Below the pieces are notes generated by a model. It saw only the letters and a program-made list of their open reading frames with translations, made no database searches and had not been told where the DNA came from. Shown in pieces: positions 1-64,000 of a stretch of 64,000 bases of DNA; within the stretch, counting starts at the first letter, position 1, and the number at the start of each line of letters is the position of its first letter. A program made the translations under genes and the position numbers. This stretch comes from Teredinibacter turnerae (GTDB lineage: Bacteria; Pseudomonadota; Gammaproteobacteria; Pseudomonadales; Cellvibrionaceae): contig NZ_CP149817.1 of NCBI RefSeq assembly GCF_037935975.1, positions 4,650,001-4,714,000 on the forward strand, given 5' to 3'.

Positions 1-2
1 TT

Positions 3-1640
3 GGCTTGTTTATCCCCATGGTGATGGGACAGCACGCGTTGCCGCTCACGCTCTTTAATTGGGACATCGTGGTCGGCATCGACAGCTGGGAACGTGTCAC
101 GCTCTGGTCGCTCGGCCTCAACACCTGCGCATTTGTCATTCTGTCGCTACTCACCCGGCAGTCCAATGATGAGAATTACAGTGCCGAACTCTGTGCAGAG
201 GATGAAATGAGCCACCCAATCCGGATGGCCCTGGATATTCGCGCACCGGAAGAAATCGTCGAGCGGCTGACTCACCGCATCGGCGAAACCACTGCGCGCG
301 CGGAAGTCAATCGCGCCCTGGAACAACTCGGGTTCAACGTGGGCGAAAGCCGCCCCTACGCGCTGCGCCGATTGCGCGACGAAGTTGAAGCCAACCTGTC
401 AGGGTTGATGGGGATCTCAATGGCCACCGAAATTATGGATAGCGAGCTGCCCTACAAAATTCCGGAAGTCGACGGCGTGGCGGATATCAACCTGATGGAG
501 AGCCGTGTCAATGAATATCGCGACCACCTTACCGGCCTCGCCGCCGAGCTGAACGACCTGCGTCTCTACCACCGGCGCACCCTGGAAGAGCTGCCAATGG
601 CGATCTGTTCGGTGGGCAAGGATATGGAAGTGCTGATGTGGAACAGTGCCATGGAGCAAATGACCGGCATTACCGCAGACCATGTTACCGGGTCACGCCT
701 GCCGCAGGTGCTCGAACCCTGGGGTGAGCTGTTGAGCCGCTTTGCCAATTCGAGCGCGCCACACTTCTATAAACAGGAAGTCGAGCTGGCGGGTAAAACC
801 CATTGGATTACGCTGCACCAGGCCGCAATTCACTCATCCCTGGCCCACAAGGCCAGCGGTCTGGTGATCATGCTGGAGGATGTGACCGAGATGCAGCTGC
901 TGGAGCAGGAACTGCTGCACAGTGAACGCCTCGCATCCGTGGGCCGGCTGGCTGCGGGCGTCGCTCACGAGATTGGCAACCCCGTGACCGGAATCGCCTG
1001 TATCGCACAAAATATGAAGTATGAAACTGAAGACGCTGACCTTTTGGAGTCTGTGGATCAGATACTCTCGCAAACCGATCGTGTAAGCCGCATTGTGCAT
1101 TCACTGGTAAATTTCTCGCACTCCGGTCAGCAGCCGCAAGAAGACAATGCGCAACTGCCCATCGAGCTGCGTGACTGTGCACAGGAAGCCATCGACCTCA
1201 TCAAATTACAGCAGAAGGGCGACATCACGTTCGAAAATACGGTCGACCCCGGTCTCACCGCCATGGGCGACACGCAGCGCATGATTCAAGTGCTGGTGAA
1301 CTTGTTATCTAACGCACGCGATGCCAGTCCGGATGGTGGACACATCATCGTGAATGGCGATCTGCGCAAGAACTGGGTGCACCTGTCGGTGACTGACGAA
1401 GGTACCGGAATCTCACCGGAGTTACGCGACCAAATCTTCGAGCCCTTCTTCACCACCAAAGAGCCTGGAGAGGGCACCGGGCTGGGCCTGGCGATGGTTT
1501 ACAGCATCGTCGAGGAACATGGCGGCCTGTTAGAGATCATAAGTCCTGTGGATGAGGTGTTACAAAAAGGCACAAAATTTGTGATTAAGCTACCCAAACC
1601 CCTTGAAACCGCTGCCACGACAGGTAACACTAGGCGTTAA
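3..1640 (+). CDS. cbrA: CbrA-like sensor histidine kinase (C-terminal part)
   Basis: C-terminal 545 or so residues of a membrane sensor kinase; the reading frame is open to the window edge, so the N-terminus lies outside. A hydrophobic segment at about residues 31-50 looks like the last helix of a sodium/solute symporter module, as in CbrA. A PAS domain follows (about 195-300), then a HisKA domain with the phospho-acceptor in AHEIGNP, then an ATPase domain with an N box ([11 protein letters not shown]), G1 (DEGTGIS), F box (FEPFFTTK) and G2 (GTGLGLAM). All catalytic boxes look intact. In pseudomonads CbrA phosphorylates CbrB to adjust carbon/nitrogen use. The identity is supported by the next genes (sigma-54 regulator, then pcnB, folK, panB), which is the Pseudomonas cbr order. 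Confidence 0.85.
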
Positions 1641-1698
1641 AATTTTCACCAGGTATGCCATGCGTACATTCTTTGGTGCAGCGATAAATAAAGAGATT

Positions 1699-3102
1699 AT
1701 GAGCAAAATACTAATAGTTGAAGACGAAGACATTATTCGCACAGCGCTGCGTAAGTTGCTCAACCGCAATAAATATGATGTCGAAGAAGCGGGCTCAGTG
1801 AGTGAAGCCACCAATAAATACAAGCTCGGCAATTTCGACCTGATCATTAGCGATCTTCGCCTTCCTGGCGCGCCCGGCACCGACCTCATTCAGATGGCCG
1901 GAGAGATTCCGGTGCTCATCATGACCAGCTATGCAAGCCTGCGCTCGGCCGTAGACTCAATGCGTATGGGCGCGGTGGACTATATCGCCAAACCTTTCGA
2001 TCACGATGAAATGCTGGCGGCGGTAAAACGGGTAATCGGCAAGTCCAGTGCCCGCAAGCAGCAATCGCAGGAACAACATACCGATGGCGATAACCAGGCG
2101 GCTATCGAAGGCATGATTGGCAGTAGCGCGGTAATGAAGTCGCTGTACGCCAAGATTCACAAAGTCGCCCCGACCAATGCAACGGTGCTGGTACATGGTG
2201 AAACCGGTACCGGCAAAGAACTGGTCGCTCACGCACTGCACGATGAAAGCCCTCGCCGCAGCCGCCCGCTTATCTCAGTCAACTGCGCGGCAATTCCGGA
2301 AACACTCATCGAGGCCGAACTCTTCGGTCACGAAAAAGGCGCATTTACCGGTGCCGCATCCACCCGCGAGGGCCTGGTGGCTGCCGCCGACGGCGGGACC
2401 CTGTTTCTGGACGAAATCGGCGAGCTGCCGCTGGAAGCCCAGGCGCGCTTGTTGCGCGTGCTGCAGGAAGGCGAGGTCCGCCCAATCGGCTCCGTGGAAT
2501 CGCGCAAAGTGGATGTACGCCTCATAGCAGCGACTCACCGGGACCTGGGCAAGCTTTCGCGCGAAGCCAAGTTCCGCGAAGACCTGTACTACCGGATCAA
2601 CGTTGTTCAGCTTAAATTGCCGCCGCTGCGCGAACGCGGTAAAGACATACTCGCGCTGGCGGAGGCTTTCGTCGAACGCTTCTGCCAGGAAATGGACAAG
2701 CCCGCGCTCAGCCTTACTCCAGAAGCTATCCAGGCGATTACCACTTACACATGGCCAGGTAATATCCGCGAGTTGGAAAACGCCATCCAACGCGCCGTTA
2801 TTCTTTGCGAAAACCAAACCGAGATCGATCACGAACAATTGGCGATCGATCTGGACCTTGTCCGGCTGGACGAAGATCCCCACGAACTCGCCCAAGCCAA
2901 TCGCGCCAGTAATAGCACCAAGCCGCGCAACGAACCCACAGAAGATCTCTCGCTAGAGGACTACTTCCAACGCTTCGTGCTCGAGCACCAGGATACAATG
3001 AGCGAAACCGAACTGGCCCGTAAGCTTGGCGTCAGCCGCAAGTGTCTCTGGGAGCGCCGCCAGCGCCTCGGTATTCCGCGCAGCAAGCCCACTCAAAAGT
3101 AA
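1699..3102 (+). CDS. cbrB: CbrB-like sigma-54-dependent response regulator
   Basis: NtrC-class activator of 467 residues. The receiver domain (1-120) has the acidic pocket (VEDED), phospho-acceptor Asp52 in SDLRLPG and the conserved Lys in AKPFD. The AAA+ domain has Walker A (GETGTGKE), the sigma-54 contact loop GAFTGA and Walker B ([11 protein letters not shown]). The C-terminus carries a Fis-type helix-turn-helix ([19 protein letters not shown]). An upstream in-frame ATG at 1603 would overlap cbrA and add 32 residues. I prefer 1699 because it begins the receiver fold directly and has a purine-rich AAAGAG ahead of it. The likely target lies immediately downstream: a sigma-54 promoter at 3332-3348 with repeated half-sites at 3166-3256. 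Confidence 0.9.
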
Positions 3103-3165
3103 CCGCTCCCCCACCCCGCCGAATCCCGCTTTCCCTTCCCTCCAGCAACCGGACGTTGCTGGGGT

Positions 3166-3256
3166 GTTACCACACGCTAATAATCCGTTACTTGAGCCAG
3201 GGAACAATTGTTACCGAAACCTGTCACGCCGTAACAACCCCGAGACATAAAGTAAC
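3166..3256. promoter_or_regulatory. Five phased GTTAC half-sites, probable CbrB enhancer
   Basis: Five 5-bp half-sites lie at 3166, 3187 and 3210 (GTTAC) and 3231 and 3252 (GTAAC, the reverse complement). Start-to-start steps are 21, 23, 21 and 21 bp, about two helical turns. The central pair is extended to TTGTTAC-N16-GTAACAA (3208-3237). They sit about 80-190 bp upstream of a sigma-54 promoter, the usual place for an NtrC-type activator. The form resembles the inverted-repeat CbrB sites I recall from pseudomonads; binding by this CbrB is inferred. Confidence 0.7.
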
Positions 3257-3331
3257 GAATCACTGATTTTCAAGCGAATAAAATGGACCTCAAAAGTATC
3301 TATACCATTGTTTTATAAGGAAATTATTTTG

Positions 3332-3348
3332 TTGGCACGAGCTGTGCT
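3332..3348 (+). promoter_or_regulatory. Sigma-54 (RpoN) promoter of the CrcZ-like RNA
   Basis: TTGGCACGAGCTGTGCT matches the sigma-54 consensus, with GG (3334-3335) and GC (3346-3347) exactly 10 bp between first bases and the full TGGCACG block at -24. Transcription should begin near 3359, just before an A-rich tract. It follows a sigma-54 activator gene and the phased half-sites. Confidence 0.85.
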
Positions 3349-3358
3349 CTACATGATT

Positions 3359-3612
3359 CACAATAACAACAATAAAGAATAATAAGAAAGTGCTACATAG
3401 CAAATAACAACAATAAATAATAAAAAGAACAGAAGAAACACATAACAACAACAAATAATAACAACGAAAAAAGCGTATAAACTGACTTGTGTACCTTTGG
3501 AGAGGTGTTGCCCAAAAGGCAAACTAGCGGACAGGGAAGTGTCCAGTTGATAAAAAAACGATAAATCAACACAATCCAGATTAGACGGGAAAGCCTTCGG
3601 CTTTCCCGTTTT
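3359..3612 (+). ncRNA. crcZ: CrcZ-like Hfq/Crc-sequestering small RNA
   Basis: About 250 nt between the sigma-54 start and a strong terminator, with no convincing reading frame. The 5' half holds four clusters of A-rich AANAANAA elements (3362-3375, 3379-3390, 3402-3427 and 3442-3474), built from repeats such as AACAACAATAA. In pseudomonads such elements bind Hfq with Crc, and CrcZ, transcribed from a CbrB/sigma-54 promoter between cbrB and pcnB, titrates Hfq to relieve catabolite repression. Position, promoter type and motif content all match; length is shorter than the roughly 400 nt of Pseudomonas CrcZ. Alternatives such as an untranslated pcnB leader are weakened by the terminator. Confidence 0.8.
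3585..3612 (+). terminator. Terminator of the CrcZ-like RNA
   Basis: An 11-bp perfect stem (ACGGGAAAGCC with GGCTTTCCCGT, arms 3585-3595 and 3599-3609) with a TTC loop, followed by a short T run. It ends the small RNA ahead of pcnB. Confidence 0.85.
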
Positions 3613-3739
3613 GGTATCCGCCCCCCCCCGCAAAAAGAATGGCCGTGCTCTAAGCTTCTAAATGAATCGGCAGCGTTGTGGTAGACTGCGCGCCACACGT
3701 TGGTTTCAAGCCCAGCTACGGAGAGAAAGCCTTTCAGCA

Positions 3740-5134
3740 ATGCTAAAACAGCTACTGCAATTCAATAAATCCCGCAATGAGAAGCGATTTGGGAGCGCCC
3801 GAGGACCTCTCGGCGCCACTGTGATCCCTGAAAAAGCGCACAATATTCCGCGCGAGCTGATAAGTCGCAACGCCATCCGCGTTATCGACCAGCTGTTGGA
3901 TGCCGGTTACGAGGCTTATCTGGTCGGCGGCGGCGTGCGCGATCTGCTACTCGGCGGGAAACCCAAGGATTTCGACGTAGCTACCAGCGCAACCCCGGAA
4001 CAACTCCGCGGGATATTTCGCAATGCGCGTATTATCGGCAAGCGCTTTCAGATCGTTCACGTCCGGTTTGGACGGGAGATTATCGAAGTCACCACCTTCC
4101 GCGATAACCACGCGGTAGCGGACGATCATCAGCAGGCTAAACAGTCTGAACACGGCGTGTTACTGCGCGATAACGTCTATGGCAATCTAAAGACCGACGC
4201 CGAACGCCGGGACTTCACCGTCAACGCCCTGTACTACAATCCACGCAGCCGCGAATTGCTTGAATTCAGCACTGGTCTGGAAGATCTCAACGACCGGGTG
4301 ATCCGTATCGTGGGCGATCCGCAAACCCGCTACCGGGAAGACCCGGTGCGACTGCTGAGAGCCGTGCGCTTCGCAGCCAAGCTCGGGTTCACCATCGAAC
4401 CTGTTACCGAAGCGCCCATTCGCGAGCACGCCGATTACCTGACCCACATTCCCCCGGCCCGCTTGTTCGAGGAAGTGCTAAAACTGTTTATGTCCGGGTC
4501 GGCGACGGCCACGATCAACCTGCTGCGCGAATATCACTTGTTCAAGTATCTGTTCCCGGATACCGACTTCTGTATGGAAAATGGTCGTGAACCCGATCGG
4601 GCCATGGTTATGAACGCCGCAGCCAACACCGACAAGCGCATTCGCCAGGGCAAGAAAGTTACCCCGGCATTTATCTATGCGGCCTTCTTGTGGCCGGCGC
4701 TGCGCGCAAGCATGCGACACCTGGCGAAGGAGCAGAACTTGCCCACGCAGGAAGCCATGCAGCGGGCCGCGCAGGGCATCATCAGCCAGCAACTGGCGTA
4801 CACCAGTATTCCCAAACGCTTCCTGATCCCCATGCGCGAAATCTGGTCGTTACAGCTGCGGCTGCCACGCCGGCAAGGTCAGCGTGCCTTCACACTGCTC
4901 GAACACCCGCGCTTTCGCGCCGCGTACGACTTCCTGTTACTGCGTGAGGAATCTGGAGAGAACTGCCAGGGGCTCGGCGATTGGTGGACGCGGTTCCAGG
5001 CCGATAGCCAGGCGCGCGACCAGATGGTCGACGAGCTGTCACAGCCGCAAGCCGCGAACCCCGCCGCAGTTCGCCGTCCGAAGCGCCGCCGCCCACGCCG
5101 TTCCGGCAGCAATCCGCCCAGCAGCACCGACTAA
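3740..5134 (+). CDS. pcnB: Poly(A) polymerase I
   Basis: 464-residue nucleotidyltransferase that adds 3' A-tails to RNA and so marks it for decay. The N-terminal head has the family signature LVGGGVRDLLLG followed by KPKDFDVATSATP, whose two aspartates bind the metals. The RNA-binding middle contains GDPQTRYREDPVRLLRAVRF. The C-terminal tail is Arg-rich (RRPKRRRPRR), as in other PcnB proteins. I chose the ATG at 3740 because MLKQLLQ resembles PcnB N-termini and GGAGAG lies about 11 bases upstream; the ATG at 3662 would add 26 residues that look unrelated. First gene of a compact run with folK, the nucleoside kinase and panB. Confidence 0.93.
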   Translation: MLKQLLQFNKSRNEKRFGSARGPLGATVIPEKAHNIPRELISRNAIRVIDQLLDAGYEAYLVGGGVRDLLLGGKPKDFDVATSATPEQLRGIFRNARIIGKRFQIVHVRFGREIIEVTTFRDNHAVADDHQQAKQSEHGVLLRDNVYGNLKTDAERRDFTVNALYYNPRSRELLEFSTGLEDLNDRVIRIVGDPQTRYREDPVRLLRAVRFAAKLGFTIEPVTEAPIREHADYLTHIPPARLFEEVLKLFMSGSATATINLLREYHLFKYLFPDTDFCMENGREPDRAMVMNAAANTDKRIRQGKKVTPAFIYAAFLWPALRASMRHLAKEQNLPTQEAMQRAAQGIISQQLAYTSIPKRFLIPMREIWSLQLRLPRRQGQRAFTLLEHPRFRAAYDFLLLREESGENCQGLGDWWTRFQADSQARDQMVDELSQPQAANPAAVRRPKRRRPRRSGSNPPSSTD

Positions 5135-5140
5135 AATTTC

Positions 5141-5623
5141 GTGCAGGTTTTTATCGGACTCGGCAGCAACCTCGATAATCCCGCTGCGCAATTACAATCC
5201 GCGTTGGCCGCGATGCGTGCGCACGCAGCAATAACACTCATCTGCTGCTCACCGTTTTATCGCAGTATCGCCGTCGGCCCGCCACAACCCGACTATGTCA
5301 ACGCCGTTGCAGAACTGGATACCAGCCTTAACCCCGAACCGCTACTCGATGCCTTGCAGGCGATTGAAAATGATCACGGCCGCGTGCGGACGGAACACTG
5401 GGGCGCTCGAACACTGGATCTCGACCTGCTTCTCTACGGCGATGCCACCCTCAATACCCAGCGCCTGACCGTGCCGCACCCCTGGATGACAGCCCGCAAC
5501 TTCGTGCTTCGCCCCCTCTGTGATATCGCACCCAACCTGGTGATTCCCGGTGGCGACGCAGCGCGCAGCTACCTGGCGGACGTCGGCGACCAGGGGTTAG
5601 TTCGGTTAGACGAAGACAACTAG
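5141..5623 (+). CDS. folK: 2-amino-4-hydroxy-6-hydroxymethyldihydropteridine pyrophosphokinase
   Basis: 160 residues, normal for HPPK, which transfers pyrophosphate from ATP to the pterin in folate synthesis. The N-terminus FIGLGSNLDNP and the signature HWGARTLDLDLLLYGD, with its two metal-binding aspartates, are clear. The start is a GTG six bases after the pcnB stop. Lies in the same tight run as pcnB and panB, as in Pseudomonas. Confidence 0.93.
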   Translation: MQVFIGLGSNLDNPAAQLQSALAAMRAHAAITLICCSPFYRSIAVGPPQPDYVNAVAELDTSLNPEPLLDALQAIENDHGRVRTEHWGARTLDLDLLLYGDATLNTQRLTVPHPWMTARNFVLRPLCDIAPNLVIPGGDAARSYLADVGDQGLVRLDEDN

Positions 5624-5635
5624 AAGGACGCCACT

Positions 5636-6322
5636 TTGAGTGAACACGACATCCAACAGGTGGACCTGCAGGGTCAAACCATTCCTCGTTATATCGCCGT
5701 AGAAGGCCCGATCGGGGTAGGTAAAACGAGTCTAGCGCGAAGCCTCGCGCTTACCTTCAATTACGAAACCTTGCTCGAGCGAGCGGAAGATAATCCCTTT
5801 CTTGAGAAGTTTTACGCCAACGAAAAAAATGCCGCTTTACCGACCCAGCTATTCTTTTTGTTTCAACGCATGCAGCAGCTCAACGCGTTACAGCAACACG
5901 ACATGTTCGAACCGGTGCGCGTCGCCGACTTTTTGCTGGAGAAAGACCGCCTGTTTGCACAAGTGGTGCTGGACGACGACGCTTTGCGTATTTATCACCA
6001 GGTATACGATCACCTTACTATCGACGCGCCCAAGCCCGACCTGGTGATCTATCTGCAAGCGCCGGTTCAGGTACTTACTGAGCGAATCCAGCGACGGGGG
6101 GTCGCTTTCGAGCAAACCATCAGCGCCGCCTATCTGGAAGAACTCAATCAGGCGTATACGCGCTTCTTCCATTACTACGATGCAGCGCCATTGCTCATCG
6201 TAAATGCGGCAGACATCGACTGGGTAAATAACCCCGACGACTACCGCAACCTTGTCCAATATATGTTGACCATCAAAAGTGGGCGACATTACTACAACCC
6301 GCAGCCCACCATGCTGCGTTAA
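5636..6322 (+). CDS. Deoxynucleoside kinase
   Basis: 228-residue member of the deoxynucleoside kinase/dGK-dAK family, which phosphorylates salvaged deoxynucleosides with ATP. The P-loop is GPIGVGKTS (about residues 24-32); a DRLFA-type substrate motif (EKDRLFAQ) and the lid ERIQRRG are visible. Starts with TTG at 5636, preceded by GAAGGA. It sits between folK and panB with short gaps, so co-transcription is likely. Substrate preference cannot be read from sequence alone. Confidence 0.85.
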   Translation: MSEHDIQQVDLQGQTIPRYIAVEGPIGVGKTSLARSLALTFNYETLLERAEDNPFLEKFYANEKNAALPTQLFFLFQRMQQLNALQQHDMFEPVRVADFLLEKDRLFAQVVLDDDALRIYHQVYDHLTIDAPKPDLVIYLQAPVQVLTERIQRRGVAFEQTISAAYLEELNQAYTRFFHYYDAAPLLIVNAADIDWVNNPDDYRNLVQYMLTIKSGRHYYNPQPTMLR

Positions 6323-6336
6323 GTTTGGAGGCCCGA

Positions 6337-7155
6337 ATGGCGTACGCAAACACTGAAGCGCTTGAAAAATCTGTATCGATTAAAACCCTGCAGGCGATGA
6401 AAGATCGCGGCGAAAAATTTACCACCGTCGCGCTCTACGATGCGCCCATGGCCGCGATGGCGCAGAACTGTGGCGTTGAATCTGTGCTCGTGGGAGACAG
6501 CCTTGGCATGACGGTTTTAGGTTACGACAGCACCCTGCCCGTCACCATGGAACATATGATCTATCACGTAGAAGCTGTGGCCCGGGGCAACAAGAAGTCG
6601 CATATTATGGGCGACCTGCCCTTTATGACCTACGCCACACCAGAGCTGGCAATGCGCAATGCTACCCGTATTATGCAGGCGGGGGCACACGCGGTAAAAA
6701 TTGAGGGTGGTGCCTGGCTCGCCAGCACTGTCAGCATGCTGAGCGAACGGGGTATTCCCGTGTGCGCGCACCTGGGGCTCACCCCGCAGTCGGTGAATAA
6801 ATTTGGCGGCTTTCGTGTGCAGGGGCGCGAGCGTGAACAGGCGGAAACCATCCTCGCCGATGCCATGTTACTGGCCGACGCCGGCGCGGACCTTCTGGTC
6901 CTGGAATGCGTACCCGCCGAACTCGCAGCCCGCATCACCAAAGCGATCCCGATTCCCACCATTGGCATTGGCGCTGGCCGTGATACTGACGCTCAGGTAC
7001 TTGTGATCAACGATATTTTAGGGCTCACCGAAACACCCCCAAAATTCTCGAAAAACTTCCTCAGCGAAGCGGGCGATATTCCCAAGGCATTAAAAAAATA
7101 CGTGGCGGATGTGAAAGCTGGCGTGTTCCCTGAAGACAGCCATATTTTTAGTTAG
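6337..7155 (+). CDS. panB: 3-methyl-2-oxobutanoate hydroxymethyltransferase
   Basis: 272 residues. Adds a hydroxymethyl group from methylene-tetrahydrofolate to ketoisovalerate, the first step to pantothenate. Motifs include ALYDAPMAAM near the N-terminus, VLVGDSLGM and the C-terminal LPxFSKNF-like region (PPKFSKNF). The ATG at 6337 is chosen over an in-frame TTG at 6325 because GGAGG (6327-6331) lies five bases ahead of it. panC and panD are not downstream here but at 21.6-22.9 kb on the other strand. The stop codon abuts a sequence similar to the ends of the repeat at 51.2 kb. Confidence 0.93.
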   Translation: MAYANTEALEKSVSIKTLQAMKDRGEKFTTVALYDAPMAAMAQNCGVESVLVGDSLGMTVLGYDSTLPVTMEHMIYHVEAVARGNKKSHIMGDLPFMTYATPELAMRNATRIMQAGAHAVKIEGGAWLASTVSMLSERGIPVCAHLGLTPQSVNKFGGFRVQGREREQAETILADAMLLADAGADLLVLECVPAELAARITKAIPIPTIGIGAGRDTDAQVLVINDILGLTETPPKFSKNFLSEAGDIPKALKKYVADVKAGVFPEDSHIFS

Positions 7156-7176
7156 GCCCTGTTAGCGCTAACTATT

Positions 7177-8154
7177 TTAATCGTTCTTTTTTACCGCACT
7201 GTTTGCCGTTGTAAAGTTGCTCGCGAGCCAGTCGAGCAACAATCCGTCGACCCGCTGCGGCTGCACCATGTGAATCAGGTGACTGCCGCCGTCGATACGC
7301 TCCACTCTCACCCCGGCGGGCGTTTTTAATGCGGCAGCAAAATCCGCGTTTCGTGGATCAACCAGCGTGTCTTCGTTGCCCTGAATGACCATCATCGGTA
7401 CCGAAAGGTGCGACCAGTAGTCACTCATCGCCGCAATATTTTCATCAAGCGCCAGGGCTTCATCGTTCGCGTAACAAATTTCCCGGGGCAGCAGTGGTCT
7501 CACCCACGGCCAGGCGAGCACAGTGTTGTACCATTTTTCTTCGAGATACTCTGCGCTCAGATCGCCGGCGATCACCACCACCGAATCCACCGCTTGCGGG
7601 TAGACCATTGCTATCATCGGTACCAGGCTCGCGCCGAACGAGTGACCGACCAGAGTTAATCGCGCATTCGGGTAGTCTTCACGCAAGTGCAACAGCAGTG
7701 GTGCGATCAACCCCGCCTGCTCGCCAAGCGATGTTTCAACACGCTCTTTTTCAAAAAAAGATCCGCCCCAGGACGGGGGATCGACGGCAACCAGCACAGC
7801 CTGCGTCGCCAGGCGCCGATCCGCAAGCTGCTGGCCAAAACTGCGCCAGTCACCGGGCGTACCATGCACAAACACCAGCAGTTCAGTCACCTCGTTGGCG
7901 GTTAAAGCACCGGCGTTGAACTCTAACTGTTCGCGCACCGTATAATGGAGTCGAGCGCGCTTCACCATGATGTGATCCGATTGAATAACCTGCTGCTGGT
8001 AAAGCGCGTCAGCCAGTGACTCGGTTTCTTCGATAACTTTGGGCATGCACCCAGTCAGGCCAATTGCCGGCAGTACGGCAAACCATAACACGATTTTTTG
8101 TAGGGATTTTATTTCACACCAAAGGCGGGTTATTCTCATAAATTGGCACCACAT
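7177..8154 (-). CDS. Alpha/beta-hydrolase lipoprotein
   Basis: Up to 325 residues; start is uncertain (ATG at 8154 or 8139, with no strong ribosome site seen). A hydrophobic segment ends in a lipobox-like IGLTGC, so the mature protein is probably membrane-anchored. The alpha/beta-hydrolase fold shows the oxyanion stretch HGTPGD, nucleophile elbow GHSFGAS, acid in NEDTLVDP and histidine in GGSHLIHM, so a catalytic triad is present. Substrate is unknown. It is convergent with panB and divergent from ppc, and looks like a monocistron. Confidence 0.75.
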   Translation of the reverse strand: MWCQFMRITRLWCEIKSLQKIVLWFAVLPAIGLTGCMPKVIEETESLADALYQQQVIQSDHIMVKRARLHYTVREQLEFNAGALTANEVTELLVFVHGTPGDWRSFGQQLADRRLATQAVLVAVDPPSWGGSFFEKERVETSLGEQAGLIAPLLLHLREDYPNARLTLVGHSFGASLVPMIAMVYPQAVDSVVVIAGDLSAEYLEEKWYNTVLAWPWVRPLLPREICYANDEALALDENIAAMSDYWSHLSVPMMVIQGNEDTLVDPRNADFAAALKTPAGVRVERIDGGSHLIHMVQPQRVDGLLLDWLASNFTTANSAVKKND

Positions 8155-8320
8155 AATTTCTTATATACGAGGATAGTGACTGTCGAATTCTGGAATCCCT
8201 CCCGTGAAACCCATACAATGCATGTCCCGTCAGTAATTTGATAGTCGCTTACCAGGGCTATTCCCACAGAGTTGTTCAGGTTAATCAAATCTATCATTCA
8301 CCCGAGAAAAAGATTTTACT

Positions 8321-10957
8321 ATGCAGAAATTACCGGAAACATTGCGCGAAAACGTGAGAATGCTAGGCGATTTGCTCGGCGAAAACTTGTTGGAACACCA
8401 GGGTCCAAAACTGTTTCGCAAAGTCGAGGAAATACGTGCTTTCTCTAAACAGCTCGCCAAATCCGACCGCAGCAGTGACGCACATAAAGAAGCGGTTGAG
8501 TCACTGCTTGAATCCTTAAGTCAGGTGGAAGATGCGGATATTCTGCCCATTGCCCGAGCCTTTAACCAATTTCTCAACTTAGCCAATATCGCCGACCAGC
8601 ATTACTTTTACAGCGGTGAAGCACGTGAGGAAGATGCGCTCGACGAAATTCTGGAAAATCTGGCCGACAGCAAAGGCAAGGACGACCTATACAAGCTGGT
8701 GAACGAGCTGAACATTGAGCTGGTACTGACAGCGCACCCCACGGAAGTCACCCGGCGCACCTTGATTCGCAAATACGAACAGGTAGCGAAAGCGCTCAGT
8801 GATTTGCGACGCAACGACCTGCTCGATTACGAAGTGGCGCAAATTAAAGAAAGCCTGCAACGCTATATTGAGGAAATCTGGCATACCAACGAGATCCGCA
8901 CCACGCGGCCAACCGCCGTCGATGAAGCCAAGTGGGGCTTCGCGGTAATTGAAAACAGCTTGTGGCACGCCGTACCGGATTTTATTCGCCACCTGGACAG
9001 CGTGTGCCGTCGTCGCCTGGGCAAACCGCTGCCACTGGGGATTACGCCTTTCCGCTTCTACTCCTGGATGGGGGGAGACAGGGACGGTAACCCGAACGTC
9101 ACCCACAAAGTGACCGAACAAGTGCTGCTGATGGGCCGCTGGCGCGCGGCGGACCTCTACATCAAAGATATCAACGAAGTGGCTGGCGATTTGTCCATGC
9201 ACGCTGCCAGTCACGAGCTACTCGAACTGGTCGGCGAGGACAGCGCTACGCCCTATCGCGATCTGTTGCACGGCCTGCGCAATCGTTTGCAAGCGACCCT
9301 GAACTGGGCGGATGCGCGTATGAGCGATCCGATGTTGCCAGAGCCTGCGAACATAATTCACTCGCGCAATGAATTGTTGCAACCGCTGATGCTGTGTTAT
9401 GAGTCACTGAACGAAATGGGCTTCAGCCAGATTGCCAATGGCAGCCTCACGGATTTGATCCGCCGCATACACGCCTTCGGGATCAACCTGGTACCACTGG
9501 ATATCCGCCAGGACGGTGACCGCCACGTGGAGTTACTGGACGAACTCACCATCTACCTCGAACTCGGCAGCTATCGCTCCTGGGACGAGGAAAAGCGCCA
9601 GGCATTTTTGCTGGAACAACTGGAGAGCAAGCGACCATTGCTGCCTGAAGAGTGGCCCGTGAGCGACGACTCTCGCGAAGTTATCAACACCTGCCGTGTG
9701 ATCGCCGCACAGCCGCGCGAAACCCTCGCCCACTACGTGATTTCCATGGCCCAACAGCCGTCCGATGTATTGGCGGTGGCGCTCTTGCTCAAAGAGTGTG
9801 GCGTGCGCTGGAAAATGCCAATCGACCCACTGTTTGAAACCCTGGACGACCTCGATCGCGCGCCGCGTGTGATGAACGCGCTGTGGCAAATGCACTGGTA
9901 TCAGCGCTATATCGACGGCCAGCAAACCGTGATGATCGGCTACTCCGACTCCGCCAAAGACGCCGGTAAATTCGCCGCCACCTGGGCGCAGTATAAAGCG
10001 CAGGAAAAACTGGTGAGCCTGGCAGATCAGCACGACGTAAAACTAAACCTCTTCCACGGTCGCGGCGGCACCGTCGGCCGTGGTGGCGGCCCAGTAGAAA
10101 AAGCAATGGCCTCGCAGCCGCCGGGCTCCGTGAAAGCCCGCATCCGCGTTACCGAACAGGGCGAAATGATCCGCTATAAATTCGGTATGCCACGCGTCGC
10201 CTTCGCCAGTTTGAGCAATTATGTGTTAGCTACCCTGCGCGCGACCGAAACCCCGGCGCCCAACCCCAAGCCCGAGTGGCGCGAGCTGATGGAAAACATG
10301 GCGCAGGCGAGCCTTACGGCCTACCGCGGTGTCGTGCGCGGCCACGAAAGCTTTGTCCCCTACTTCCGCAGCCTGACCCCGGAACAGGAGCTGAGCAAAC
10401 TGGCACTGGGCTCGCGCCCACCCAAGCGCAAAGCGAGCGGTGGTGTGGAAAGCCTGCGCGCTATTCCGTGGGTTTTCGCCTGGACTCAGGTGCGCCTCAA
10501 CCTGCCAGGCTGGCTCGGCACTCGTCAGGCGCTGGAATACGGCCTTCAGCACGAACAGGACACCCTCAAAGACATGCAGCAAAACTGGCCGTTCTTCAAC
10601 AGCTTTATCGATCTGCTGGAGATGGTGCTGGGCAAAGCGGACACGTCCATTTGTGCGCACTATGAAGAACAGCTGGTCGACAAGGACCTGCGCCCGCTCG
10701 GCGAACAGCTGCGCGGCGATCTGGAAGCCCTGGCCGGGTTGATCAACAGTATGAAAGAGCAGCCGGAGCTATTGGAGAACACACCGCTGTTGCAGCAGTC
10801 GATCAACATCCGCAAACCGTACATGGACCCGCTCAACTACCTCCAAGCGGAACTGCTGAAGCGCGAGCGCAAGGCCGGTGAAATCAGCCCCGATCTCGAG
10901 CGCGCACTCAAAGTCACTATGACTGGCATCGCCGCCGGTATGCGCAATACCGGCTAA
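8321..10957 (+). CDS. ppc: Phosphoenolpyruvate carboxylase
   Basis: 878 residues, the usual bacterial length. Carboxylates PEP to oxaloacetate to refill the TCA cycle. The catalytic histidine motif VLTAHPTEV, the bicarbonate/PEP-site loop [24 protein letters not shown] and the conserved C-terminus MRNTG are all present. No missing key residue seen. A 166-base gap separates it from the divergent hydrolase gene and should hold both promoters. Confidence 0.95.
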
Positions 10958-11022
10958 CGGCTTTGCAGCCAGGCGGGGACGCTCTACAATCCCCGCCTTT
11001 ACCCTCCTCCACATTTGCGCCA

Positions 11023-12864
11023 ATGTTTTACCAAATTCCCAATCAGCGCCCCGCCACCCCCCTGCTCGATAGTATCGATTCCCCTGCAGATTTGCGGCGC
11101 TTGAGTGCCGATCAGTTATCCCAAGTCGCACGCGAGCTGCGCGAGTTTTTACTGTTTAGCGTGGGACATACCGGCGGGCACTTTGGCGCCGGGCTGGGCG
11201 TGGTTGAATTGACCATCGCGCTGCACTATCTGTTGCAGACTCCGGAAGATCGGCTGATCTGGGATGTCGGTCACCAGGCCTACCCCCACAAGATACTGAC
11301 CGGTCGCCGTGAGCAACTGCTCACTGTGCGCCAGCAAGGCGGTATTTCCGGGTTTCCCAAACGCACAGAAAGTGTGTTCGACAGCTTCGGTGTAGGTCAC
11401 TCAAGTACCTCGTTGAGCGCCGCATTGGGCATGGCACTGGCGAGTGAACAGCAAGGCATTCCCCGCCAATGTGTTGCCGTGATCGGCGACGGTGCGATGA
11501 CTGCCGGAATGGCGTTTGAAGCGCTGAATCACGCAGTGCACACCCAGGCAAACCTGCTCGTGGTGTTGAACGATAACACCATGTCGATTTCGCCAAATGT
11601 GGGCGGACTCGCCAGTTACTTTGCTGGCGTGCTGGAGAACAGCGCTGAACAGGCGGGAGCACATGGCAAAGCGCAGGAGCAATCCGCCCCTTCCGCTTCA
11701 GCGTCCAGCAGTGCTTCCGCGCTATTCACTGAATTAGGCTTCAGCTATAGCGGCCCGATTGACGGCCATGACTTCGACCAACTCTTGCCAGCAATCCGCA
11801 CCGCGTTGAACGCGTCAGGCCCGCGGCTGTTGCATGTGGTTACTTGCAAAGGCAAAGGGTTTGCGCCCGCCGAAAAAGACCCTGTGGGCTACCACGCGTT
11901 GAATAAGATTGAACGTGAGCCCGCGTCTGTTACACCCGATAAGCAGCGGCGGTACCAACAGGTGTTTGGTGACTGGCTCTGTGAGACCGCGGCTAGCGAC
12001 GAGCGACTAATCGGCATCACCCCGGCAATGAGCGAGGGCTCGGGCATGGTCTCTTTCGCCCAAACCTACAGCGATCGGTTTCACGATGTCGCCATCGCCG
12101 AGCAGCATGCGATTACCCTGGCCGCAGGGCTCGCCTGCGAAGGCATGAAACCGGTGGTCGCGATCTACTCTACATTTATGCAACGGGCTTACGATCAGCT
12201 GATTCACGACGTGGCTCTGCAAAACCTCGACGTCCTGTTTGCGGTCGATCGCGCGGGCCTGGTCGGCGAAGACGGCGCCAGTCATGCAGGCAGCTTTGAT
12301 ATCTCCTTTCTCCGCTGCATTCCAAATATGGTGATCGCTACGCCCAGTGACGAGCGTGAGTGTTACCAATTGTTGGGTGCCGCATATCAACACCCGGGCC
12401 CGGCAGCGGTGCGCTATCCACGAGGCAAAGGCCCCGGCGCCGAGCTGACAGATAAATTAGCGCCACTCGAGGTCGGCAAAGCCCATCAGGTACGAGAAGG
12501 CGAGCAGCTGGCGGTACTGAACTTCGGCGCACTTCTACCAGAAGCCTTGGCCGTGGGCGACACCTTGGGCGCTACGGTTTGTGATATGCGCTGGGCCAAA
12601 CCGCTGGACCACGCCCTTCTGCGGGAAATCGCCAGCAGTCACCGGGCAATCGTAACTCTGGAAGAAAACGCTGTCGCCGGAGGTGCGGGTGCAGGCGTAC
12701 TTGAATGGCTACAGGCAGAGGGAATAACCATCCCGATCCTCAATCTGGGCCTGCAGGATGTTTTTTTTGAACACGGCAGCCGGACTCAGGTATTAGCGCG
12801 GGCAGGGCTAAACAAAGAGCAGATAGAAGTACGTATTCGCCGCTGGCTGAAACTGCGCGATTAA
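11023..12864 (+). CDS. dxs: 1-deoxy-D-xylulose-5-phosphate synthase
   Basis: 613-residue thiamine-diphosphate enzyme that condenses pyruvate with glyceraldehyde 3-phosphate, the entry to the MEP isoprenoid pathway. Visible motifs are [13 protein letters not shown], the ThDP site [15 protein letters not shown] with [14 protein letters not shown], and the transketolase pyrimidine domain ([28 protein letters not shown]). Start at the ATG 11023 ([10 protein letters not shown]) rather than 10963, because the added residues are low-complexity and lie in the ppc spacer. An 11-residue Ser/Ala-rich insert occurs near residue 225. Confidence 0.93.
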
Positions 12865-13039
12865 TACAGACTGAGAATTAAAGCGACACCTTATTAGAGA
12901 AATGACCTACTGACATGGCATTCATCAGTCCAACTTGTACGGTAAGAGGTATCACTTAGAGCAACACGCCTTAAGACTGTAGTGGTAGAAAAATTGCCAG
13001 AGTTTATACTTTAATGCGTGCAGAAATTAGCTTAGTGTA

Positions 13040-13083
13040 TGAAGACCGCAATCCTTATCACTGTGAAAGGGTTGCGGTCTTCA
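13040..13083. repeat. 17-bp inverted repeat between dxs and yfiR
   Basis: Arms 13040-13056 and 13067-13083 pair over 17 bp with a single G-T wobble and a 10-base loop. No T run follows on either strand, so it is a weak terminator candidate or a protein/RNA hairpin site. The rest of the 285-base dxs-yfiR gap shows nothing else I can name. Confidence 0.5.
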
Positions 13084-13149
13084 TGTTCGTCCGCGCTGCG
13101 GAGTCATAGACCCTGCTGGCGCTCGCCGCCGGTGCCAGCATAAATTGCT

Positions 13150-13716
13150 ATGAATAGATTGGGCTTTATAAGGAAATTCAGACAACCTCGATGGGGGTTA
13201 GCGGCCTATGTTGTGATATTCACGCTGCAATGCTGGATTAGCGCAGCAGAGGCACGCCCAGACCCAGTAAGCGCTAAAGAAGCTCAGGTGCGCGCCCTGA
13301 TTATCGCCCGCACGCTGACATTCATTACCTGGCCACCCACTATGGGTAGCGACATCAACATCTGTCGGCTGGGTGAAAGCCAGGCTTTCGACGAGCTTCA
13401 CCGTACGCCCCAGATTCAAGATATTCTCAAACCGTTTAATGCGATTTTTGTTGCGGATTTATCACCGCTCACCGACTGCCACGTACAGATAGTTGGCCAG
13501 TCCGACGCCCCCTTCCCGGATTCAATCAAAGACAACGCACTGCTGACCATCTGCGACGACTGCGCCGACGGGGAGGAATTTGCCACCATACGGCTCCTGA
13601 AAATTCACGACCGCATAAAGTTCACTGTGAACTTACCCCTGGCACAGCGGCAAAACCTCAAGATCAGTTCTTCGTTGTTGGAGCTGGCACACCGGGTGAC
13701 TAAACGCGATGACTGA
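13150..13716 (+). CDS. YfiR-family periplasmic inhibitor (DUF4154)
   Basis: 188 residues with a signal peptide-like N-terminus (hydrophobic 17-35, cleavage near AEA-RP) and a DUF4154/YfiR domain. In Pseudomonas YfiR is a periplasmic repressor of the membrane cyclase YfiN. The pattern [16 protein letters not shown] at the N-terminus and a Cys pair in TICDDCADG, possibly redox-sensitive as in YfiR, are visible. The reading frame overlaps the next gene, a CHASE8-type cyclase, by 8 bases, which supports a functional pair. Confidence 0.75.
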
Positions 13717-16132
13717 CGAAACCCCCGCACAGCGTTCCACCATCAAACGGCGGCTGATGCGCAGCATCGGCTCCACACTTATTGTGGCGGTCGTTATGGT
13801 TGCCGGCATACTCACCTGGGTGGGCAACCGGGATGCCAAAGCCAACTTAATCAACGACCTCACTGTGATTGGCCAGATCATCGCCAACCGCTCGTCAACA
13901 GCGATGTTTTTTGCGGACTTTACCGATAAGGACGTTATCGAAAAAAATCTCGCCTCAGCCGGTTTCCACAGTGCCATCGACCTGATTTGTGTGTTCGACA
14001 AGGAAGGCAAGCTGTACCACACCTTCGCCAAACCTGAAGCCCATAGCCAGTGCCAGCGTCAACAGTCCTCGATCAATGAACTGAACTTCACCGAAGATAA
14101 CAAGGTTATTCGCGTACGTGTGCCCATTCTGCACGAAGGTGAGCACTTCGGATTAGTGGAAATTTATTCCAACAATCACGGCGTAAACCAGGCGTTTCTT
14201 CGCTTTAGTATCACCCTTGCCTTTGCCCTGACCATCGCACTTTTCGTGGCTTATTTTGTTGGCGGACGCCTGGTGGGCAGCAGCCTTGTGCCGCTGCGCG
14301 ATCTCTTCAACACCTCGCAGGAAGTGGCCGCTAGCCCCTACGCGAATATTCGCGCGAATAAAAAAAGTAACGATGAGATTGGCGATCTGGTGGATGTGTT
14401 CAACCAGATTCTCGACACGCTTGAAACTGATAACGCGGCACTGATGGAATCCGAGTCGCGGTTTCGGGTGCTGGCAGAACACGCACCTATCGGCATTTTT
14501 CTGCGCAACCGCAAGCTGATTATGGAATACACCAACGACCGCTGGTGTGAAATCACCGGGCTTACTCCGAGCCAGGCCAATGCTTTTACGAATAATATCG
14601 ACCCAAAAGACGCAGCACTTTACGAAAGCGTGCAGGATAAAGCGCGCAGCCAGCATACACCGCAGGTTATTGAATACACCTACACCACCCCCCAGGGCAG
14701 TCGTAGAACACTCATGGAGCACCTGGCTCCGCTCAACAACTTACAGGGATTTCAGGGCTTTGTCGGTTCTCTGCTGGATGTGACGGAACTGAAAACCGCG
14801 CAGATGGAGCTGGAAAAACTCGCCTTCTACGATCCGCTCACCGACCTGCCTAACCGGCGTTTTTTCCGCGGCCATTTGGAACTGACCATTGCCGCTGCTA
14901 AAAAATACGATAAACGCCTCGCGGTAATGATGACCGACCTGGATGACTTCAAGAAAATCAACGATACCTTCGGTCACGATGCGGGCGATCAATTGTTGAT
15001 GCAAATCGGCAAGCGCTTAAAAGCCGCATCCGCCAGTATCGATGTGGTATCGCGAATGGGCGGCGACGAATTTATGCTGCTCGTTAAAAATATCGATAGC
15101 AGCTCGCAACTGGACCACAAAGCCAATAATATTCTGCGGGCTCTTCGGGAAAAAATGGAAATTAACGGCCAACAGGTCGAAGTCGGCGGTTCCATCGGCA
15201 TTGCTGTATTTCCCAACGACGCCATCACCTACGAAGAGTTGATCCGCTATGCGGATATCGCCCTGTACAACGCAAAATCCATGGGCGGTAACACGGTTTC
15301 CTACTACTCCAGCGATCTGGATAAACGCATCAAGGACAAAATGCGCCTTGAACAGAAGCTGCGTGTTGCGCTGGATAAACGTCTGCTAGAAGTGTATATC
15401 CAGCCCATCTACGACGCAGCAACCAGGGAGATGATAAAAGGCGAGGCGCTGGTCCGATGGATGGATCCGGAAGAAGGGTTTATTTCCCCCGAGGTGTTCG
15501 TCAGCCTGGCGGAAGAATCCGGCCTTATCTACGATCTCGGCAGCCTTGTGCTGGAGAAGGTTTGTGCCTATTTACACGAAAATGAAGGCAAGTTGCACTT
15601 GTTGGGAATGCGCACCATCGCAGTTAACCTCTCGGCACGCCAGTTCTTTGCGTCGCAACTGGTCACCTATATTGAAGCAACGTTTAAACGCTACCAGATC
15701 GACCCCAAACAAATTGAATTTGAGCTGACAGAATCCATGGTGATGGACGATGTAGACCAGGCGATCGATATTATGCGCTCCATTCGCAACCTGGGCTGCA
15801 GCCTTTCCATCGACGATTTCGGCACAGGCTATTCTTCGCTCTCGTATCTAAAGCAGTTCCCGATTAACACCTTAAAAATCGACCGCTCGTTTATTAAAGA
15901 TATACCCGAAGATAAAAACGATGTGGAAATTGCCTACACGATTATTGCAATGGCACATAACCTGGGACTTACCGTTGTAGCAGAAGGCGTGGAAACCAAG
16001 GAACAATGGCAGCTACTGCGCGAGAAAAACTGTGATTATTTACAAGGTTACTATTTCGCCCGCCCGATGCCCATGAGCGATGTGCTGATGTTGGATAACG
16101 TTATCAATCTACTTGGCGATGGCTCTCGCTGA
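13709..16132 (+). CDS. Membrane diguanylate cyclase/phosphodiesterase (CHASE8-HAMP-PAS-GGDEF-EAL)
   Basis: 807 residues. Order: transmembrane helix (about 20-38), periplasmic CHASE8-like domain (45-150), second helix (165-185), HAMP (186-245), PAS (250-370), GGDEF (375-540) and EAL (550-800). The GGDEF signature is intact (RMGGDEF, about 451-455) but no RxxD inhibitory site precedes it (ASID instead). The EAL motif (GEALVRW), the [10 protein letters not shown] loop and the late glutamate in EGVE are all present, so both activities are possible. Architecture and coupling to a YfiR gene resemble the YfiBNR system; net direction of c-di-GMP turnover cannot be told. Confidence 0.85.
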
Positions 16133-16163
16133 GTTGTAACCAGCAGGGGCTGCCAACGCCAAT

Positions 16164-16577
16164 TCAGTTCGCGTTCACCACGAGCAAAATCCACATCGCT
16201 AAAAGCAACATCAAGCTGACCCAATAGGTGATTGCGCGGTGTAAAACATGATTGTATGTGCAATGGATAATGGCATGTACCACTCGCGTAACCACATAGG
16301 CCCAGCCACACACGACCATTGCAGTCGGCTCTACGTTCATCACTATCGCCAGCACGCCGGCAACATAAAATAACAGTGGTGTTTCAAACAAGTTTGCAAA
16401 GTGATTTTGCCCGGCGACCAAATAAGCCGGCACCGGCTGCATATCGTCGCCGGACTGGTACAACTTGAAATACCGCATCCTTACTGCCCGCGACTTTACT
16501 GCGTGAACCCGCAAATAGAGCTGCACAAAAATAAATACAAAGGTACACATCACCAGAGCGAACATCGGGTAAAGCAT
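16164..16577 (-). CDS. MAPEG-family membrane protein
   Basis: About 137 residues with four hydrophobic segments. The pattern NHFANLFETPLLFY and RVVHAIIHCTYN fits the MAPEG family (eicosanoid/glutathione metabolism proteins, function in bacteria mostly unknown). An ATG at 16577 beginning MLYPMFALV is preferred over the upstream ATG at 16607, which would add ten polar residues ahead of the first helix. Convergent with the c-di-GMP gene. Confidence 0.75.
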   Translation of the reverse strand: MLYPMFALVMCTFVFIFVQLYLRVHAVKSRAVRMRYFKLYQSGDDMQPVPAYLVAGQNHFANLFETPLLFYVAGVLAIVMNVEPTAMVVCGWAYVVTRVVHAIIHCTYNHVLHRAITYWVSLMLLLAMWILLVVNAN

Positions 16578-16617
16578 GGTTTCTCCTTGCTGTAGCCTCA
16601 GCGGCAACGACGATAGG

Positions 16618-16660
16618 GACTCTATCGAGACTATATCGGGACTAAATCGAGACTATGAGT
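16618..16660. repeat. Three imperfect copies of ATCGAGACTA
   Basis: A short direct repeat (ATCGAGACTAT, ATCGGGACTAA, ATCGAGACTAT) at about 13-bp steps in the gap between the MAPEG and Smr genes. No function apparent. Confidence 0.6.
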
Positions 16661-16717
16661 ATATGAGTAAGAACAGTGCTCTGCGTATGATCGGTGCTAT
16701 TAGCCATACACCATGAG

Positions 16718-17293
16718 CTATGAGCGCTTACGCTGATGGCGATCCTTGGTTTCTTGTTTTTTCTTATCGCTTTTACGCAACAGTACGTAGGTCGCTCCAT
16801 AACTGCCGTGATGCCGTTGCGCCGTGTGAAAGGCCAGAACTTCGTCAAACTGCGGCAACCAGTGATTGACACAGCTTTTTAGCAACGCAGGCGTTTCACG
16901 CCCGGCGCCTTTGCCGTGAGTAATCAATGCGCAGCGCACATCGCTGTCGACACAGTCTTTAATAAACTGATAGACCGATTTGCGCGCCTCTTCGATTTTC
17001 AGTTGGTGCAGATCGAGACGCGCATCAATATCGTATTTACCCAATCGCAAATTGCGAAACACGCCGTTTTGCACACCGGGCTTCTGATAACTGAGCACAT
17101 CGTAGGGATCGAGTAAATCCTGCGGCACCGACAGCGGATCGTCTGTGGCTGCAGCCAACTCCTGCGCTGCAAGGCGACGGGCCTCTTTATCAACACCGAC
17201 ATCTTTCGGTATCACCAAATTAACCCGGCGTTCTGTTTTGATCGGGAGAACGTCATCGTCGCCCAGTAATTTACTGAAATCGTCGTCTTGCAT
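16718..17293 (-). CDS. Smr-domain protein
   Basis: 191 residues with a C-terminal Smr domain: LDLHQLKIEEA, then THGKGAGRE and the closing HGSYGATYVLLR. Smr domains are small nuclease-like modules also found at the end of MutS2; stand-alone forms like this one (YdaL/SmrA group) are implicated in RNA or DNA nicking. The N-terminal third is charged and probably flexible, and the C-terminus is Lys/Arg-rich. The gene begins 7 bases after the ppnN stop, so the two are probably co-transcribed. Confidence 0.8.
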   Translation of the reverse strand: MQDDDFSKLLGDDDVLPIKTERRVNLVIPKDVGVDKEARRLAAQELAAATDDPLSVPQDLLDPYDVLSYQKPGVQNGVFRNLRLGKYDIDARLDLHQLKIEEARKSVYQFIKDCVDSDVRCALITHGKGAGRETPALLKSCVNHWLPQFDEVLAFHTAQRHHGSYGATYVLLRKSDKKKQETKDRHQRKRS

Positions 17294-17300
17294 CGCGTGT

Positions 17301-18692
17301 TTACACAACCACTTGGTAGCAGGGAATATATTCTTCCGTTGGTATTTTCATCCGTTTCTGGGCAACAAACGAACGCAGCAGTGCATCCAGAGGTTTCATA
17401 ATATGAGGATCGCCACAAATCTGATAAGGGCCTTTTTCCGCGACCGCGTGAATACCATGTTCTTTGACATTGCCATCCACAATGCCCGAAAACGCCTTGC
17501 GCAGGTTCGCGGCAAGTAGATTGGGCGCCAGTCCCGGGCGCAGACTCAGTTGCGACATGGATTGATGGGTGGGTTTAAACGGCGATTGTAAATCCTGATC
17601 GATCTTCAACACCCAGTTGTAATAATACGCATCGTGGGTTTGCTTGCGATAGTTGCGCACCACATCCATTCCCGCACGCATTTTCTGCGCTACCAGCACC
17701 GGGTCGTCGAGAATAATTTCGTACAAACCCTGTGCTTCTTTACCGAGGGTGAGACCGATAAATTCATCGATCTGGCCAAAGTATTCGGCCGCGCTCGCCG
17801 GACCTGAAAAAATCAGCGGAAATGGCAGGCCGCGATTCTCGGGATGTAACAAAATCCCCAATAAATAGAGAATTTCTTCTGCCGTGCCCACCCCGCCAGG
17901 AAATACCACAATGCCGTGCCCCAAGCGAACAAATGCTTCGAGGCGCTTTTCAATATCCGGCAGAATCACCAGTTCGCTGACAATCGGGTTGGGGGATTCC
18001 GCTGCAATAATCCCCGGCTCAGTGATGCCGATATAACGCCCTTGAATGCGCTGTTTCGCGTGGCCAAAGGTCGCGCCTTTCATTGGGCCTTTCATGGCGC
18101 CTGGACCACAGCCGGTGCAAATATCCAACCCGCGCAACCCCATTTGATAGCCGACTTCTTTCGAATAATCGTATTCAACTTCGTTAATGGAGTGGCCGCC
18201 CCAACACACAATGATTGACGGCGACCGATGCACTTTTAACACCGACGAATTGCGTAAAATCTGGAATACGCCGTTGGTAATTCCTTCAGAAGAATGAAAA
18301 TCGGCGGCGCTGTTTTCCAACAACTCGTTGTTGACGTAAATAATATCGCGCAGCGCAGAAAACAGATGCTCTTTAATACCCTGAACCATTTCACCGTCGA
18401 CAAAGGCATTACCGGGTGCGTTCTTAAGGTGTAACTTGATGCCGCGCTCTTGCTGCACTACATCAATTTCAAAATCGCGAAATTGCTCCAACACCTGTTT
18501 GGTATTATCCGTTTCTGCGCCGGTATTCAATGCCGCCAATGCGCAGCGGCGAAATGTTTCGTATACCGCAGCATTACTTTTTTCTACCAGCCGTGCCACT
18601 TCCAATTGCGACAATACATTAAGGGTGTTATCCGGGGTGATCAGCGCCGATATTTTCTTACCGGCGGCACCGATGCTCACGGAATCGAGCAT
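17301..18692 (-). CDS. ppnN: Pyrimidine/purine nucleotide 5'-monophosphate nucleosidase
   Basis: 463 residues, matching E. coli PpnN (YgdH), which cleaves nucleoside monophosphates to base and ribose 5-phosphate and is controlled by (p)ppGpp. The central LOG-like domain has CWGGHSINEVEYDYS, the GCGPGAMKGPMKGA loop and the PGGVGTAEE signature. N- and C-terminal flanks typical of PpnN are present. Followed closely by the Smr gene. Confidence 0.9.
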   Translation of the reverse strand: MLDSVSIGAAGKKISALITPDNTLNVLSQLEVARLVEKSNAAVYETFRRCALAALNTGAETDNTKQVLEQFRDFEIDVVQQERGIKLHLKNAPGNAFVDGEMVQGIKEHLFSALRDIIYVNNELLENSAADFHSSEGITNGVFQILRNSSVLKVHRSPSIIVCWGGHSINEVEYDYSKEVGYQMGLRGLDICTGCGPGAMKGPMKGATFGHAKQRIQGRYIGITEPGIIAAESPNPIVSELVILPDIEKRLEAFVRLGHGIVVFPGGVGTAEEILYLLGILLHPENRGLPFPLIFSGPASAAEYFGQIDEFIGLTLGKEAQGLYEIILDDPVLVAQKMRAGMDVVRNYRKQTHDAYYYNWVLKIDQDLQSPFKPTHQSMSQLSLRPGLAPNLLAANLRKAFSGIVDGNVKEHGIHAVAEKGPYQICGDPHIMKPLDALLRSFVAQKRMKIPTEEYIPCYQVVV

Positions 18693-18720
18693 ACTGTTTT
18701 CCTTATTTCAGCTTAGATTT

Positions 18721-19185
18721 TCAGTGAACGTGGCCGTGATCAAGTTCTTCAGCGGTCGCTTCACGCACAGATTCTACAGTTACATCGAAGTTCAATACTT
18801 TGCCAGCCAACTCATGATTACCGTCTATCGTAATACCTTCATCGGCAACATCTTTTACCACCACAAACTGTACTTCACCGGACGGCCCCTGCGCCTGAAA
18901 CTCCATACCGACTTCAACTTTTTCAATGCCGGTAAACATCTCTGCTGGCAGCGTTTGCACCAGCTCTGGCTGGTATTCGCCGTAACCCTCTGCCGGTTGC
19001 ACCGTTACCTGCTTGCTGTCACCAACAACGCAACCTGCCAGTTCCTTTTCCAAACCAGGAATGATATTGCCGGCACCCGCCAGGTAGTTCAGCGGCTCGC
19101 CACCACTGGATGAATCGATTACCGCACCTTCTTCGTCGGTAAGCGTGTAGTGGATGGAAACAACGCAATTGTCTTGGATTTTCAA
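18721..19185 (-). CDS. FKBP-type peptidyl-prolyl isomerase (SlyD-like)
   Basis: 154 residues starting at a TTG (19185). AGGAG lies six bases upstream of it and the product begins LKIQDNCVVSIHYTL, as in SlyD-type proteins; an upstream ATG at 19227 would place the ribosome site inside the coding region. FKBP domain with an insert-in-flap layout (YLAGAGNIIPGLE, EGYGEYQPELVQ). The C-terminus ends HGHVH, a much shorter His tail than the metal-binding tail of E. coli SlyD. Cytoplasmic folding helper by family. Confidence 0.85.
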   Translation of the reverse strand: MKIQDNCVVSIHYTLTDEEGAVIDSSSGGEPLNYLAGAGNIIPGLEKELAGCVVGDSKQVTVQPAEGYGEYQPELVQTLPAEMFTGIEKVEVGMEFQAQGPSGEVQFVVVKDVADEGITIDGNHELAGKVLNFDVTVESVREATAEELDHGHVH

Positions 19186-19333
19186 GGGGGACTCCTGGCT
19201 GCCTATAGGCAGATATGATGGATTCAAAACTGAAGTTTAACGCAGATGCCGGTGCGATAGCACGGAAAGAGGAAACGCAGGAAGGCGTGTATGCGCCATC
19301 CCGCGACTGGCACGGGATAGCGTCGGGCGGAAA

Positions 19334-21274
19334 CTAGCCTTTGTTTTCCCTGTTGTCGATGAGATCGTCGACAACTGTGGGATCGGCCAGGGTAGAGGTA
19401 TCACCCAGAGAATCCACCTCGTTGGCGGCAATCTTGCGAAGAATACGGCGCATAATTTTGCCAGACCGGGTTTTCGGCAGCCCCGGCGCCCACTGGATCA
19501 CATCCGGCTTGGCGATAGGCCCGATCTCTTTTACGCACAGGGCCACCAATTCCTTTTTCAGCTCATCGCTGGGCTCTTCGCCCACCATCAAGGTGATGTA
19601 AGCGTAGATGCCCTGCCCCTTAATATCGTGCGGATAGCCCACCACAGCCGCTTCAGAGACCTTTTCGTGCAGGACTAACGCGCTCTCGACTTCAGCAGTG
19701 CCCATACGGTGCCCCGACACGTTGATAACGTCGTCGACGCGGCCGGTAATCCAGTAGTAGCCGTCTTCGTCGCGACGCGCGCCGTCGCCGGTAAAGTAAT
19801 AGCCGGGGTAGGTGGAAAAGTAGGTTTGCACCAGGCGGTTGTGGTCGCCGAATACCGTCCGAATCTGGCTCGGCCAGGAGGATTTAATCGCCAGACTACC
19901 CTCGCCTGCGCCCTCGACCTCTTTACCATCGCCATCGAGCAGCACCGGCTCAACACCAAAGAAAGGCAGTGTTGCGGAACCTGGCTTCAGCGCAATCGCG
20001 CCAGGTAAGGGCGTGAGCATATGCGCGCCGGTTTCGGTTTGCCACCAGGTATCCATAATCGGACAGCGGCTGTCGCCGACAACCTTGTAATACCAATCCC
20101 AGGCTTCCGGGTTGATGGGCTCACCCACGGTGCCCAATACCCTCAGTGTTTTGCGAGAGGTTTGGGTGACAAACTCATCGCCCTGCCCCATCAGCGCACG
20201 AATCGCGGTTGGTGCAGTGTAGAAGATAGATACGTCGTGCTTATCCACAACTTCCCAGCAGCGTGCGGCTGTTGGGTAGGTAGGCACACCTTCAAACATC
20301 AAGGTAATCGCCCCGTTGGCCATTGGACCGTACACGATATACGAGTGGCCCGTTACCCAACCCACGTCAGCGGTACACCAATAGACTTCACCGTCCTGAT
20401 AGTCGAATACATACTTGTGCGTCATCGCCGCCTGTAACAGGTAGCCACCGGTAGTGTGCAACACCCCCTTTGGCTTTCCCGTTGAGCCGGAAGTGTAAAG
20501 AATAAACAAAGGGTCTTCCGCATCCATTGGCTCAGGCGCGCACTCCGCCGATGCTTCAGCCATGGCATCGTGGTACCACACATCATGGCTGTCATCCCAG
20601 GCAACATCGCCACCAGTGCGCTTCACCACCAGCACCGTACTCACCCCGGGGCACTGAGCCACGGCGGTATCGGCATTGGCTTTCAGCGGGATTTTGCGGC
20701 CGCCACGCACACCTTCGTCAGCGGTAATAACCACCTGGCAGTCGGAGTCTTGAATACGGTCTTTTAGCGCTTCTGGCGAGAACCCGCCAAATACAATGGA
20801 ATGAATAGCGCCAACGCGTGCGCACGCCAGCATCGCATAGGCCGCTTCCGGAATCATCGGCATGTAAATGCATACGCGATCACCCTTTTTCACACCGCGC
20901 GCTTTTAGCACATTGGCCAGCTTGCACACCTGCTCGTGTACCTCTTTATAGGTCACTTTCAGGTCGTCGCTGGGGTCATCACCCTCCCAGATAATCGCGA
21001 CCTGATCGCCGCGCGTGGCCAGATGGCGGTCGATACAGTTTGCCGAGACATTGAGCTTACCGCCGTCAAACCAGCGGGCCTCACCTTTTACGAAATCAAA
21101 CTCCCGCACCTTGTCCCATTTTTTATCCCACGTCAGAAACTCCTCCGCTTTCGCGGCCCAAAAGGTTTCCGGGCTACTAATGGATTCCTGGTAAAGGGTT
21201 TCGTATTCGTCTTTGGTGATGTGTGCAGAAGCAGCAATGGCTTCTGAAACGGGGTAAAGGTTGGTGTCTGCCAT
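19334..21274 (-). CDS. acs: Acetyl-CoA synthetase
   Basis: 646 residues. Activates acetate through acetyl-AMP. The adenylation motif [20 protein letters not shown] and the C-terminal lysine motif TRSGKIMRR, whose Lys is acetylated to control activity in other bacteria, are intact. It lies downstream of panC-panD on the same strand, separated by their terminator; in Pseudomonas acs also follows panD, with pgi between, which is absent here. Confidence 0.95.
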
Positions 21275-21551
21275 GGTTTGACTCCATTGGGTTAGCCGCT
21301 GAATGCGAGCCTATTTTTATTGAATAACGTTAGACAACCTGAAGCGAGATGGTTCGCGGGCGTTTCTGCCAAGCGCTGCGAGAGTCCGCGCTCTGTTCGC
21401 TTTATTAAGTGTAGCGCTGCCATCAATGCATATTTAACAGGTTAGAGCTTCTTAAACCCTAGCAAAAAATGAGGTCACCGGTGTATTGGACTTTGGTTGA
21501 GGCAGGGAGGTTATTGGTGGATATCGGGCTAAAAGCCGTGCGACTACAAAC
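21275..21551. other. acs upstream region, no gene
   Basis: About 280 bases between the acs start and the panD terminator. Nothing in either strand reads as coding. It must hold the acs promoter, but I cannot assign boxes with confidence. Confidence 0.5.
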
Positions 21552-21552
21552 C

Positions 21553-21587
21553 AAAAAAGCCCGCAACACAGGCATGATGCGGGCTTT
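21553..21587 (-). terminator. panD terminator
   Basis: GCCCGCA/TGCGGGC stem (arms about 21556-21565 and 21578-21587) with a six-base A run at 21553-21558 that reads as a T run on the minus strand, just after panD. Confidence 0.85.
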
Positions 21588-21618
21588 CGCGGGGAATTAA
21601 ACTTGCGTCTCTGGCGGG

Positions 21619-21999
21619 TTAAGCCACCTGGACGGGAATAGTATTACTGGTTCGGTTAACGCTGTTATCCGAGTTCAAATAAACCAGTTTTGGCTTGTAG
21701 CTGTCGGCTTCGGCCTCTTCCATACCGGCATAAGCAGCGATAATAATGCGATCGCCCACTTGAACCTTACGGGCTGCCGCACCGTTCATGGAGATGGTTT
21801 TGGAACCCGGTTCCGCCAGAATCACATAGGTAGAGAAACGCTCACCATTGTCCACGTTGTAGATATCTATCTGCTCGAACTCACGTAAACCGGCGAGTTT
21901 CACCAGGTCTGCATCAATTGCGCAGGAACCGTCGTACCAGAGCTCTGCCTGGGTTACGCAAGCCATGTGCAATTTACCTTTCAGCAGCGTAATCTGCAT
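21619..21999 (-). CDS. panD: Aspartate 1-decarboxylase
   Basis: 126 residues. Makes beta-alanine for pantothenate. The proenzyme self-cleaves between Gly24 and Ser25 (YDGSCAID) to form the pyruvoyl cofactor, and that motif is exact here. The ATG at 21999 ([11 protein letters not shown]) is the family start; the upstream ATG at 22056 falls inside panC. The gap to panC is 22 bases, so the pair is an operon. Confidence 0.95.
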
Positions 22000-22021
22000 A
22001 ATTTCATGCCTCTGTTGCCTC

Positions 22022-22879
22022 TCACCCACCAGCCAGGTTGACTGAGAGGTTATCAATTAATCGTGCGCCCTCAGTATACATGGCGCCAAGTAGGGTGATA
22101 TTCAAATCATCGCTGGCCGCAGGAGCCAGGGTTTTGCTGTTACAGATGGAGACATAATCCGGGCGAAACCCCGCCTTTTCTATGCGCGCTCTGGCGGCGG
22201 TTTCCAGCGCGGGGTAGTTCCGCTCTCCCGCCAATATCTGCTCGCGCAGCCAGCACAATGATTGATGCAGTTGGTTCGCACGGGGCCTCTCTTGCGGCGT
22301 GATAAAACTGTTGCGAGAACTCATCGCCAGGCCATCCGCTTCGCGGACTATATCACCGGCAACAATATCTACCGGGATACACAGGTCCTCCACCATGCGG
22401 CGTATTATAGCCAACTGCTGGTAATCCTTAATACCAAACACCGCGATATCCGGCTGTACGATATTAAAAAGTTTGCTAACAACCGTCGTTACCCCTTCAA
22501 AATGGCCCGGCCGACTTGCGCCACAGAGCACATCGGCCATCGAGGGCACGATAACCCGGGTTTGCGCATCCATACCATTGGGGTACATCTCCTTTTCGTC
22601 GGGATAAAACAGAAAATCGCAGTTAACCGCCGCGAGCTTCTGTGAATCTGCCTCGATTGTACGCGGGTACTTATCCCAGTCCTCATTTAACCCGAACTGC
22701 AACCGGTTAACAAACACACTGACGATAACCACGTCTGCTAGCGATTGCGCCTGCCGAACCAACGCAATATGCGCGTCGTGAAGGTTTCCCATCGTCGGCA
22801 CAAAACCGACTGTTTTGCCGGCAAGTCGCGCCTGTTTAAGGGCCTCGCGGACACTTTGGATATGGTGAAAGGTTTTCAT
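22022..22879 (-). CDS. panC: Pantothenate synthetase
   Basis: 285 residues. Joins pantoate and beta-alanine using ATP. Motifs [14 protein letters not shown] (HIGH-like) and the later AMSSRN loop are visible. The ATG at 22879 ([10 protein letters not shown]) is the family start. In operon with panD, but far from panB in this genome. Confidence 0.95.
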
Positions 22880-22915
22880 AAAGGGGAGTGTAGCTGACGG
22901 AGGGGGGATCTTAAT

Positions 22916-22948
22916 ACACGGGCAAGGTTGGAACAACCTTGCCCGTGT
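22916..22948. repeat. 15-bp perfect hairpin upstream of panC
   Basis: Arms ACACGGGCAAGGTTG (22916-22930) and its exact complement (22934-22948) with a GAA loop. It has no T run on the minus strand, so it may be a protein site or RNA structure rather than a standard terminator for dnaB. Confidence 0.7.
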
Positions 22949-23248
22949 GGAACGCCGCCTCCCGGCGGCTTCTGGGGCGCGGGCGCCGCCCGCTGCTGGG
23001 GCGGCATCGTTGATGCCTTAAGGAACGTTCGCGAACGCTCACTTCTGGGGAGGGATACGGCGCTTTGCTTCGCTCGCGCCGAAAAACACGAACACCCCAC
23101 CAGCGAGCCAAGCGAGCGCCCCAGCAGTGAGCAACGCGAACGTTCCCAGAAGCGAGCCAAGCGAGCGCCCCAGAGTGAGCCAAAGCGAGCGCCCCAGCAG
23201 TGAGCAACGCGAACGTTCCCAAAGCGAGCAACGCGAGCGCCCCCTCCC
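22949..23248. repeat. Nested GC-rich direct and inverted repeats between dnaB and panC
   Basis: A 38-base unit (AGCGAGCGCCCCAGCAGTGA and following) occurs twice without mismatch at 23111-23148 and 23184-23221, 73 bp apart. Shorter fragments of it, GCGAGCGCC and GCGAACGTTCC, recur around them. Inverted versions appear at about 22991-23000 and 23022-23055. The six frames contain no plausible protein. The 370-base dnaB-panC gap is therefore a repeat nest. Confidence 0.75.
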
Positions 23249-24643
23249 CTAATCCCTAGCCATATACTCCGGAGCCAGGTTGTCGAAGCGGGTGAATTTG
23301 CCGAGGAAGGCGGCGCGGCAGGTGCCTATTTCGCCGTTCCTTTGTTTGCCGATAATCAATTCGGCTACGCCTTTTTCGTTGCTGTCTTCGTTGTAGTACT
23401 CGTCGCGATAGATAAACAGGATTACGTCGGCATCCTGCTCGATGGCGCCGGATTCACGGAGGTCGGAGTTCATGGGGCGTTTGTTGGGGCGCTGTTCCAC
23501 GCCACGGTTGAGCTGGGACAGTGCAATCACCGGGCATTCATACTCTTTCGCCAGGGCTTTTAGCGAGCGGGAGATTTCGGAGATTTCCTGGGTGCGCCCT
23601 TCGCTGTTACCGGGAATCTGCATCAACTGCAGGTAGTCGATCATAATCATGCCCGGCTCGCCGTGCTCTCGGACGAGGCGGCGAATCCGCGCGCGAACTT
23701 CCGCCGGGCTGAGGCCGGCGGTATCGTCAATAAACAGCTTCTTGTCTTTGAGTTTGGCGAACGCCGACTGCAATTTGGGCCAGTCTTCGTCGGCCAGTGC
23801 ACCGTTGCGCAGGTTGCCCTGATCGATGCGCCCCACCGAGGACAGCATCCGCATAATCAGCGAGTCGGCGGGCATCTCCAGGCTAAACACCAGTACCGGT
23901 TTAGGTTGCGTGAACAGCGCCGCCTCAACAAAGTTAAGTGCCAGCGCTGTTTTACCCATGGACGGACGGGCAGCGAGAATAATCAGTTCACCGTTCTGCC
24001 AGCCGGAAGTGCGTTGATCAAGGTCGCTCAAACCGGTCGACAGCCCTGTAATATCGCTGTCTGACTGAAACAGTTCGTCGATCTTGTCGGCGGTTTTTTT
24101 CAGCAGCTCGTTGACGGCTGCAAAGCCACCTTCTTTGGGTCGCTCCTCGGCGATTTCCAGAACACGCTTTTCCGCCAATTGCAGCAGGTCATCGGAGCCC
24201 AGGCCCGCAGGGTTAAAACTGGCCCGGCTGATTTCGGTGGCGGCGGAGATCAACTGTCGAAAAGTCGCGCGCTCACGCACAATTCGCGCATAAGCCGCCA
24301 CGTTTGCAGAGCTGGGAACATTGGTTGCCAGGTCCACCAGGTAGTCCAGGCCACCGACCGCCTCGAGTTCATCGGTTTGGGTCAGGTATTCAGAGACGGT
24401 GATCACGTCAATTGGCTGATCGCGCTCCATCAGCTGGAACATGGCCGCGTATATTTTACGGTGCCCGCTTTTGTAGAAGTCGCCCTCGGCGATCTGCTCG
24501 GAAACACCGTCGAAATTGCTCGCGTCCTGCATCAAACCACCCAGCACTGACTGCTCCGCTTCCATGGAGTGAGGTAGTGGCATGGTTTGCTCCAGCCCAA
24601 AGCTGGCAGAGGTATTTTCTGACGAGAACTCGGCTTCCGACAT
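23249..24643 (-). CDS. dnaB: Replicative DNA helicase
   Basis: 464-residue hexameric helicase that unwinds DNA at the replication fork. The N-terminal primase-contact domain begins MPLPHSMEAEQSVLGG. The RecA-like motor has Walker A (ARPSMGKTALALN), Walker B (IMIDYLQLM) and the arginine-finger region near EQDADVILFIYRDE. No intein interrupts it. It follows rplI on the same strand. Confidence 0.95.
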   Translation of the reverse strand: MSEAEFSSENTSASFGLEQTMPLPHSMEAEQSVLGGLMQDASNFDGVSEQIAEGDFYKSGHRKIYAAMFQLMERDQPIDVITVSEYLTQTDELEAVGGLDYLVDLATNVPSSANVAAYARIVRERATFRQLISAATEISRASFNPAGLGSDDLLQLAEKRVLEIAEERPKEGGFAAVNELLKKTADKIDELFQSDSDITGLSTGLSDLDQRTSGWQNGELIILAARPSMGKTALALNFVEAALFTQPKPVLVFSLEMPADSLIMRMLSSVGRIDQGNLRNGALADEDWPKLQSAFAKLKDKKLFIDDTAGLSPAEVRARIRRLVREHGEPGMIMIDYLQLMQIPGNSEGRTQEISEISRSLKALAKEYECPVIALSQLNRGVEQRPNKRPMNSDLRESGAIEQDADVILFIYRDEYYNEDSNEKGVAELIIGKQRNGEIGTCRAAFLGKFTRFDNLAPEYMARD

Positions 24644-24665
24644 AATTATCCAGTTTTAAAACGCA

Positions 24666-24712
24666 AAAAGGCGCAGTTTATCGACGGTGTTGCCGCCAGT
24701 AAACTGCGCCTT
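24666..24712 (-). terminator. Terminator after rplI
   Basis: A 13-bp stem (arms 24668-24680 and 24700-24712, AAGGCGCAGTTTA and complement) with a long loop; the A run at its left end reads as T on the minus strand. It separates the ribosomal operon from dnaB. Confidence 0.75.
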
Positions 24713-24757
24713 AGTGTAGCTTATATCCACCGCGCCTGAACGCGCGATGTTCCGCGA

Positions 24758-25207
24758 TTACTCGCCGGCGATAACCAGCGTGATCGCTTGAGTAACGTCA
24801 ACGTGCAGCTGAATATCCACTTCGTATTCACCCACTTCACGCAGCGTACCCTGTGGCAATTTCACTTCAGCTTTAGACACTTTAATGCCGTCTGCAGTGA
24901 TTGCGTCAGCGATATCGCGAGTACCAACGGAACCAAACAGCTTACCTTCATCACCAGTTTTAGCGACGATGGTGAAGGTTTCTTTTTCCGCCAGCAACTT
25001 AGCGCGGCCTTCGGCAGCCGTACGACGGTCGCTAGCAGCCGCTTCCAGTTCAGCGCGACGCGCTTCAAATTCAGCGATATTGGTTTCGGTTGCAGCAATC
25101 GCTTTACCCTGAGGTACCAGGTAGTTACGACCGAAACCGGCCTTAACCTTAACCTTGTCACCAACGGTTCCAAGCTTGCCAACTTTTTCGAGCAGAATAA
25201 CTTCCAT
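24758..25207 (-). CDS. rplI: 50S ribosomal protein L9
   Basis: 149 residues, standard length. Begins [19 protein letters not shown] with the conserved [13 protein letters not shown] loop, which binds 23S rRNA at the L1-stalk base. Part of the rpsF-rpsR-DUF2232-rplI set. Confidence 0.97.
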
Positions 25208-25233
25208 CTCGTTTTCCTCTAATGTTTATGCAG

Positions 25234-26100
25234 CTATTTCGGCTGCACTAAATTAAATCGTTTTCGGTAATCGATCCAAACATCGGTAAACCCCAGGAGG
25301 GATACCAGTAACCCTAAAGGCGCAATCAGTACCAGGCCAACGTAAAACGCTACCAGCGGCCAGATGCCCAGCTTTTTGGCGGCGACAAAGCAGTGAACAA
25401 GGCCAATGCCCGCTACCAGCAGCGGCATGCCAAACACCAGCCCCCAAAAGCCATACTCCAGGCCGTTGAACTCCGCAATCACCACACCGCCAAGCGCGGC
25501 AGTGGCCAGAGAGGCATTCAACCGCAAGCTGTGAAACTCGGTGCGAAAACCACCGGGGTTAAACAGCATTGCCTGCCACCAGCGGGCAAGTGCGAGACCG
25601 GCAAATGTGGTTAACGATATCCACATCGCAATCACACCAGCGGCGCGTGCAGTCGACCAGTTTGTCAGAAGCTCCGTCTCGGCAGACGGTGGATTCTGGG
25701 CCTGCGATTCCAGCATGGTTTGGAAAAACGCGACCAACTGGCTGGAGATATCTTCTACCAGCAGCGCGGCAACCAGTGCAGCGAAACTGCTCAAGGCAAC
25801 AATTGCGGCCAGCGCAGCGGACCAGGACACGGTATAACGCAGCATAACGGAGGACAAATACGCCACCACCATCACTTCGATACCTGCCACGGCCATAACT
25901 TTGGCTACATCACCCGCCCAGAGGGCGGCGACCGCAGGAAGACTCGCCCAGAGGGTAATAATCAAGCCTTCCTTCCAACCCTTGCGCAGGGTTACGAGCC
26001 CGAGGGCTCCCTGGGATAACAAGGGGACCCAGCTCCCCAACAGGGCCATGATCACCGCTTGCACGCGACCACGCATTATAAAATTGGCCAGCGCACGCAT
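25234..26100 (-). CDS. DUF2232-like integral membrane protein
   Basis: 288 residues with about seven or eight hydrophobic segments and no visible catalytic motif. Pseudomonas carries a comparable membrane gene in the same place, between rpsR and rplI, so this is the expected neighbour. The gap to rpsR is 29 bases and to rplI 26 bases, which supports co-transcription. Role unknown. Confidence 0.75.
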   Translation of the reverse strand: MRALANFIMRGRVQAVIMALLGSWVPLLSQGALGLVTLRKGWKEGLIITLWASLPAVAALWAGDVAKVMAVAGIEVMVVAYLSSVMLRYTVSWSAALAAIVALSSFAALVAALLVEDISSQLVAFFQTMLESQAQNPPSAETELLTNWSTARAAGVIAMWISLTTFAGLALARWWQAMLFNPGGFRTEFHSLRLNASLATAALGGVVIAEFNGLEYGFWGLVFGMPLLVAGIGLVHCFVAAKKLGIWPLVAFYVGLVLIAPLGLLVSLLGFTDVWIDYRKRFNLVQPK

Positions 26101-26129
26101 AGTGAACGTCTATCAGCCCCTGAACCGAA

Positions 26130-26357
26130 TTACTCGTGTGAATCAGTGTAAGGCAGCAGAGCCAGGTAACGCGCGCGCTTAACCGCGGTCGCCAGCTGAC
26201 GCTGATACTTCGCCTTGGTTCCGGTAATACGGCTTGGTACGATCTTGCCGGTTTCGGAGATGTAGGCTTTCAGGGTTTCCAGATCTTTATAGTCGATCTG
26301 CTTCACGCCTTCGGCGGTGAAACGGCAAAACTTACGTCGACGGAAAAAACGGGACAT
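26130..26357 (-). CDS. rpsR: 30S ribosomal protein S18
   Basis: 75 residues. [15 protein letters not shown] and the C-terminal [14 protein letters not shown] are typical. It pairs with S6 on the 30S platform and starts two bases after the rpsF stop. Confidence 0.97.
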
Positions 26358-26359
26358 GA

Positions 26360-26812
26360 TTATTCCTCCTCAGCAGTAGTGTCAGTGGATTTCTCCGCTT
26401 CTGCAGCAGGCTCTTCGCTCTCAGGCTTCTGAGTTTCTGCAGCGGCTTCAGCAGCACGGCGCTCAGCGCGGTTTTTGCGCTCGCGGTTTTCTTTCTCTGC
26501 TTTCTGGATAGGAGATTCTTCAGTGACAGCTTCGTCGCAACGGATAACCATGTTACGCAAAATGGCATCGTTATAACGGAAGTTAGTGGCCAGCTCTTCG
26601 AGCGCCTGGTCGCCACATTCGATGTTCATCAGAACGTAGTGTGCTTTATGAATTTTGTTGATGGAGTAAGCCATTTGACGGCGACCCCAATCTTCGAGGC
26701 GATGAACGCTGCCGCCGCTGTCTTTAACAGCTGAGGTGTAGCGCTCGATCATGCCGGGCACCTGCTCGCTCTGGTCAGGGTGGACCAGGAACACAATTTC
26801 GTAATGACGCAT
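26360..26812 (-). CDS. rpsF: 30S ribosomal protein S6
   Basis: 150 residues. The core begins [20 protein letters not shown] and includes the [15 protein letters not shown] strand. The last 40 or so residues are an acidic Glu/Ala-rich tail ([18 protein letters not shown]); many S6 proteins carry such a tail, and in E. coli its end is glutamylated. First gene of the operon. Confidence 0.97.
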
Positions 26813-26975
26813 TTTCGCTCCTTACGGGTTAGTAGCTTCCCGCACGATACAAACTGATACGGTGAAGCAAGGAGATCGCACCGACGCCCAGAAATGGCTG
26901 TCGGGCGGGTTTAAGGGTGGCGGATTCTACGGAGAGAGGCGCGAATTTGCAAGTTTTTTGTACAGCAGTGCATGG

Positions 26976-27719
26976 TTAACGGGCGTTGCGTTGACGCAAT
27001 ACCTCGAACAGCACAACGCCGGTCGCAACCGATACATTCAAACTGGAAACAGAGCCCATCATCGGAATTTTAATGAGTAGATCACAGGTCTCTTTGGTGA
27101 GTCGGCGCATACCGTCGCCCTCCGCGCCCATAACAATCACCCGTGGGCCGGTGAGATCGGCACTGTAGATGTCGGCGTCTGCCTCACCGGCAGCACCGGC
27201 AACCCACAGACCGGCGTCCTGCAATTTATTCAGTGCGCGCGCCAGGTTAGTAACCACAACCAGAGGAACGGTTTCGGCAGCACCGCACGCGACCTTGCGC
27301 GCAGTCTCGTTTAAGCCTGCGGAATTGTCTTTGGGAATCACCACCGCGTGCACTCCAGCGGCATCGGCGGATCGCATACAGGCACCGAGATTATGCGGGT
27401 CTGTCACCCCATCCAGCACCAGAATCAGCGGGTCTTCCTCCATTTGCGCAATTAAATCCAGTAGCCCCTTCTCGTCGAGTGCCTTGCCAGGCTTGGCATA
27501 GGCAATAACGCCCTGGTGATTTCCATCGCCCGCGGCCGACTCCAACTGCTGGCGGTTCACCAGGCTCACACGCACCCCGTGCGCTTCGGCCATGGCCAGC
27601 AATTTTTTTATGCGCTGGTCCTGGCGGTCTTTGACCACCTGCAGTTCACTGATACGTTGCGGGGCGGTTTTTAACAAGGATTGCACGGCGTGAATGCCGA
27701 AAATAACGTCTGATTTCAT
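26976..27719 (-). CDS. rlmB: 23S rRNA (guanosine-2'-O-)-methyltransferase
   Basis: 247-residue SPOUT-fold enzyme that methylates G2251 in the ribosomal P-loop. The N-terminal substrate domain starts FGIHAVQSLL. The knot motifs are VTDPHNLGACMRSADAAG, VIVMGAEGDGMR and PMMGSVSSLNVSVA. It lies in the rnr-rlmB-rpsF order typical of gammaproteobacteria. Confidence 0.95.
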   Translation of the reverse strand: MKSDVIFGIHAVQSLLKTAPQRISELQVVKDRQDQRIKKLLAMAEAHGVRVSLVNRQQLESAAGDGNHQGVIAYAKPGKALDEKGLLDLIAQMEEDPLILVLDGVTDPHNLGACMRSADAAGVHAVVIPKDNSAGLNETARKVACGAAETVPLVVVTNLARALNKLQDAGLWVAGAAGEADADIYSADLTGPRVIVMGAEGDGMRRLTKETCDLLIKIPMMGSVSSLNVSVATGVVLFEVLRQRNAR

Positions 27720-27981
27720 GAATAGGTTATTCTGGATAAAAAATGGATCAATGGAATATAAACGATAGTCATCAGCGCGGGTTGACGCACAGGGTTAACA
27801 CAAAGAAAGGCAAAGTCGCGCTGGCTGAACCGGGCTTGCACGGCAAACCCAAATCCGCAATCGCTATTGTTAATAGTCGAACTCGCTGAACTTGCAGGTC
27901 AACCCACCAGTTCACGCGAGTTTGATCAACCCGTCTTCAGGGTGAGCCTAACCTGCACCACCCAGCCACAATAGCGGCCAA

Positions 27982-30543
27982 CTACTTGCGCGTTTTAGGC
28001 GCTTTCTTTTTCTTCTTACCGCTGGCCTCTTCCCGCTTAGCATGTTTTTTCTTTTTAACTTTTTTTGCTGGTTTTTCCGCTTTCGCCGGCTTGCGTTTTT
28101 TCGCTGGCTCAGCCGCAGTGTCCACAGGTTTTTTAGTGGATCGCTTCGCCGGTGACGTCGCTTTTTCAGCCGAGTCGCCTGCAGGCGTTGCCGCCCGCTT
28201 GCGCGGTACCCGGCCACCAGCTTTTCGCGCACTTTCCGCTTCGTAATCCTGCGCCAGGGATTTCGCCTGCTCACTCACTTTCACGCGGGCTTTCTTACGC
28301 GGCTTAATCTGGTTCAGTTCGAAGTCGATTTTGCGCTCGTCGAGGTTAACCCGCACTACCTGCACGCTAAGCTCGTCACCCAACCTAAACACACGGCGCG
28401 TGCGATCGCCGACCAAACGGTGGTGAGCGGCATCAAAACGGTAATAGTCTTCCGGCAGCGAAGTGATGTGCACCAGGCCTTCCACATACACGTCTTTCAG
28501 CTCCACAAACAGACCAAACCCGGTGACCGAGGCCACCACGCCATCGAACACTTCGCCTACGCGATCTTTCACAAATTCACATTTCAGCCAGCTAATAACA
28601 TCGCGCGTGGCATCGTCTGCGCGGCGCTCGGTAAAGCTGCACTCATCGCCAAAACTTGCCATATCACCCGCGGTATAGGGGTAGATCTGCGCTGCGGTGA
28701 GTGGCGTCGCGCCCTCAACCCGCACCACTTTTTTGGTATCGAGATTCGAGCGGATCACCGACCGAATAGCGCGGTGCACCAGCAAGTCCGGGTAGCGGCG
28801 AATTGGCGAAGTAAAGTGCGCATAGGCATCGTAGGCCAGACCAAAATGGCCGCGGTTTTCTGGCTGGTAAACCGCCTGATTCATACTGCGCAACAACACC
28901 ATCTGAATAATGTGCGCGTCTGAGCGCCCGGCAATGGCTTCCATCACCTGCTGATAATCCGCAGGGGTGACCTGCTCAGACCAGGGAATGCGAATGCCCA
29001 GTTCCGCCAGAAACTGATAAAGCATTTCAATTTTTTCAGCCTTGGGCGACTCGTGCACGCGAAACAACCCGGGCAGCTTGTGAAACTCAATAAACTTGGC
29101 CGCACACACGTTCGCCGCCAACATGCATTCTTCGATCAGCTTGTGGGCATCGTTGCGCTCGGTGGGCACAATTTCGCGAATTTTACGGCCTTCGTCGAAC
29201 AGAATACGGGTTTCGCGGGTTTCAAAATCAATAGCACCGCGCTCTTCCCGTCGCGCGCGCAATTGCATATAAAGATCGTGCAAACCATCCAGCTGCTTCA
29301 CCACATGGTGCAACTGCTGGCGAATGCCGCTGCGCGGTTTGTCCCGCTCAGCCAGTACCTGCCCAACCTGGGTGTAGGTCAGGCGCGCATGAGAATGCAT
29401 CACCGCTTCGTAGAATTTATACCCGCTGACCTTGCCTGCCGCGCTGATGGTCATCTCACAGACCATACACAAGCGGTCCACTTGCGGGTTAAGCGAACAC
29501 AACCCGTTAGACAGAATTTTCGGCAGCATGGGCACCACATAATCGGGGAAATACACCGAGTTGCCGCGTTTTTGCGCTTCAATATCCAGCGCGCTGCCAG
29601 GTGTCACATAGTGAGACACATCCGCAATCGCCACATATAAACGCCAGCCGCCGCTGCGCTTGGCTTCGCAATAGACCGCGTCATCGAAATCCCGCGCATC
29701 TTCCCCGTCAATCGTCACCAGCGGCAACTGGCGCAAATCCACGCGATGCGCTTTATCGGCTTCCGCCACCTGATTGCTGAAATCGCGTGCTTGTTCTTCC
29801 ACGGCGTCCGGCCACTGATGCGGAATTCCGTGGGAGCGAATCGCCACATCGATCTCCATGCCCGGCGCCAGATGGTCACCCAACACCTCGGCAATACGCC
29901 CGGCGGGCATATTCTGACGATCCGGCTGTTGCAGCACTTCAACCACAACAATCTGGCCATTTACGGCCCCACCGGTTTGGTCCGGCGGCACCAGAATATC
30001 GCGGCCAATGCGCGGGTTATCTGGTCGCACATAAAAGATGCCGCGCTCGGTGGTAAAACGCCCCACCAAATGCTGAGTGTTGCGTGCCAGCACCTCCACA
30101 ATCACACCTTCAGTGCGCCCGCGAAAACCGTCCGGCTCCGGCCGTACCAGTACCTCATCGCCATCAAACACTTTGCGCATTTGCCGGTTGGTGAGGTAAA
30201 TGTCCCCGCCGCCTTCGGTGGGAATCACAAACCCATAGCCGTCGCGATGCCCCTGCACCCGCCCGCGCACCAGCGCCATACGGTCCACGCGTCCATAGGC
30301 CCCTTTACGGTTGGACATCACCTGCCCGTCCCGCTCCATTGCGATTAAACGTCGCCGCAGCGCTTCGATGGCGTCATCATCCGTGAGCTTCAGTTCGCCG
30401 CACAGCGCCCGATGGCTCATCGGGCCAGATGCATTGTCTAGAACATCGAGAATGAATTCACGACTGGGGATGGGGTTGTCGTATTTCTGCGCCTCGCGCG
30501 CAGCGTGGGGATCTTGCAGCTTATGTGTTTTGCGTCTGCTCAA
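27982..30543 (-). CDS. rnr: Ribonuclease R
   Basis: 853-residue 3'-5' exonuclease. A winged-helix start (about 20-90) is followed by cold-shock domains, the RNB core and an S1 domain (about 655-735). Core motifs TIDGEDARDFDDAVYCE supply the metal-binding aspartates, and YFPDYVVPMLPKILSNGLCS follows. The last 110 residues are a Lys/Ala-rich basic tail, longer than the core needs but normal for RNase R, which uses it on structured RNA. Adjacent to rlmB as in E. coli. Confidence 0.95.
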   Translation of the reverse strand: MSRRKTHKLQDPHAAREAQKYDNPIPSREFILDVLDNASGPMSHRALCGELKLTDDDAIEALRRRLIAMERDGQVMSNRKGAYGRVDRMALVRGRVQGHRDGYGFVIPTEGGGDIYLTNRQMRKVFDGDEVLVRPEPDGFRGRTEGVIVEVLARNTQHLVGRFTTERGIFYVRPDNPRIGRDILVPPDQTGGAVNGQIVVVEVLQQPDRQNMPAGRIAEVLGDHLAPGMEIDVAIRSHGIPHQWPDAVEEQARDFSNQVAEADKAHRVDLRQLPLVTIDGEDARDFDDAVYCEAKRSGGWRLYVAIADVSHYVTPGSALDIEAQKRGNSVYFPDYVVPMLPKILSNGLCSLNPQVDRLCMVCEMTISAAGKVSGYKFYEAVMHSHARLTYTQVGQVLAERDKPRSGIRQQLHHVVKQLDGLHDLYMQLRARREERGAIDFETRETRILFDEGRKIREIVPTERNDAHKLIEECMLAANVCAAKFIEFHKLPGLFRVHESPKAEKIEMLYQFLAELGIRIPWSEQVTPADYQQVMEAIAGRSDAHIIQMVLLRSMNQAVYQPENRGHFGLAYDAYAHFTSPIRRYPDLLVHRAIRSVIRSNLDTKKVVRVEGATPLTAAQIYPYTAGDMASFGDECSFTERRADDATRDVISWLKCEFVKDRVGEVFDGVVASVTGFGLFVELKDVYVEGLVHITSLPEDYYRFDAAHHRLVGDRTRRVFRLGDELSVQVVRVNLDERKIDFELNQIKPRKKARVKVSEQAKSLAQDYEAESARKAGGRVPRKRAATPAGDSAEKATSPAKRSTKKPVDTAAEPAKKRKPAKAEKPAKKVKKKKHAKREEASGKKKKKAPKTRK

Positions 30544-30659
30544 TGAAAGGGTCCATGTAACGAAAGGAAGGAAAAACGAAAGTCACTATAACAAATAAAA
30601 GGCATCGCGGTGCCGCCCACCTCATTGACAGCATAGATCAAAAAAAAGTTCTGGCAGGA

Positions 30660-30688
30660 TTGACAAGGCGCGCGTGGCGCAATATAGT
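30660..30688 (+). promoter_or_regulatory. Sigma-70 promoter of tRNA-Leu
   Basis: TTGACA (30660-30665), a 17-bp spacer, then TATAGT (30683-30688). A GC-rich discriminator (TCGCGCCC) follows, as in stringently controlled stable-RNA promoters. The tRNA begins 39 bases after the -10 box. Confidence 0.85.
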
Positions 30689-30726
30689 TCGCGCCCTCAT
30701 AAGTAACGAGCACTGTTCGTTACCAC

Positions 30727-30813
30727 GCCCAGGTGGTGAAATTGGTAGACACGCTAGCTTCAGGTGCTAGTGGCTTCACGGCCGTGGAGGTTCAAGTCCT
30801 CTCCTGGGCACCA
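30727..30813 (+). tRNA. tRNA-Leu (anticodon CAG)
   Basis: 87 nt with encoded CCA. The acceptor stem GCCCAGG pairs with CCTGGGC, the anticodon loop is TTCAGGT between CTAGC and GCTAG, and the T arm contains GGTTCAAGTCC. A long variable arm (TGGCTTCACGGCCG) is typical of class II Leu tRNA. Reads CUG codons. Confidence 0.97.
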
Positions 30814-30820
30814 TAATTTC

Positions 30821-30853
30821 AAAAGGCTGATCCGCAAGGGTCGGCCTTTTTTA
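30821..30853 (+). terminator. tRNA-Leu terminator
   Basis: A 13-bp stem (arms 30821-30833 and 30838-30850, with two G-T pairs) closed by GCAA and running into a six-base T tract. Confidence 0.85.
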
Positions 30854-30862
30854 TGGGCACCC

Positions 30863-30952
30863 GATTCCCGATTCCCGATTCCCGATTCCCGATTCCCGAT
30901 TCCCGATTCCCGATTCCCGATTCCCGATTCCCGATTCCCGATTCCCGATTCC
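30863..30952. repeat. Heptamer tandem repeat (GATTCCC)n
   Basis: Twelve exact copies of GATTCCC (30863-30946) plus a partial thirteenth ending in A. It starts ten bases after the tRNA-Leu terminator. Because 7 is not a multiple of 3, every frame stays open and gives an artificial ORF. Likely a length-variable locus. Confidence 0.97.
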
Positions 30953-31187
30953 ACAGATTATTTAGCTTTTCTTCAACGCGCCCAAAGATCCGGATCATTA
31001 AAAAACCGACGTTAAGCCCATTCCTTACCTTCAGCATACGGCCAGGAATAGGCGTTCCGCAGCAAAGCCCCGCAAGCATTACGAACCACACTCTATTTAT
31101 TTTTGTTATCTACTTTTATTAATTATTAATCGTGGCGAACCGCATGGTAGAGAACGGTGCCCGTACAGTTGAACCGCCAGATCCTCA

Positions 31188-31565
31188 TGCGCAGACCAAA
31201 TACCCACTATTAAAGTTTTCTGTTGAATTGCCACAGCCGTAGATAACCAACCTTTGGTGGAGTTTTCCTGGTCCAGGACCGCAGATGACTAGCCTTTGAC
31301 TGGGTTCTACCAATCCACAACGACTAATCACCAGCCTTTGATCAAATTTTCGCGGTCTCCAACCATAAATAACCGCTCATTGACTGAGTTTTACCGGTCT
31401 GCCACCACAGACGACCAGCCTTTGGCCGGGTTCTACCAATCTACAGCGACCAATCACCAGCCTTTGATCGAGTTTTCGCGATCTCCAACCGTAAATGACC
31501 GCCCTTTGACTTAGCCACCTAAATCCCCAACCGTAGCTGACTACCCTTTGAAACCGGTTGACCCG
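31188..31565. repeat. 42-bp minisatellite, about eight units
   Basis: Units of exactly 42 bp start at 31230, 31272, 31314, 31356, 31398, 31440 and 31482. A degraded unit precedes (31188) and a half-unit follows (31524). All share AxCCTTTGA in the middle and TTTTxxCGG near the end. Units 31272-31397 resemble units 31398-31523 as blocks, giving a 126-bp higher-order period. On the plus strand one frame stays open for 72 codons (31296-31514) as a 14-residue repeat containing xxQPLxxFxRS. The first units are broken by TAG where later units have CAG, and no start or ribosome site is seen. Confidence 0.9.
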
Positions 31566-32286
31566 CCTACGACCGCCAGCGACCCCTTATTTGCGCCACC
31601 GTGAAATATTTGACGCCAACAGGTCTCACGCAAAGTTTATCGGCTAGAGGCGTGATTTAGGCCCTTCCCCCTTGAGCACACAATCTAAGATTTTGCGGCT
31701 GCCATACCCAAGTGAAACACCTGTTAAATTTTCCGTCGGGGCTAGTGGCGCCTCATAAATCAAAAATAACCCGCATCAAAGAAACACAGCTAATTGGCAC
31801 AAAAACCCACAAATTTCGACACTTAAATCAACACAACAGGCTCGTCTCTTAGTTTAGATTGGACGAATACTTGCTTAGAGGCATTGTTGGTTCGGTGGCT
31901 AGTTGGATTGGTGACGAGCGTTATAAATCGGTGAGCGAGATACTGGTTTTGGAATTATCTTTCTGGCTTGTGTTTGGATGAAGTAACGCAAGATCTACTG
32001 GGGGTTGCAGCCGTCGTGTTGAAGCGATGCGTTGCTAATGTTATGCGTCTGAAATTTAGTTTGTTCGCGCTCGGCGGTATTGCGACGGAAAAAGACTCGG
32101 CTCTATTGGAGTGTTGTGCTCTGGGTTAGATAGAGTATTAGGGGAGAATAAAATACTAGCCTCTGCCGTCTTTGGACTCATTGGGAAATATTCCGCGGTT
32201 GGTCTGAATTTGGGGAATTTTTTTGGCTAATAACATTGTTACGCTCTTCAGTAAGTTAGAGAATCTACAATATTAAGGAGAGAAGT
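31566..32286. other. AT-rich intergenic region without a gene
   Basis: About 720 bases after the minisatellite with no supported reading frame on either strand and no recognisable element. It leads into the ribosome site (AAGGAG) of the orphan lipoprotein. Confidence 0.5.
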
Positions 32287-33324
32287 GTGAAAAGAGTGCT
32301 AATCATTGCAGTATTACTTTGTTTGACGGCTTGTGGTAATTTTAAAACAAACCACTACGCTAATATAAATCATTTAACTGGCAAAGTTAAAGATAAATAT
32401 TTGAAAAACAAATCTCAATATTTTCCAGAATATAAAACTGCACTTGATTGCACCTCTTCGTGTGAAGGTAAATATAAAGATTATAGGGATATGGGAGTAT
32501 ATTTAGTCAAGTCGGCATGTGAAGATCAACTAGATTCTTTGGCTGTTAAGCACCGTAATCACAATGCCGCAAAAGATATCTTTATAGCCTCTTCTTTGCT
32601 CGCGACAGGAATTATGGGCGTTAACGGAGTAGGTGGAGAAAGCTTTGAAAGACTAGCTTTGGGTTCAGTATTCACGATTTCAATGTTCGATATAAGGGAA
32701 AACTACTATTTACTTGGCCCCGACCGTATTGAAATCATAAATATGATCAGAAGTGGCCTAGTTAAAATAACGAACGCTACATTGCAGAACGATACACTAA
32801 CATTTGAGGATGCCTATTCGCAAATTCGTGATGTCGCGTATATCTGTACTAACAATCAAATTGATGCTCTAGTCCGGGAGTCGTTGATAAAAGGCAAAGA
32901 GGCAATTCAAGTTTCTCCGATAGTCGATGCACAATTGATAGCATCATATAACAAAATATCAGAAATACTTAACACACGGCCTTTAAGTGATAATCAGCAT
33001 TTAGGTATGTATGCTTATGTCAAGCTAGGCGAGAAAATTGACGCAGTAACAGGGAGTGATACAAATGGCTTGAAAGCGTTACTTGGTGTATATGCAACCG
33101 CCGGCAACGTTCCAACTTCCGATCAAGCGAGGAAAATAGCCGAAGTTTATTCAAGGTTCCCCCGTGCATTACATGTAAAAATGCTCCATGATTACAATAA
33201 GGTAAAAGCCGACGCGATGGCCGCTGCAAATGCGGCTGTATCAAGAACTTTAAACTCATCAGATGTCGATTTTACTTTGCCAAATTTTACGTCTTCTTCG
33301 TTAACGTTAGAAATACCCAATTAA
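32287..33324 (+). CDS. Orphan lipoprotein of unknown function
   Basis: 345 residues starting with GTG, preceded by AAGGAGAGAA. The signal peptide ends in a lipobox (LTAC, Cys at about 16), so the protein is probably lipid-anchored. The mature part has a short Cys cluster (LDCTSSCEGK) and a Gly-rich hydrophobic stretch (LLATGIMGVNGVGG), and is otherwise mostly helical. I recognise no family. Codon use is AT-rich compared with the housekeeping genes. The stop codon is followed directly by an attC-like sequence, as in an integron gene cassette. Confidence 0.7.
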   Translation: MKRVLIIAVLLCLTACGNFKTNHYANINHLTGKVKDKYLKNKSQYFPEYKTALDCTSSCEGKYKDYRDMGVYLVKSACEDQLDSLAVKHRNHNAAKDIFIASSLLATGIMGVNGVGGESFERLALGSVFTISMFDIRENYYLLGPDRIEIINMIRSGLVKITNATLQNDTLTFEDAYSQIRDVAYICTNNQIDALVRESLIKGKEAIQVSPIVDAQLIASYNKISEILNTRPLSDNQHLGMYAYVKLGEKIDAVTGSDTNGLKALLGVYATAGNVPTSDQARKIAEVYSRFPRALHVKMLHDYNKVKADAMAAANAAVSRTLNSSDVDFTLPNFTSSSLTLEIPN

Positions 33325-33382
33325 GCATAACAAGTTGCTCCAGCGGACTCGCAACGTGAGCTGCTGAGCAAAGCGTTGAAGC
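33325..33382. other. Possible integron attC recombination site
   Basis: 58 bases starting at the stop codon of the orphan lipoprotein. Left part: GCATAAC then AAGTTGCTCCAGCGGACTC. Right part: GAGCTGCTGAGCAA then AGCGTTGAAGC. The inner arms TTGCTC/GAGCAA are complementary and the outer core boxes resemble attC R'' and R' (GTT at the end), though R' (GTTGAAGC) is imperfect. Size is at the low end of the attC range. No integrase or second site is seen. Confidence 0.4.
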
Positions 33383-33465
33383 TATCGAAAAAACCTCAAG
33401 AACCTGGAGAGCAGAAGCTTCTAACGGGTTAAAATAGACTCTACCGCCGCTTAACGGAGTCTGGC

Positions 33466-33810
33466 ATGGCGCATTACAAGCAAGGTAATGATAAACAGGG
33501 GGAATTTGTCGCTGTTATTCCCGAGGAACAAATAACAGAGGGCAGCTTTGAGGCGACAGTCTGCTTGATTGTGGATCATGTGTTAGATCTCTCGCCGTTT
33601 GAAAGCGATTTTAACAACGATGCGGGTGGCGCATCGGCATACAGCCCGGGAACTCTCCTCAAGATCATACTATCTGCGTATCATCGCGGAATAACCAGCT
33701 GCCGAAAAATCGAACATTTGTGCCGATACAATACGGTGTTCATGGCACTCTCTGGTTTTCTCACCCCGGATCATTCCATTATCGCCGCGTTTGTTTCAAA
33801 GAACCCATAG
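33466..33810 (+). pseudogene. Truncated IS1182-type transposase
   Basis: 115-codon remnant of an IS transposase N-terminus with the DUF772-like pattern YSPGTLLKIILSAYHRGITSCRKIEHLCR and PDHSIIAAFV. The catalytic part is missing: the frame stops after FVSKNP and the following sequence does not continue the family. An inverted repeat AGACTC/GAGTCT (33436-33441, 33457-33462) lies just upstream of the ATG. Marks a past insertion in the accessory island. Confidence 0.8.
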
Positions 33811-34014
33811 CGCCTTGAAGGCATATTTATAGAAATATTTAATGTATTAATCGGTTGTCGATTTACATTTAAGGCTATATCCTCAAAGTCCTTTTGGCTA
33901 GTGTGTTTTGCAGAAAAAGACATCAACCAAAAAGATAACCCTGTACTTCTACCGCTGCGGGCCCGTTCACCAGATAGTTTGCCCACGCAAGCGCGATGTT
34001 AAATATGGATTAGC

Positions 34015-34551
34015 ATGCAAGTAACAAAAATCATCAAATTTATTTTTTTGCCAGTCGCTCTCCTATCTATGAATGCTTTTTCAAGCGAAAAATTTGTTGG
34101 CATTGACTATAAGTATCTGAATTATAATCCAGTTGGCGTCCATGAAAAGATATCAGCTGCGGCTATTAACCTCGAGTTTCTTTTTAATGAGTACTACAGC
34201 ACAGAAATATACGTTGGAAGTGGTCTTAACAAAGTTAATTTGGAGTCAGAGCTATCCGAGATTGAAGTGGACATTGGGTTACTTTGGGGTATTAGCTTCA
34301 AAGCTCAGTACCCTGTTAGCGATCGATTTAGTTTGTATGCGAAAGCTGGTTACAATGAGGTTACAGGAAGAGCTGAGGCGTTGGATTACAATATAAGCTC
34401 TACTGATACTGAGTCCGACCAACTTTATGGGCTAGGCTTTTCTTTTGAAATAAAGAAAAATAATCAACTGTATATTGAGTACGCGAGCTACATACACGAT
34501 TCGCAAATAGAATTTGACGGCGTCTCAATTGGCTACAAATATAAAATTTAA
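34015..34551 (+). CDS. Small outer-membrane beta-barrel protein
   Basis: 178 residues with a signal peptide (hydrophobic 7-20, cleavage near AFS-SE). Alternating polar/hydrophobic strands end in an aromatic-rich C-terminus (SIGYKYKI), as in eight-strand OmpA/OmpW-like porin-fold proteins. No enzyme motif. Low-GC, and isolated in the island with no obvious partner. Confidence 0.65.
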   Translation: MQVTKIIKFIFLPVALLSMNAFSSEKFVGIDYKYLNYNPVGVHEKISAAAINLEFLFNEYYSTEIYVGSGLNKVNLESELSEIEVDIGLLWGISFKAQYPVSDRFSLYAKAGYNEVTGRAEALDYNISSTDTESDQLYGLGFSFEIKKNNQLYIEYASYIHDSQIEFDGVSIGYKYKI

Positions 34552-34753
34552 CGACTAAGAATACGTGTAAGCGTCGATTTTTTTGGCCAACTAATACCGG
34601 CTTTTTTCACAGCCGCATGAACCAACCGATTACTTGCAATTTGCCATAGGATTTAGGTATATCTACATTATTCGACTCTCTTGCTATATAAAAGTACGGC
34701 GAATATTTCAGATGCTCTGGCGTACAGCATTCTGCGGCTATAGGTGAAATATA

Positions 34754-35212
34754 ATGCTTCGTTTTATTAATGCCGAGATCAAGCACAAAGACCTTCTTCG
34801 TGATACCTTAATTTCATCGAAAGGTTATTGGGGTTATCCCCAAGGGCAGCTTGAGCAATGGCGAGCTAACTTAAATTTCGAGGACGCGTATATTGCTCGC
34901 AACATTGTAAAGCTAGTACTGGACGATACCGGAGTAATTGGATTTTTCGCATTAATTAAGGGCGAAGTTAACGAACTCGACCACCTTTGGCTCTTGCCAA
35001 AAGCTATAGGCAAAGGTTACGGAAATAGGATTTTTGAACAGATTCTCACGGAGTTCGCCTTACTAGATATAACAGAATTCTACCTAACATCAGATCCCAA
35101 CGCTGAAGGATTTTATTTGAAAAAAGGTGCATTTAGGGTGGGGGAAGTTTACAGCGAACTTCAAAATAGAATGCTTCCCAGGCTAAAGTACTTCATAGTG
35201 AAGCGCACCTAA
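34754..35212 (+). CDS. GNAT-family N-acetyltransferase
   Basis: 152 residues with the acetyl-CoA-binding motif A (LWLLPKAIGKGYGNRI) and a late strand LTSDPNAEGFYLKKGA typical of GNAT enzymes. Substrate not predictable. AT-rich codon use, with no operon partner. Confidence 0.85.
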   Translation: MLRFINAEIKHKDLLRDTLISSKGYWGYPQGQLEQWRANLNFEDAYIARNIVKLVLDDTGVIGFFALIKGEVNELDHLWLLPKAIGKGYGNRIFEQILTEFALLDITEFYLTSDPNAEGFYLKKGAFRVGEVYSELQNRMLPRLKYFIVKRT

Positions 35213-35262
35213 CACCCCGCAACCTGCAAACACCTCGCAACCTGAAAACACCTCGCACAACC
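35213..35262. repeat. Short direct repeats after the GNAT gene
   Basis: Three imperfect 18-base units of the form AACACCTCGCAACCTGAA at 35212-35262, directly after the stop codon. No further interpretation. Confidence 0.6.
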
Positions 35263-35320
35263 AACACAGCAAGGTCGCGCCAGTTATTTCGGCGTAGTAT
35301 GAAATTAGGAACAAAATATT

Positions 35321-35672
35321 ATGCTGGAATTGGGGCCTACTTGCGAACATTGCACTTCACTTGAAAACTCAAGCACCCTTGCCGCCCGAATCATCAGAAG
35401 CGACGATATGTAGGTACGAATGCACCTTTTGTAAAAGTTGTGTGGAAAACGTAATTGAAAACGTTTGCCCTAATTGTGGTGGTGGGTTTTGTCAAAGACC
35501 AATTCGCCCATCCATCAATCACAAGGGCAACAATTTTCTTGGCAACGACCCTGCGTCCACAGTTATAAAACATCGAACCGTTGATATACAAAAAAATAAA
35601 CTATTTGCAAGGGACATTAAAAATAGTGACCCGAAGGACCGTTACGCATCAAAAAAAGCAACGAGACTTTAA
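35321..35672 (+). pseudogene. DUF1272-like zinc-ribbon gene, frameshifted
   Basis: The ATG at 35321, preceded by AGGA, opens a frame starting MLELGPTCEHC, the usual DUF1272 start. The rest of the domain (PPESSEATICRYECTFCKSC, VCPNCGGGF, RPIRPS) continues in another frame from about 35355 to 35672. Compared with the family spacing I remember, about 16 extra bases lie between the first Cys pair and the LPP motif. The 35321 frame stops at about 35413. This is either a true break, a sequencing error, or a second start at the TTG 35361 lacking the first Cys pair. Confidence 0.7.
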
Positions 35673-35921
35673 AAATTGTTCCACAGCTTCCGCCCAGCAT
35701 TACACAGCCAAAGCAGCGGTGTTTTTGCTAACTTTCTTCGAAGATTTTTGAATAAAAATATCGAATGCCACAACACCCAACCCTGAGCGAGACACGATAT
35801 TGTTATTCATTTAGATGAGCCAAAAAGCCCGAGCGCGTTCGATTCGTGAAAACTCCCGAGCGCCTACGAGTCCTATCGCAGCCCAAATGGAGCCGCGTTT
35901 GAGATAAAAACTCTATGGAGT

Positions 35922-37871
35922 TTAACCCCCACCAAGCGCCTTGCGGAAAGTCCGCTCCGCACTCTCCGCGTAGTAGATTTCCATCGCATCCAATCCTATT
36001 TTCAAACTTGTATCCTTGAGTGCTCGAACATCCAGATTGCCATTAGCTTTGGATAGCTCGCTGAGTTTTTCCAAATTCTCGGCAATCGGTGTGGCATCAT
36101 CACGCCCATAGGTCAACAAAACCGGGATTTTGGTTTTTGCGAGTTCGTCATACACACTGAGTCTCTCGAAATCAGCTCCTTTTAGCTTGCCGTCTGCTGC
36201 GAGCGAATCCCAAAAATTTCGTGCGTACCAGTAATCATTCTTTTTTAAATACTTGTAGTAGGCTTTTGGGTTTAACGGTGCAGAAAATAATGCAGCTCCT
36301 GAAAATAGTTCTGGCTTTCGCTTTAACGCCAGTCCAGCTGTAAAGCTCGAGTACCAGGTATATGAAAACAAGAATATTTTTGAATCCTGGTAACGTGGCT
36401 GTGAATGTACCCATTCAACCGTAGCGACCAAATCATCCGCCATATACTGAGGTAACTCCCCTTGCTTACCGTAGAGATAATCGACACCTCGTCCAGAGCA
36501 GCCACGATTATTAGTTTGATGCACTGTAAACCCTCGTGTCGCAAAAAATTGGGCATACGAATTGTAGGCCACCGCATAATTGCTTTCTAAACCAGGGCAA
36601 GGAATTAAAATTACTGGCGGGTTATCGTTTGCAGCGGTCGTGTTTGTGGTAATTCCATACAACGTTGTTTCCGGTGTTTTAAACTGGTATGCCTCTGGTT
36701 GATTGAGCACATAGCCAGTTCTTTCTTTTGCAAATTTAGCGACACTGATCAACTGACCGTTCGCCACATCCAAAACCTGCTCTATATAGGTATCAGTTGT
36801 GTTCAACGCTTCGACGTTACAAAAATTTAAACCACGGTCACAGCTCGTAATCAAGTTTTTTAGCTCAGGCTGTTTTTTATCCAATATTTTTTGGATTCGC
36901 TCATAATCTTTATCGAACCATTCCTGCTGCCAGCCGAGGTCATCCCTGTAACGTATGCCGGCCAATACCCCCAACTCGGGGCGAACCTCAATCACTACAT
37001 CGCTTGCCCAACCAATATCAACACCAGCTTTCTCCTTAATCACCCTTACGATGTTACCTGTTTTGGGGTCAAGTTCAACGAGGCGGTAGTAACCTGTACT
37101 GCGGTTTTCAGCTATATAAATATTATTGCTTTTTGGCGCGTAGCCAATAATTTGGTACCGATACTTTTCCCTTTCCTTCTTATTAAATACAAGAGGCTTT
37201 TTACTGGGAGACAGAACAGGATTCAACTCACCGCTTTCGCTATCAAACCAGAAATATTGTCTTTCTTTTTTCGTCTCTTTCAAACCTACCCGCGGAACAC
37301 CCAGGCTGTCCACGTACCAATCACTAACGCCGAGAGCTCGACCGTCGGCTAACACACGCTTTTCTCCAGTGCGAAAATTATATGCGTAGAGCAAGCTTTT
37401 ATCGTCGCTACTCGCCTCCAGCAGGACCTCTCCTTTGTCTCCGGGAATCAAGCCCCCCAAGTTCCAATATTTGTACCTTCTATCTTCATACGAACCCTTT
37501 TTATCTATTACCCTATTTACCATAACCTCAAGATTTGAACCGCTAGACTCCATCTTAACGATATAGCCATTTTTCTCATAAGCGATTACCTCATCAGATA
37601 GCCAAGTAATATCCCGATACTTATACTCCTGATCTACTTTAAAATTGTATTTAATTTTTTTGTTAGGAATGTCGTACACAGATATCGAAGATCCATCCAT
37701 TTTCCAATGCTTAATCAGTAAATATTTTCCGGATGGAGACAGTTTAAACTCGCCAAATTTAAACCCAGAAAAAAGAACACTCGAAGGCACAGGCTCTCGC
37801 AAGCGATCATCGCTCGCCTGCGCAAACATGGCTAATAAAGATACAACCAACAGAAGACCTAGCGCTCTCAT
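35922..37871 (-). CDS. S9 prolyl-oligopeptidase-like protein, catalytic residues lost
   Basis: 649 residues with a signal peptide, a beta-propeller-like N-terminal part and a C-terminal alpha/beta-hydrolase domain. It is clearly a paralogue of the upstream gene. Aligned to it, the nucleophile elbow GYSYGG is SYTWYS (Ser replaced by Thr505), the oxyanion-hole HGGP is PCPG, and the region of the catalytic His (GHGF) reads LKIG. Only the Asp (RDD, about 592) remains. The frame itself is intact, so I read this as a pseudoenzyme, perhaps a partner or inhibitor. Its ATG overlaps the upstream stop by 4 bases. Confidence 0.85.
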   Translation of the reverse strand: MRALGLLLVVSLLAMFAQASDDRLREPVPSSVLFSGFKFGEFKLSPSGKYLLIKHWKMDGSSISVYDIPNKKIKYNFKVDQEYKYRDITWLSDEVIAYEKNGYIVKMESSGSNLEVMVNRVIDKKGSYEDRRYKYWNLGGLIPGDKGEVLLEASSDDKSLLYAYNFRTGEKRVLADGRALGVSDWYVDSLGVPRVGLKETKKERQYFWFDSESGELNPVLSPSKKPLVFNKKEREKYRYQIIGYAPKSNNIYIAENRSTGYYRLVELDPKTGNIVRVIKEKAGVDIGWASDVVIEVRPELGVLAGIRYRDDLGWQQEWFDKDYERIQKILDKKQPELKNLITSCDRGLNFCNVEALNTTDTYIEQVLDVANGQLISVAKFAKERTGYVLNQPEAYQFKTPETTLYGITTNTTAANDNPPVILIPCPGLESNYAVAYNSYAQFFATRGFTVHQTNNRGCSGRGVDYLYGKQGELPQYMADDLVATVEWVHSQPRYQDSKIFLFSYTWYSSFTAGLALKRKPELFSGAALFSAPLNPKAYYKYLKKNDYWYARNFWDSLAADGKLKGADFERLSVYDELAKTKIPVLLTYGRDDATPIAENLEKLSELSKANGNLDVRALKDTSLKIGLDAMEIYYAESAERTFRKALGGG

Positions 37872-39865
37872 TTCGCCTCCTCGAACATCTTTAGAGCCTG
37901 CTCAACAAAATAGATGTTATTACTCGGATTTTTAAATCCATGTCCAACATTTTTAAATCTCTGAGTGCGAATATTAGGGTTATTTTTACGATCTAGTGCC
38001 TTTTTGAATTTATCGAATTGATCTACAGGTACTATAGGATCTTTGTCACCGTGCGCAATGAGAAGTGGTATTTTTATATTCGCCATATTTTCTGACGGAG
38101 AAGCGGCAGCCAGTTCTTTCTTGTTACTTTTCGCATCGCCTACCAACGTGTTCCAGTACTCATAGGCAAAATCGTAATCTTCTTTTTTGTAAAATTTTAG
38201 CTGCGCATTCAGATCTAACGGAGAAGCCATAGAGACTGCGGCCTTGTATAAATCCTTATACTTTATCGCGCTCATTATTGCTGCGTAACCACCATAACTG
38301 TAGCCATAGATGTAGACACGGTTGCGATCAACGTCGCCTTTGTCTATTAACCATTGTGCGCCATCGGCAATATCGTCGAGCATTACACCGTTTAAACTCT
38401 GTTTCGCAGCCAGCATATACCCGCGGCCCAAGCCAGCAGACCCCCGAAACTGCGGTTGCAATACGGCATATCCTCGCGTAGCGAAAAACTGGACTTCAGG
38501 GTCGTAGCCATAATAATCTCGCGCCCACGGTCCACCATGAGGCATAACTACCAGCGGAGGAGGTGCATCTGAACTGACAATAGGGGATGTCAGGTAGGCA
38601 TATATATCTGATCCATCTTTCGATTTATAGCTAACGAACGAGGTGGTGGCCAATGTATGATCAACGTAAATTTCAGTATCGTCGGAAACAACGGTGAAGC
38701 GCTTTTTATTTTTTATGAAGATTGACGTTTTTCCAGGTACTTGCTCACTAAAGCTAAACACCACATAAGAATTTCTATCGTCTGTCCAATCCATTATTAA
38801 GTTTGACGTATTTGGGTAAAAGCCATCAATAGTTGCTTGAATAGCTTTCACATCTTCGTCCAACCAAATGGTTACAGGCCGCTCCGCAGAATAGCGGATA
38901 CCGGCAAGTTGCTTCTTGTTACTATCGAATATAAATCCATTGTAAAAAATTTCGTGACTTTGTGGATTTGCGATATCGAAGCGCTTATTTTCTGCAAGCA
39001 CGTTTACTATTTTCTGTTTTTCTAGATTATATTCGACGTAGCGAAACTTGTCCTTTTCGATGTTTTCGGTGAGATACATCGACTTTCCATCAAACGAGAA
39101 AGCATTAAAAAAAACGCGCTGATTTACAAAAGACCGCCCGTCATAAGCTAGCGAGTTTCCCTCAATCATCATCGGCTTTAAAAGCAATTTTGTCTCGTCA
39201 CTTCCTTCTACTTGAAATACTTCAACCTGACCTTTCTTATATCTATAAGCAAGGCGCACGTTACCCTGCATATCCGTAGACCATTCATGAATCTTATGTT
39301 TTTTGCCGTTTGCAATATCTGTTTTTTCGCCAGTAAACATATTAAATTTTGAAATGCTGGCGTAGCCTTTGATATCTTCTCCCCGCAAGAGAATATTCTC
39401 TGCATCGTTAGGCAACATACTGGCGATAGACCAGCCTCGCCAATGGCGCATGACATCGTACCAACTGTCTATACCTTCCATGTCGTATATGTGGTCCATC
39501 AACACAACGTTTTCAGTGCCCGCCGTATTCACCGATTTTATCCGACCGGCCATATTGTATATAAGACGAAATTCGTCTATCCAATAAAATTGGGTTACTA
39601 CATCCGACCCCAGATTAAAACGCGCTTTTATCTCAAGTTTATCTACGTCGACAATGTTCAGGTAAACGGTTTCACCGGAGAGTGTCAGGTATGCCAGCAG
39701 CTTTCCCTGAGGCGACAAAGCATGCATATGCGCCTGATTGGGGTTGAACAGTACTCCTGCCGGTATAGGGGAGTACTCCTGAGCAATCGCTTTCGGTATT
39801 AGAAAAAGGATGAAGAGATAGGTAATGAGGGAGATAATCGAGAATGCTTGTTTCCGAACTTGCAT
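37868..39865 (-). CDS. Secreted S9-family peptidase (prolyl oligopeptidase type)
   Basis: 665 residues from the ATG at 39865; an ATG at 39892 would add nine. A signal peptide ends near AIAQEY. The propeller-like N-terminal region is followed by the peptidase domain with PHGGPW, the nucleophile elbow GYSYGGY (Ser at about 523), Asp in HGDKDP (about 609) and His in GHGF (about 642), so the triad is complete. By family it removes dipeptides or cleaves after Pro or similar residues of small peptides in the periplasm. Coupled by a 4-base overlap to its degenerate paralogue. Confidence 0.88.
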   Translation of the reverse strand: MQVRKQAFSIISLITYLFILFLIPKAIAQEYSPIPAGVLFNPNQAHMHALSPQGKLLAYLTLSGETVYLNIVDVDKLEIKARFNLGSDVVTQFYWIDEFRLIYNMAGRIKSVNTAGTENVVLMDHIYDMEGIDSWYDVMRHWRGWSIASMLPNDAENILLRGEDIKGYASISKFNMFTGEKTDIANGKKHKIHEWSTDMQGNVRLAYRYKKGQVEVFQVEGSDETKLLLKPMMIEGNSLAYDGRSFVNQRVFFNAFSFDGKSMYLTENIEKDKFRYVEYNLEKQKIVNVLAENKRFDIANPQSHEIFYNGFIFDSNKKQLAGIRYSAERPVTIWLDEDVKAIQATIDGFYPNTSNLIMDWTDDRNSYVVFSFSEQVPGKTSIFIKNKKRFTVVSDDTEIYVDHTLATTSFVSYKSKDGSDIYAYLTSPIVSSDAPPPLVVMPHGGPWARDYYGYDPEVQFFATRGYAVLQPQFRGSAGLGRGYMLAAKQSLNGVMLDDIADGAQWLIDKGDVDRNRVYIYGYSYGGYAAIMSAIKYKDLYKAAVSMASPLDLNAQLKFYKKEDYDFAYEYWNTLVGDAKSNKKELAAASPSENMANIKIPLLIAHGDKDPIVPVDQFDKFKKALDRKNNPNIRTQRFKNVGHGFKNPSNNIYFVEQALKMFEEAK

Positions 39866-39892
39866 TGTGTTTTCCTTGATTCCGTATATCAA

Positions 39893-40336
39893 TAGGCGAA
39901 GCTATCAAATATCCGCAAACGCATCAAGAAGTTACAATGTCTAAGTCCACCACAAAGGCTTTCGAGCCGCTTTTTAGTAGATACTTACCCAAGGATAAGG
40001 TCGTTAGCCTGCGCAACTAGGTATTTGGTACTACAGTGACTTCACATGATCAATATTTACCAAGCTTATCGATCGGAACAAAACAAAGCAATTACGCGAC
40101 TATCAGGTATATCTGTGCGGTCACAGGCGTAGTGGGTGGAGCGACTGCAAATACAAGTCGGCCTGCCGTACCTACCCTGCAGCGCTTACCAACAAACACC
40201 CGCAGGGCAGATATGTCTCACTAAGGCGTGATACGCAAGCATTGTGAGTAACTCAGTTGCCTGATCACCCCACCACCATGTTGCGTCGGCGAATAGACTG
40301 TTTTTTGCACACGGTCACATATATGCAATCTCAACT
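39893..40336. other. Intergenic region without a gene
   Basis: About 440 bases between the S9 pair and the nuclease. No supported frame on either strand and no clear hairpin or repeat. Confidence 0.5.
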
Positions 40337-41080
40337 TTAACTTAAATCACACCCGGAAGGCAGCGACCAGGATTTGGACGGTACCATGTACTTAAAACTG
40401 CTGGGTACGGGAATGCTTTCACCGGTTGCGCTTTCAATAGCGTTGATGCTCTTTAGGTAGTTATCGAGTTTACTTTTTGTTGCCGCGGTATCATTGTTAA
40501 TAATCCAACCGATTGCGTCTATAACGTTGCCGTAATAGTCCTGTTTGATAAGCACTTTCCAGTACTTCTTCGGTGTTGGTGTGCCGTGGGAACTTAAAAA
40601 ATAGTTGTTCTTCACACCGGCAGACCAAACCGGTCCGCCGAGCACACGGATATCGGTAAACTCACGGTAGCATTCGGTAATTTCTTCGGTTTTTAGCCAG
40701 GCGCCCTGATTCATCTGACTCACCTGTGGCAGGATGTTTGTCATGTAATTTGCGCGCTTGATTGCGGTTGCACTGAAGTCCATATGGTTGGAGGCGACCA
40801 TGTGACCGCGATCGTACCCGGAGTGGACAGACTCGTATGATCTTGTCGTTTTTTGCTGACAGCTTGTGCTGATGTACGGATCGGTAGTGAAAGACGACGG
40901 CCGGCTTTGATTGCCAGAGTCTGCCCATAATAAGTAATCGAATTTAACGGCAGATCGCTTATTGCAATCGATCCACAATTTAAAGTAACTGTAGTTGTGG
41001 CTTACCACAGCGGCTTTAGCTGGCAGTGTGACCACGAAGCTCAAGATGAATCCACAAATCAAAAGGGCGTGCTTGTTCAT
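40337..41080 (-). CDS. Secreted DNA/RNA non-specific endonuclease
   Basis: 247 residues with a signal peptide (cleavage near AKA-AV). The nuclease signature YDRGHMVASNHMD (base His93) and the metal-site segment ILPQVSQMNQGAW are present, as in the Serratia nuclease family. Four Cys in the mature part may form disulfides. Probably periplasmic or secreted, for nucleic-acid scavenging. Monocistronic. Confidence 0.88.
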   Translation of the reverse strand: MNKHALLICGFILSFVVTLPAKAAVVSHNYSYFKLWIDCNKRSAVKFDYLLWADSGNQSRPSSFTTDPYISTSCQQKTTRSYESVHSGYDRGHMVASNHMDFSATAIKRANYMTNILPQVSQMNQGAWLKTEEITECYREFTDIRVLGGPVWSAGVKNNYFLSSHGTPTPKKYWKVLIKQDYYGNVIDAIGWIINNDTAATKSKLDNYLKSINAIESATGESIPVPSSFKYMVPSKSWSLPSGCDLS

Positions 41081-41426
41081 AAATAACGTCTCTCAGGTTA
41101 GGGGAGGCGCTATTAAAAGGTGGCTCTGTGACAGAATGAGGGACGAGCAAGACGCATTTCTTATGTGCGCCCCGAACGATATACACAATTGCAATATTTC
41201 GAAATGAGCATGGGGTTAGCGCCGAAACACGGCGGCCTGCGGGGTATTGCACCCACCTGCAGGCATTGCTATATCGATGAATTTTTTATTTCACCGGCGC
41301 GTAAAACATGCAGATTATGACAGCGCGTCGTTTGCGCCGGACAAGCGCGCCTGCAGGCACTAACCTGGAGCGGCTTTATCAGCTAGACTGCATGTATTAA
41401 TGACGTAATATTATCTTGCTCAATCC
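41081..41426. other. Divergent promoter region
   Basis: About 345 bases between the divergent nuclease and SMP-30 genes. Several CCTGCAGGC-like short palindromes occur near 41260-41360. No coding frame supported. Confidence 0.45.
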
Positions 41427-42323
41427 ATGCTTCGATCTGTTTCTCTACTGCTACTCACCTCCTTACTACTCGGCTGCGCGCCAGCGATACGTAAAGGGCC
41501 TTCGGGCACCAACCCCTTTCACGTTGAACAACTCGACTTACCGGCTTTTGAGCTGGCGGAAGGTCCGACGTGGGATGGCGGGGAGCTGCTGTTTTTTACC
41601 GACATATTCGCCAGCAAGCTGTATAAATACAATTTGCGCACTGGCGAGCTTGCCACCGAACATGACGAAACCCACGCCGCCAATGGCATGGCGATGGATG
41701 ACAAAGGCAAACTTTGGATATGCACCCAGGGGCTTGGGCGCATTTCGCTGTACGATCCTATAACCGCCACCTTGCGCCCCATCTTAAGTAGCTATCAAGG
41801 GAAACGCTTCAATCATCCCAACGACATCACGCTAGACGACCATGGCGGCGCCTATTTTACGGACCCGGCCTGGGACCCGGTAAAGCATCGTCATCAACCG
41901 ATTAACGGTATCTACTATGTTGGCCACGACGGTGACGCCCATTTGCTCGACGCCAATCTGGACAAGCCAAATGGGATTTTGTTGAGCAAGGACGGCAAGT
42001 TCCTGTATGTGGTCGATATGGGGACCAACGCATTCCTGCGCTACCCGGTTGTGCAACCAGGCGTTGTTACCAGGCCCGAGGTGTTCGCCACACTGAACAC
42101 CGAAGGTGTCCGTGTCGCCGCGCCAGATGGGTTGGAGGAAGATGCGGAAGGTAACATCTATGTGGCAACAGAAAACGGCATTCAGGTTTTTACACCCACT
42201 GGCCAGTTTCTCTACCGCGTGGCTCTGCCGCAAAGGCCTACGAATCTGGAGTTTATCGATAGGAAAGAAAAGGAGATGATCGTTACATCTGCTAATTATT
42301 TATTTCGACTACGCAGAGAGTGA
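41427..42323 (+). CDS. SMP-30/gluconolactonase-like lipoprotein
   Basis: 298 residues; signal peptide with lipobox LLLGC (Cys17). The propeller repeats contain the metal-site residues expected for the SMP-30 family: AEGPTWD at the N-terminus, HPNDITLDDHGG, and DKPNGILLSKDG. By family it could be a lactonase acting on sugar lactones, here outside the cytoplasm. Substrate is not proven; neighbours do not define it. Confidence 0.8.
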   Translation: MLRSVSLLLLTSLLLGCAPAIRKGPSGTNPFHVEQLDLPAFELAEGPTWDGGELLFFTDIFASKLYKYNLRTGELATEHDETHAANGMAMDDKGKLWICTQGLGRISLYDPITATLRPILSSYQGKRFNHPNDITLDDHGGAYFTDPAWDPVKHRHQPINGIYYVGHDGDAHLLDANLDKPNGILLSKDGKFLYVVDMGTNAFLRYPVVQPGVVTRPEVFATLNTEGVRVAAPDGLEEDAEGNIYVATENGIQVFTPTGQFLYRVALPQRPTNLEFIDRKEKEMIVTSANYLFRLRRE

Positions 42324-42324
42324 G

Positions 42325-42400
42325 TGCAGGGAGCGACTTCTAGTAACTACTTCTAATGACTATTTCTAGTAGCTCCTGCTAGGAAGTTATTTTGGTAACT
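42325..42400. repeat. Imperfect CTTCTAGTAACTA repeats
   Basis: About four degenerate 12-15-base units (CTTCTAGTAACTA, CTTCTAATGACTA, TTTCTAGTAGCTC, CTGCTAGGAAGTT) after the SMP-30 gene. No function seen. Confidence 0.5.
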
Positions 42401-42503
42401 CTTTTTGGGAATCGCCCCCAGAAACAACGCGAACGAACGAATTCACAAAACCACACGTCTAAATAGAGAGAGCCGACTCATGCAGCGGCTGGACTGGGGT
42501 CGA

Positions 42504-43400
42504 TCACGTCCGTGCCTGGCTGCCAACGGCCAGCGAATCGCGAAAATGCTCACGGTAGCGGCGGGACAAGCTCAACACCTTGCCGTCTTTGAGCGTTACC
42601 CGGTGATCACCCGTGTCCAGCGGTTCAATATGCGCGACCGCTCGGCTGCTGACAATGGTCGAGCGGTGAATACGAATAAAACCTGGCGCAGGCAGAAGTT
42701 CAGCCAGCCGGGCCATGGTAATGCGCATGGGATACACCGCTGCGCCCACATGTAAATTGGCGTAGTTGCCCGCGGCTTCAACCCAGTCTATGTCTGCCGT
42801 GTGGATTAAAAACTCTTTACCCAGCTTCTTGACCAGCAATTGCTGGGGTGGGCTTTCCTCAGCGGGCACGGACTTTTCTCCCGTGGGCACATAGGTGGCC
42901 TCTCCACGCAGCCGCAGTACCATAAGACGGTAGCCGGAGATCACAAAGAGAATAAGGACGTAGCTCATAAAGTCCTTGCGGTATTCATAAAAAAACACGT
43001 ACCACCACCCGGCATCGAACGGCTGATACAGGCTACCTGCAAGCCAGTACCACAGCTTGCGCAAGGCCATCATCGTAAGTACATGCACCAGTGAAAACGG
43101 TATGGTTAAAAGCACATGCAAGAGCGCCTGTTGATACCAGGGTTTATTCTCTATCCAGCGGGGCAGCGCAATTGTCATCGCCCATATCAACAAAAGAACC
43201 GCAGCTGTGCTGGTTAACTCCCAACATAGAGGTTCCCAGAATGGCAACGGGCGCCCAAAGGCGGCGGCATCCATCATCACTGTCGTAGTGAGCACCAGCA
43301 CATTCAGGGCACCCCAACCAATGAGCAGTACCGTGCACCAAAGTCGCTGATGGGCCAAAAAATGCTGCTTGAATTTGTCGGCCCGTTTAACCTCTGTCAT
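42504..43400 (-). CDS. Membrane-bound LytTR-family transcription regulator
   Basis: 298 residues: about four transmembrane helices (residues 15-160), a linker, then a C-terminal LytTR DNA-binding domain (IDWVEAAGNYANLHVG, IRIHRSTIVSSRAVAHIEP, LSRRYREHF). No receiver domain, so it probably senses a signal in or at the membrane directly. Its start overlaps the head of the divergent acyltransferase frame, and the two likely share a promoter region. Confidence 0.85.
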   Translation of the reverse strand: MTEVKRADKFKQHFLAHQRLWCTVLLIGWGALNVLVLTTTVMMDAAAFGRPLPFWEPLCWELTSTAAVLLLIWAMTIALPRWIENKPWYQQALLHVLLTIPFSLVHVLTMMALRKLWYWLAGSLYQPFDAGWWYVFFYEYRKDFMSYVLILFVISGYRLMVLRLRGEATYVPTGEKSVPAEESPPQQLLVKKLGKEFLIHTADIDWVEAAGNYANLHVGAAVYPMRITMARLAELLPAPGFIRIHRSTIVSSRAVAHIEPLDTGDHRVTLKDGKVLSLSRRYREHFRDSLAVGSQART

Positions 43401-43548
43401 CTGTTACTTAACTCCACGCACCACACCCGTCCCAATGGGCTTCCGGTTATCACTATTGCACGTAAATCAATCACTTAGCGCTACCTTTTCCTATGCTCCG
43501 CGACCACCATGCACTGGTATTTCTGACCAAGATTGCGGGACATTCTGT

Positions 43549-44748
43549 ATGCAAAATATTCGTTACCACGAGCTCGACTGGCTGCGAGTAGGCGCTTTTG
43601 CGCTGCTCATTTTCTACCACACAGGGATGTACTACGTCGCGGAATGGGGCTGGCACTATAAAAGCCTTCACCAGAGCGAGAGCTTACAGTTTCTGATGCT
43701 GTGGTCCAACCAGTGGCGAATGTCGCTGCTGTTTATTATCAGCGGTTTCGCTGTCGCCACTATGTTGCAGCGCAACAAGCCCAGCCGTTTTTTTACCCAG
43801 CAACCCACGCGCCTGATTGTTCCACTCATATTCGGCATGCTTGTGGTTGTGGTTCCACAGGTATACATAGAAGCGGTTCACATTGGGCTGATCGAGCGCG
43901 GCTACAGTTACCTGTCGTTTTGGGGTGCCTACCTGGATCAAGACTCTCCTTTGTTTGAGGGGCACAAAACCATCGACGACCTCCATATCACCTGGAACCA
44001 TCTCTGGTATCTCCCCTATTTGCTGACCTATTCACTTGCTGCCGGAGCAGCCTACTACACCATGGGGTCGCGCCAGCGGGCGTGGCTGCGCCTTGTGGTG
44101 TCGCAATCACCCGCCTGGATCACCGTTTTGCTGCTACCGGTTATCCTGCTCAGTTTAAACAGCCGCTGGCTCTACGAGGATTACCCGCCAACCAACGCCC
44201 TGTTCGGCGACTATTTTAATCACGGCCGCTATGGCATAGCATTTCTCTTCGGCATGCTTATTTGCACGCAAGCGAAGTGCTGGCAATGGGTCAAGGAGGT
44301 GCGGCATGCGACACTCCCGATGGCAATCCTCACTTATGGGTTTATTGCCTTTAGTTTTTCTGGTGGTGAACTTGGCGAGGGCACGCTCGCCGAGTGGCTG
44401 ACAACGGCATTGTGGGCACTGAACAAATGGCTTTGGTTATTGACTATTCTCGGCTGGGCGCAAGCGCTGCTTCGCCGCGAAAGCCGCGCGGTACGTTATT
44501 TAAATCGCGGGGTTTATTGCTACTACATTTTGCACCAAACCTGCATTCTGGTATTCGCATTTTGGTTGCGCCCCTACGATTTGCCACCGGGTATTGAAGC
44601 CGCTGCGCTGATTCTTCTCACGCTAGCCAGTTGCGCGCTTGCCTACGAGCTACTTCGTCGAATTCCGGTCGTAGCCTTCGTTTTTGGTATTCCGCGAAAA
44701 AAGAAAGAATCTTCCAAAGCATATTTAACGCCCCAAACTACTGTTTGA
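43549..44748 (+). CDS. Acyltransferase-3-family membrane protein
   Basis: 399 residues with ten or so hydrophobic helices. RYHELDWLRVGAFALLIFYH is the acyltransferase-3 N-terminal motif with its Arg and His, and FIISGFAVA follows. Members O-acylate sugars or glucans at the inner membrane. The ATG at 43549 is chosen because it begins this motif; the 60-residue upstream extension to 43369 overlaps the LytTR gene and looks non-coding. Possibly controlled by the divergent LytTR regulator. Confidence 0.8.
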   Translation: MQNIRYHELDWLRVGAFALLIFYHTGMYYVAEWGWHYKSLHQSESLQFLMLWSNQWRMSLLFIISGFAVATMLQRNKPSRFFTQQPTRLIVPLIFGMLVVVVPQVYIEAVHIGLIERGYSYLSFWGAYLDQDSPLFEGHKTIDDLHITWNHLWYLPYLLTYSLAAGAAYYTMGSRQRAWLRLVVSQSPAWITVLLLPVILLSLNSRWLYEDYPPTNALFGDYFNHGRYGIAFLFGMLICTQAKCWQWVKEVRHATLPMAILTYGFIAFSFSGGELGEGTLAEWLTTALWALNKWLWLLTILGWAQALLRRESRAVRYLNRGVYCYYILHQTCILVFAFWLRPYDLPPGIEAAALILLTLASCALAYELLRRIPVVAFVFGIPRKKKESSKAYLTPQTTV

Positions 44749-44756
44749 TTTCCACA

Positions 44757-44788
44757 CTAAAACGCCCTGCTTTAGGGCGTTTTAGTGT
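44757..44788 (+). terminator. Terminator after the acyltransferase gene
   Basis: CTAAAACGCCCTG-CTTT-AGGGCGTTTTAG hairpin between 44758 and 44787, with symmetric A and T runs, so it can work on both strands. Confidence 0.8.
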
Positions 44789-44917
44789 AAGGTTTTAATA
44801 CGAGGAAAATATAAAAGTATTTCGCGCCATTTTTTTTTAAAATGGTTGTGCCAGATAAAAAAATTGTGTCGCAAATGAATTAGAATCGCCGCGATTTTAA
44901 TAACAAGGAAATGCGCC

Positions 44918-45889
44918 ATGCTTAACTCTCCTCTTTCACATGCAAACCAAGAATTTTCATCTCCCGTCATCGAAGGAAATTGCAGCTTTCAGATTGTGGA
45001 TAACACCTTATATCTGAATGTCGATAAAGTGTTAAATAATCGTCCCGTTGGGGATGTAAGCGGAACCTTAGCCGTAGAATTGTGGGGATTGCGGCTGCCT
45101 TATAGCGGCGGCGAGTTCGATGGCGTTGCGCTGGCAGGTGCTTATATTGGAGAAATATTTGGCCAGCATTTTCTGGGTGGCAATACGTTTGAAGTGCCGT
45201 TTAGTGAGCCACCTGTGGGTACCTGGCACCTGACGCTGATGTTGCGCGAGTGGACGAATAGTGGCTTCGTAACCCGCGACCACATTAATTTCCCTGTACC
45301 CTATGTTGTCAATTGGGTGCCGGAACTGGTACATAAATCCCAGGGCAAAATACTAAATTTACCCGTCGATAGAGAACCGAAATTGACGAATGCCGAAAAA
45401 GGCATTATTTTGCGCGAAAATACACCGGAAGAAAAAATACATTCGCCAAAACACGCAGACGAAGACATTTTAATACCAAAAAAACCTGCTGGCGAAAAAG
45501 CTGTAAAGCTTGAGCCCACTGAAACTGCATCGACCAAAACACCAGCCGCTGATGCAACGCCGGCTATAACAGTACCAGCAGAAAAAACACCTACAAAAAC
45601 CACCCCCGCGAAAACAATTCCCACAGAAACAAAACCGGCGCCCCAGGTGAAATCCTCACCAATAATAAAGCCAAAAAAATTAAAAAAAACCGCCAAGGCG
45701 ACAGCGATTGAGCTCGTTAATGTGAACAGTGCCACGCTCGCGGAAGTACAAAGCCTTAAAGGCGTATCCGCTGCCCTGGCTAAAGAAATCATCGCCCGGC
45801 GCCCCTACAAGGAAACCGGAGATCTGCTGAAAGTCAAAGGAATGGGAGCCAAGTTGCTGGAAAAACTGCGCACAAGTATTACGCTTTAA
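44918..45889 (+). CDS. Helix-hairpin-helix protein with novel N-terminal domain
   Basis: 323 residues, start ATG with AAGGA upstream. Residues 1-145 are a beta-rich domain I do not recognise (VEGNCSFQIVDN-like strands, LAVELWGLRLPYSGG). Residues 150-260 are a Lys/Thr/Pro/Ala-rich linker. Residues 262-323 are a ComEA-type double HhH (LVNVNSATLAEVQSLKGV, LLKVKGMGAKLLEKL) that binds DNA or a protein partner. No signal peptide, unlike ComEA. Role unknown. Confidence 0.7.
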   Translation: MLNSPLSHANQEFSSPVIEGNCSFQIVDNTLYLNVDKVLNNRPVGDVSGTLAVELWGLRLPYSGGEFDGVALAGAYIGEIFGQHFLGGNTFEVPFSEPPVGTWHLTLMLREWTNSGFVTRDHINFPVPYVVNWVPELVHKSQGKILNLPVDREPKLTNAEKGIILRENTPEEKIHSPKHADEDILIPKKPAGEKAVKLEPTETASTKTPAADATPAITVPAEKTPTKTTPAKTIPTETKPAPQVKSSPIIKPKKLKKTAKATAIELVNVNSATLAEVQSLKGVSAALAKEIIARRPYKETGDLLKVKGMGAKLLEKLRTSITL

Positions 45890-45925
45890 TACGCGATATA
45901 ACCCATTAAAAAGTAGCCGTAACCT

Positions 45926-45947
45926 TATCGGCGCAAACGCGCCGATA
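45926..45947. terminator. Hairpin between convergent genes
   Basis: TATCGGCGC-AAAC-GCGCCGATA, a 9-bp perfect stem between the HhH gene and the CBS gene. T runs are weak, so call it a possible bidirectional terminator. Confidence 0.5.
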
Positions 45948-45960
45948 GCTGGACCTAGCC

Positions 45961-46374
45961 TCAGTCGCCCGTACGGTTGACCGCCGCAACAAATGCCATC
46001 AGCAAACTGCGCGCGCTCACCTGGCCCAGGAACTTTCCGTCTTTGCGGACCGGCATGCGCCGTCGACCCGATGCCAAGAGTTTCTGCGCCGCGTCGACGA
46101 TATTTGCGTGGTCGTCCATAAATTGTATGTTGCCAGCAAACATGAAATCGGACACGGTGCCGCCACCTTCTCCATAATAGCCGGTCTGGATAACCGCTTT
46201 AAGACAATCCAGCTCAGAGACGATCCCCACCACTTCGCCCTGAGCATTCAATACGGTTCCCCCGGTCACTCTTCTCTCAACTAATATTTGAATTGCTTCG
46301 TAAATATCGGTTTCAGGCGAAAATATCACGGGGTTATCCGTCATATAATCATCTGCGTCTACGGAATTGAGCAT
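45961..46374 (-). CDS. CBS-domain pair protein
   Basis: About 137 residues made of two CBS motifs (MTDNPVIFSPETDIYEAIQIL with GTVLNAQGEVVGIVSELD; IVDAAQKLLASGRRRMPV with GKFLGQVSARSLLMA). Such pairs bind adenine nucleotides and act as small regulators. The ATG at 46374, with GAGG upstream, is preferred over the in-frame TTG at 46383. No partner enzyme adjacent. Confidence 0.85.
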   Translation of the reverse strand: MLNSVDADDYMTDNPVIFSPETDIYEAIQILVERRVTGGTVLNAQGEVVGIVSELDCLKAVIQTGYYGEGGGTVSDFMFAGNIQFMDDHANIVDAAQKLLASGRRRMPVRKDGKFLGQVSARSLLMAFVAAVNRTGD

Positions 46375-46383
46375 TAGATCCAA

Positions 46384-46694
46384 CCTCTAAGTTTGCCATT
46401 ACAGGCGGACGAATCCGATGAGCCTGCTGACGGCGCCAGTTGAAGGGTTCTTCTTTTAGACTAGCTGGATATTTCTCATATGTTGCAGAGTTGATGCTCA
46501 AATTCGCAAATTAGGGGCCGACACAACCGGGCCTGAAGCCGATCTGCTGCGATGCGTGGCTTGCCAGTGGTTGCTTTCGCTAGCCAATGGAATAGTTTTA
46601 CTACTAAACTGCCTGTTCGGTTATTAGCCCGAGGCGGCGCCCTCCGACAGTTAAACCGCATACCCTATAACAACGCTAAAATATTCTAAAAAGT
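46384..46694. other. Intergenic region without a gene
   Basis: About 310 bases between the divergent CBS and CE15 genes. No supported frame and no clear operator. Confidence 0.5.
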
Positions 46695-48050
46695 ATGAGA
46701 AATTTGTTTCGCTACACGCTTTTGGCATTCCTACTCGGCCAAACAGGTATCGCTCAACCCGCTCCCTTAACGCCAGATCAGGATCACGCACAGCTACTTC
46801 ACGTGTTGGGCATTGAGAATCTGCGCCGCGGCGCTGACGGGAATGCCGATTCTCCCTTCGCGGCAAATACGGATGAGACCAAGGCAAATGCCGCACTGAC
46901 GTCTTTGCCACCACTGCTGCAAAGTGTCGGCGGTCGCCCCATCGCCAGCGCCACCGACTGGGAGGCTAACCGCCCAGCTCTGCTCAATACCTTTTCCCAG
47001 GAAATCTACGGCTATGTTCCCGGCGCTGCGCCGGAACTGTACTGGCAGGCAGGTTCAACAACTCCACTGGCAAACAGCGGCGCCGCTGCGGTCCGTCAGC
47101 AGTTTACCAGTGCCCTCGTTCACCCAGAGAATGCAGCACTCAATCTCTCGCTAAACTTTACTCTGGTCTTGCCGAAATCTAACAAGCCAGTACCGGTTGT
47201 GGTTGTGATGAGCTTCGACCCTGGCATATGGGAGCGTTTCCGCGATCGTATGCCCGCAGAGCGCTACGCCCAAATACAGGCGGACAATGCCCGCTGGCGC
47301 AAGCAGGTTGTTAACGCAGGCTGGGGTTATGCGGAAATTATTCCCACCGAGTTTCAGGCCGACTCCGGCGACGGCTTATCGCAAGGTATTATCGGGTTTG
47401 TTAACAATGGCAAGCCGCGTAATCCCACCGACTGGGGTGCGTTGAGGGCGTGGGCTTGGAGTGCATCGCAAGTACTCACTTATCTGCAAACCGATAGCCG
47501 GGTTGCCGCAAACAAAATCAGTGTCCACGGCCACTCGCGCTTTGGCAAGGCGGCACTGGTCGCCATGGCTTTTGATAGCCGATTTGCCGCGGGATTTATC
47601 AGCTCATCCGGCGAAGGCGGTGCCAAGCTGTGGCGCCGCAACTTTGGCGAACAAGTGGGCAACATTGCCGGGGCAGGAGAGTACCACTGGATGGCTGGTA
47701 ATTTCGTTAAGTACGCAGGCCCACAGACGGTAAGTGACCTCCCTGTCGATGCGCATCAATTGCTCGCACTGTGTGCGCCACGCCCCGTGCTGGTGAGTGT
47801 CGGCAGCCAGGGGGAGAGTTGGGTCGACCCGAAAGGTATGCTGCTTGCGGCTTACCATGCCACGCCAGCTTATGCATTGTTTGGCGAAAAAGGCGTGACC
47901 CAAAACGAACTGCCGCCGGTAGGCAACGGGTTACTTGCAGGTAAACTTGCCTTCAGGCAGCATGAAGGCGGACATACGCCCGCGCCCAACTGGAAAACAT
48001 TTATCAACTTTGCATCGCGCCAGTGGGCAAGCCCGAACAAGCATGAGTAA
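46695..48050 (+). CDS. CE15 4-O-methyl-glucuronoyl methylesterase
   Basis: 451 residues with a signal peptide (cleavage near GIA-QP). CE15 enzymes cut the ester between lignin alcohols and glucuronic acid of xylan. The nucleophile elbow GHSRFGK gives Ser281, the acid is Glu374 in SQGESWVDP and the base His427 in EGGHTPAPNW; ALCAPRPVLVS is also typical. These positions match what I recall for the T. turnerae enzyme. Secreted or periplasmic. A strong terminator follows, so it is probably a monocistron. Confidence 0.9.
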   Translation: MRNLFRYTLLAFLLGQTGIAQPAPLTPDQDHAQLLHVLGIENLRRGADGNADSPFAANTDETKANAALTSLPPLLQSVGGRPIASATDWEANRPALLNTFSQEIYGYVPGAAPELYWQAGSTTPLANSGAAAVRQQFTSALVHPENAALNLSLNFTLVLPKSNKPVPVVVVMSFDPGIWERFRDRMPAERYAQIQADNARWRKQVVNAGWGYAEIIPTEFQADSGDGLSQGIIGFVNNGKPRNPTDWGALRAWAWSASQVLTYLQTDSRVAANKISVHGHSRFGKAALVAMAFDSRFAAGFISSSGEGGAKLWRRNFGEQVGNIAGAGEYHWMAGNFVKYAGPQTVSDLPVDAHQLLALCAPRPVLVSVGSQGESWVDPKGMLLAAYHATPAYALFGEKGVTQNELPPVGNGLLAGKLAFRQHEGGHTPAPNWKTFINFASRQWASPNKHE

Positions 48051-48073
48051 GTCGTTTTATTAATAGAGATTTG

Positions 48074-48102
48074 CGCCAGCGCACAAAGCTGGCGGTTTTT
48101 TT
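48074..48102 (+). terminator. Terminator of the CE15 gene
   Basis: CGCCAGC-GCACAAA-GCTGGCG stem (48074-48080 and 48088-48094) followed by eight T. Confidence 0.9.
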
Positions 48103-48326
48103 GCGGGTGTTTTCGTGCCAAAAACCCTGCATTGAGTATGCTATAGGCAACCCAAGGTCGGGATAATAATAATGATTACAGCGCCACACTTCCTTTCACC
48201 ATCTCAGCCATTACTGGGTTCGGCGGCGATTCGACAATCGTATATAACGATTTATGCGTCAGCATTTGCCGGTATATTGACTACACTTATCAAAAACCCT
48301 TTTAGATACCTAGGGTCACGCCGTTA

Positions 48327-49637
48327 ATGCAAGCTACCCGTTTAAAAAACCTCCACACACTGTCCCGGTTTGACGCCACTCTAGGCCTGCTGGCCCTGCT
48401 GTCCATTATTTGCGTGCTGATCCCAAAGGACCTTGTCACGCGTAAGCTTGAGATTCACCCGAGTAATTTTCAGGCCAATATCGCTGGTGATAGCTATTCC
48501 GGTGGAAAAAGCGAAGCGTCCTGGGTTGACGAAAAGTCGCGCCGCTGGCGCTGTATTCTGAGCGACGCAATCTATGCACCCTATTGCAGCTTCCAAATTA
48601 GTACCATAAACGAAAACTGGCGCGGCCTGGATTTACGTGCGTTTAACAAAATGACCATTGTTGGCGAATACCGTGGCGAGGCCAACTACATCCGGGTTTA
48701 CCTGCGCAACCGCCACCCGCGCTACTATGTGCTGGGGGATGAAACCACAACTAAATACAACCAGGCCGAGGTTCCCATCGCCGACTTACGCGATGGCGTG
48801 AACTTTCGTTTGCAGGACTTCGAGGTCGCTGACTGGTGGCTGGTACAAAAAAAGATACCGCTAAAAGACTCCCACCCGGAATTCAACGATGTTATTTATA
48901 TCGAGTTCCAAACCAGCTCAGAGCTCCATTCGGGCACCCATGAAATACAAATCGAAAAAATAATCTGGCAAGGCAATTATATTTCTAACGAAACCCTGTA
49001 CCGGGGAATTGCACTGGCTTGGGCGGCAACGATTTTTCTGCTGCTACTGCTGCGTTTAACCCGCCTGAAGGCTGAACTGGAAAGCACACGCAACTACCAG
49101 CATGAACTCGAGTCCATCAACAAGTTACTTAACCTGCAAAACAAGCAGTTCGAGGACCTAGCCAAAACCGACCAGCTTACCGGCCTGCTCAACCGTATTG
49201 GCATACGCGAGCCTCTGCTCGCTGGCTTAAACGCCTGGAAACACACCCAAACCCCTATGGCATTCGTGCTGATCGACCTGGATTACTTCAAAATGGTCAA
49301 CGACCGCTACGGCCACGATGTCGGCGACCAGGTGCTGCGCAAGAGCGCGGAGTTAATTCGCAGTAACGTAAGAGAGTCCGACTATGTCGCACGCTGGGGA
49401 GGCGAAGAGTTCTTACTGATGCTGCCGGACACCAGCTTGACGCAAGCCGAGCAAATCGCCGAAATGTTGCGATCCAAACTCGAAGCGGCAAACATCCATA
49501 CGGCAACCACCATTACGGCCAGTTTCGGCGTGGCGGCGCTTAAAGAAGACAACCTCGACAATTTATTCAAAGCCGCCGACGACGCACTTTATAAAGCCAA
49601 GCAAAACGGACGCAATTGCGTCTACACCAATGGGTGA
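48327..49637 (+). CDS. Diguanylate cyclase with periplasmic sugar-binding-like sensor, copy 1
   Basis: 436 residues. First helix about 18-33; periplasmic domain 40-220; second helix 225-245; coiled coil to 285; GGDEF domain 286-436. The signature is GGEEF (358-362) and the inhibitory site RESD (349-352) is present, so it should be an active, feedback-controlled cyclase. The sensor domain resembles a beta-sandwich carbohydrate-binding fold (CBM11/CIA30-like is my best guess) and has a Cys pair (76, 87) and an Arg/Asn/His patch (LRNRHPRYY). An almost identical layout follows in the next gene. Confidence 0.8.
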   Translation: MQATRLKNLHTLSRFDATLGLLALLSIICVLIPKDLVTRKLEIHPSNFQANIAGDSYSGGKSEASWVDEKSRRWRCILSDAIYAPYCSFQISTINENWRGLDLRAFNKMTIVGEYRGEANYIRVYLRNRHPRYYVLGDETTTKYNQAEVPIADLRDGVNFRLQDFEVADWWLVQKKIPLKDSHPEFNDVIYIEFQTSSELHSGTHEIQIEKIIWQGNYISNETLYRGIALAWAATIFLLLLLRLTRLKAELESTRNYQHELESINKLLNLQNKQFEDLAKTDQLTGLLNRIGIREPLLAGLNAWKHTQTPMAFVLIDLDYFKMVNDRYGHDVGDQVLRKSAELIRSNVRESDYVARWGGEEFLLMLPDTSLTQAEQIAEMLRSKLEAANIHTATTITASFGVAALKEDNLDNLFKAADDALYKAKQNGRNCVYTNG

Positions 49638-49642
49638 ATGGC

Positions 49643-50998
49643 ATGAATGAACATAGCTCCACCAAATCGACGTTACTACCTGCCATTTCGCGGACGGAAG
49701 CCTTATTGGGGATGATCGCCTGCGTATCCATTATTCTGATTTTCGCCCCCAAAGACTGGATTCAACGCAGCCTGGAAATTTATCCACAGGATTACGAGGC
49801 GGTGCTCACCGACGATACCTATTCGAGCGGCAACAGTGAGGCCATTTGGCTGGACGCAGAGAAGCAAATCTGGCAATGCAAAATGGGGGACAAATTTCGC
49901 AGCCCCTATTGCAGCATGCGTCTTTCGTTCTTCGACGATAGCTGGAGCGGGTTGAATTTAAACGACTACGATACGATGACCATTTGGGCCAACTACAACG
50001 GCCCAGCCGATTCGCTGCGGTTTTATTTACGCAACCGCCACCCGGACTATTACCAGGTGGGAGACGACACCAGTACCAAGTACAACATGGTCGAAATCCC
50101 AGTAGACCAACTCGAGACCGGCTTTACGCTGAATATGACGGATTTTAACGTGGCGGACTGGTGGCTGGTCACCAAAAAAATTCCCCTGGAAAAATCCCAC
50201 CCGGAATTTAACGACGTGGTGTTTCTCGAAGTGCAAACCGGGTCGCAAGCTACCTATGGCAACCATACCATTCGCCTGCGCAAGGTGCTGTGGCATGGTC
50301 ACCTGTTGTCGGATGAGACCCTGTATAAAGGTATGGTGATCGCCTGGTGTGTGCTTATTTTCTTCCTGCTCCTGTACCGGATGGTGAATTTGAAATTGGA
50401 GTTGCGTCGCAATGTAAAACATCAGCAGGAACTGGTAGCCATTAACAAATTGCTCAACCTGCAAAACAAACAGTTTGAGGATCTTGCGAAAACGGATCAA
50501 CTGACCGGTTTACTCAACCGCATTGGCATCCGGGATGTTCTCTACGATGGACTGAATAACTGGAAGGAGCGGCGTACACCCTTCTCCTTTGTGTTGATTG
50601 ATATCGATCATTTTAAACAGGTTAACGATAATTTCGGCCACGATGTAGGCGATCAGATCCTTAAATTGACCGCCAGACTTTTAGCAGAAAACATTCGCCG
50701 GTCAGACTTCCTTGCGCGCTGGGGCGGAGAAGAATTTATTCTGGTTTGCCCGGATACCGATTTATACCAGGCCCAGGTGCTGGCCGAGTTGCTGCGTAAA
50801 AAACTTGAAGATGCGCCCTTGCACCCGGAACGGCAAATCACCGCGAGCTTCGGTGTATCCGCCCTCTCCACGCCCAATCTGGACGACTTGTTCAAACGCG
50901 CAGACGCCGCGCTTTACGAGGCCAAAACCCAGGGCCGAAACAGGGTGTGCGCGGTAGCAGATACGGATGCGGATTACGTATTAATCAGGGCCTGTTAA
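49643..50998 (+). CDS. Diguanylate cyclase with periplasmic sugar-binding-like sensor, copy 2
   Basis: 451 residues from the ATG at 49643, 5 bases after the copy 1 stop; earlier starts would overlap copy 1. Same layout: helix, periplasmic domain with the matching Cys pair (WQCKMGDKFRSPYCS) and LRNRHPDYY, second helix, and a GGDEF domain with RRSD inhibitory site and GGEEF. It arose by tandem duplication and has diverged over the whole length. The last codons and stop (AGG GCC TGT TAA) lie inside a repeat fragment (50987-51043), so the natural C-terminus may have been altered by it. Confidence 0.8.
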   Translation: MNEHSSTKSTLLPAISRTEALLGMIACVSIILIFAPKDWIQRSLEIYPQDYEAVLTDDTYSSGNSEAIWLDAEKQIWQCKMGDKFRSPYCSMRLSFFDDSWSGLNLNDYDTMTIWANYNGPADSLRFYLRNRHPDYYQVGDDTSTKYNMVEIPVDQLETGFTLNMTDFNVADWWLVTKKIPLEKSHPEFNDVVFLEVQTGSQATYGNHTIRLRKVLWHGHLLSDETLYKGMVIAWCVLIFFLLLYRMVNLKLELRRNVKHQQELVAINKLLNLQNKQFEDLAKTDQLTGLLNRIGIRDVLYDGLNNWKERRTPFSFVLIDIDHFKQVNDNFGHDVGDQILKLTARLLAENIRRSDFLARWGGEEFILVCPDTDLYQAQVLAELLRKKLEDAPLHPERQITASFGVSALSTPNLDDLFKRADAALYEAKTQGRNRVCAVADTDADYVLIRAC

Positions 50999-51043
50999 CA
51001 CTGATTCGATTCATTCTGTTGCGGCTAGAATTTCCCTATCAAG
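50987..51043. repeat. Fragment of the GGCCTGTTAACACT repeat
   Basis: 57 bases closely matching the left end of the element at 51217 (GGCCTGTTAACACT, then ATTCGATTCATTCTGTTGCGGC, then a TATCAAG end). It covers the stop codon of the second cyclase. Confidence 0.85.
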
Positions 51044-51076
51044 TGATGCTGCACCCCGACGTTAGGAGTGTAGATT

Positions 51077-51217
51077 GCGAAGTTAATAGGCGCGGCAGGG
51101 AAGCACCGCCGTTGCCCGATGGGCAATGTAAACTCTTGAAATATCAGAAAGTTCACACATTTTCTTCAGTAGTTCGAGGGTGCGCGATTAAATAGATGGA
51201 ATCATCTATTTAATCGC
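51077..51217. repeat. Structured dispersed repeat, copy 1
   Basis: 141 bases homologous to 57913-58051. Two hairpins: TTGCCC-GAT-GGGCAA (51112-51126) and a 15-bp stem at 51184-51217 (GCGATTAAATAGATG with its complement). The other copy has different bases in both stems but pairing is kept. Lies after the twin cyclases. Confidence 0.85.
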
Positions 51218-51485
51218 TAGGGCCTGTTAACACTTATTCGATTCATTCTGTTGCGGCTAAAATTTCGCTATCAAGGCGTTTAGAGCATAGTTTGGTTGTT
51301 CCAAATGAGCGATAAACAACGCTGAGAGCGGGATTTTAGCCGCAACCCGCAGGGCTGGGCTTGTATTTCCAGGCTGATGCGTTATTTTTCGCTCGTTTAG
51401 CCCGCTAAACAACGCCAAAAATGCCTTTCATCCTGAAAATACAGGCTCCAGCAGAGCGAATTGAATTAGTGTTAACAGGCCCTAG
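51217..51485. mobile_element. MITE-like element with terminal inverted repeats
   Basis: 261 bases (51221-51481) whose ends are inverted copies of GGCCTGTTAACACT, extended to about 26 of 30 bases, flanked on both sides by CTAG, a possible target duplication. Inner inverted repeats (TTGCGGCTAAAAT with ATTTTAGCCGCAA) suggest it folds along its length. No coding capacity, so non-autonomous. It abuts the end of the structured repeat. Confidence 0.8.
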
Positions 51486-51559
51486 GTTAATAGTGAAGGG
51501 TTGTCGCTCCTGAGGAGTCGTGCACACCACGTCCATGTAATAAATAACACACATAAAAA

Positions 51560-51585
51560 AAGCCCGGCAATGGAATGCCGGGCTT
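51560..51585 (-). terminator. Terminator of the xylanase gene
   Basis: AAGCCCGGCA-ATGGAA-TGCCGGGCTT stem (51560-51569 and 51576-51585) with an A run on its left (T run on the minus strand), just after the GH10 stop. Confidence 0.9.
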
Positions 51586-51610
51586 CTGCTATTGATATGC
51601 CACCAACGTA

Positions 51611-54600
51611 TTACAAAGCGACGACACTGACCTGGTCGAGGTAGATGCCCGCCGCTTGGGCTGGGCCACCGAAGTACATGGACACTTCAGTCAGGTTACA
51701 TGCTGGCAGTGTGACGCTGCCAGCCACTTCAGTCCAATCGCTGTCGTTAACTTCCGCGGAACCCGCCCAGATATACTCCTCTGAACCATCGTCACAAGCG
51801 ACTTTTACAGTGATATTCATCGCTTCGGCACTGCCCGCATCGACGCGTGCAAACGCTGCGATGTCGTAGCTGGAGCCAGCGGTAACACTGCTCAGTAAGC
51901 TGTACACTGGGCCTTCCCAATCTCCCGTACGGGTGGTCAGGTAAGCGGAATAAGCGCCGTCGTAGGCCTGATCCGCAGAGCGCTCCAAGGTACCACCCCA
52001 ACTGATCCAGCCGTCCAACGACTCTTCGAAACTACTGTTAGCAACGAGGTTGCCTACGGGTGGTTCTACAACCGCACCTTCCTGCCACACTACGACGTCA
52101 TCAAGCAGAATATCAATACCTGCTGCTGGACCGGCAAAGTAAACCACGGCATCCATCGGCTCGCATGATGTGGTAGTAACTACGCCTGACAACTCGGTCC
52201 AGCCGCTGGAGTTGACTTCAGCCTGACCACCCCACAGATACTCCTCAGAACCATCTGCGCAGGTTGTTTTCAAGGTAATGGTAGCGGTTGCAGAGGCCGC
52301 GCCATCAATTTTGATGAACGCGCTAACATTGTAGTCTGCATCGGCGACAACGCTCAGCGGATACACCGGGCCCTGCCAGTCGGCGGTGCGACCGGAATGC
52401 AGCGCACTTTGCGCACCGGTGTGGGCATCTTCACTCACAGAAAGAACGCCACCCCAGACCTGCCAATCATTGATACCGGCTTCGAAGTCGCCGTTAATGA
52501 CCAAATTGGGTACGCTCGGCGCTTCACCGGAGATAAACACGTCGTCCAGGTAGGTATCCACACCCACTGCCGGACCGTCGAAATACAAGGTCGCTTCGGT
52601 GAGGTCACAATCAGACGGCAGAGTGATCGTGCCGGACAGTTCTGTCCACTCTGTATTGTTGACCAGTGCAGAAGCCAGCTGGTGATACGCAGCCTCGCCA
52701 CCACAGGTCGTCTTCACCGTGATATTCAGCGTGTCTTGCGAGACGCCTTGCACCATGCCCCAGGCCGTGATTTCGTAATCCCCGCCAGCGCTGGCGACCG
52801 AGAGCAAATCGAACACTGGACCTTGCCAGGATGCGGTACGCGACGATAAAACGCCAGCAGCGGCACCAGAGCGCACGTATTCGTCACTGGTACCCAAGGC
52901 GCCGCCCCAGGTAGTCCAGCTTTCGGTACCCAGCTCGAAACCACCGTTAGGGTGCAGGTTGCCATCGTCGACAATATCGAGTGCATCCGAGGCTTTGTTA
53001 TCACGACGTAGATACACTTCGTCGATTAACATGTTTACATCTGCAGCAGGCCCTTCGAAGTACAGGGTTGCATCCAGCAATTCACAGTCAGGCACCAGCA
53101 CGCTTCCGCGCAGCAAGGCCCACTCGCCAGCAGCAACGTTGACATTGCCAATGTTCAGATAGGCATCGTCTTCCCCGGCACAACTGACTTTGAGGGTCGC
53201 ACCAATTCGTGAGTCGGCACTGTCGGCCTGCACCCAGGCAAACAGATCGTAGATATCGCCTGCTTGCACACCGGCAGTTACATTGGTGGCGGGGCCCTGC
53301 CAGCTGTCAGTACGGCCAGTCACGTATCCGCTTTGTACGCCGGATTTAACATTGTCAGTGGTGGTTTCTACAACCGCACTGCCAAAGCCGAACCAGTCGT
53401 AAGCGCCATCTTCGAAATACGGGTTGGTCACCAGGTTTTCAGAGAAACCTTCAGCGGTCGGAACCAGTACCTGCGGACGCGCGACAACACTGTCTACCAG
53501 GATTGAAGTACCTGGACGCGGACCATTAACCAATAAATCGACCGCCTCAATCTCACAGTTCGGCAAGGTCACCGTACCACCGATTGTTTGCCAGCGACCA
53601 AAGGTCGCGAACGCGGTCTCTAGATTGGTCAACTCTTCAGTGCCATCAGAACACAGCGTGCGCACGTTCATTTCCACGGTATCGCCACGGGCAAAGCCAA
53701 ACAAGCGCGAAAGTAACGGCACCAGTGAAAGCTGCGGTATTTTGACTTGCGAGCTTATATCGTAACTCTGACCTGCCAGGGCAACATCAGAAAAATCGTA
53801 GCGCGCTCCCGCTTCACGCGAGTCACGACCGATAACCAGCATCGAGTTCGCCTGGCCCCTACCGAGCGCACGAATGCGATGTACATCCGCATTTTCACCT
53901 GTCCAACCCTGCACGCCGCCCTCGAATTCGCTGTTGGCGATGAGGTTTGGCAGTGGGTTCTCGTCTGGCTCAACGCCCATGAAACCATCGAGCATGCCGT
54001 AATAGGCAGGCTTGCGCTGGTTATCGTCATCCCAGGCAAGCGCAGCATCTTCGCCAAAGGTGTAGTTGATCCAGGAATTTTTGTCTGACACACCCCAGGT
54101 GGTCACTGCCTCACAGCGGCGCACTGCCATACAGGCACTTACGACGCGATGGTAAACCTGTCGCTGAATAGCGATGTTGGTTTGGTAGTCCCAGGGTAAA
54201 TCCGCAACACGCACATCCAGCTCGCTGATGTTTACGCGCAGCCCCAGGTTGGCGAAGCGCGACAAGTTAGCCACCAGTTCGTCGTAGCTGGGCGCGGTAG
54301 CAGCGGTCAAATGCATTTGAAAACCGACGCCATCGATAGGCACGCGGTTGTTCACCAGGCCTTGAACCATCTCGTAGACTGCGTCGGACTTCGCGTTGAG
54401 GCCGGCGATGTTGTAATCGTTATAGAACAGCACTGCGCGGCGATCTACCGAATGTGCTGTGTGAAAAGCGTTCGCAATAAAATCAGCACCGAGGGTACGG
54501 TACAACACAGAGTCTCGATACTCTGCATCGTCACCCATGGCTTCGTTAACAACATCGTAAGCACGGATTTCGCCGCTATAGCGCGACATAACTGTCGTGA

Positions 54601-55060
54601 TGTGATCGTCGATAAGCGACTGCAACTCGTCGGCGGAAAGGTCGTCAGTTACAAAACCCGGTGCTTGCGAGTGCCAAACCAACGCATGGCCTTTGTAAGC
54701 CAATTCGCTTTGGCCCGCGAACTCGACCATCTGGTCGTGGGTGTCAAAATTCCACTCGCCCGGTGCGGGCTGCAACGGCCCCCACTTGCCGGAGTTTTCC
54801 GGGGTCATGTAGTTAAATTCGCCGGTGACGATATCGACAAACTGCTCGTCGTTGGTCACCAGCCCGTAGCCCGCGGCCACACCAACTAAACGGCGGGACC
54901 GCTCAGCGGCGTCGGCCAGCGTTTCCACTTGGCCCGGTGCAGGACGGGAAAAACCAGGAAAGAGTGACTCTAAAGAAAAATCGGATGTTGCCATAGCTGC
55001 AGATGGGAATACCCCCAACGCGAGCATAGCGAGCCCGAGACGCTTGGTACGAAAGCGCAT
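51611..55060 (-). CDS. GH10 endo-1,4-beta-xylanase with five CBM4/9-like modules
   Basis: 1149 residues. A signal peptide (1-24, AMA cleavage) and a Ser/Pro-rich stretch lead to the GH10 catalytic domain (about 45-365): acid/base Glu173 in YDVVNEAMGD and nucleophile Glu280 in NISELDVRV. Five carbohydrate-binding modules of the CBM4/9 type follow, starting near 370, 541, 698, 851 and 1003, each opening with a pattern like NLVxNxxFExGxxxW and ending with a Cys-led strand (LTEATLYFDGP). Modules 3-5 are most alike, showing internal duplication. Secreted xylan-degrading enzyme, divergent from a CE4 deacetylase gene. Confidence 0.93.
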   Translation of the reverse strand: MRFRTKRLGLAMLALGVFPSAAMATSDFSLESLFPGFSRPAPGQVETLADAAERSRRLVGVAAGYGLVTNDEQFVDIVTGEFNYMTPENSGKWGPLQPAPGEWNFDTHDQMVEFAGQSELAYKGHALVWHSQAPGFVTDDLSADELQSLIDDHITTVMSRYSGEIRAYDVVNEAMGDDAEYRDSVLYRTLGADFIANAFHTAHSVDRRAVLFYNDYNIAGLNAKSDAVYEMVQGLVNNRVPIDGVGFQMHLTAATAPSYDELVANLSRFANLGLRVNISELDVRVADLPWDYQTNIAIQRQVYHRVVSACMAVRRCEAVTTWGVSDKNSWINYTFGEDAALAWDDDNQRKPAYYGMLDGFMGVEPDENPLPNLIANSEFEGGVQGWTGENADVHRIRALGRGQANSMLVIGRDSREAGARYDFSDVALAGQSYDISSQVKIPQLSLVPLLSRLFGFARGDTVEMNVRTLCSDGTEELTNLETAFATFGRWQTIGGTVTLPNCEIEAVDLLVNGPRPGTSILVDSVVARPQVLVPTAEGFSENLVTNPYFEDGAYDWFGFGSAVVETTTDNVKSGVQSGYVTGRTDSWQGPATNVTAGVQAGDIYDLFAWVQADSADSRIGATLKVSCAGEDDAYLNIGNVNVAAGEWALLRGSVLVPDCELLDATLYFEGPAADVNMLIDEVYLRRDNKASDALDIVDDGNLHPNGGFELGTESWTTWGGALGTSDEYVRSGAAAGVLSSRTASWQGPVFDLLSVASAGGDYEITAWGMVQGVSQDTLNITVKTTCGGEAAYHQLASALVNNTEWTELSGTITLPSDCDLTEATLYFDGPAVGVDTYLDDVFISGEAPSVPNLVINGDFEAGINDWQVWGGVLSVSEDAHTGAQSALHSGRTADWQGPVYPLSVVADADYNVSAFIKIDGAASATATITLKTTCADGSEEYLWGGQAEVNSSGWTELSGVVTTTSCEPMDAVVYFAGPAAGIDILLDDVVVWQEGAVVEPPVGNLVANSSFEESLDGWISWGGTLERSADQAYDGAYSAYLTTRTGDWEGPVYSLLSSVTAGSSYDIAAFARVDAGSAEAMNITVKVACDDGSEEYIWAGSAEVNDSDWTEVAGSVTLPACNLTEVSMYFGGPAQAAGIYLDQVSVVAL

Positions 55061-55153
55061 AGCGAAAGCCTCCTAAAGGACAATTGAAATCCATGACGTT
55101 GATTTTCACGCCAACATTCTATTTTCTAATTGTTGCGGTTTTTTGCCGCGAGA

Positions 55154-55178
55154 CACCGCAATTAACTGCTTTGCGGTG
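55154..55178. promoter_or_regulatory. Inverted repeat in the xylanase/deacetylase divergent promoter
   Basis: CACCGCAA (55154-55161) and TTGCGGTG (55171-55178), 8-bp arms with a 9-base spacer, in the 243-base gap between the divergent GH10 and CE4 genes. A plausible operator for a shared regulator; which one is unknown. Confidence 0.4.
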
Positions 55179-55303
55179 GTGACTCCTTGATGTCCCAATA
55201 AGTAATATTCGCTACCCTAGTCGAAACACCGACTATTATTTCTTTTCTGGCGGTGTAACTATTGCCGCCTGTCGGGTATTTCAAGCTATAGAGGAAACCA
55301 TCC

Positions 55304-56143
55304 ATGAAGCCTTCACAATCACGATCCATGGGCAAAATAAAACCTTGTTTCTATCGCAGAATCTTCGTTCTGCTTTTCATTTTATTTAGTGCCGGCTCAT
55401 ACGGCGCAGACTCACCATGGAATGGTAAAAGTGCTGCAGTGTCGCTCACCTACGATGACGCACTTGGAGTGCACATCGACAATGTCGCTCCCGTACTTGC
55501 ACAAAATGACCTCTTAGCGACTTTCTATGTAACCTCAAACTCGTGGCCCTTGCGATCCAGACTAGATGATTGGCGCGCCATAGCGACAAGCGGTCACGAA
55601 TTGGGCAACCACACTTTGTTTCACCCCTGCGCTGGAGACAAACCAGGGCGCGAGTGGTTGAACAAGGAACTCTATCTGAATGAGTGGAGCGAACAACGCT
55701 ATATAGGTAATCTTAACATCAACAACACACTACTCCAGGCGCTCGATGGAAAAACCGAACGCAGCTTCGCCTACCCCTGTGGCGATACGGAAGTTGCAGG
55801 TAAATCCTACGTGGAAACTATTACACCCATGTTTACTGCTGCCCGCATGGTTGGTGGAACGCCCCCCACAATCGACAAGGTGAACCTGATGCGTATTCCA
55901 TCCCATATGGTGATAGGCGATTCGGCGGAGAAATTGATTTCCCTGGTGGAAGCTGGAATCAAGAACCATACTTGGGTGGTATTTTTATTTCACGGCGTGG
56001 GTGGCGAGCACGGCTTGAACGTATCTAAAGAAGCCCACGCTGAACTGGTGAACTACCTTGGTAAACATAAAAAAGATGTCTGGATAGCGCCAGTCACCGA
56101 CATCGCAAACTATGTAAAAGACCAACAGAAAGTAAAAAAATAA
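55304..56143 (+). CDS. CE4 polysaccharide deacetylase
   Basis: 279 residues with a signal peptide (hydrophobic 20-34); an ATG at 55328 is an alternative start. NodB-type motifs: SLTYDDAL (Asp51-Asp52), the metal pair HTLFH (His103, His107) in GNHTLFHP, and the late FLFHGVGG. CE4 enzymes remove acetyl groups from xylan, chitin or peptidoglycan; beside the xylanase, acetyl-xylan is the likely substrate (inference). Confidence 0.85.
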   Translation: MKPSQSRSMGKIKPCFYRRIFVLLFILFSAGSYGADSPWNGKSAAVSLTYDDALGVHIDNVAPVLAQNDLLATFYVTSNSWPLRSRLDDWRAIATSGHELGNHTLFHPCAGDKPGREWLNKELYLNEWSEQRYIGNLNINNTLLQALDGKTERSFAYPCGDTEVAGKSYVETITPMFTAARMVGGTPPTIDKVNLMRIPSHMVIGDSAEKLISLVEAGIKNHTWVVFLFHGVGGEHGLNVSKEAHAELVNYLGKHKKDVWIAPVTDIANYVKDQQKVKK

Positions 56144-56304
56144 ATCTTCATTCGAAATGACTGGTTGCTAAGCAACTACTGCGACCAGTCATAATTTTTC
56201 TTTATCCGACAACCCTGCCTCATACCCACCGCCAGCGAAAATCCATCAAGCTTGCTTTCAAGCACCACACGCGGCGGGATGAGGTAGGTTAGAGCGCTAC
56301 CCCT

Positions 56305-57834
56305 CTAGCGCAAATCCAGCTTTAACAATCTTGGCTTATCCTCCTGACCGGCAACCAGTTTATCGGCGGCGTCTTTGCTCTCAACCAGTGCGTTGATGTA
56401 ATCTTTGAGCAAATCAATATCGAACATTCCTCCCACCAGCTCCAGTGATTTATCCTTATCGAGGTTTAACAACTCGAAGGTCACCATACTCTTTGGTCTG
56501 TTCATCAAGCCGTGGCTGGTAAAAGCAAACTTACCGGTGTTCTCATACCAAACCAAGGTTTGTCGCTTTGGGTCATCCCAATAGTTGTTCCAGCTCGATG
56601 CCACAACATCCATATCGCCATCGCCATCCACATCACCGGCTTGCGCGTAAGAAGCCCCGTAAAAACGCCCGACTTCATGATACTCGAAGGCTAGGTTGCC
56701 CTTGTTTTCAAGCCACTGCACGCCATGGTAAGGTTTGGGGTCGTGCTGATAGTCATGTGCATCGCCATTGGTGAACAATATATCCGCGTCGCCATCGTTA
56801 TCCATATCAGGGAAGTTGATCGACGTGGGCCCACCTATAGGCGTCGCCGCCTGAAATAAAACCGCCCTTTCGTATTCCCCACCGCCTTTGTTTATTAACG
56901 CAAGAATGTGCTCGAATTCCTGGGTAAAGAAACTGACGAGATCCAGCCGACCGTCACCATTTATATCAACAGGTGTAATATTTAACGCACCACCAATCGG
57001 TAGCAACGTATGTTTTTCGAAAGCGCTTTTGTTACCTTTATTCTCCAGCCAGGCAATCTCGCCAGGTACATCGCCACCAAACACCGCCAGCACAATATCC
57101 ATGTCGCCATCGCCATCCATATCAAGTGGCTGAGCGTCGGTCACGCGTCCCAGCTTGTCCTGCACCAGCCGTTTCTCGAATTTGCCAGGAGACGCTTGTT
57201 CGAGCACAAACACTTTTCCTGCAAATACACCGGTCGGCGGAAAAAACAAACCCAACGCGGAAACAACTACGTCTAGATCGCCATCACCGTCCATATCTGC
57301 AACGGTCGCGTTACTCGGTACAGGGATGTTCGCTAAAATTTTCTCCTGCCACTGGTTACCGCGCAGCTCGAAAAGGGAGACTGTATCCGTCTCACCATCG
57401 CACAATAAAATTTGATGCGCTTTGGATTCTGTAAACGCAACCGACTTTAATTTTACCACCAGAGGTAGTTTCGCCGCGCGGCCTATTTGTTTTATTTGCT
57501 TGGGTTTTAGTAAATGGGAAAGATCATCCGCATAGGGCAATCGCGGCAATTCTTCTGGGGCAAACCCATAGTAGAACGCGGTGATATCGCTTATCTGCTC
57601 CTCTGTCAGCACCGCTGCGCCCGCGCGTTCCGCGGCAATTTCCGCCATGCTTTTTATAACGTAAGGCCAACTCCGCTTGGGTAGCAAATCCGGCGAAGGT
57701 TGATAGTGACAAGCGCCGCACACCTGCTTAGCCAGCTGTGCTACTTGCTCAACGCTTTTTTCCGCATGAACACCAAACGCAACACAACAAAAAAAGGTGA
57801 GCATACTCACCCGCTTAATTAAAAAAGACCTCAC
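56305..57834 (-). CDS. FG-GAP/VCBS repeat protein with N-terminal haem motif
   Basis: 509 residues with a signal peptide (cleavage near VHA-EK). A cytochrome c haem-binding CGACH (39-43) and a helical segment are followed by a propeller of at least five FG-GAP repeats, each with a DxDGDGDxD calcium loop (for example DMDGDGDLDVV, DVDGDGDMDVV). Possibly an extracytoplasmic redox protein on a beta-propeller. Position after the halogenase suggests a link to the TonB receptor region. Function not established. Confidence 0.75.
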   Translation of the reverse strand: MRSFLIKRVSMLTFFCCVAFGVHAEKSVEQVAQLAKQVCGACHYQPSPDLLPKRSWPYVIKSMAEIAAERAGAAVLTEEQISDITAFYYGFAPEELPRLPYADDLSHLLKPKQIKQIGRAAKLPLVVKLKSVAFTESKAHQILLCDGETDTVSLFELRGNQWQEKILANIPVPSNATVADMDGDGDLDVVVSALGLFFPPTGVFAGKVFVLEQASPGKFEKRLVQDKLGRVTDAQPLDMDGDGDMDIVLAVFGGDVPGEIAWLENKGNKSAFEKHTLLPIGGALNITPVDINGDGRLDLVSFFTQEFEHILALINKGGGEYERAVLFQAATPIGGPTSINFPDMDNDGDADILFTNGDAHDYQHDPKPYHGVQWLENKGNLAFEYHEVGRFYGASYAQAGDVDGDGDMDVVASSWNNYWDDPKRQTLVWYENTGKFAFTSHGLMNRPKSMVTFELLNLDKDKSLELVGGMFDIDLLKDYINALVESKDAADKLVAGQEDKPRLLKLDLR

Positions 57835-57912
57835 AACTGCCTCTCACTGGTTCACTGGACTTGCCCCACAGTATACACAAGCCGGTTATTTGATAATGGC
57901 TTATTAAAAACT

Positions 57913-58051
57913 GCGAGGTTAACAGGCTGTGCAGGTAAACACCGCCGTTGGCCTAAGGCCAATGTAAGACCTCGAAAGATTAGATGAATCACACATTGGC
58001 GCCAGTACTTCAAGTACGCACTTAAATAGATAAAATCATCTATTTAAGTGC
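57913..58051. repeat. Structured dispersed repeat, copy 2
   Basis: 139 bases homologous to 51077-51217. Hairpins TTGGCC-TAA-GGCCAA (57948-57962) and a 14-bp stem at 58018-58051 (GCACTTAAATAGAT with its complement). Fills most of the gap between the halogenase and haem/FG-GAP genes. Confidence 0.85.
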
Positions 58052-58110
58052 CGGGTTAGTATCAGGCTAGCGCCGGGTGAGTTCAAAATCACCGAGTGAA
58101 ATTCAAAACG

Positions 58111-59589
58111 CTATATTGCACAATACTCCGCCAGGAATTTTTCATGCGGCGGCATAGAATCCACTACTGCAGCCACATTCGCTGCCGTCGCCTGTAAAAA
58201 TCGTTCCAGCTCCTGCGCCTGCATACTGTCGACCATTGGATGATAGCGTTTGGGATAGATGCCCTGGCCGAGCATAACCTGAGTCCAGGAGTCGAGACGA
58301 AATAACTCGCCCTCTTTTTGATACGACTTGCCGGTTTCCCGAAACAGATCTATACGATGCGCAAGGCTTTCTGGAATATCCATTCGCTTACAGTAGCGCC
58401 AAAACTTACTGTCCTCACGCTCAGTTGCCTTGTAGTGCAGAATAATAAAGTCTCGAATCAACTCAAATTCGATGGCTGCTTGCGTGTTGTATTCGTCAAT
58501 GGTGGCCTGCTGTATATCTTTACCAGGGAACAGTTGGAGCAGGCGCATAATCGACGTCATGATCAAGTGGATACTGGTTGACTCCAAAGGCTCCAAAAAC
58601 CCGGAAGAAAGCCCCATCGCAACACAATTTTTAACCCAGTTTTTGCGTCGCCGACCAGTCTGGAATTGGATAACGCGCGGTTCGGTAATCAAATCGCCTT
58701 GAATGTCGGCTAACAATTTAGCCGTTGCTTCGTCTTCCGACATATACCGATTACAAAATACTGTCCCGTTGCCAACGCGATGCTGAAGTGGAATTTGCCA
58801 GCGCCAGCCAGCGTGGTGAGCAATGGATCGCGTGTAGGGCACCGGGTCTCTCACCGAAGCGGTCTGCACAGCTACCGCTCTATTGCAAGGTAACCAATGC
58901 TCCCAGCTCTCGTACCCGGCGTGCAGGGTTTGTTCGATAAGCAAGCCCCGAAAGCCGGTACAGTCGACAAATAAATCGCCGCTGACAATATCACCGGATG
59001 CCATTCGCAGGCCGGTTATAAACCCGGAATCGTTATCTTGTAGTACTTCGGCAATATTGCCTTCAACCTGAGTTGCACCATGGCGCTCTGCAAAAGTTCG
59101 CAGGTATTGAGCGTACAGCCCCGCATCCAAATGGAATGCGTGATTCACTTTAGTATCGCCTTGTGTACTGCATTTGTTTTCCAAGGCCGCTTTAAACTCG
59201 ACACAATAATCGCCAAAATCTTTGGCGATGCCCATCTCTCGACCGCGCAACCAAAAGTGAATAAATTCAGATACCAGCGTGTCACGCCCGGTGGTTCCAA
59301 ACGAATGGAAGTATTTTTCGCCTTCGACGCGCCAGTTTTCAAATTGAATACCGAGTTTAAATGTCGCATGGGTCGTACGCATAAATTCCTGTTCATCGAT
59401 GCGCAACAAACGGTGAAAGGTTTTCATTGGGGGGATTGTCGCCTCGCCAACGCCCACTGTGCCAATTTCGGCAGACTCAACGAGAGTCACCTCTACCGCT
59501 GATCCCAATTGCTGGGACAGCGCAGCCGCAGCCAACCAACCAGCCGTACCGCCCCCGGCAATAACGACCTTCGTTTTTTGTTCGCTCAT
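58111..59589 (-). CDS. Tryptophan-halogenase-family flavoprotein
   Basis: 492 residues, normal length. FAD site GGGTAG (12-17), the halogenase motif WRWQIP (262-267), Lys78 at the active-site position and the glutamate in LEST (336) are all present, so a real halogenase chemistry is possible. In marine polysaccharide degraders, genes of this family are often found beside TonB receptors in glycan loci without a known chloride substrate. Here it lies directly downstream of the TonB receptor gene on the same strand. Confidence 0.88.
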   Translation of the reverse strand: MSEQKTKVVIAGGGTAGWLAAAALSQQLGSAVEVTLVESAEIGTVGVGEATIPPMKTFHRLLRIDEQEFMRTTHATFKLGIQFENWRVEGEKYFHSFGTTGRDTLVSEFIHFWLRGREMGIAKDFGDYCVEFKAALENKCSTQGDTKVNHAFHLDAGLYAQYLRTFAERHGATQVEGNIAEVLQDNDSGFITGLRMASGDIVSGDLFVDCTGFRGLLIEQTLHAGYESWEHWLPCNRAVAVQTASVRDPVPYTRSIAHHAGWRWQIPLQHRVGNGTVFCNRYMSEDEATAKLLADIQGDLITEPRVIQFQTGRRRKNWVKNCVAMGLSSGFLEPLESTSIHLIMTSIMRLLQLFPGKDIQQATIDEYNTQAAIEFELIRDFIILHYKATEREDSKFWRYCKRMDIPESLAHRIDLFRETGKSYQKEGELFRLDSWTQVMLGQGIYPKRYHPMVDSMQAQELERFLQATAANVAAVVDSMPPHEKFLAEYCAI

Positions 59590-59789
59590 GTTTTACTCCA
59601 ATATTCGATATATCTGCAGCAGTTGCCTGACCAATGGCATCCGCGGGCTTTTGCCAATCAACTGATCGTGCTGATCTAAAATAGGCCTTTCACGATACTT
59701 CGCTTTCGTGCGCTCGAGTGTAACTGCCGCGCAACAATTGGGAGTCGATCTCACGCAAACCCGACCGATTTAATCTGTTCTACCACAAA

Positions 59790-59815
59790 TAAAAAAGGGC
59801 CGCAAAAGCGGCCCT
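59790..59815 (-). terminator. TonB receptor terminator
   Basis: AGGGCCGC-AAAA-GCGGCCCT (59796-59815) with a six-base A run on the left (T run on the minus strand), just after the receptor stop. It partly insulates the halogenase gene. Confidence 0.9.
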
Positions 59816-59843
59816 GTAAACAAGAGAGTGTTACAGCATGCGA

Positions 59844-62800
59844 TTAGAAGCTGTAACGAGCACCCAACGCATAACGTGGACCCAGATCTTCCAAGTAGTA
59901 CATCTGCTTCTCGTTACGGGCGAACTCACGGTTGTCAGCGCCAGTCAGGTTAATACCTTCGAAGAAGACGGAAATACTGTCAGTAATATCGTAGGAAACG
60001 TTCATATCGATCTGAGAGTAAGCTTCGATATAAGTCGGGTTGTTGCTCGACTGATAGTTAGTACGGTTCAGATACTCATCACGCCAGTTGTAAGCAAGAC
60101 GCGCCTGAACACCGTAGTTTTCGTACATCAATACCAAGTTAGCCGTGTCACTCAAACCCAACAACGCAAATTGCTGCTCAGTTGGTGGCGCAAGGTTATC
60201 GAATTCAACATCGCCATCCACGAAGGTGTAGTTAGCCATTACACCAAAGCCAGTCTCACCGAAGAAGTGCTGTACAGCCAGTTCGAAACCGTGGATTTTT
60301 GCTTCGCGGTTGTTAACAGGGTAGCTGGTGCGGAAGATCATCAAAGGATCATCGTCATTTGGCTGAATGTCACACGCGGCACAACCTTCACCCAGCGCTG
60401 AAATCTGTGATTGCAACCCAGTAAAGTCTGCAGCACCGTTAGGGAATGTCTCTGGGTCAGCGAGAATAACCATCATGGTGTGGAGGTTGGCGTTATCAAC
60501 CAGAAAACCTTGACCGGCAAGCTCTTCTGCGGCCGCCTGCGCACGAGGACCGGCAGTTTGGTCGCGAATACCGAAGTAGTTGCGATCTTCCTGTGCAGTA
60601 CCAACAAAGTTGATTACGCGTTTTTCCCAGAATCCACCAGACAGGTAGCTGGAATCGGCAAAGTACCATTCCAACGACAGGTCGTAGTTAGTAGACTCCA
60701 AAGGCAGCAGGTTCGGGTTAGAACGTGAAGCTGTCGGTACGGCACCTGCGGATGTCGCGCCGCTCAGACCAAAGTTGCCCGCAGCAACCGCAAGATCAGA
60801 GAAGCCCGGGCGAGCGATCGTTTTACTGAAGGAGAAACGACCAATCAGATTATCGAGGAAGGAAATATCGAAATCCAAGCTCGGTAACAGGTTGTCATAG
60901 CTGGCAGTTTCTGTTTCAGGTGTCGCCACCCCAACATTTACTGAGCCGAAGTCATCGTCCGATGCCCAGTTCAAGTAACCCACAGGCTGAACGTTAGATG
61001 TGGACGTCATATCCGTGGTTTCGTAACGCAGACCCAACAGGGTGTTAGTTTCGAAGTCACCAAGCGTGCCGGATTGTGCAAACTGGAAGTAAATAGAAGT
61101 GGTTTCTTCTTCAACTGTGTTGTTGACGTTACGAGTGTTACGACCGTCGTTGTCTAAACCAATAAACGGATCAAACTCTGCGTAAGTTGGCGAACTAACC
61201 AGAAACTCGGCAAGTTCACGAGCATCTGCACGGAAACCAACGTGGGGAGCATCAACTGTGTCGAAATCGTCGAATTCACCGACAACATCGAAAGGCTCAA
61301 TCATACCGGCTGGAAATTCACCGGGGTTGTCCGCACCCCAACCGCCGAGTACCTGGTTGTTATTACTGTTGTACGAAGAGGAATTGGAGGACATATCACG
61401 GGATTCGACACCGAAATCGAAACGGCCATTGTCAAATTCCAAGGTACCGTCCAACTTCACCTGGGTTATATCAGAGGTTTGCTCTGCGGCCCAGTTACGA
61501 AGTACCGTTGAGCTGATGTCGCCAGCGTCCAGCACGCCGTTACAGTTAGTGACGAATTCCTTGCCTGGGTTCTCATTAGCGTGACGGCAATCATCGAGTT
61601 CGTGAGTCCAGTAAGGCAGATCGCCTCCGAAATAAAGAGTTTTGCCCGTTTTAACTGGAGCACCTAGCGCCACAGACAATTCACCAATGCCACCAGGGCC
61701 ATCGGGAAGAGATTCCATTGTTGAATCGTGAGCATCTAGAACAAAACTCAGATTGTCCAACATTTGGTACTCAATGTTGATACCTACGGAGTCCAGAGAG
61801 TTCTTCTGTTTACGGTATTGCTGCTCGTAACCCTGGTCACGCCAGCCATCGGCGTAATCTTCGGTAATAATAAGTGGCGTAGCTACATCTGAATCGTCGA
61901 ACACAACGCGTGCAACATTACCACCATTTTGAACCCAGTTAGTAACTTCACCGCGGTTCTCTTCAATACCGTTTTCAGCGAAGGTGTAATCCAGAGTACC
62001 GGTAATTTTTTCGTTTGGAGCGAACTGCAAGGTTAACTGTGCGTTCGTACGCTCACGACTGGTGTCAGAAAACGCATACCGAATATCGTTGGGACGCGCA
62101 TAAAGCTGACCCAATTCAGGTGTATTTTCAAAAATTGGATCGCCTACATGAGTACCGGGATCATCTGGAGATATATCACGCTGATAAAGGTCGTCCTGCC
62201 CCCAAACGCCGATATTCCACTGGTTTACAGTAGCACCAGTGTAGCCAGAATCACGTTTTTGGTAACTTGCACTCAAAGACGCACCAAACATTGCGTCGTC
62301 GTCGGCCCAACTCACTACACCAGAAAGTTCAGGAGTGATGTCATCACCAATACGGTTAGTGGTGTCATGCACAGCCTTAACACCGACAGACGCCGAGAGA
62401 CCCGGATCGTCCAATGGGCGAGACGTCTTAATATTTACAGTCGCACCAATACCGCCAGTCGCGATAGAGGCTTTACCTGTTTTAAATACTTCTACTCCGC
62501 GAACAGCTTCTGAGGCCAGGTTGGAGAAGTCGAAAGCACGCGCGCTACCACCACGAGTGGTGCCATCCGCACCGGAACCACCGCCGTAAGCGATTGCTCC
62601 AGGCATGGTACGACCGTTCAGGGTAACCATGTTGAAATCCGGACCGAAACCACGAACAGTGATTTCCGAACCTTCACCATTGGTACGCTTAATAGAAACA
62701 CCAGTAATACGTTGCAGCGATTCTGCGAGGTTGGTGTCAGGGAATTTACCAATGTCTTCAGCGGAAATTGCGTCAACAACACCTGCGGAATTGCGTTTTA

Positions 62801-62945
62801 CATCCATCGCAGCTTCCATACTGGCGCGAATACCAGTTACGAAAACTTCTTCGATAGCTTCATCTTGAGCAAACGTTGGCGCCGCGATAGCTGAGGTAGC
62901 AAGTACACCAACGACAGCTGTCGATAACTTGTTTTTCTTAAACAT
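59844..62945 (-). CDS. TonB-dependent outer-membrane receptor
   Basis: 1033 residues from the ATG at 62945, with GAGGAG at 62957-62962. A signal peptide ends near TFA-QD. A short N-terminal segment carries the TonB box-like EEVFVTGIRAS, then comes the plug (DAISAEDIGKFPDTNLAESLQRITGVSI, RGFGPDFNMVTLNGR) and a barrel ending in LGARYSF, with the terminal Phe expected for outer-membrane insertion. Size and motifs fit the large group that imports plant oligosaccharides in Cellvibrionaceae and Caulobacter-like bacteria. Ligand is inferred to be a xylan fragment from the neighbours. Confidence 0.9.
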   Translation of the reverse strand: MFKKNKLSTAVVGVLATSAIAAPTFAQDEAIEEVFVTGIRASMEAAMDVKRNSAGVVDAISAEDIGKFPDTNLAESLQRITGVSIKRTNGEGSEITVRGFGPDFNMVTLNGRTMPGAIAYGGGSGADGTTRGGSARAFDFSNLASEAVRGVEVFKTGKASIATGGIGATVNIKTSRPLDDPGLSASVGVKAVHDTTNRIGDDITPELSGVVSWADDDAMFGASLSASYQKRDSGYTGATVNQWNIGVWGQDDLYQRDISPDDPGTHVGDPIFENTPELGQLYARPNDIRYAFSDTSRERTNAQLTLQFAPNEKITGTLDYTFAENGIEENRGEVTNWVQNGGNVARVVFDDSDVATPLIITEDYADGWRDQGYEQQYRKQKNSLDSVGINIEYQMLDNLSFVLDAHDSTMESLPDGPGGIGELSVALGAPVKTGKTLYFGGDLPYWTHELDDCRHANENPGKEFVTNCNGVLDAGDISSTVLRNWAAEQTSDITQVKLDGTLEFDNGRFDFGVESRDMSSNSSSYNSNNNQVLGGWGADNPGEFPAGMIEPFDVVGEFDDFDTVDAPHVGFRADARELAEFLVSSPTYAEFDPFIGLDNDGRNTRNVNNTVEEETTSIYFQFAQSGTLGDFETNTLLGLRYETTDMTSTSNVQPVGYLNWASDDDFGSVNVGVATPETETASYDNLLPSLDFDISFLDNLIGRFSFSKTIARPGFSDLAVAAGNFGLSGATSAGAVPTASRSNPNLLPLESTNYDLSLEWYFADSSYLSGGFWEKRVINFVGTAQEDRNYFGIRDQTAGPRAQAAAEELAGQGFLVDNANLHTMMVILADPETFPNGAADFTGLQSQISALGEGCAACDIQPNDDDPLMIFRTSYPVNNREAKIHGFELAVQHFFGETGFGVMANYTFVDGDVEFDNLAPPTEQQFALLGLSDTANLVLMYENYGVQARLAYNWRDEYLNRTNYQSSNNPTYIEAYSQIDMNVSYDITDSISVFFEGINLTGADNREFARNEKQMYYLEDLGPRYALGARYSF

Positions 62946-63383
62946 AGACACTCTCACTCCTCGATTAGAGTTTATTTGAAGATACGCTTATTTGCGTTTT
63001 TATAATTTGTTCACGCACTCTTAAGGAAAGTATTGGGAAGGGTATTTATCGTTATTATTACGCCGAAATACGACAACGCTCTCGTATGCCCAAACCTGGT
63101 TTTATTGTTGTTTATAAACCTAGTGTTCGAAATTTTGAGCTGCGAAATCTCCCAACAGATCTCGGTGATTTAAGTAATCACGCCCAAAGCATAAGAAAGA
63201 ATTATTCAACGGTCAACGCATATTACTCTCACAAATTAAGCTGTCAATACGTGGGTTCAGCACGCGCGAGTTCGCAGCCTGTTATTCATATTTTTGATGG
63301 GCAAAACCTAATATTTGCGTTACTTACGGTTACAAGCGCGATTTTTCGTGCATTAGGTAACACTTAATCTGACAATCAAATAG
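62946..63383. other. TonB receptor upstream region
   Basis: About 440 bases holding the receptor promoter. No supported coding frame; short plus-strand frames here lack ribosome sites. I could not assign operators. Confidence 0.45.
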
Positions 63384-63587
63384 ATCGAAAAATGTACAAA
63401 CCGAAGAGTCTGTCAGCGAACGCAGCAATTGGGTGGTGCGGCTATTGAGAGATATGAGCCCGGCAAGACAGTGCGGAGGTTAAATAGTCTGGCGGAGACA
63501 CTACGTGAACAATCCACCGCTGACGGAGCTGAAATTGACAGCGCCCAGATAAAAGTAAACGCACAGACCGGTTGTGCGTTTACTTAA
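63384..63587 (+). other. Possible gene remnant
   Basis: A frame open for 67 codons ends with a coding-like stretch (GKTVRRLNSLAETLREQS, then VNAQTGCAFT and stop). It lacks a plausible ATG and ribosome site, so it may be the tail of a decayed gene or chance. Confidence 0.25.
63551..63585 (-). terminator. Terminator at the right end of the window
   Basis: A 13-bp stem, AAGTAAACGCACA (63553-63565) with its complement (63573-63585), loop GACCGGT. The AAAA at 63551-63554 reads as T on the minus strand. It follows the stop codon of the partial gene at 63629. Confidence 0.75.
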
Positions 63588-63628
63588 AGGAGGAAGAGAT
63601 GCGCTATATAGGTAGCGCGGGGTACTCA

Positions 63629-64000
63629 CTAAACCTTAGAAAGCGTGAGATAGACCATTGTCTGGTTGAGCAGCTGGTAGGCCACCTCACCAAAAGTAAT
63701 TGGCCCGGTAAATTTCCCCGTTTTCTTGCCTTCCAACTCCGAATAGAGGAAGTTGAGAATACAGTTACAGGAGAAGGCTACCTTAGAGCCATTAGACGAC
63801 GAGATCTGTTCGTTGAATTGGGTGACATAGTCCTCAACCGGTTTTGCGAACCGATACTCTACACCCGCGAAAACTGGCGCATATAGCTTCACACTGTCGT
63901 CCAATAACTCCTGGATACTCACATTCACCATCATTCCAGAATAATTTGCCACCAAAGGTAATCGCGTATCTATACCTTTTTCGCGTACGTAATCGGACAG
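63629..64000 (-). CDS. C-terminal part of a FIST-related/DUF6976-like protein
   Basis: About 124 residues, open to the window edge, so the N-terminus lies beyond 64000. Conserved-looking FSCNCILNFLYSELEGKKTG and GPITFGEVAYQLLNQTMVYL resemble the end of a family I know as DUF6976 (FIST-related); the name is from memory. The motif CNC may be functional. Ends 44 bases from a minus-strand terminator. Confidence 0.6.
   Translation of the reverse strand: MSDYVREKGIDTRLPLVANYSGMMVNVSIQELLDDSVKLYAPVFAGVEYRFAKPVEDYVTQFNEQISSSNGSKVAFSCNCILNFLYSELEGKKTGKFTGPITFGEVAYQLLNQTMVYLTLSKV

Follow-up and report, generated by a model that had tools for sequence, protein, structure and literature searches.

In P. 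aeruginosa, the 407-nt RNA CrcZ was described as carrying six A-rich stretches (ARN repeats of at least four) and as sequestering Hfq via the distal face of the protein (PMC4063720). Its transcription partner has been studied in P. putida, where CbrB acts through F-type (TGTTAC) and R-type (GTAACA, the R2 of crcZ being GTAACg) subsites spaced by 20-25 bp, and where IHF assists CbrB action (PMC6296734). According to the same paper, substituting any one of the three subsites of P. putida crcZ abolishes in vitro binding. Further copies of the RNA, named CrcY and CrcX, are found in some Pseudomonadaceae (PMC8871633).

The two-component system CbrAB has been presented as unique to the Pseudomonadaceae (PMC8871633) and as exclusive to pseudomonads (PMC6296734). 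The former source, a 2022 review, gives Pseudomonas and Azotobacter as the exclusive CbrAB hosts and as the only genera with a described cbrA-cbrB-crcZ layout. In the open-licence literature, no report was found that joins CbrB with Cellvibrio or places crcZ outside Pseudomonas. Among the matches listed in that literature, none reported CrcZ in Cellvibrio, Saccharophagus, Teredinibacter or Marinobacter, none joined CrcZ to any of five marine names, none reported CbrA/CrcZ in Marinobacter, and none linked Teredinibacter turnerae to Crc, to CbrA or to catabolite repression.

The window, i.e., the whole stretch of 64,000 nt analysed here, is part of the complete 5.35-Mb genome of T. turnerae (G000:C1:4650001-4714000). 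It contains a predicted RNA gene that shares its strand with both neighbours, cbrB and pcnB, with cbrA and cbrB upstream and pcnB and folK downstream (Table 1). The cbrB-pcnB spacer (3103-3739) measures 637 nt, of which 35% are A. The C-terminus of cbrB is common to Pseudomonas CbrB loci, and an alternative upstream start of pcnB is possible at 3662. The predicted RNA is very probably the Cellvibrionaceae counterpart of crcZ, a CbrB-driven decoy that would sequester Hfq(-Crc). Judged by its sequence, this is a real and conserved CrcZ-type locus outside the Pseudomonadaceae, with a divergent RNA body. The position, the layout of CbrB sites and sigma-54 promoter, the ARN repeats and a genome that encodes CbrA, CbrB, RpoN, Hfq and Crc lend strong support to the CrcZ-like identity proposed by the first-pass annotation.

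Table 1. Features in and around the cbrB-pcnB spacer (window positions, except for the whole cbrA gene)
Feature	Position	Strand	Remarks
cbrA 3′ part, SLC5-STAC-PAS-histidine kinase	6..1640	+	HisKA, HATPase_c and PAS matches; structure 10ED match
cbrA whole gene	G000:C1:4648656-4651640		994 aa
cbrB, sigma-54 activator response regulator	1699..3102	+	Response_reg + Sigma54_activat
Putative CbrB subsite F1, TGTTAC	3209..3214	+	F hexamer of PMC6296734
Putative CbrB subsite R1, GTAACA	3231..3236	+	22 bp from F1; R hexamer of PMC6296734
Putative CbrB subsite R2, GTAACG	3252..3257	+	21 bp from R1; cf. P. putida crcZ R2 GTAACg, PMC6296734
IHF-like site, degraded, about 7 of 9 by hand count	3301..3313	-	Place shared with relatives; not the top match of the scan at this locus
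Sigma-54 -24/-12 promoter	3332..3348	+	Sequence TTGGCACGAGCTGTGCT
Predicted CrcZ-type RNA, about 251 nt	3359..3609	+	Promoter-to-terminator span
A-rich module 1, (AAN)5-N-(AAN)4	3362..3389	+	
A-rich module 2, (AAN)5-N-(AAN)4	3403..3430	+	
A-rich module 3, (AAN)4-N-(AAN)3	3444..3465	+	
Conserved region GCGTATAAACTGACTTG...GGAGAGG, hairpin GGACA/TGTCC, predicted structure	3473..3546	+	Alignment A4, single-sequence fold
Intrinsic terminator	3585..3612	+	Stem-loop ACGGGAAAGCCTTCGGCTTTCCCGT at 3585-3609, then TTT
pcnB, poly(A) polymerase I	3740..5134	+	TIGR01942, 533.7 bits, above cut-off

The sigma-54 promoter suggested by the first-pass annotation is borne out, with the GG at 3334-3335 and the GC at 3346-3347, and the pattern TGGCAC-N6-TGC has this single occurrence in the 64-kb window when both strands are scanned. 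The predicted first transcribed base lies at about 3359. The standard promoter scan targets sigma-70 promoters. What is new is the presence upstream of three putative CbrB sites whose order (F, R, R) and spacing are as in P. putida crcZ. The promoter is accompanied by F1, R1 and R2 about 20-25 bp apart. Counted from the TGG of the -24 element, the three subsites start at -124, -102 and -81; the corresponding values for Pseudomonas loci, L068 and L081 for example, are -124, -104 and -82. The spacer also contains an extra TGTTAC at 3165. An IHF-like site matching 8-9 of 9 positions lies at -32 (once at -33) in 33 of 40 loci, Pseudomonas included, while seven of the 40, among them the window's own locus and Pseudomonas L140, have no site of that quality there. 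Upstream of Pseudomonas crcZ, the Rfam family P36 (RF01679, a listed sRNA) matches the F1-R1-R2 stretch (L068:2759-2819 and L131:2678-2740); the P36 match region may be regulatory DNA or read-through, not a separate sRNA.

Downstream, the terminator that had been placed about 250 nt after the promoter was confirmed as a stem-loop kept in the alignment of relatives. It is the sole consensus structure predicted on an alignment of 14 relatives, with 11 predicted pairs, 3 of which have changes on both sides; the region 3473-3546 is not part of that consensus. The standard terminator scan reported none in the window, and it is blank at this site because its rule needs at least 5 T in 8 bases, the tail here being TTTGGTAT. 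The predicted length of 251 nt compares with 407 nt for P. aeruginosa CrcZ (PMC4063720), in line with the earlier remark that the RNA is shorter than known CrcZ. Could the A-rich stretch instead be a longer 3′ UTR of cbrB or a 5′ leader of pcnB acting in cis? Its place between two same-strand genes would allow this, as would the observation that the Pseudomonas cbrB promoter reads through into crcZ (PMC8871633). However, the stretch is preceded by a sigma-54 promoter of its own, with putative CbrB sites, and is closed off before pcnB by a conserved terminator, and the tandem copies of other families are easier to reconcile with an independent RNA, which makes a cis-acting leader or UTR very unlikely. 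A small ORF in the 3′ half of the RNA was considered and dropped, as the reading frames, compared by eye, differ between species.

Between promoter and terminator, the four A-rich clusters of the first-pass annotation had to be corrected to six AAN runs of at least three triplets, arranged in three bipartite modules; counted as ARN runs of at least four triplets, there are five. The step from one module start to the next (3362, 3403, 3444) is exactly 41 nt. Several of these ARN/AAN runs are of a kind that could fill the Hfq distal face. Predicted folds leave most of the A-rich block unpaired, and the fold of 3359-3616 has a z-score of -4.19. The 637-nt spacer has 17 occurrences of AANAANAA; 2000 dinucleotide shuffles gave 2.3 on average and never more than 11. 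Limited to the A-rich block, a comparison in which A content is already controlled for, the count is 16, against 4.65 on average and at most 14 in dinucleotide shuffles.

The likeness to Pseudomonas CrcZ (RF01675; P. aeruginosa PAO1 and P. putida) covers the cbrB-pcnB position, F1/R1/R2, the sigma-54 promoter, an IHF-like site (weak here), a first (AAN)5 run that begins 3 nt past the predicted start, several A-rich runs and a terminator. In contrast, the A-rich runs form three mostly unpaired bipartite modules here, whereas they are scattered and partly held in hairpins in Pseudomonas CrcZ. RNAs of the CsrB/RsmZ type bind CsrA/RsmA through GGA hairpins. As an RNA with many sites that soaks up a translational repressor, the predicted RNA would resemble these decoys (a comparison made in PMC4063720), but with ARN runs for Hfq, not GGA hairpins.

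Conservation was followed through CbrB. Matches of at least 52% identity were used from 57 of 58 genomes, the own genome included, while G053 (best match 38%) was left out. A second, named set comprised the best 80 of 458 CbrB matches, mostly from Pseudomonas, with Stutzerimonas, Cellvibrio, Gilvimarinus, Exilibacterium, Marinimicrobium, Pseudomaricurvus, Zhongshania, Halioglobus and a few bins. A spacer was called closed when pcnB was reached in the fetched stretch, as in 44 of the 57 relatives' loci, and the layout was scored when a sigma-54 site was followed by AANAANAA within 20-70 nt. The layout is present in 41 of these 44 closed spacers, the scan not finding it in L030, L055 and L060, and in 6 of the 13 relatives' loci without pcnB in the stretch. 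In the named set of the best 80 of 458, it is present in 78/78 closed and 0/2 open spacers. Combined, 116 of 119 closed spacers are positive, the total being 119 because five spacers, three of them closed, are common to both sets. With a tolerance of 4 bp around the expected position, 29 of 41 relatives and 75 of 78 named loci have the full set of three CbrB subsites, and 36 of 41 and 77 of 78, respectively, have at least two. Applied to 20 other stretches of the own genome, 800 kb of strand in all, the same scan gave 0 matches.

The 41-nt step is present in L008-L014, of the same genus, and recurs exactly or nearly in other genera (L016, L017, L018 and L022), while further loci, such as L025, L032, L071 and L065, do not have it. 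The search of relatives for the same cbrB-pcnB spacer, proposed at the outset, gave a positive answer, with conservation at the genus, family and order levels. That the stretch is functionless, low-complexity intergenic DNA is conceivable from the A content of the spacer, but this idea is already contradicted by the conservation at these levels and is further opposed by the shuffle tests, the regular 41-nt spacing and the control scan without matches, so that its probability is close to nil.

At the gathering threshold, Rfam finds only a tRNA in the window. The CrcZ model RF01675 scores 20.7 bits against the window, below its gathering cut-off of 95. On 13 further loci, it gives 353 and 296 bits for two Pseudomonadaceae controls; of the 11 non-Pseudomonadaceae loci, five score 19.6-36.3 bits and six are without a match at E 1. 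Hence Rfam at its cut-off misses the CrcZ-type locus in the non-Pseudomonadaceae loci tested. The RNA body is predicted to differ from Rfam CrcZ by its unpaired, tandem (AAN)5-N-(AAN)4 modules. In minimum free energy (MFE) folds of ten rows (the window, close relatives, Cellvibrio, Gilvimarinus, Marinimicrobium and Pseudomaricurvus), 10 of 86 A-rich runs fall in short hairpins, compared with 11 of 23 in four Pseudomonadaceae, 13/13 in the loci of families f38 and f6, 8/12 in f28, 2/4 in f29 and 0/3 in f47, counts which come from single-sequence folds of few loci and are a lead only. For L153, L154, L155, L157 and L158, the predictions place most or all of the A-rich runs in the loops of short hairpins, as opposed to the mostly unpaired modules of the window.

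The 3′ half of the RNA contains an element that is not A-rich, GCGTATAAACTGACTTG...GGAGAGG (window 3473-3510), well conserved in close relatives and in most rows of alignment A4. An additional base-pairing activity of the RNA through this element (GACTTG...GGAGAGG) would account for the conservation of a sequence that is not A-rich in most rows, but the element may be structure only, and such a second activity seems distinctly unlikely.

All the partners of a CrcZ-type decoy are encoded in the genome, namely CbrA, CbrB, RpoN, Hfq and Crc. Residues 1-601 of CbrA match the SLC5-STAC structure of P. putida CbrA (10ED, E 2e-152) and are followed by PAS and kinase domains, and RpoN is identified with 499 bits. 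Both hfq and crc, whose absence would have counted against the first-pass annotation, are present, crc adjoining pyrE (TIGR00336) at locus L005 (G000:C1:5035516-5036286, minus strand) and encoding 257 aa. The top two PDB matches of this protein, with 258 and 257.5 bits, are labelled catabolite repression control protein; the third, 2myi (243.9 bits), is labelled exodeoxyribonuclease III, though we take it to be a Pseudomonas Crc, and the next match scores 200.6. Under NCBIfam models, the protein receives only the xth / exodeoxyribonuclease III label, so an annotation pipeline may call Crc an exonuclease. This label may be one reason why Crc has been overlooked outside Pseudomonas.

Over residues 1-74, Hfq closely resembles its P. 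aeruginosa counterpart, and the distal-face residues Y25, L26, I30, L32, Q33, Q52 and T61 (as given in PMC6422490) are all kept. Compared with P. aeruginosa, Crc keeps R138, K139, R140, R141, K155 and R230, while the contacts R137T, E142H, M156K, N184Q, E193V, R196P, R229T and F231K are changed (residues as given in PMC6422490). Since several Crc contacts differ, the Hfq/Crc/RNA assembly may differ in detail.

From its CrcZ-like parts, we infer that the RNA titrates Hfq, and by analogy with Pseudomonas its transcription, CbrB control, Hfq/Crc binding, derepression and choice of target mRNAs can be proposed as follows. Under poor carbon supply, a CbrA signal would lead to phosphorylated CbrB acting on TGTTAC/GTAACA/GTAACG about 80-125 bp upstream, and IHF may bend the DNA between enhancer and promoter. 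Sigma-54 RNA polymerase would then produce the terminated RNA of about 251 nt, whose unpaired (AAN)5-N-(AAN)4 modules would bind the distal face of the Hfq hexamer, alone or with Crc. The decoy would thereby pull Hfq off A-rich translation-initiation regions and allow secondary-carbon mRNAs to be translated.

The spread of the locus was followed with R1, a sequence-only model built from 40 sequences and running from the CbrB sites to the first A-rich run. R1 has one match in the own genome (E 3.6e-24; 6 and 14 candidates scored). In the order sample, each of the 18 genomes of the own family has a match of at least 4.2e-16 quality, 13 of these genomes not having been used to build the model, and Crc is found in the same 18/18. 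At E ≤ 0.001, R1 matches 339 of 390 genomes of the order sample, which is not a locus count because many matches are weak and R1 was partly built from the same genomes. In some families of the order, R1 matches are weak or absent among the rows listed. At 1e-4, R1 matches 46 of the 185 genomes in the class sample, and G000 and G055, both in the R1 building set, alone pass 3e-8. Outside the order, the class sample gave no strong match, the 43 matching genomes reaching at best 3.2e-8 (34 bits), with matches that span only part of R1. In f26, the genomes listed have Crc and a weak (about 1e-5) or no R1 match. In f43, G078, G114 and G142 are listed as lacking Crc at 1e-20 and have weak R1 matches.

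Four R1 matches lie within 1.7 kb in G137, and two each in G064, G326, G041 and G132. Both cbrB and pcnB are present in the tandem stretches of the latter four, pcnB alone in that of G137. The CrcZ-type promoter plus RNA is thus seen in tandem near pcnB in L155 (G137:C17:59102-60825), L153, L151, L154 and L149, two of the copies of G137 being nearly identical. CrcY and CrcX resemble the predicted RNA in promoter class and in the Hfq/Crc decoy role proposed for it, as that role is described for Pseudomonadaceae; unlike them, the locus of the window is the single R1 match of its genome, and the tandem copies near pcnB occur in other families.

In genus g82 of family f28, the four genomes G100, G131, G158 and G205 have an R1 match of 5.2e-9 to 1.1e-11 and no Crc match at E 1e-3, and A-rich runs are seen between cbrB and pcnB in L157 (G131) and L158 (G100). 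These genomes possibly carry an Hfq-only version of the CrcZ-type locus. Across the order sample, Crc was not found at 1e-20 in 75 of 390 genomes; among 20 listed, four have R1 at 1e-8 or better (counted by eye). The four g82 genomes, together with Hfq distal-face residues that are all kept while several Crc contacts are not, would suit an RNA that titrates Hfq alone, its output being a general release of Hfq and not Hfq/Crc catabolite control. For T. turnerae this is rather unlikely, though the least improbable of the alternatives, as its own genome has Crc and every one of the 18 family genomes combines an R1 match with Crc.

The locus extends the cbrA-cbrB-crcZ layout to the Cellvibrionaceae and to other families of the order. 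A broader proposal, to which we give somewhat less than even credence, is that CbrAB-CrcZ-Hfq/Crc would be an old system of the whole order (GTDB Pseudomonadales), in which the enhancer-promoter stayed nearly unchanged while the RNA body was rebuilt repeatedly, with bipartite Hfq sites, unpaired and in tandem, in Cellvibrionaceae, with sites in hairpin loops and repeated gene copies elsewhere and with one genus without Crc, and that in Cellvibrionaceae it would gate the translation of secreted plant-polysaccharide hydrolases. The natural variants offer a set in which the reading of A-rich RNA by Hfq and Crc can be studied, and polysaccharide degraders such as Cellvibrio gain a concrete candidate for post-transcriptional catabolite control.

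In Saccharophagus, a genome paper describes glucose-dependent catabolite repression, linked to adenylate cyclase and CAP homologues, and also names phosphotransferase homologues (PMC2386152). The term Crc is absent from the main text of that paper and from a review of hemicellulase regulation (PMC10766802). For the amylases of Cellvibrio japonicus, substrate detection was favoured over catabolite repression (PMC10714805). That hierarchical sugar use is controlled here as in pseudomonads is a prediction only, given the Saccharophagus account and the outcomes for gene starts and acs below.

In a search for candidate targets, the starts of 326 genes, called crudely over 464 kb (the window and 20 stretches of 20 kb), were scanned for AANAANAA from -60 to +8. 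The 26 A-rich sites found at gene starts do not differ significantly from 200 dinucleotide shuffles (mean 19.5, sd 4.5, maximum 30), nor do the 21 genes with a start-proximal AANAANAA (16.1 in shuffles, maximum 23). The sense strand has 26 occurrences at -60..+8 against 5 antisense, and in the narrower range of -32..+8 there are 15 genes sense and 6 antisense; given the shuffle result, most of this excess reflects A-richness. The acs gene was rejected as a conserved site, the motif being present in 4/8 genomes of the genus and in the same place in 2/8 (G000 and its near twin).

Ten of the 21 motif genes, chosen by eye, were searched with Pfam, and 5 encode GH or PL enzymes with signal-like starts; among 55 motif-free genes with signal-like starts, 20 were searched and 5 encode GH, CE or CBM proteins. 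Fisher's test of 5/21 against 5/305 gives p 1.4e-4, but the comparison is post hoc and the second count a lower bound, so the polysaccharidase excess is a lead only. The five plant-polysaccharide hydrolases or lyases with AANAANAA at -60..+8 are L160:5663, L161:592, L164:10667-12559(-), L175:2540 and L176:3840-5924(-). Among GH5 homologues, the motif lies near the first ATG in 5 of 7 rows, at differing places and in a paralogue-rich group, 3 of 10 loci having no ATG in the stretch. The pectate lyase has matches in 4 of 8 genomes, full-length in the near twin only. The window itself also encodes, at 51614-55060 on the minus strand, a large GH10 xylanase that has a signal-like start and four CBM4_9 stretches.
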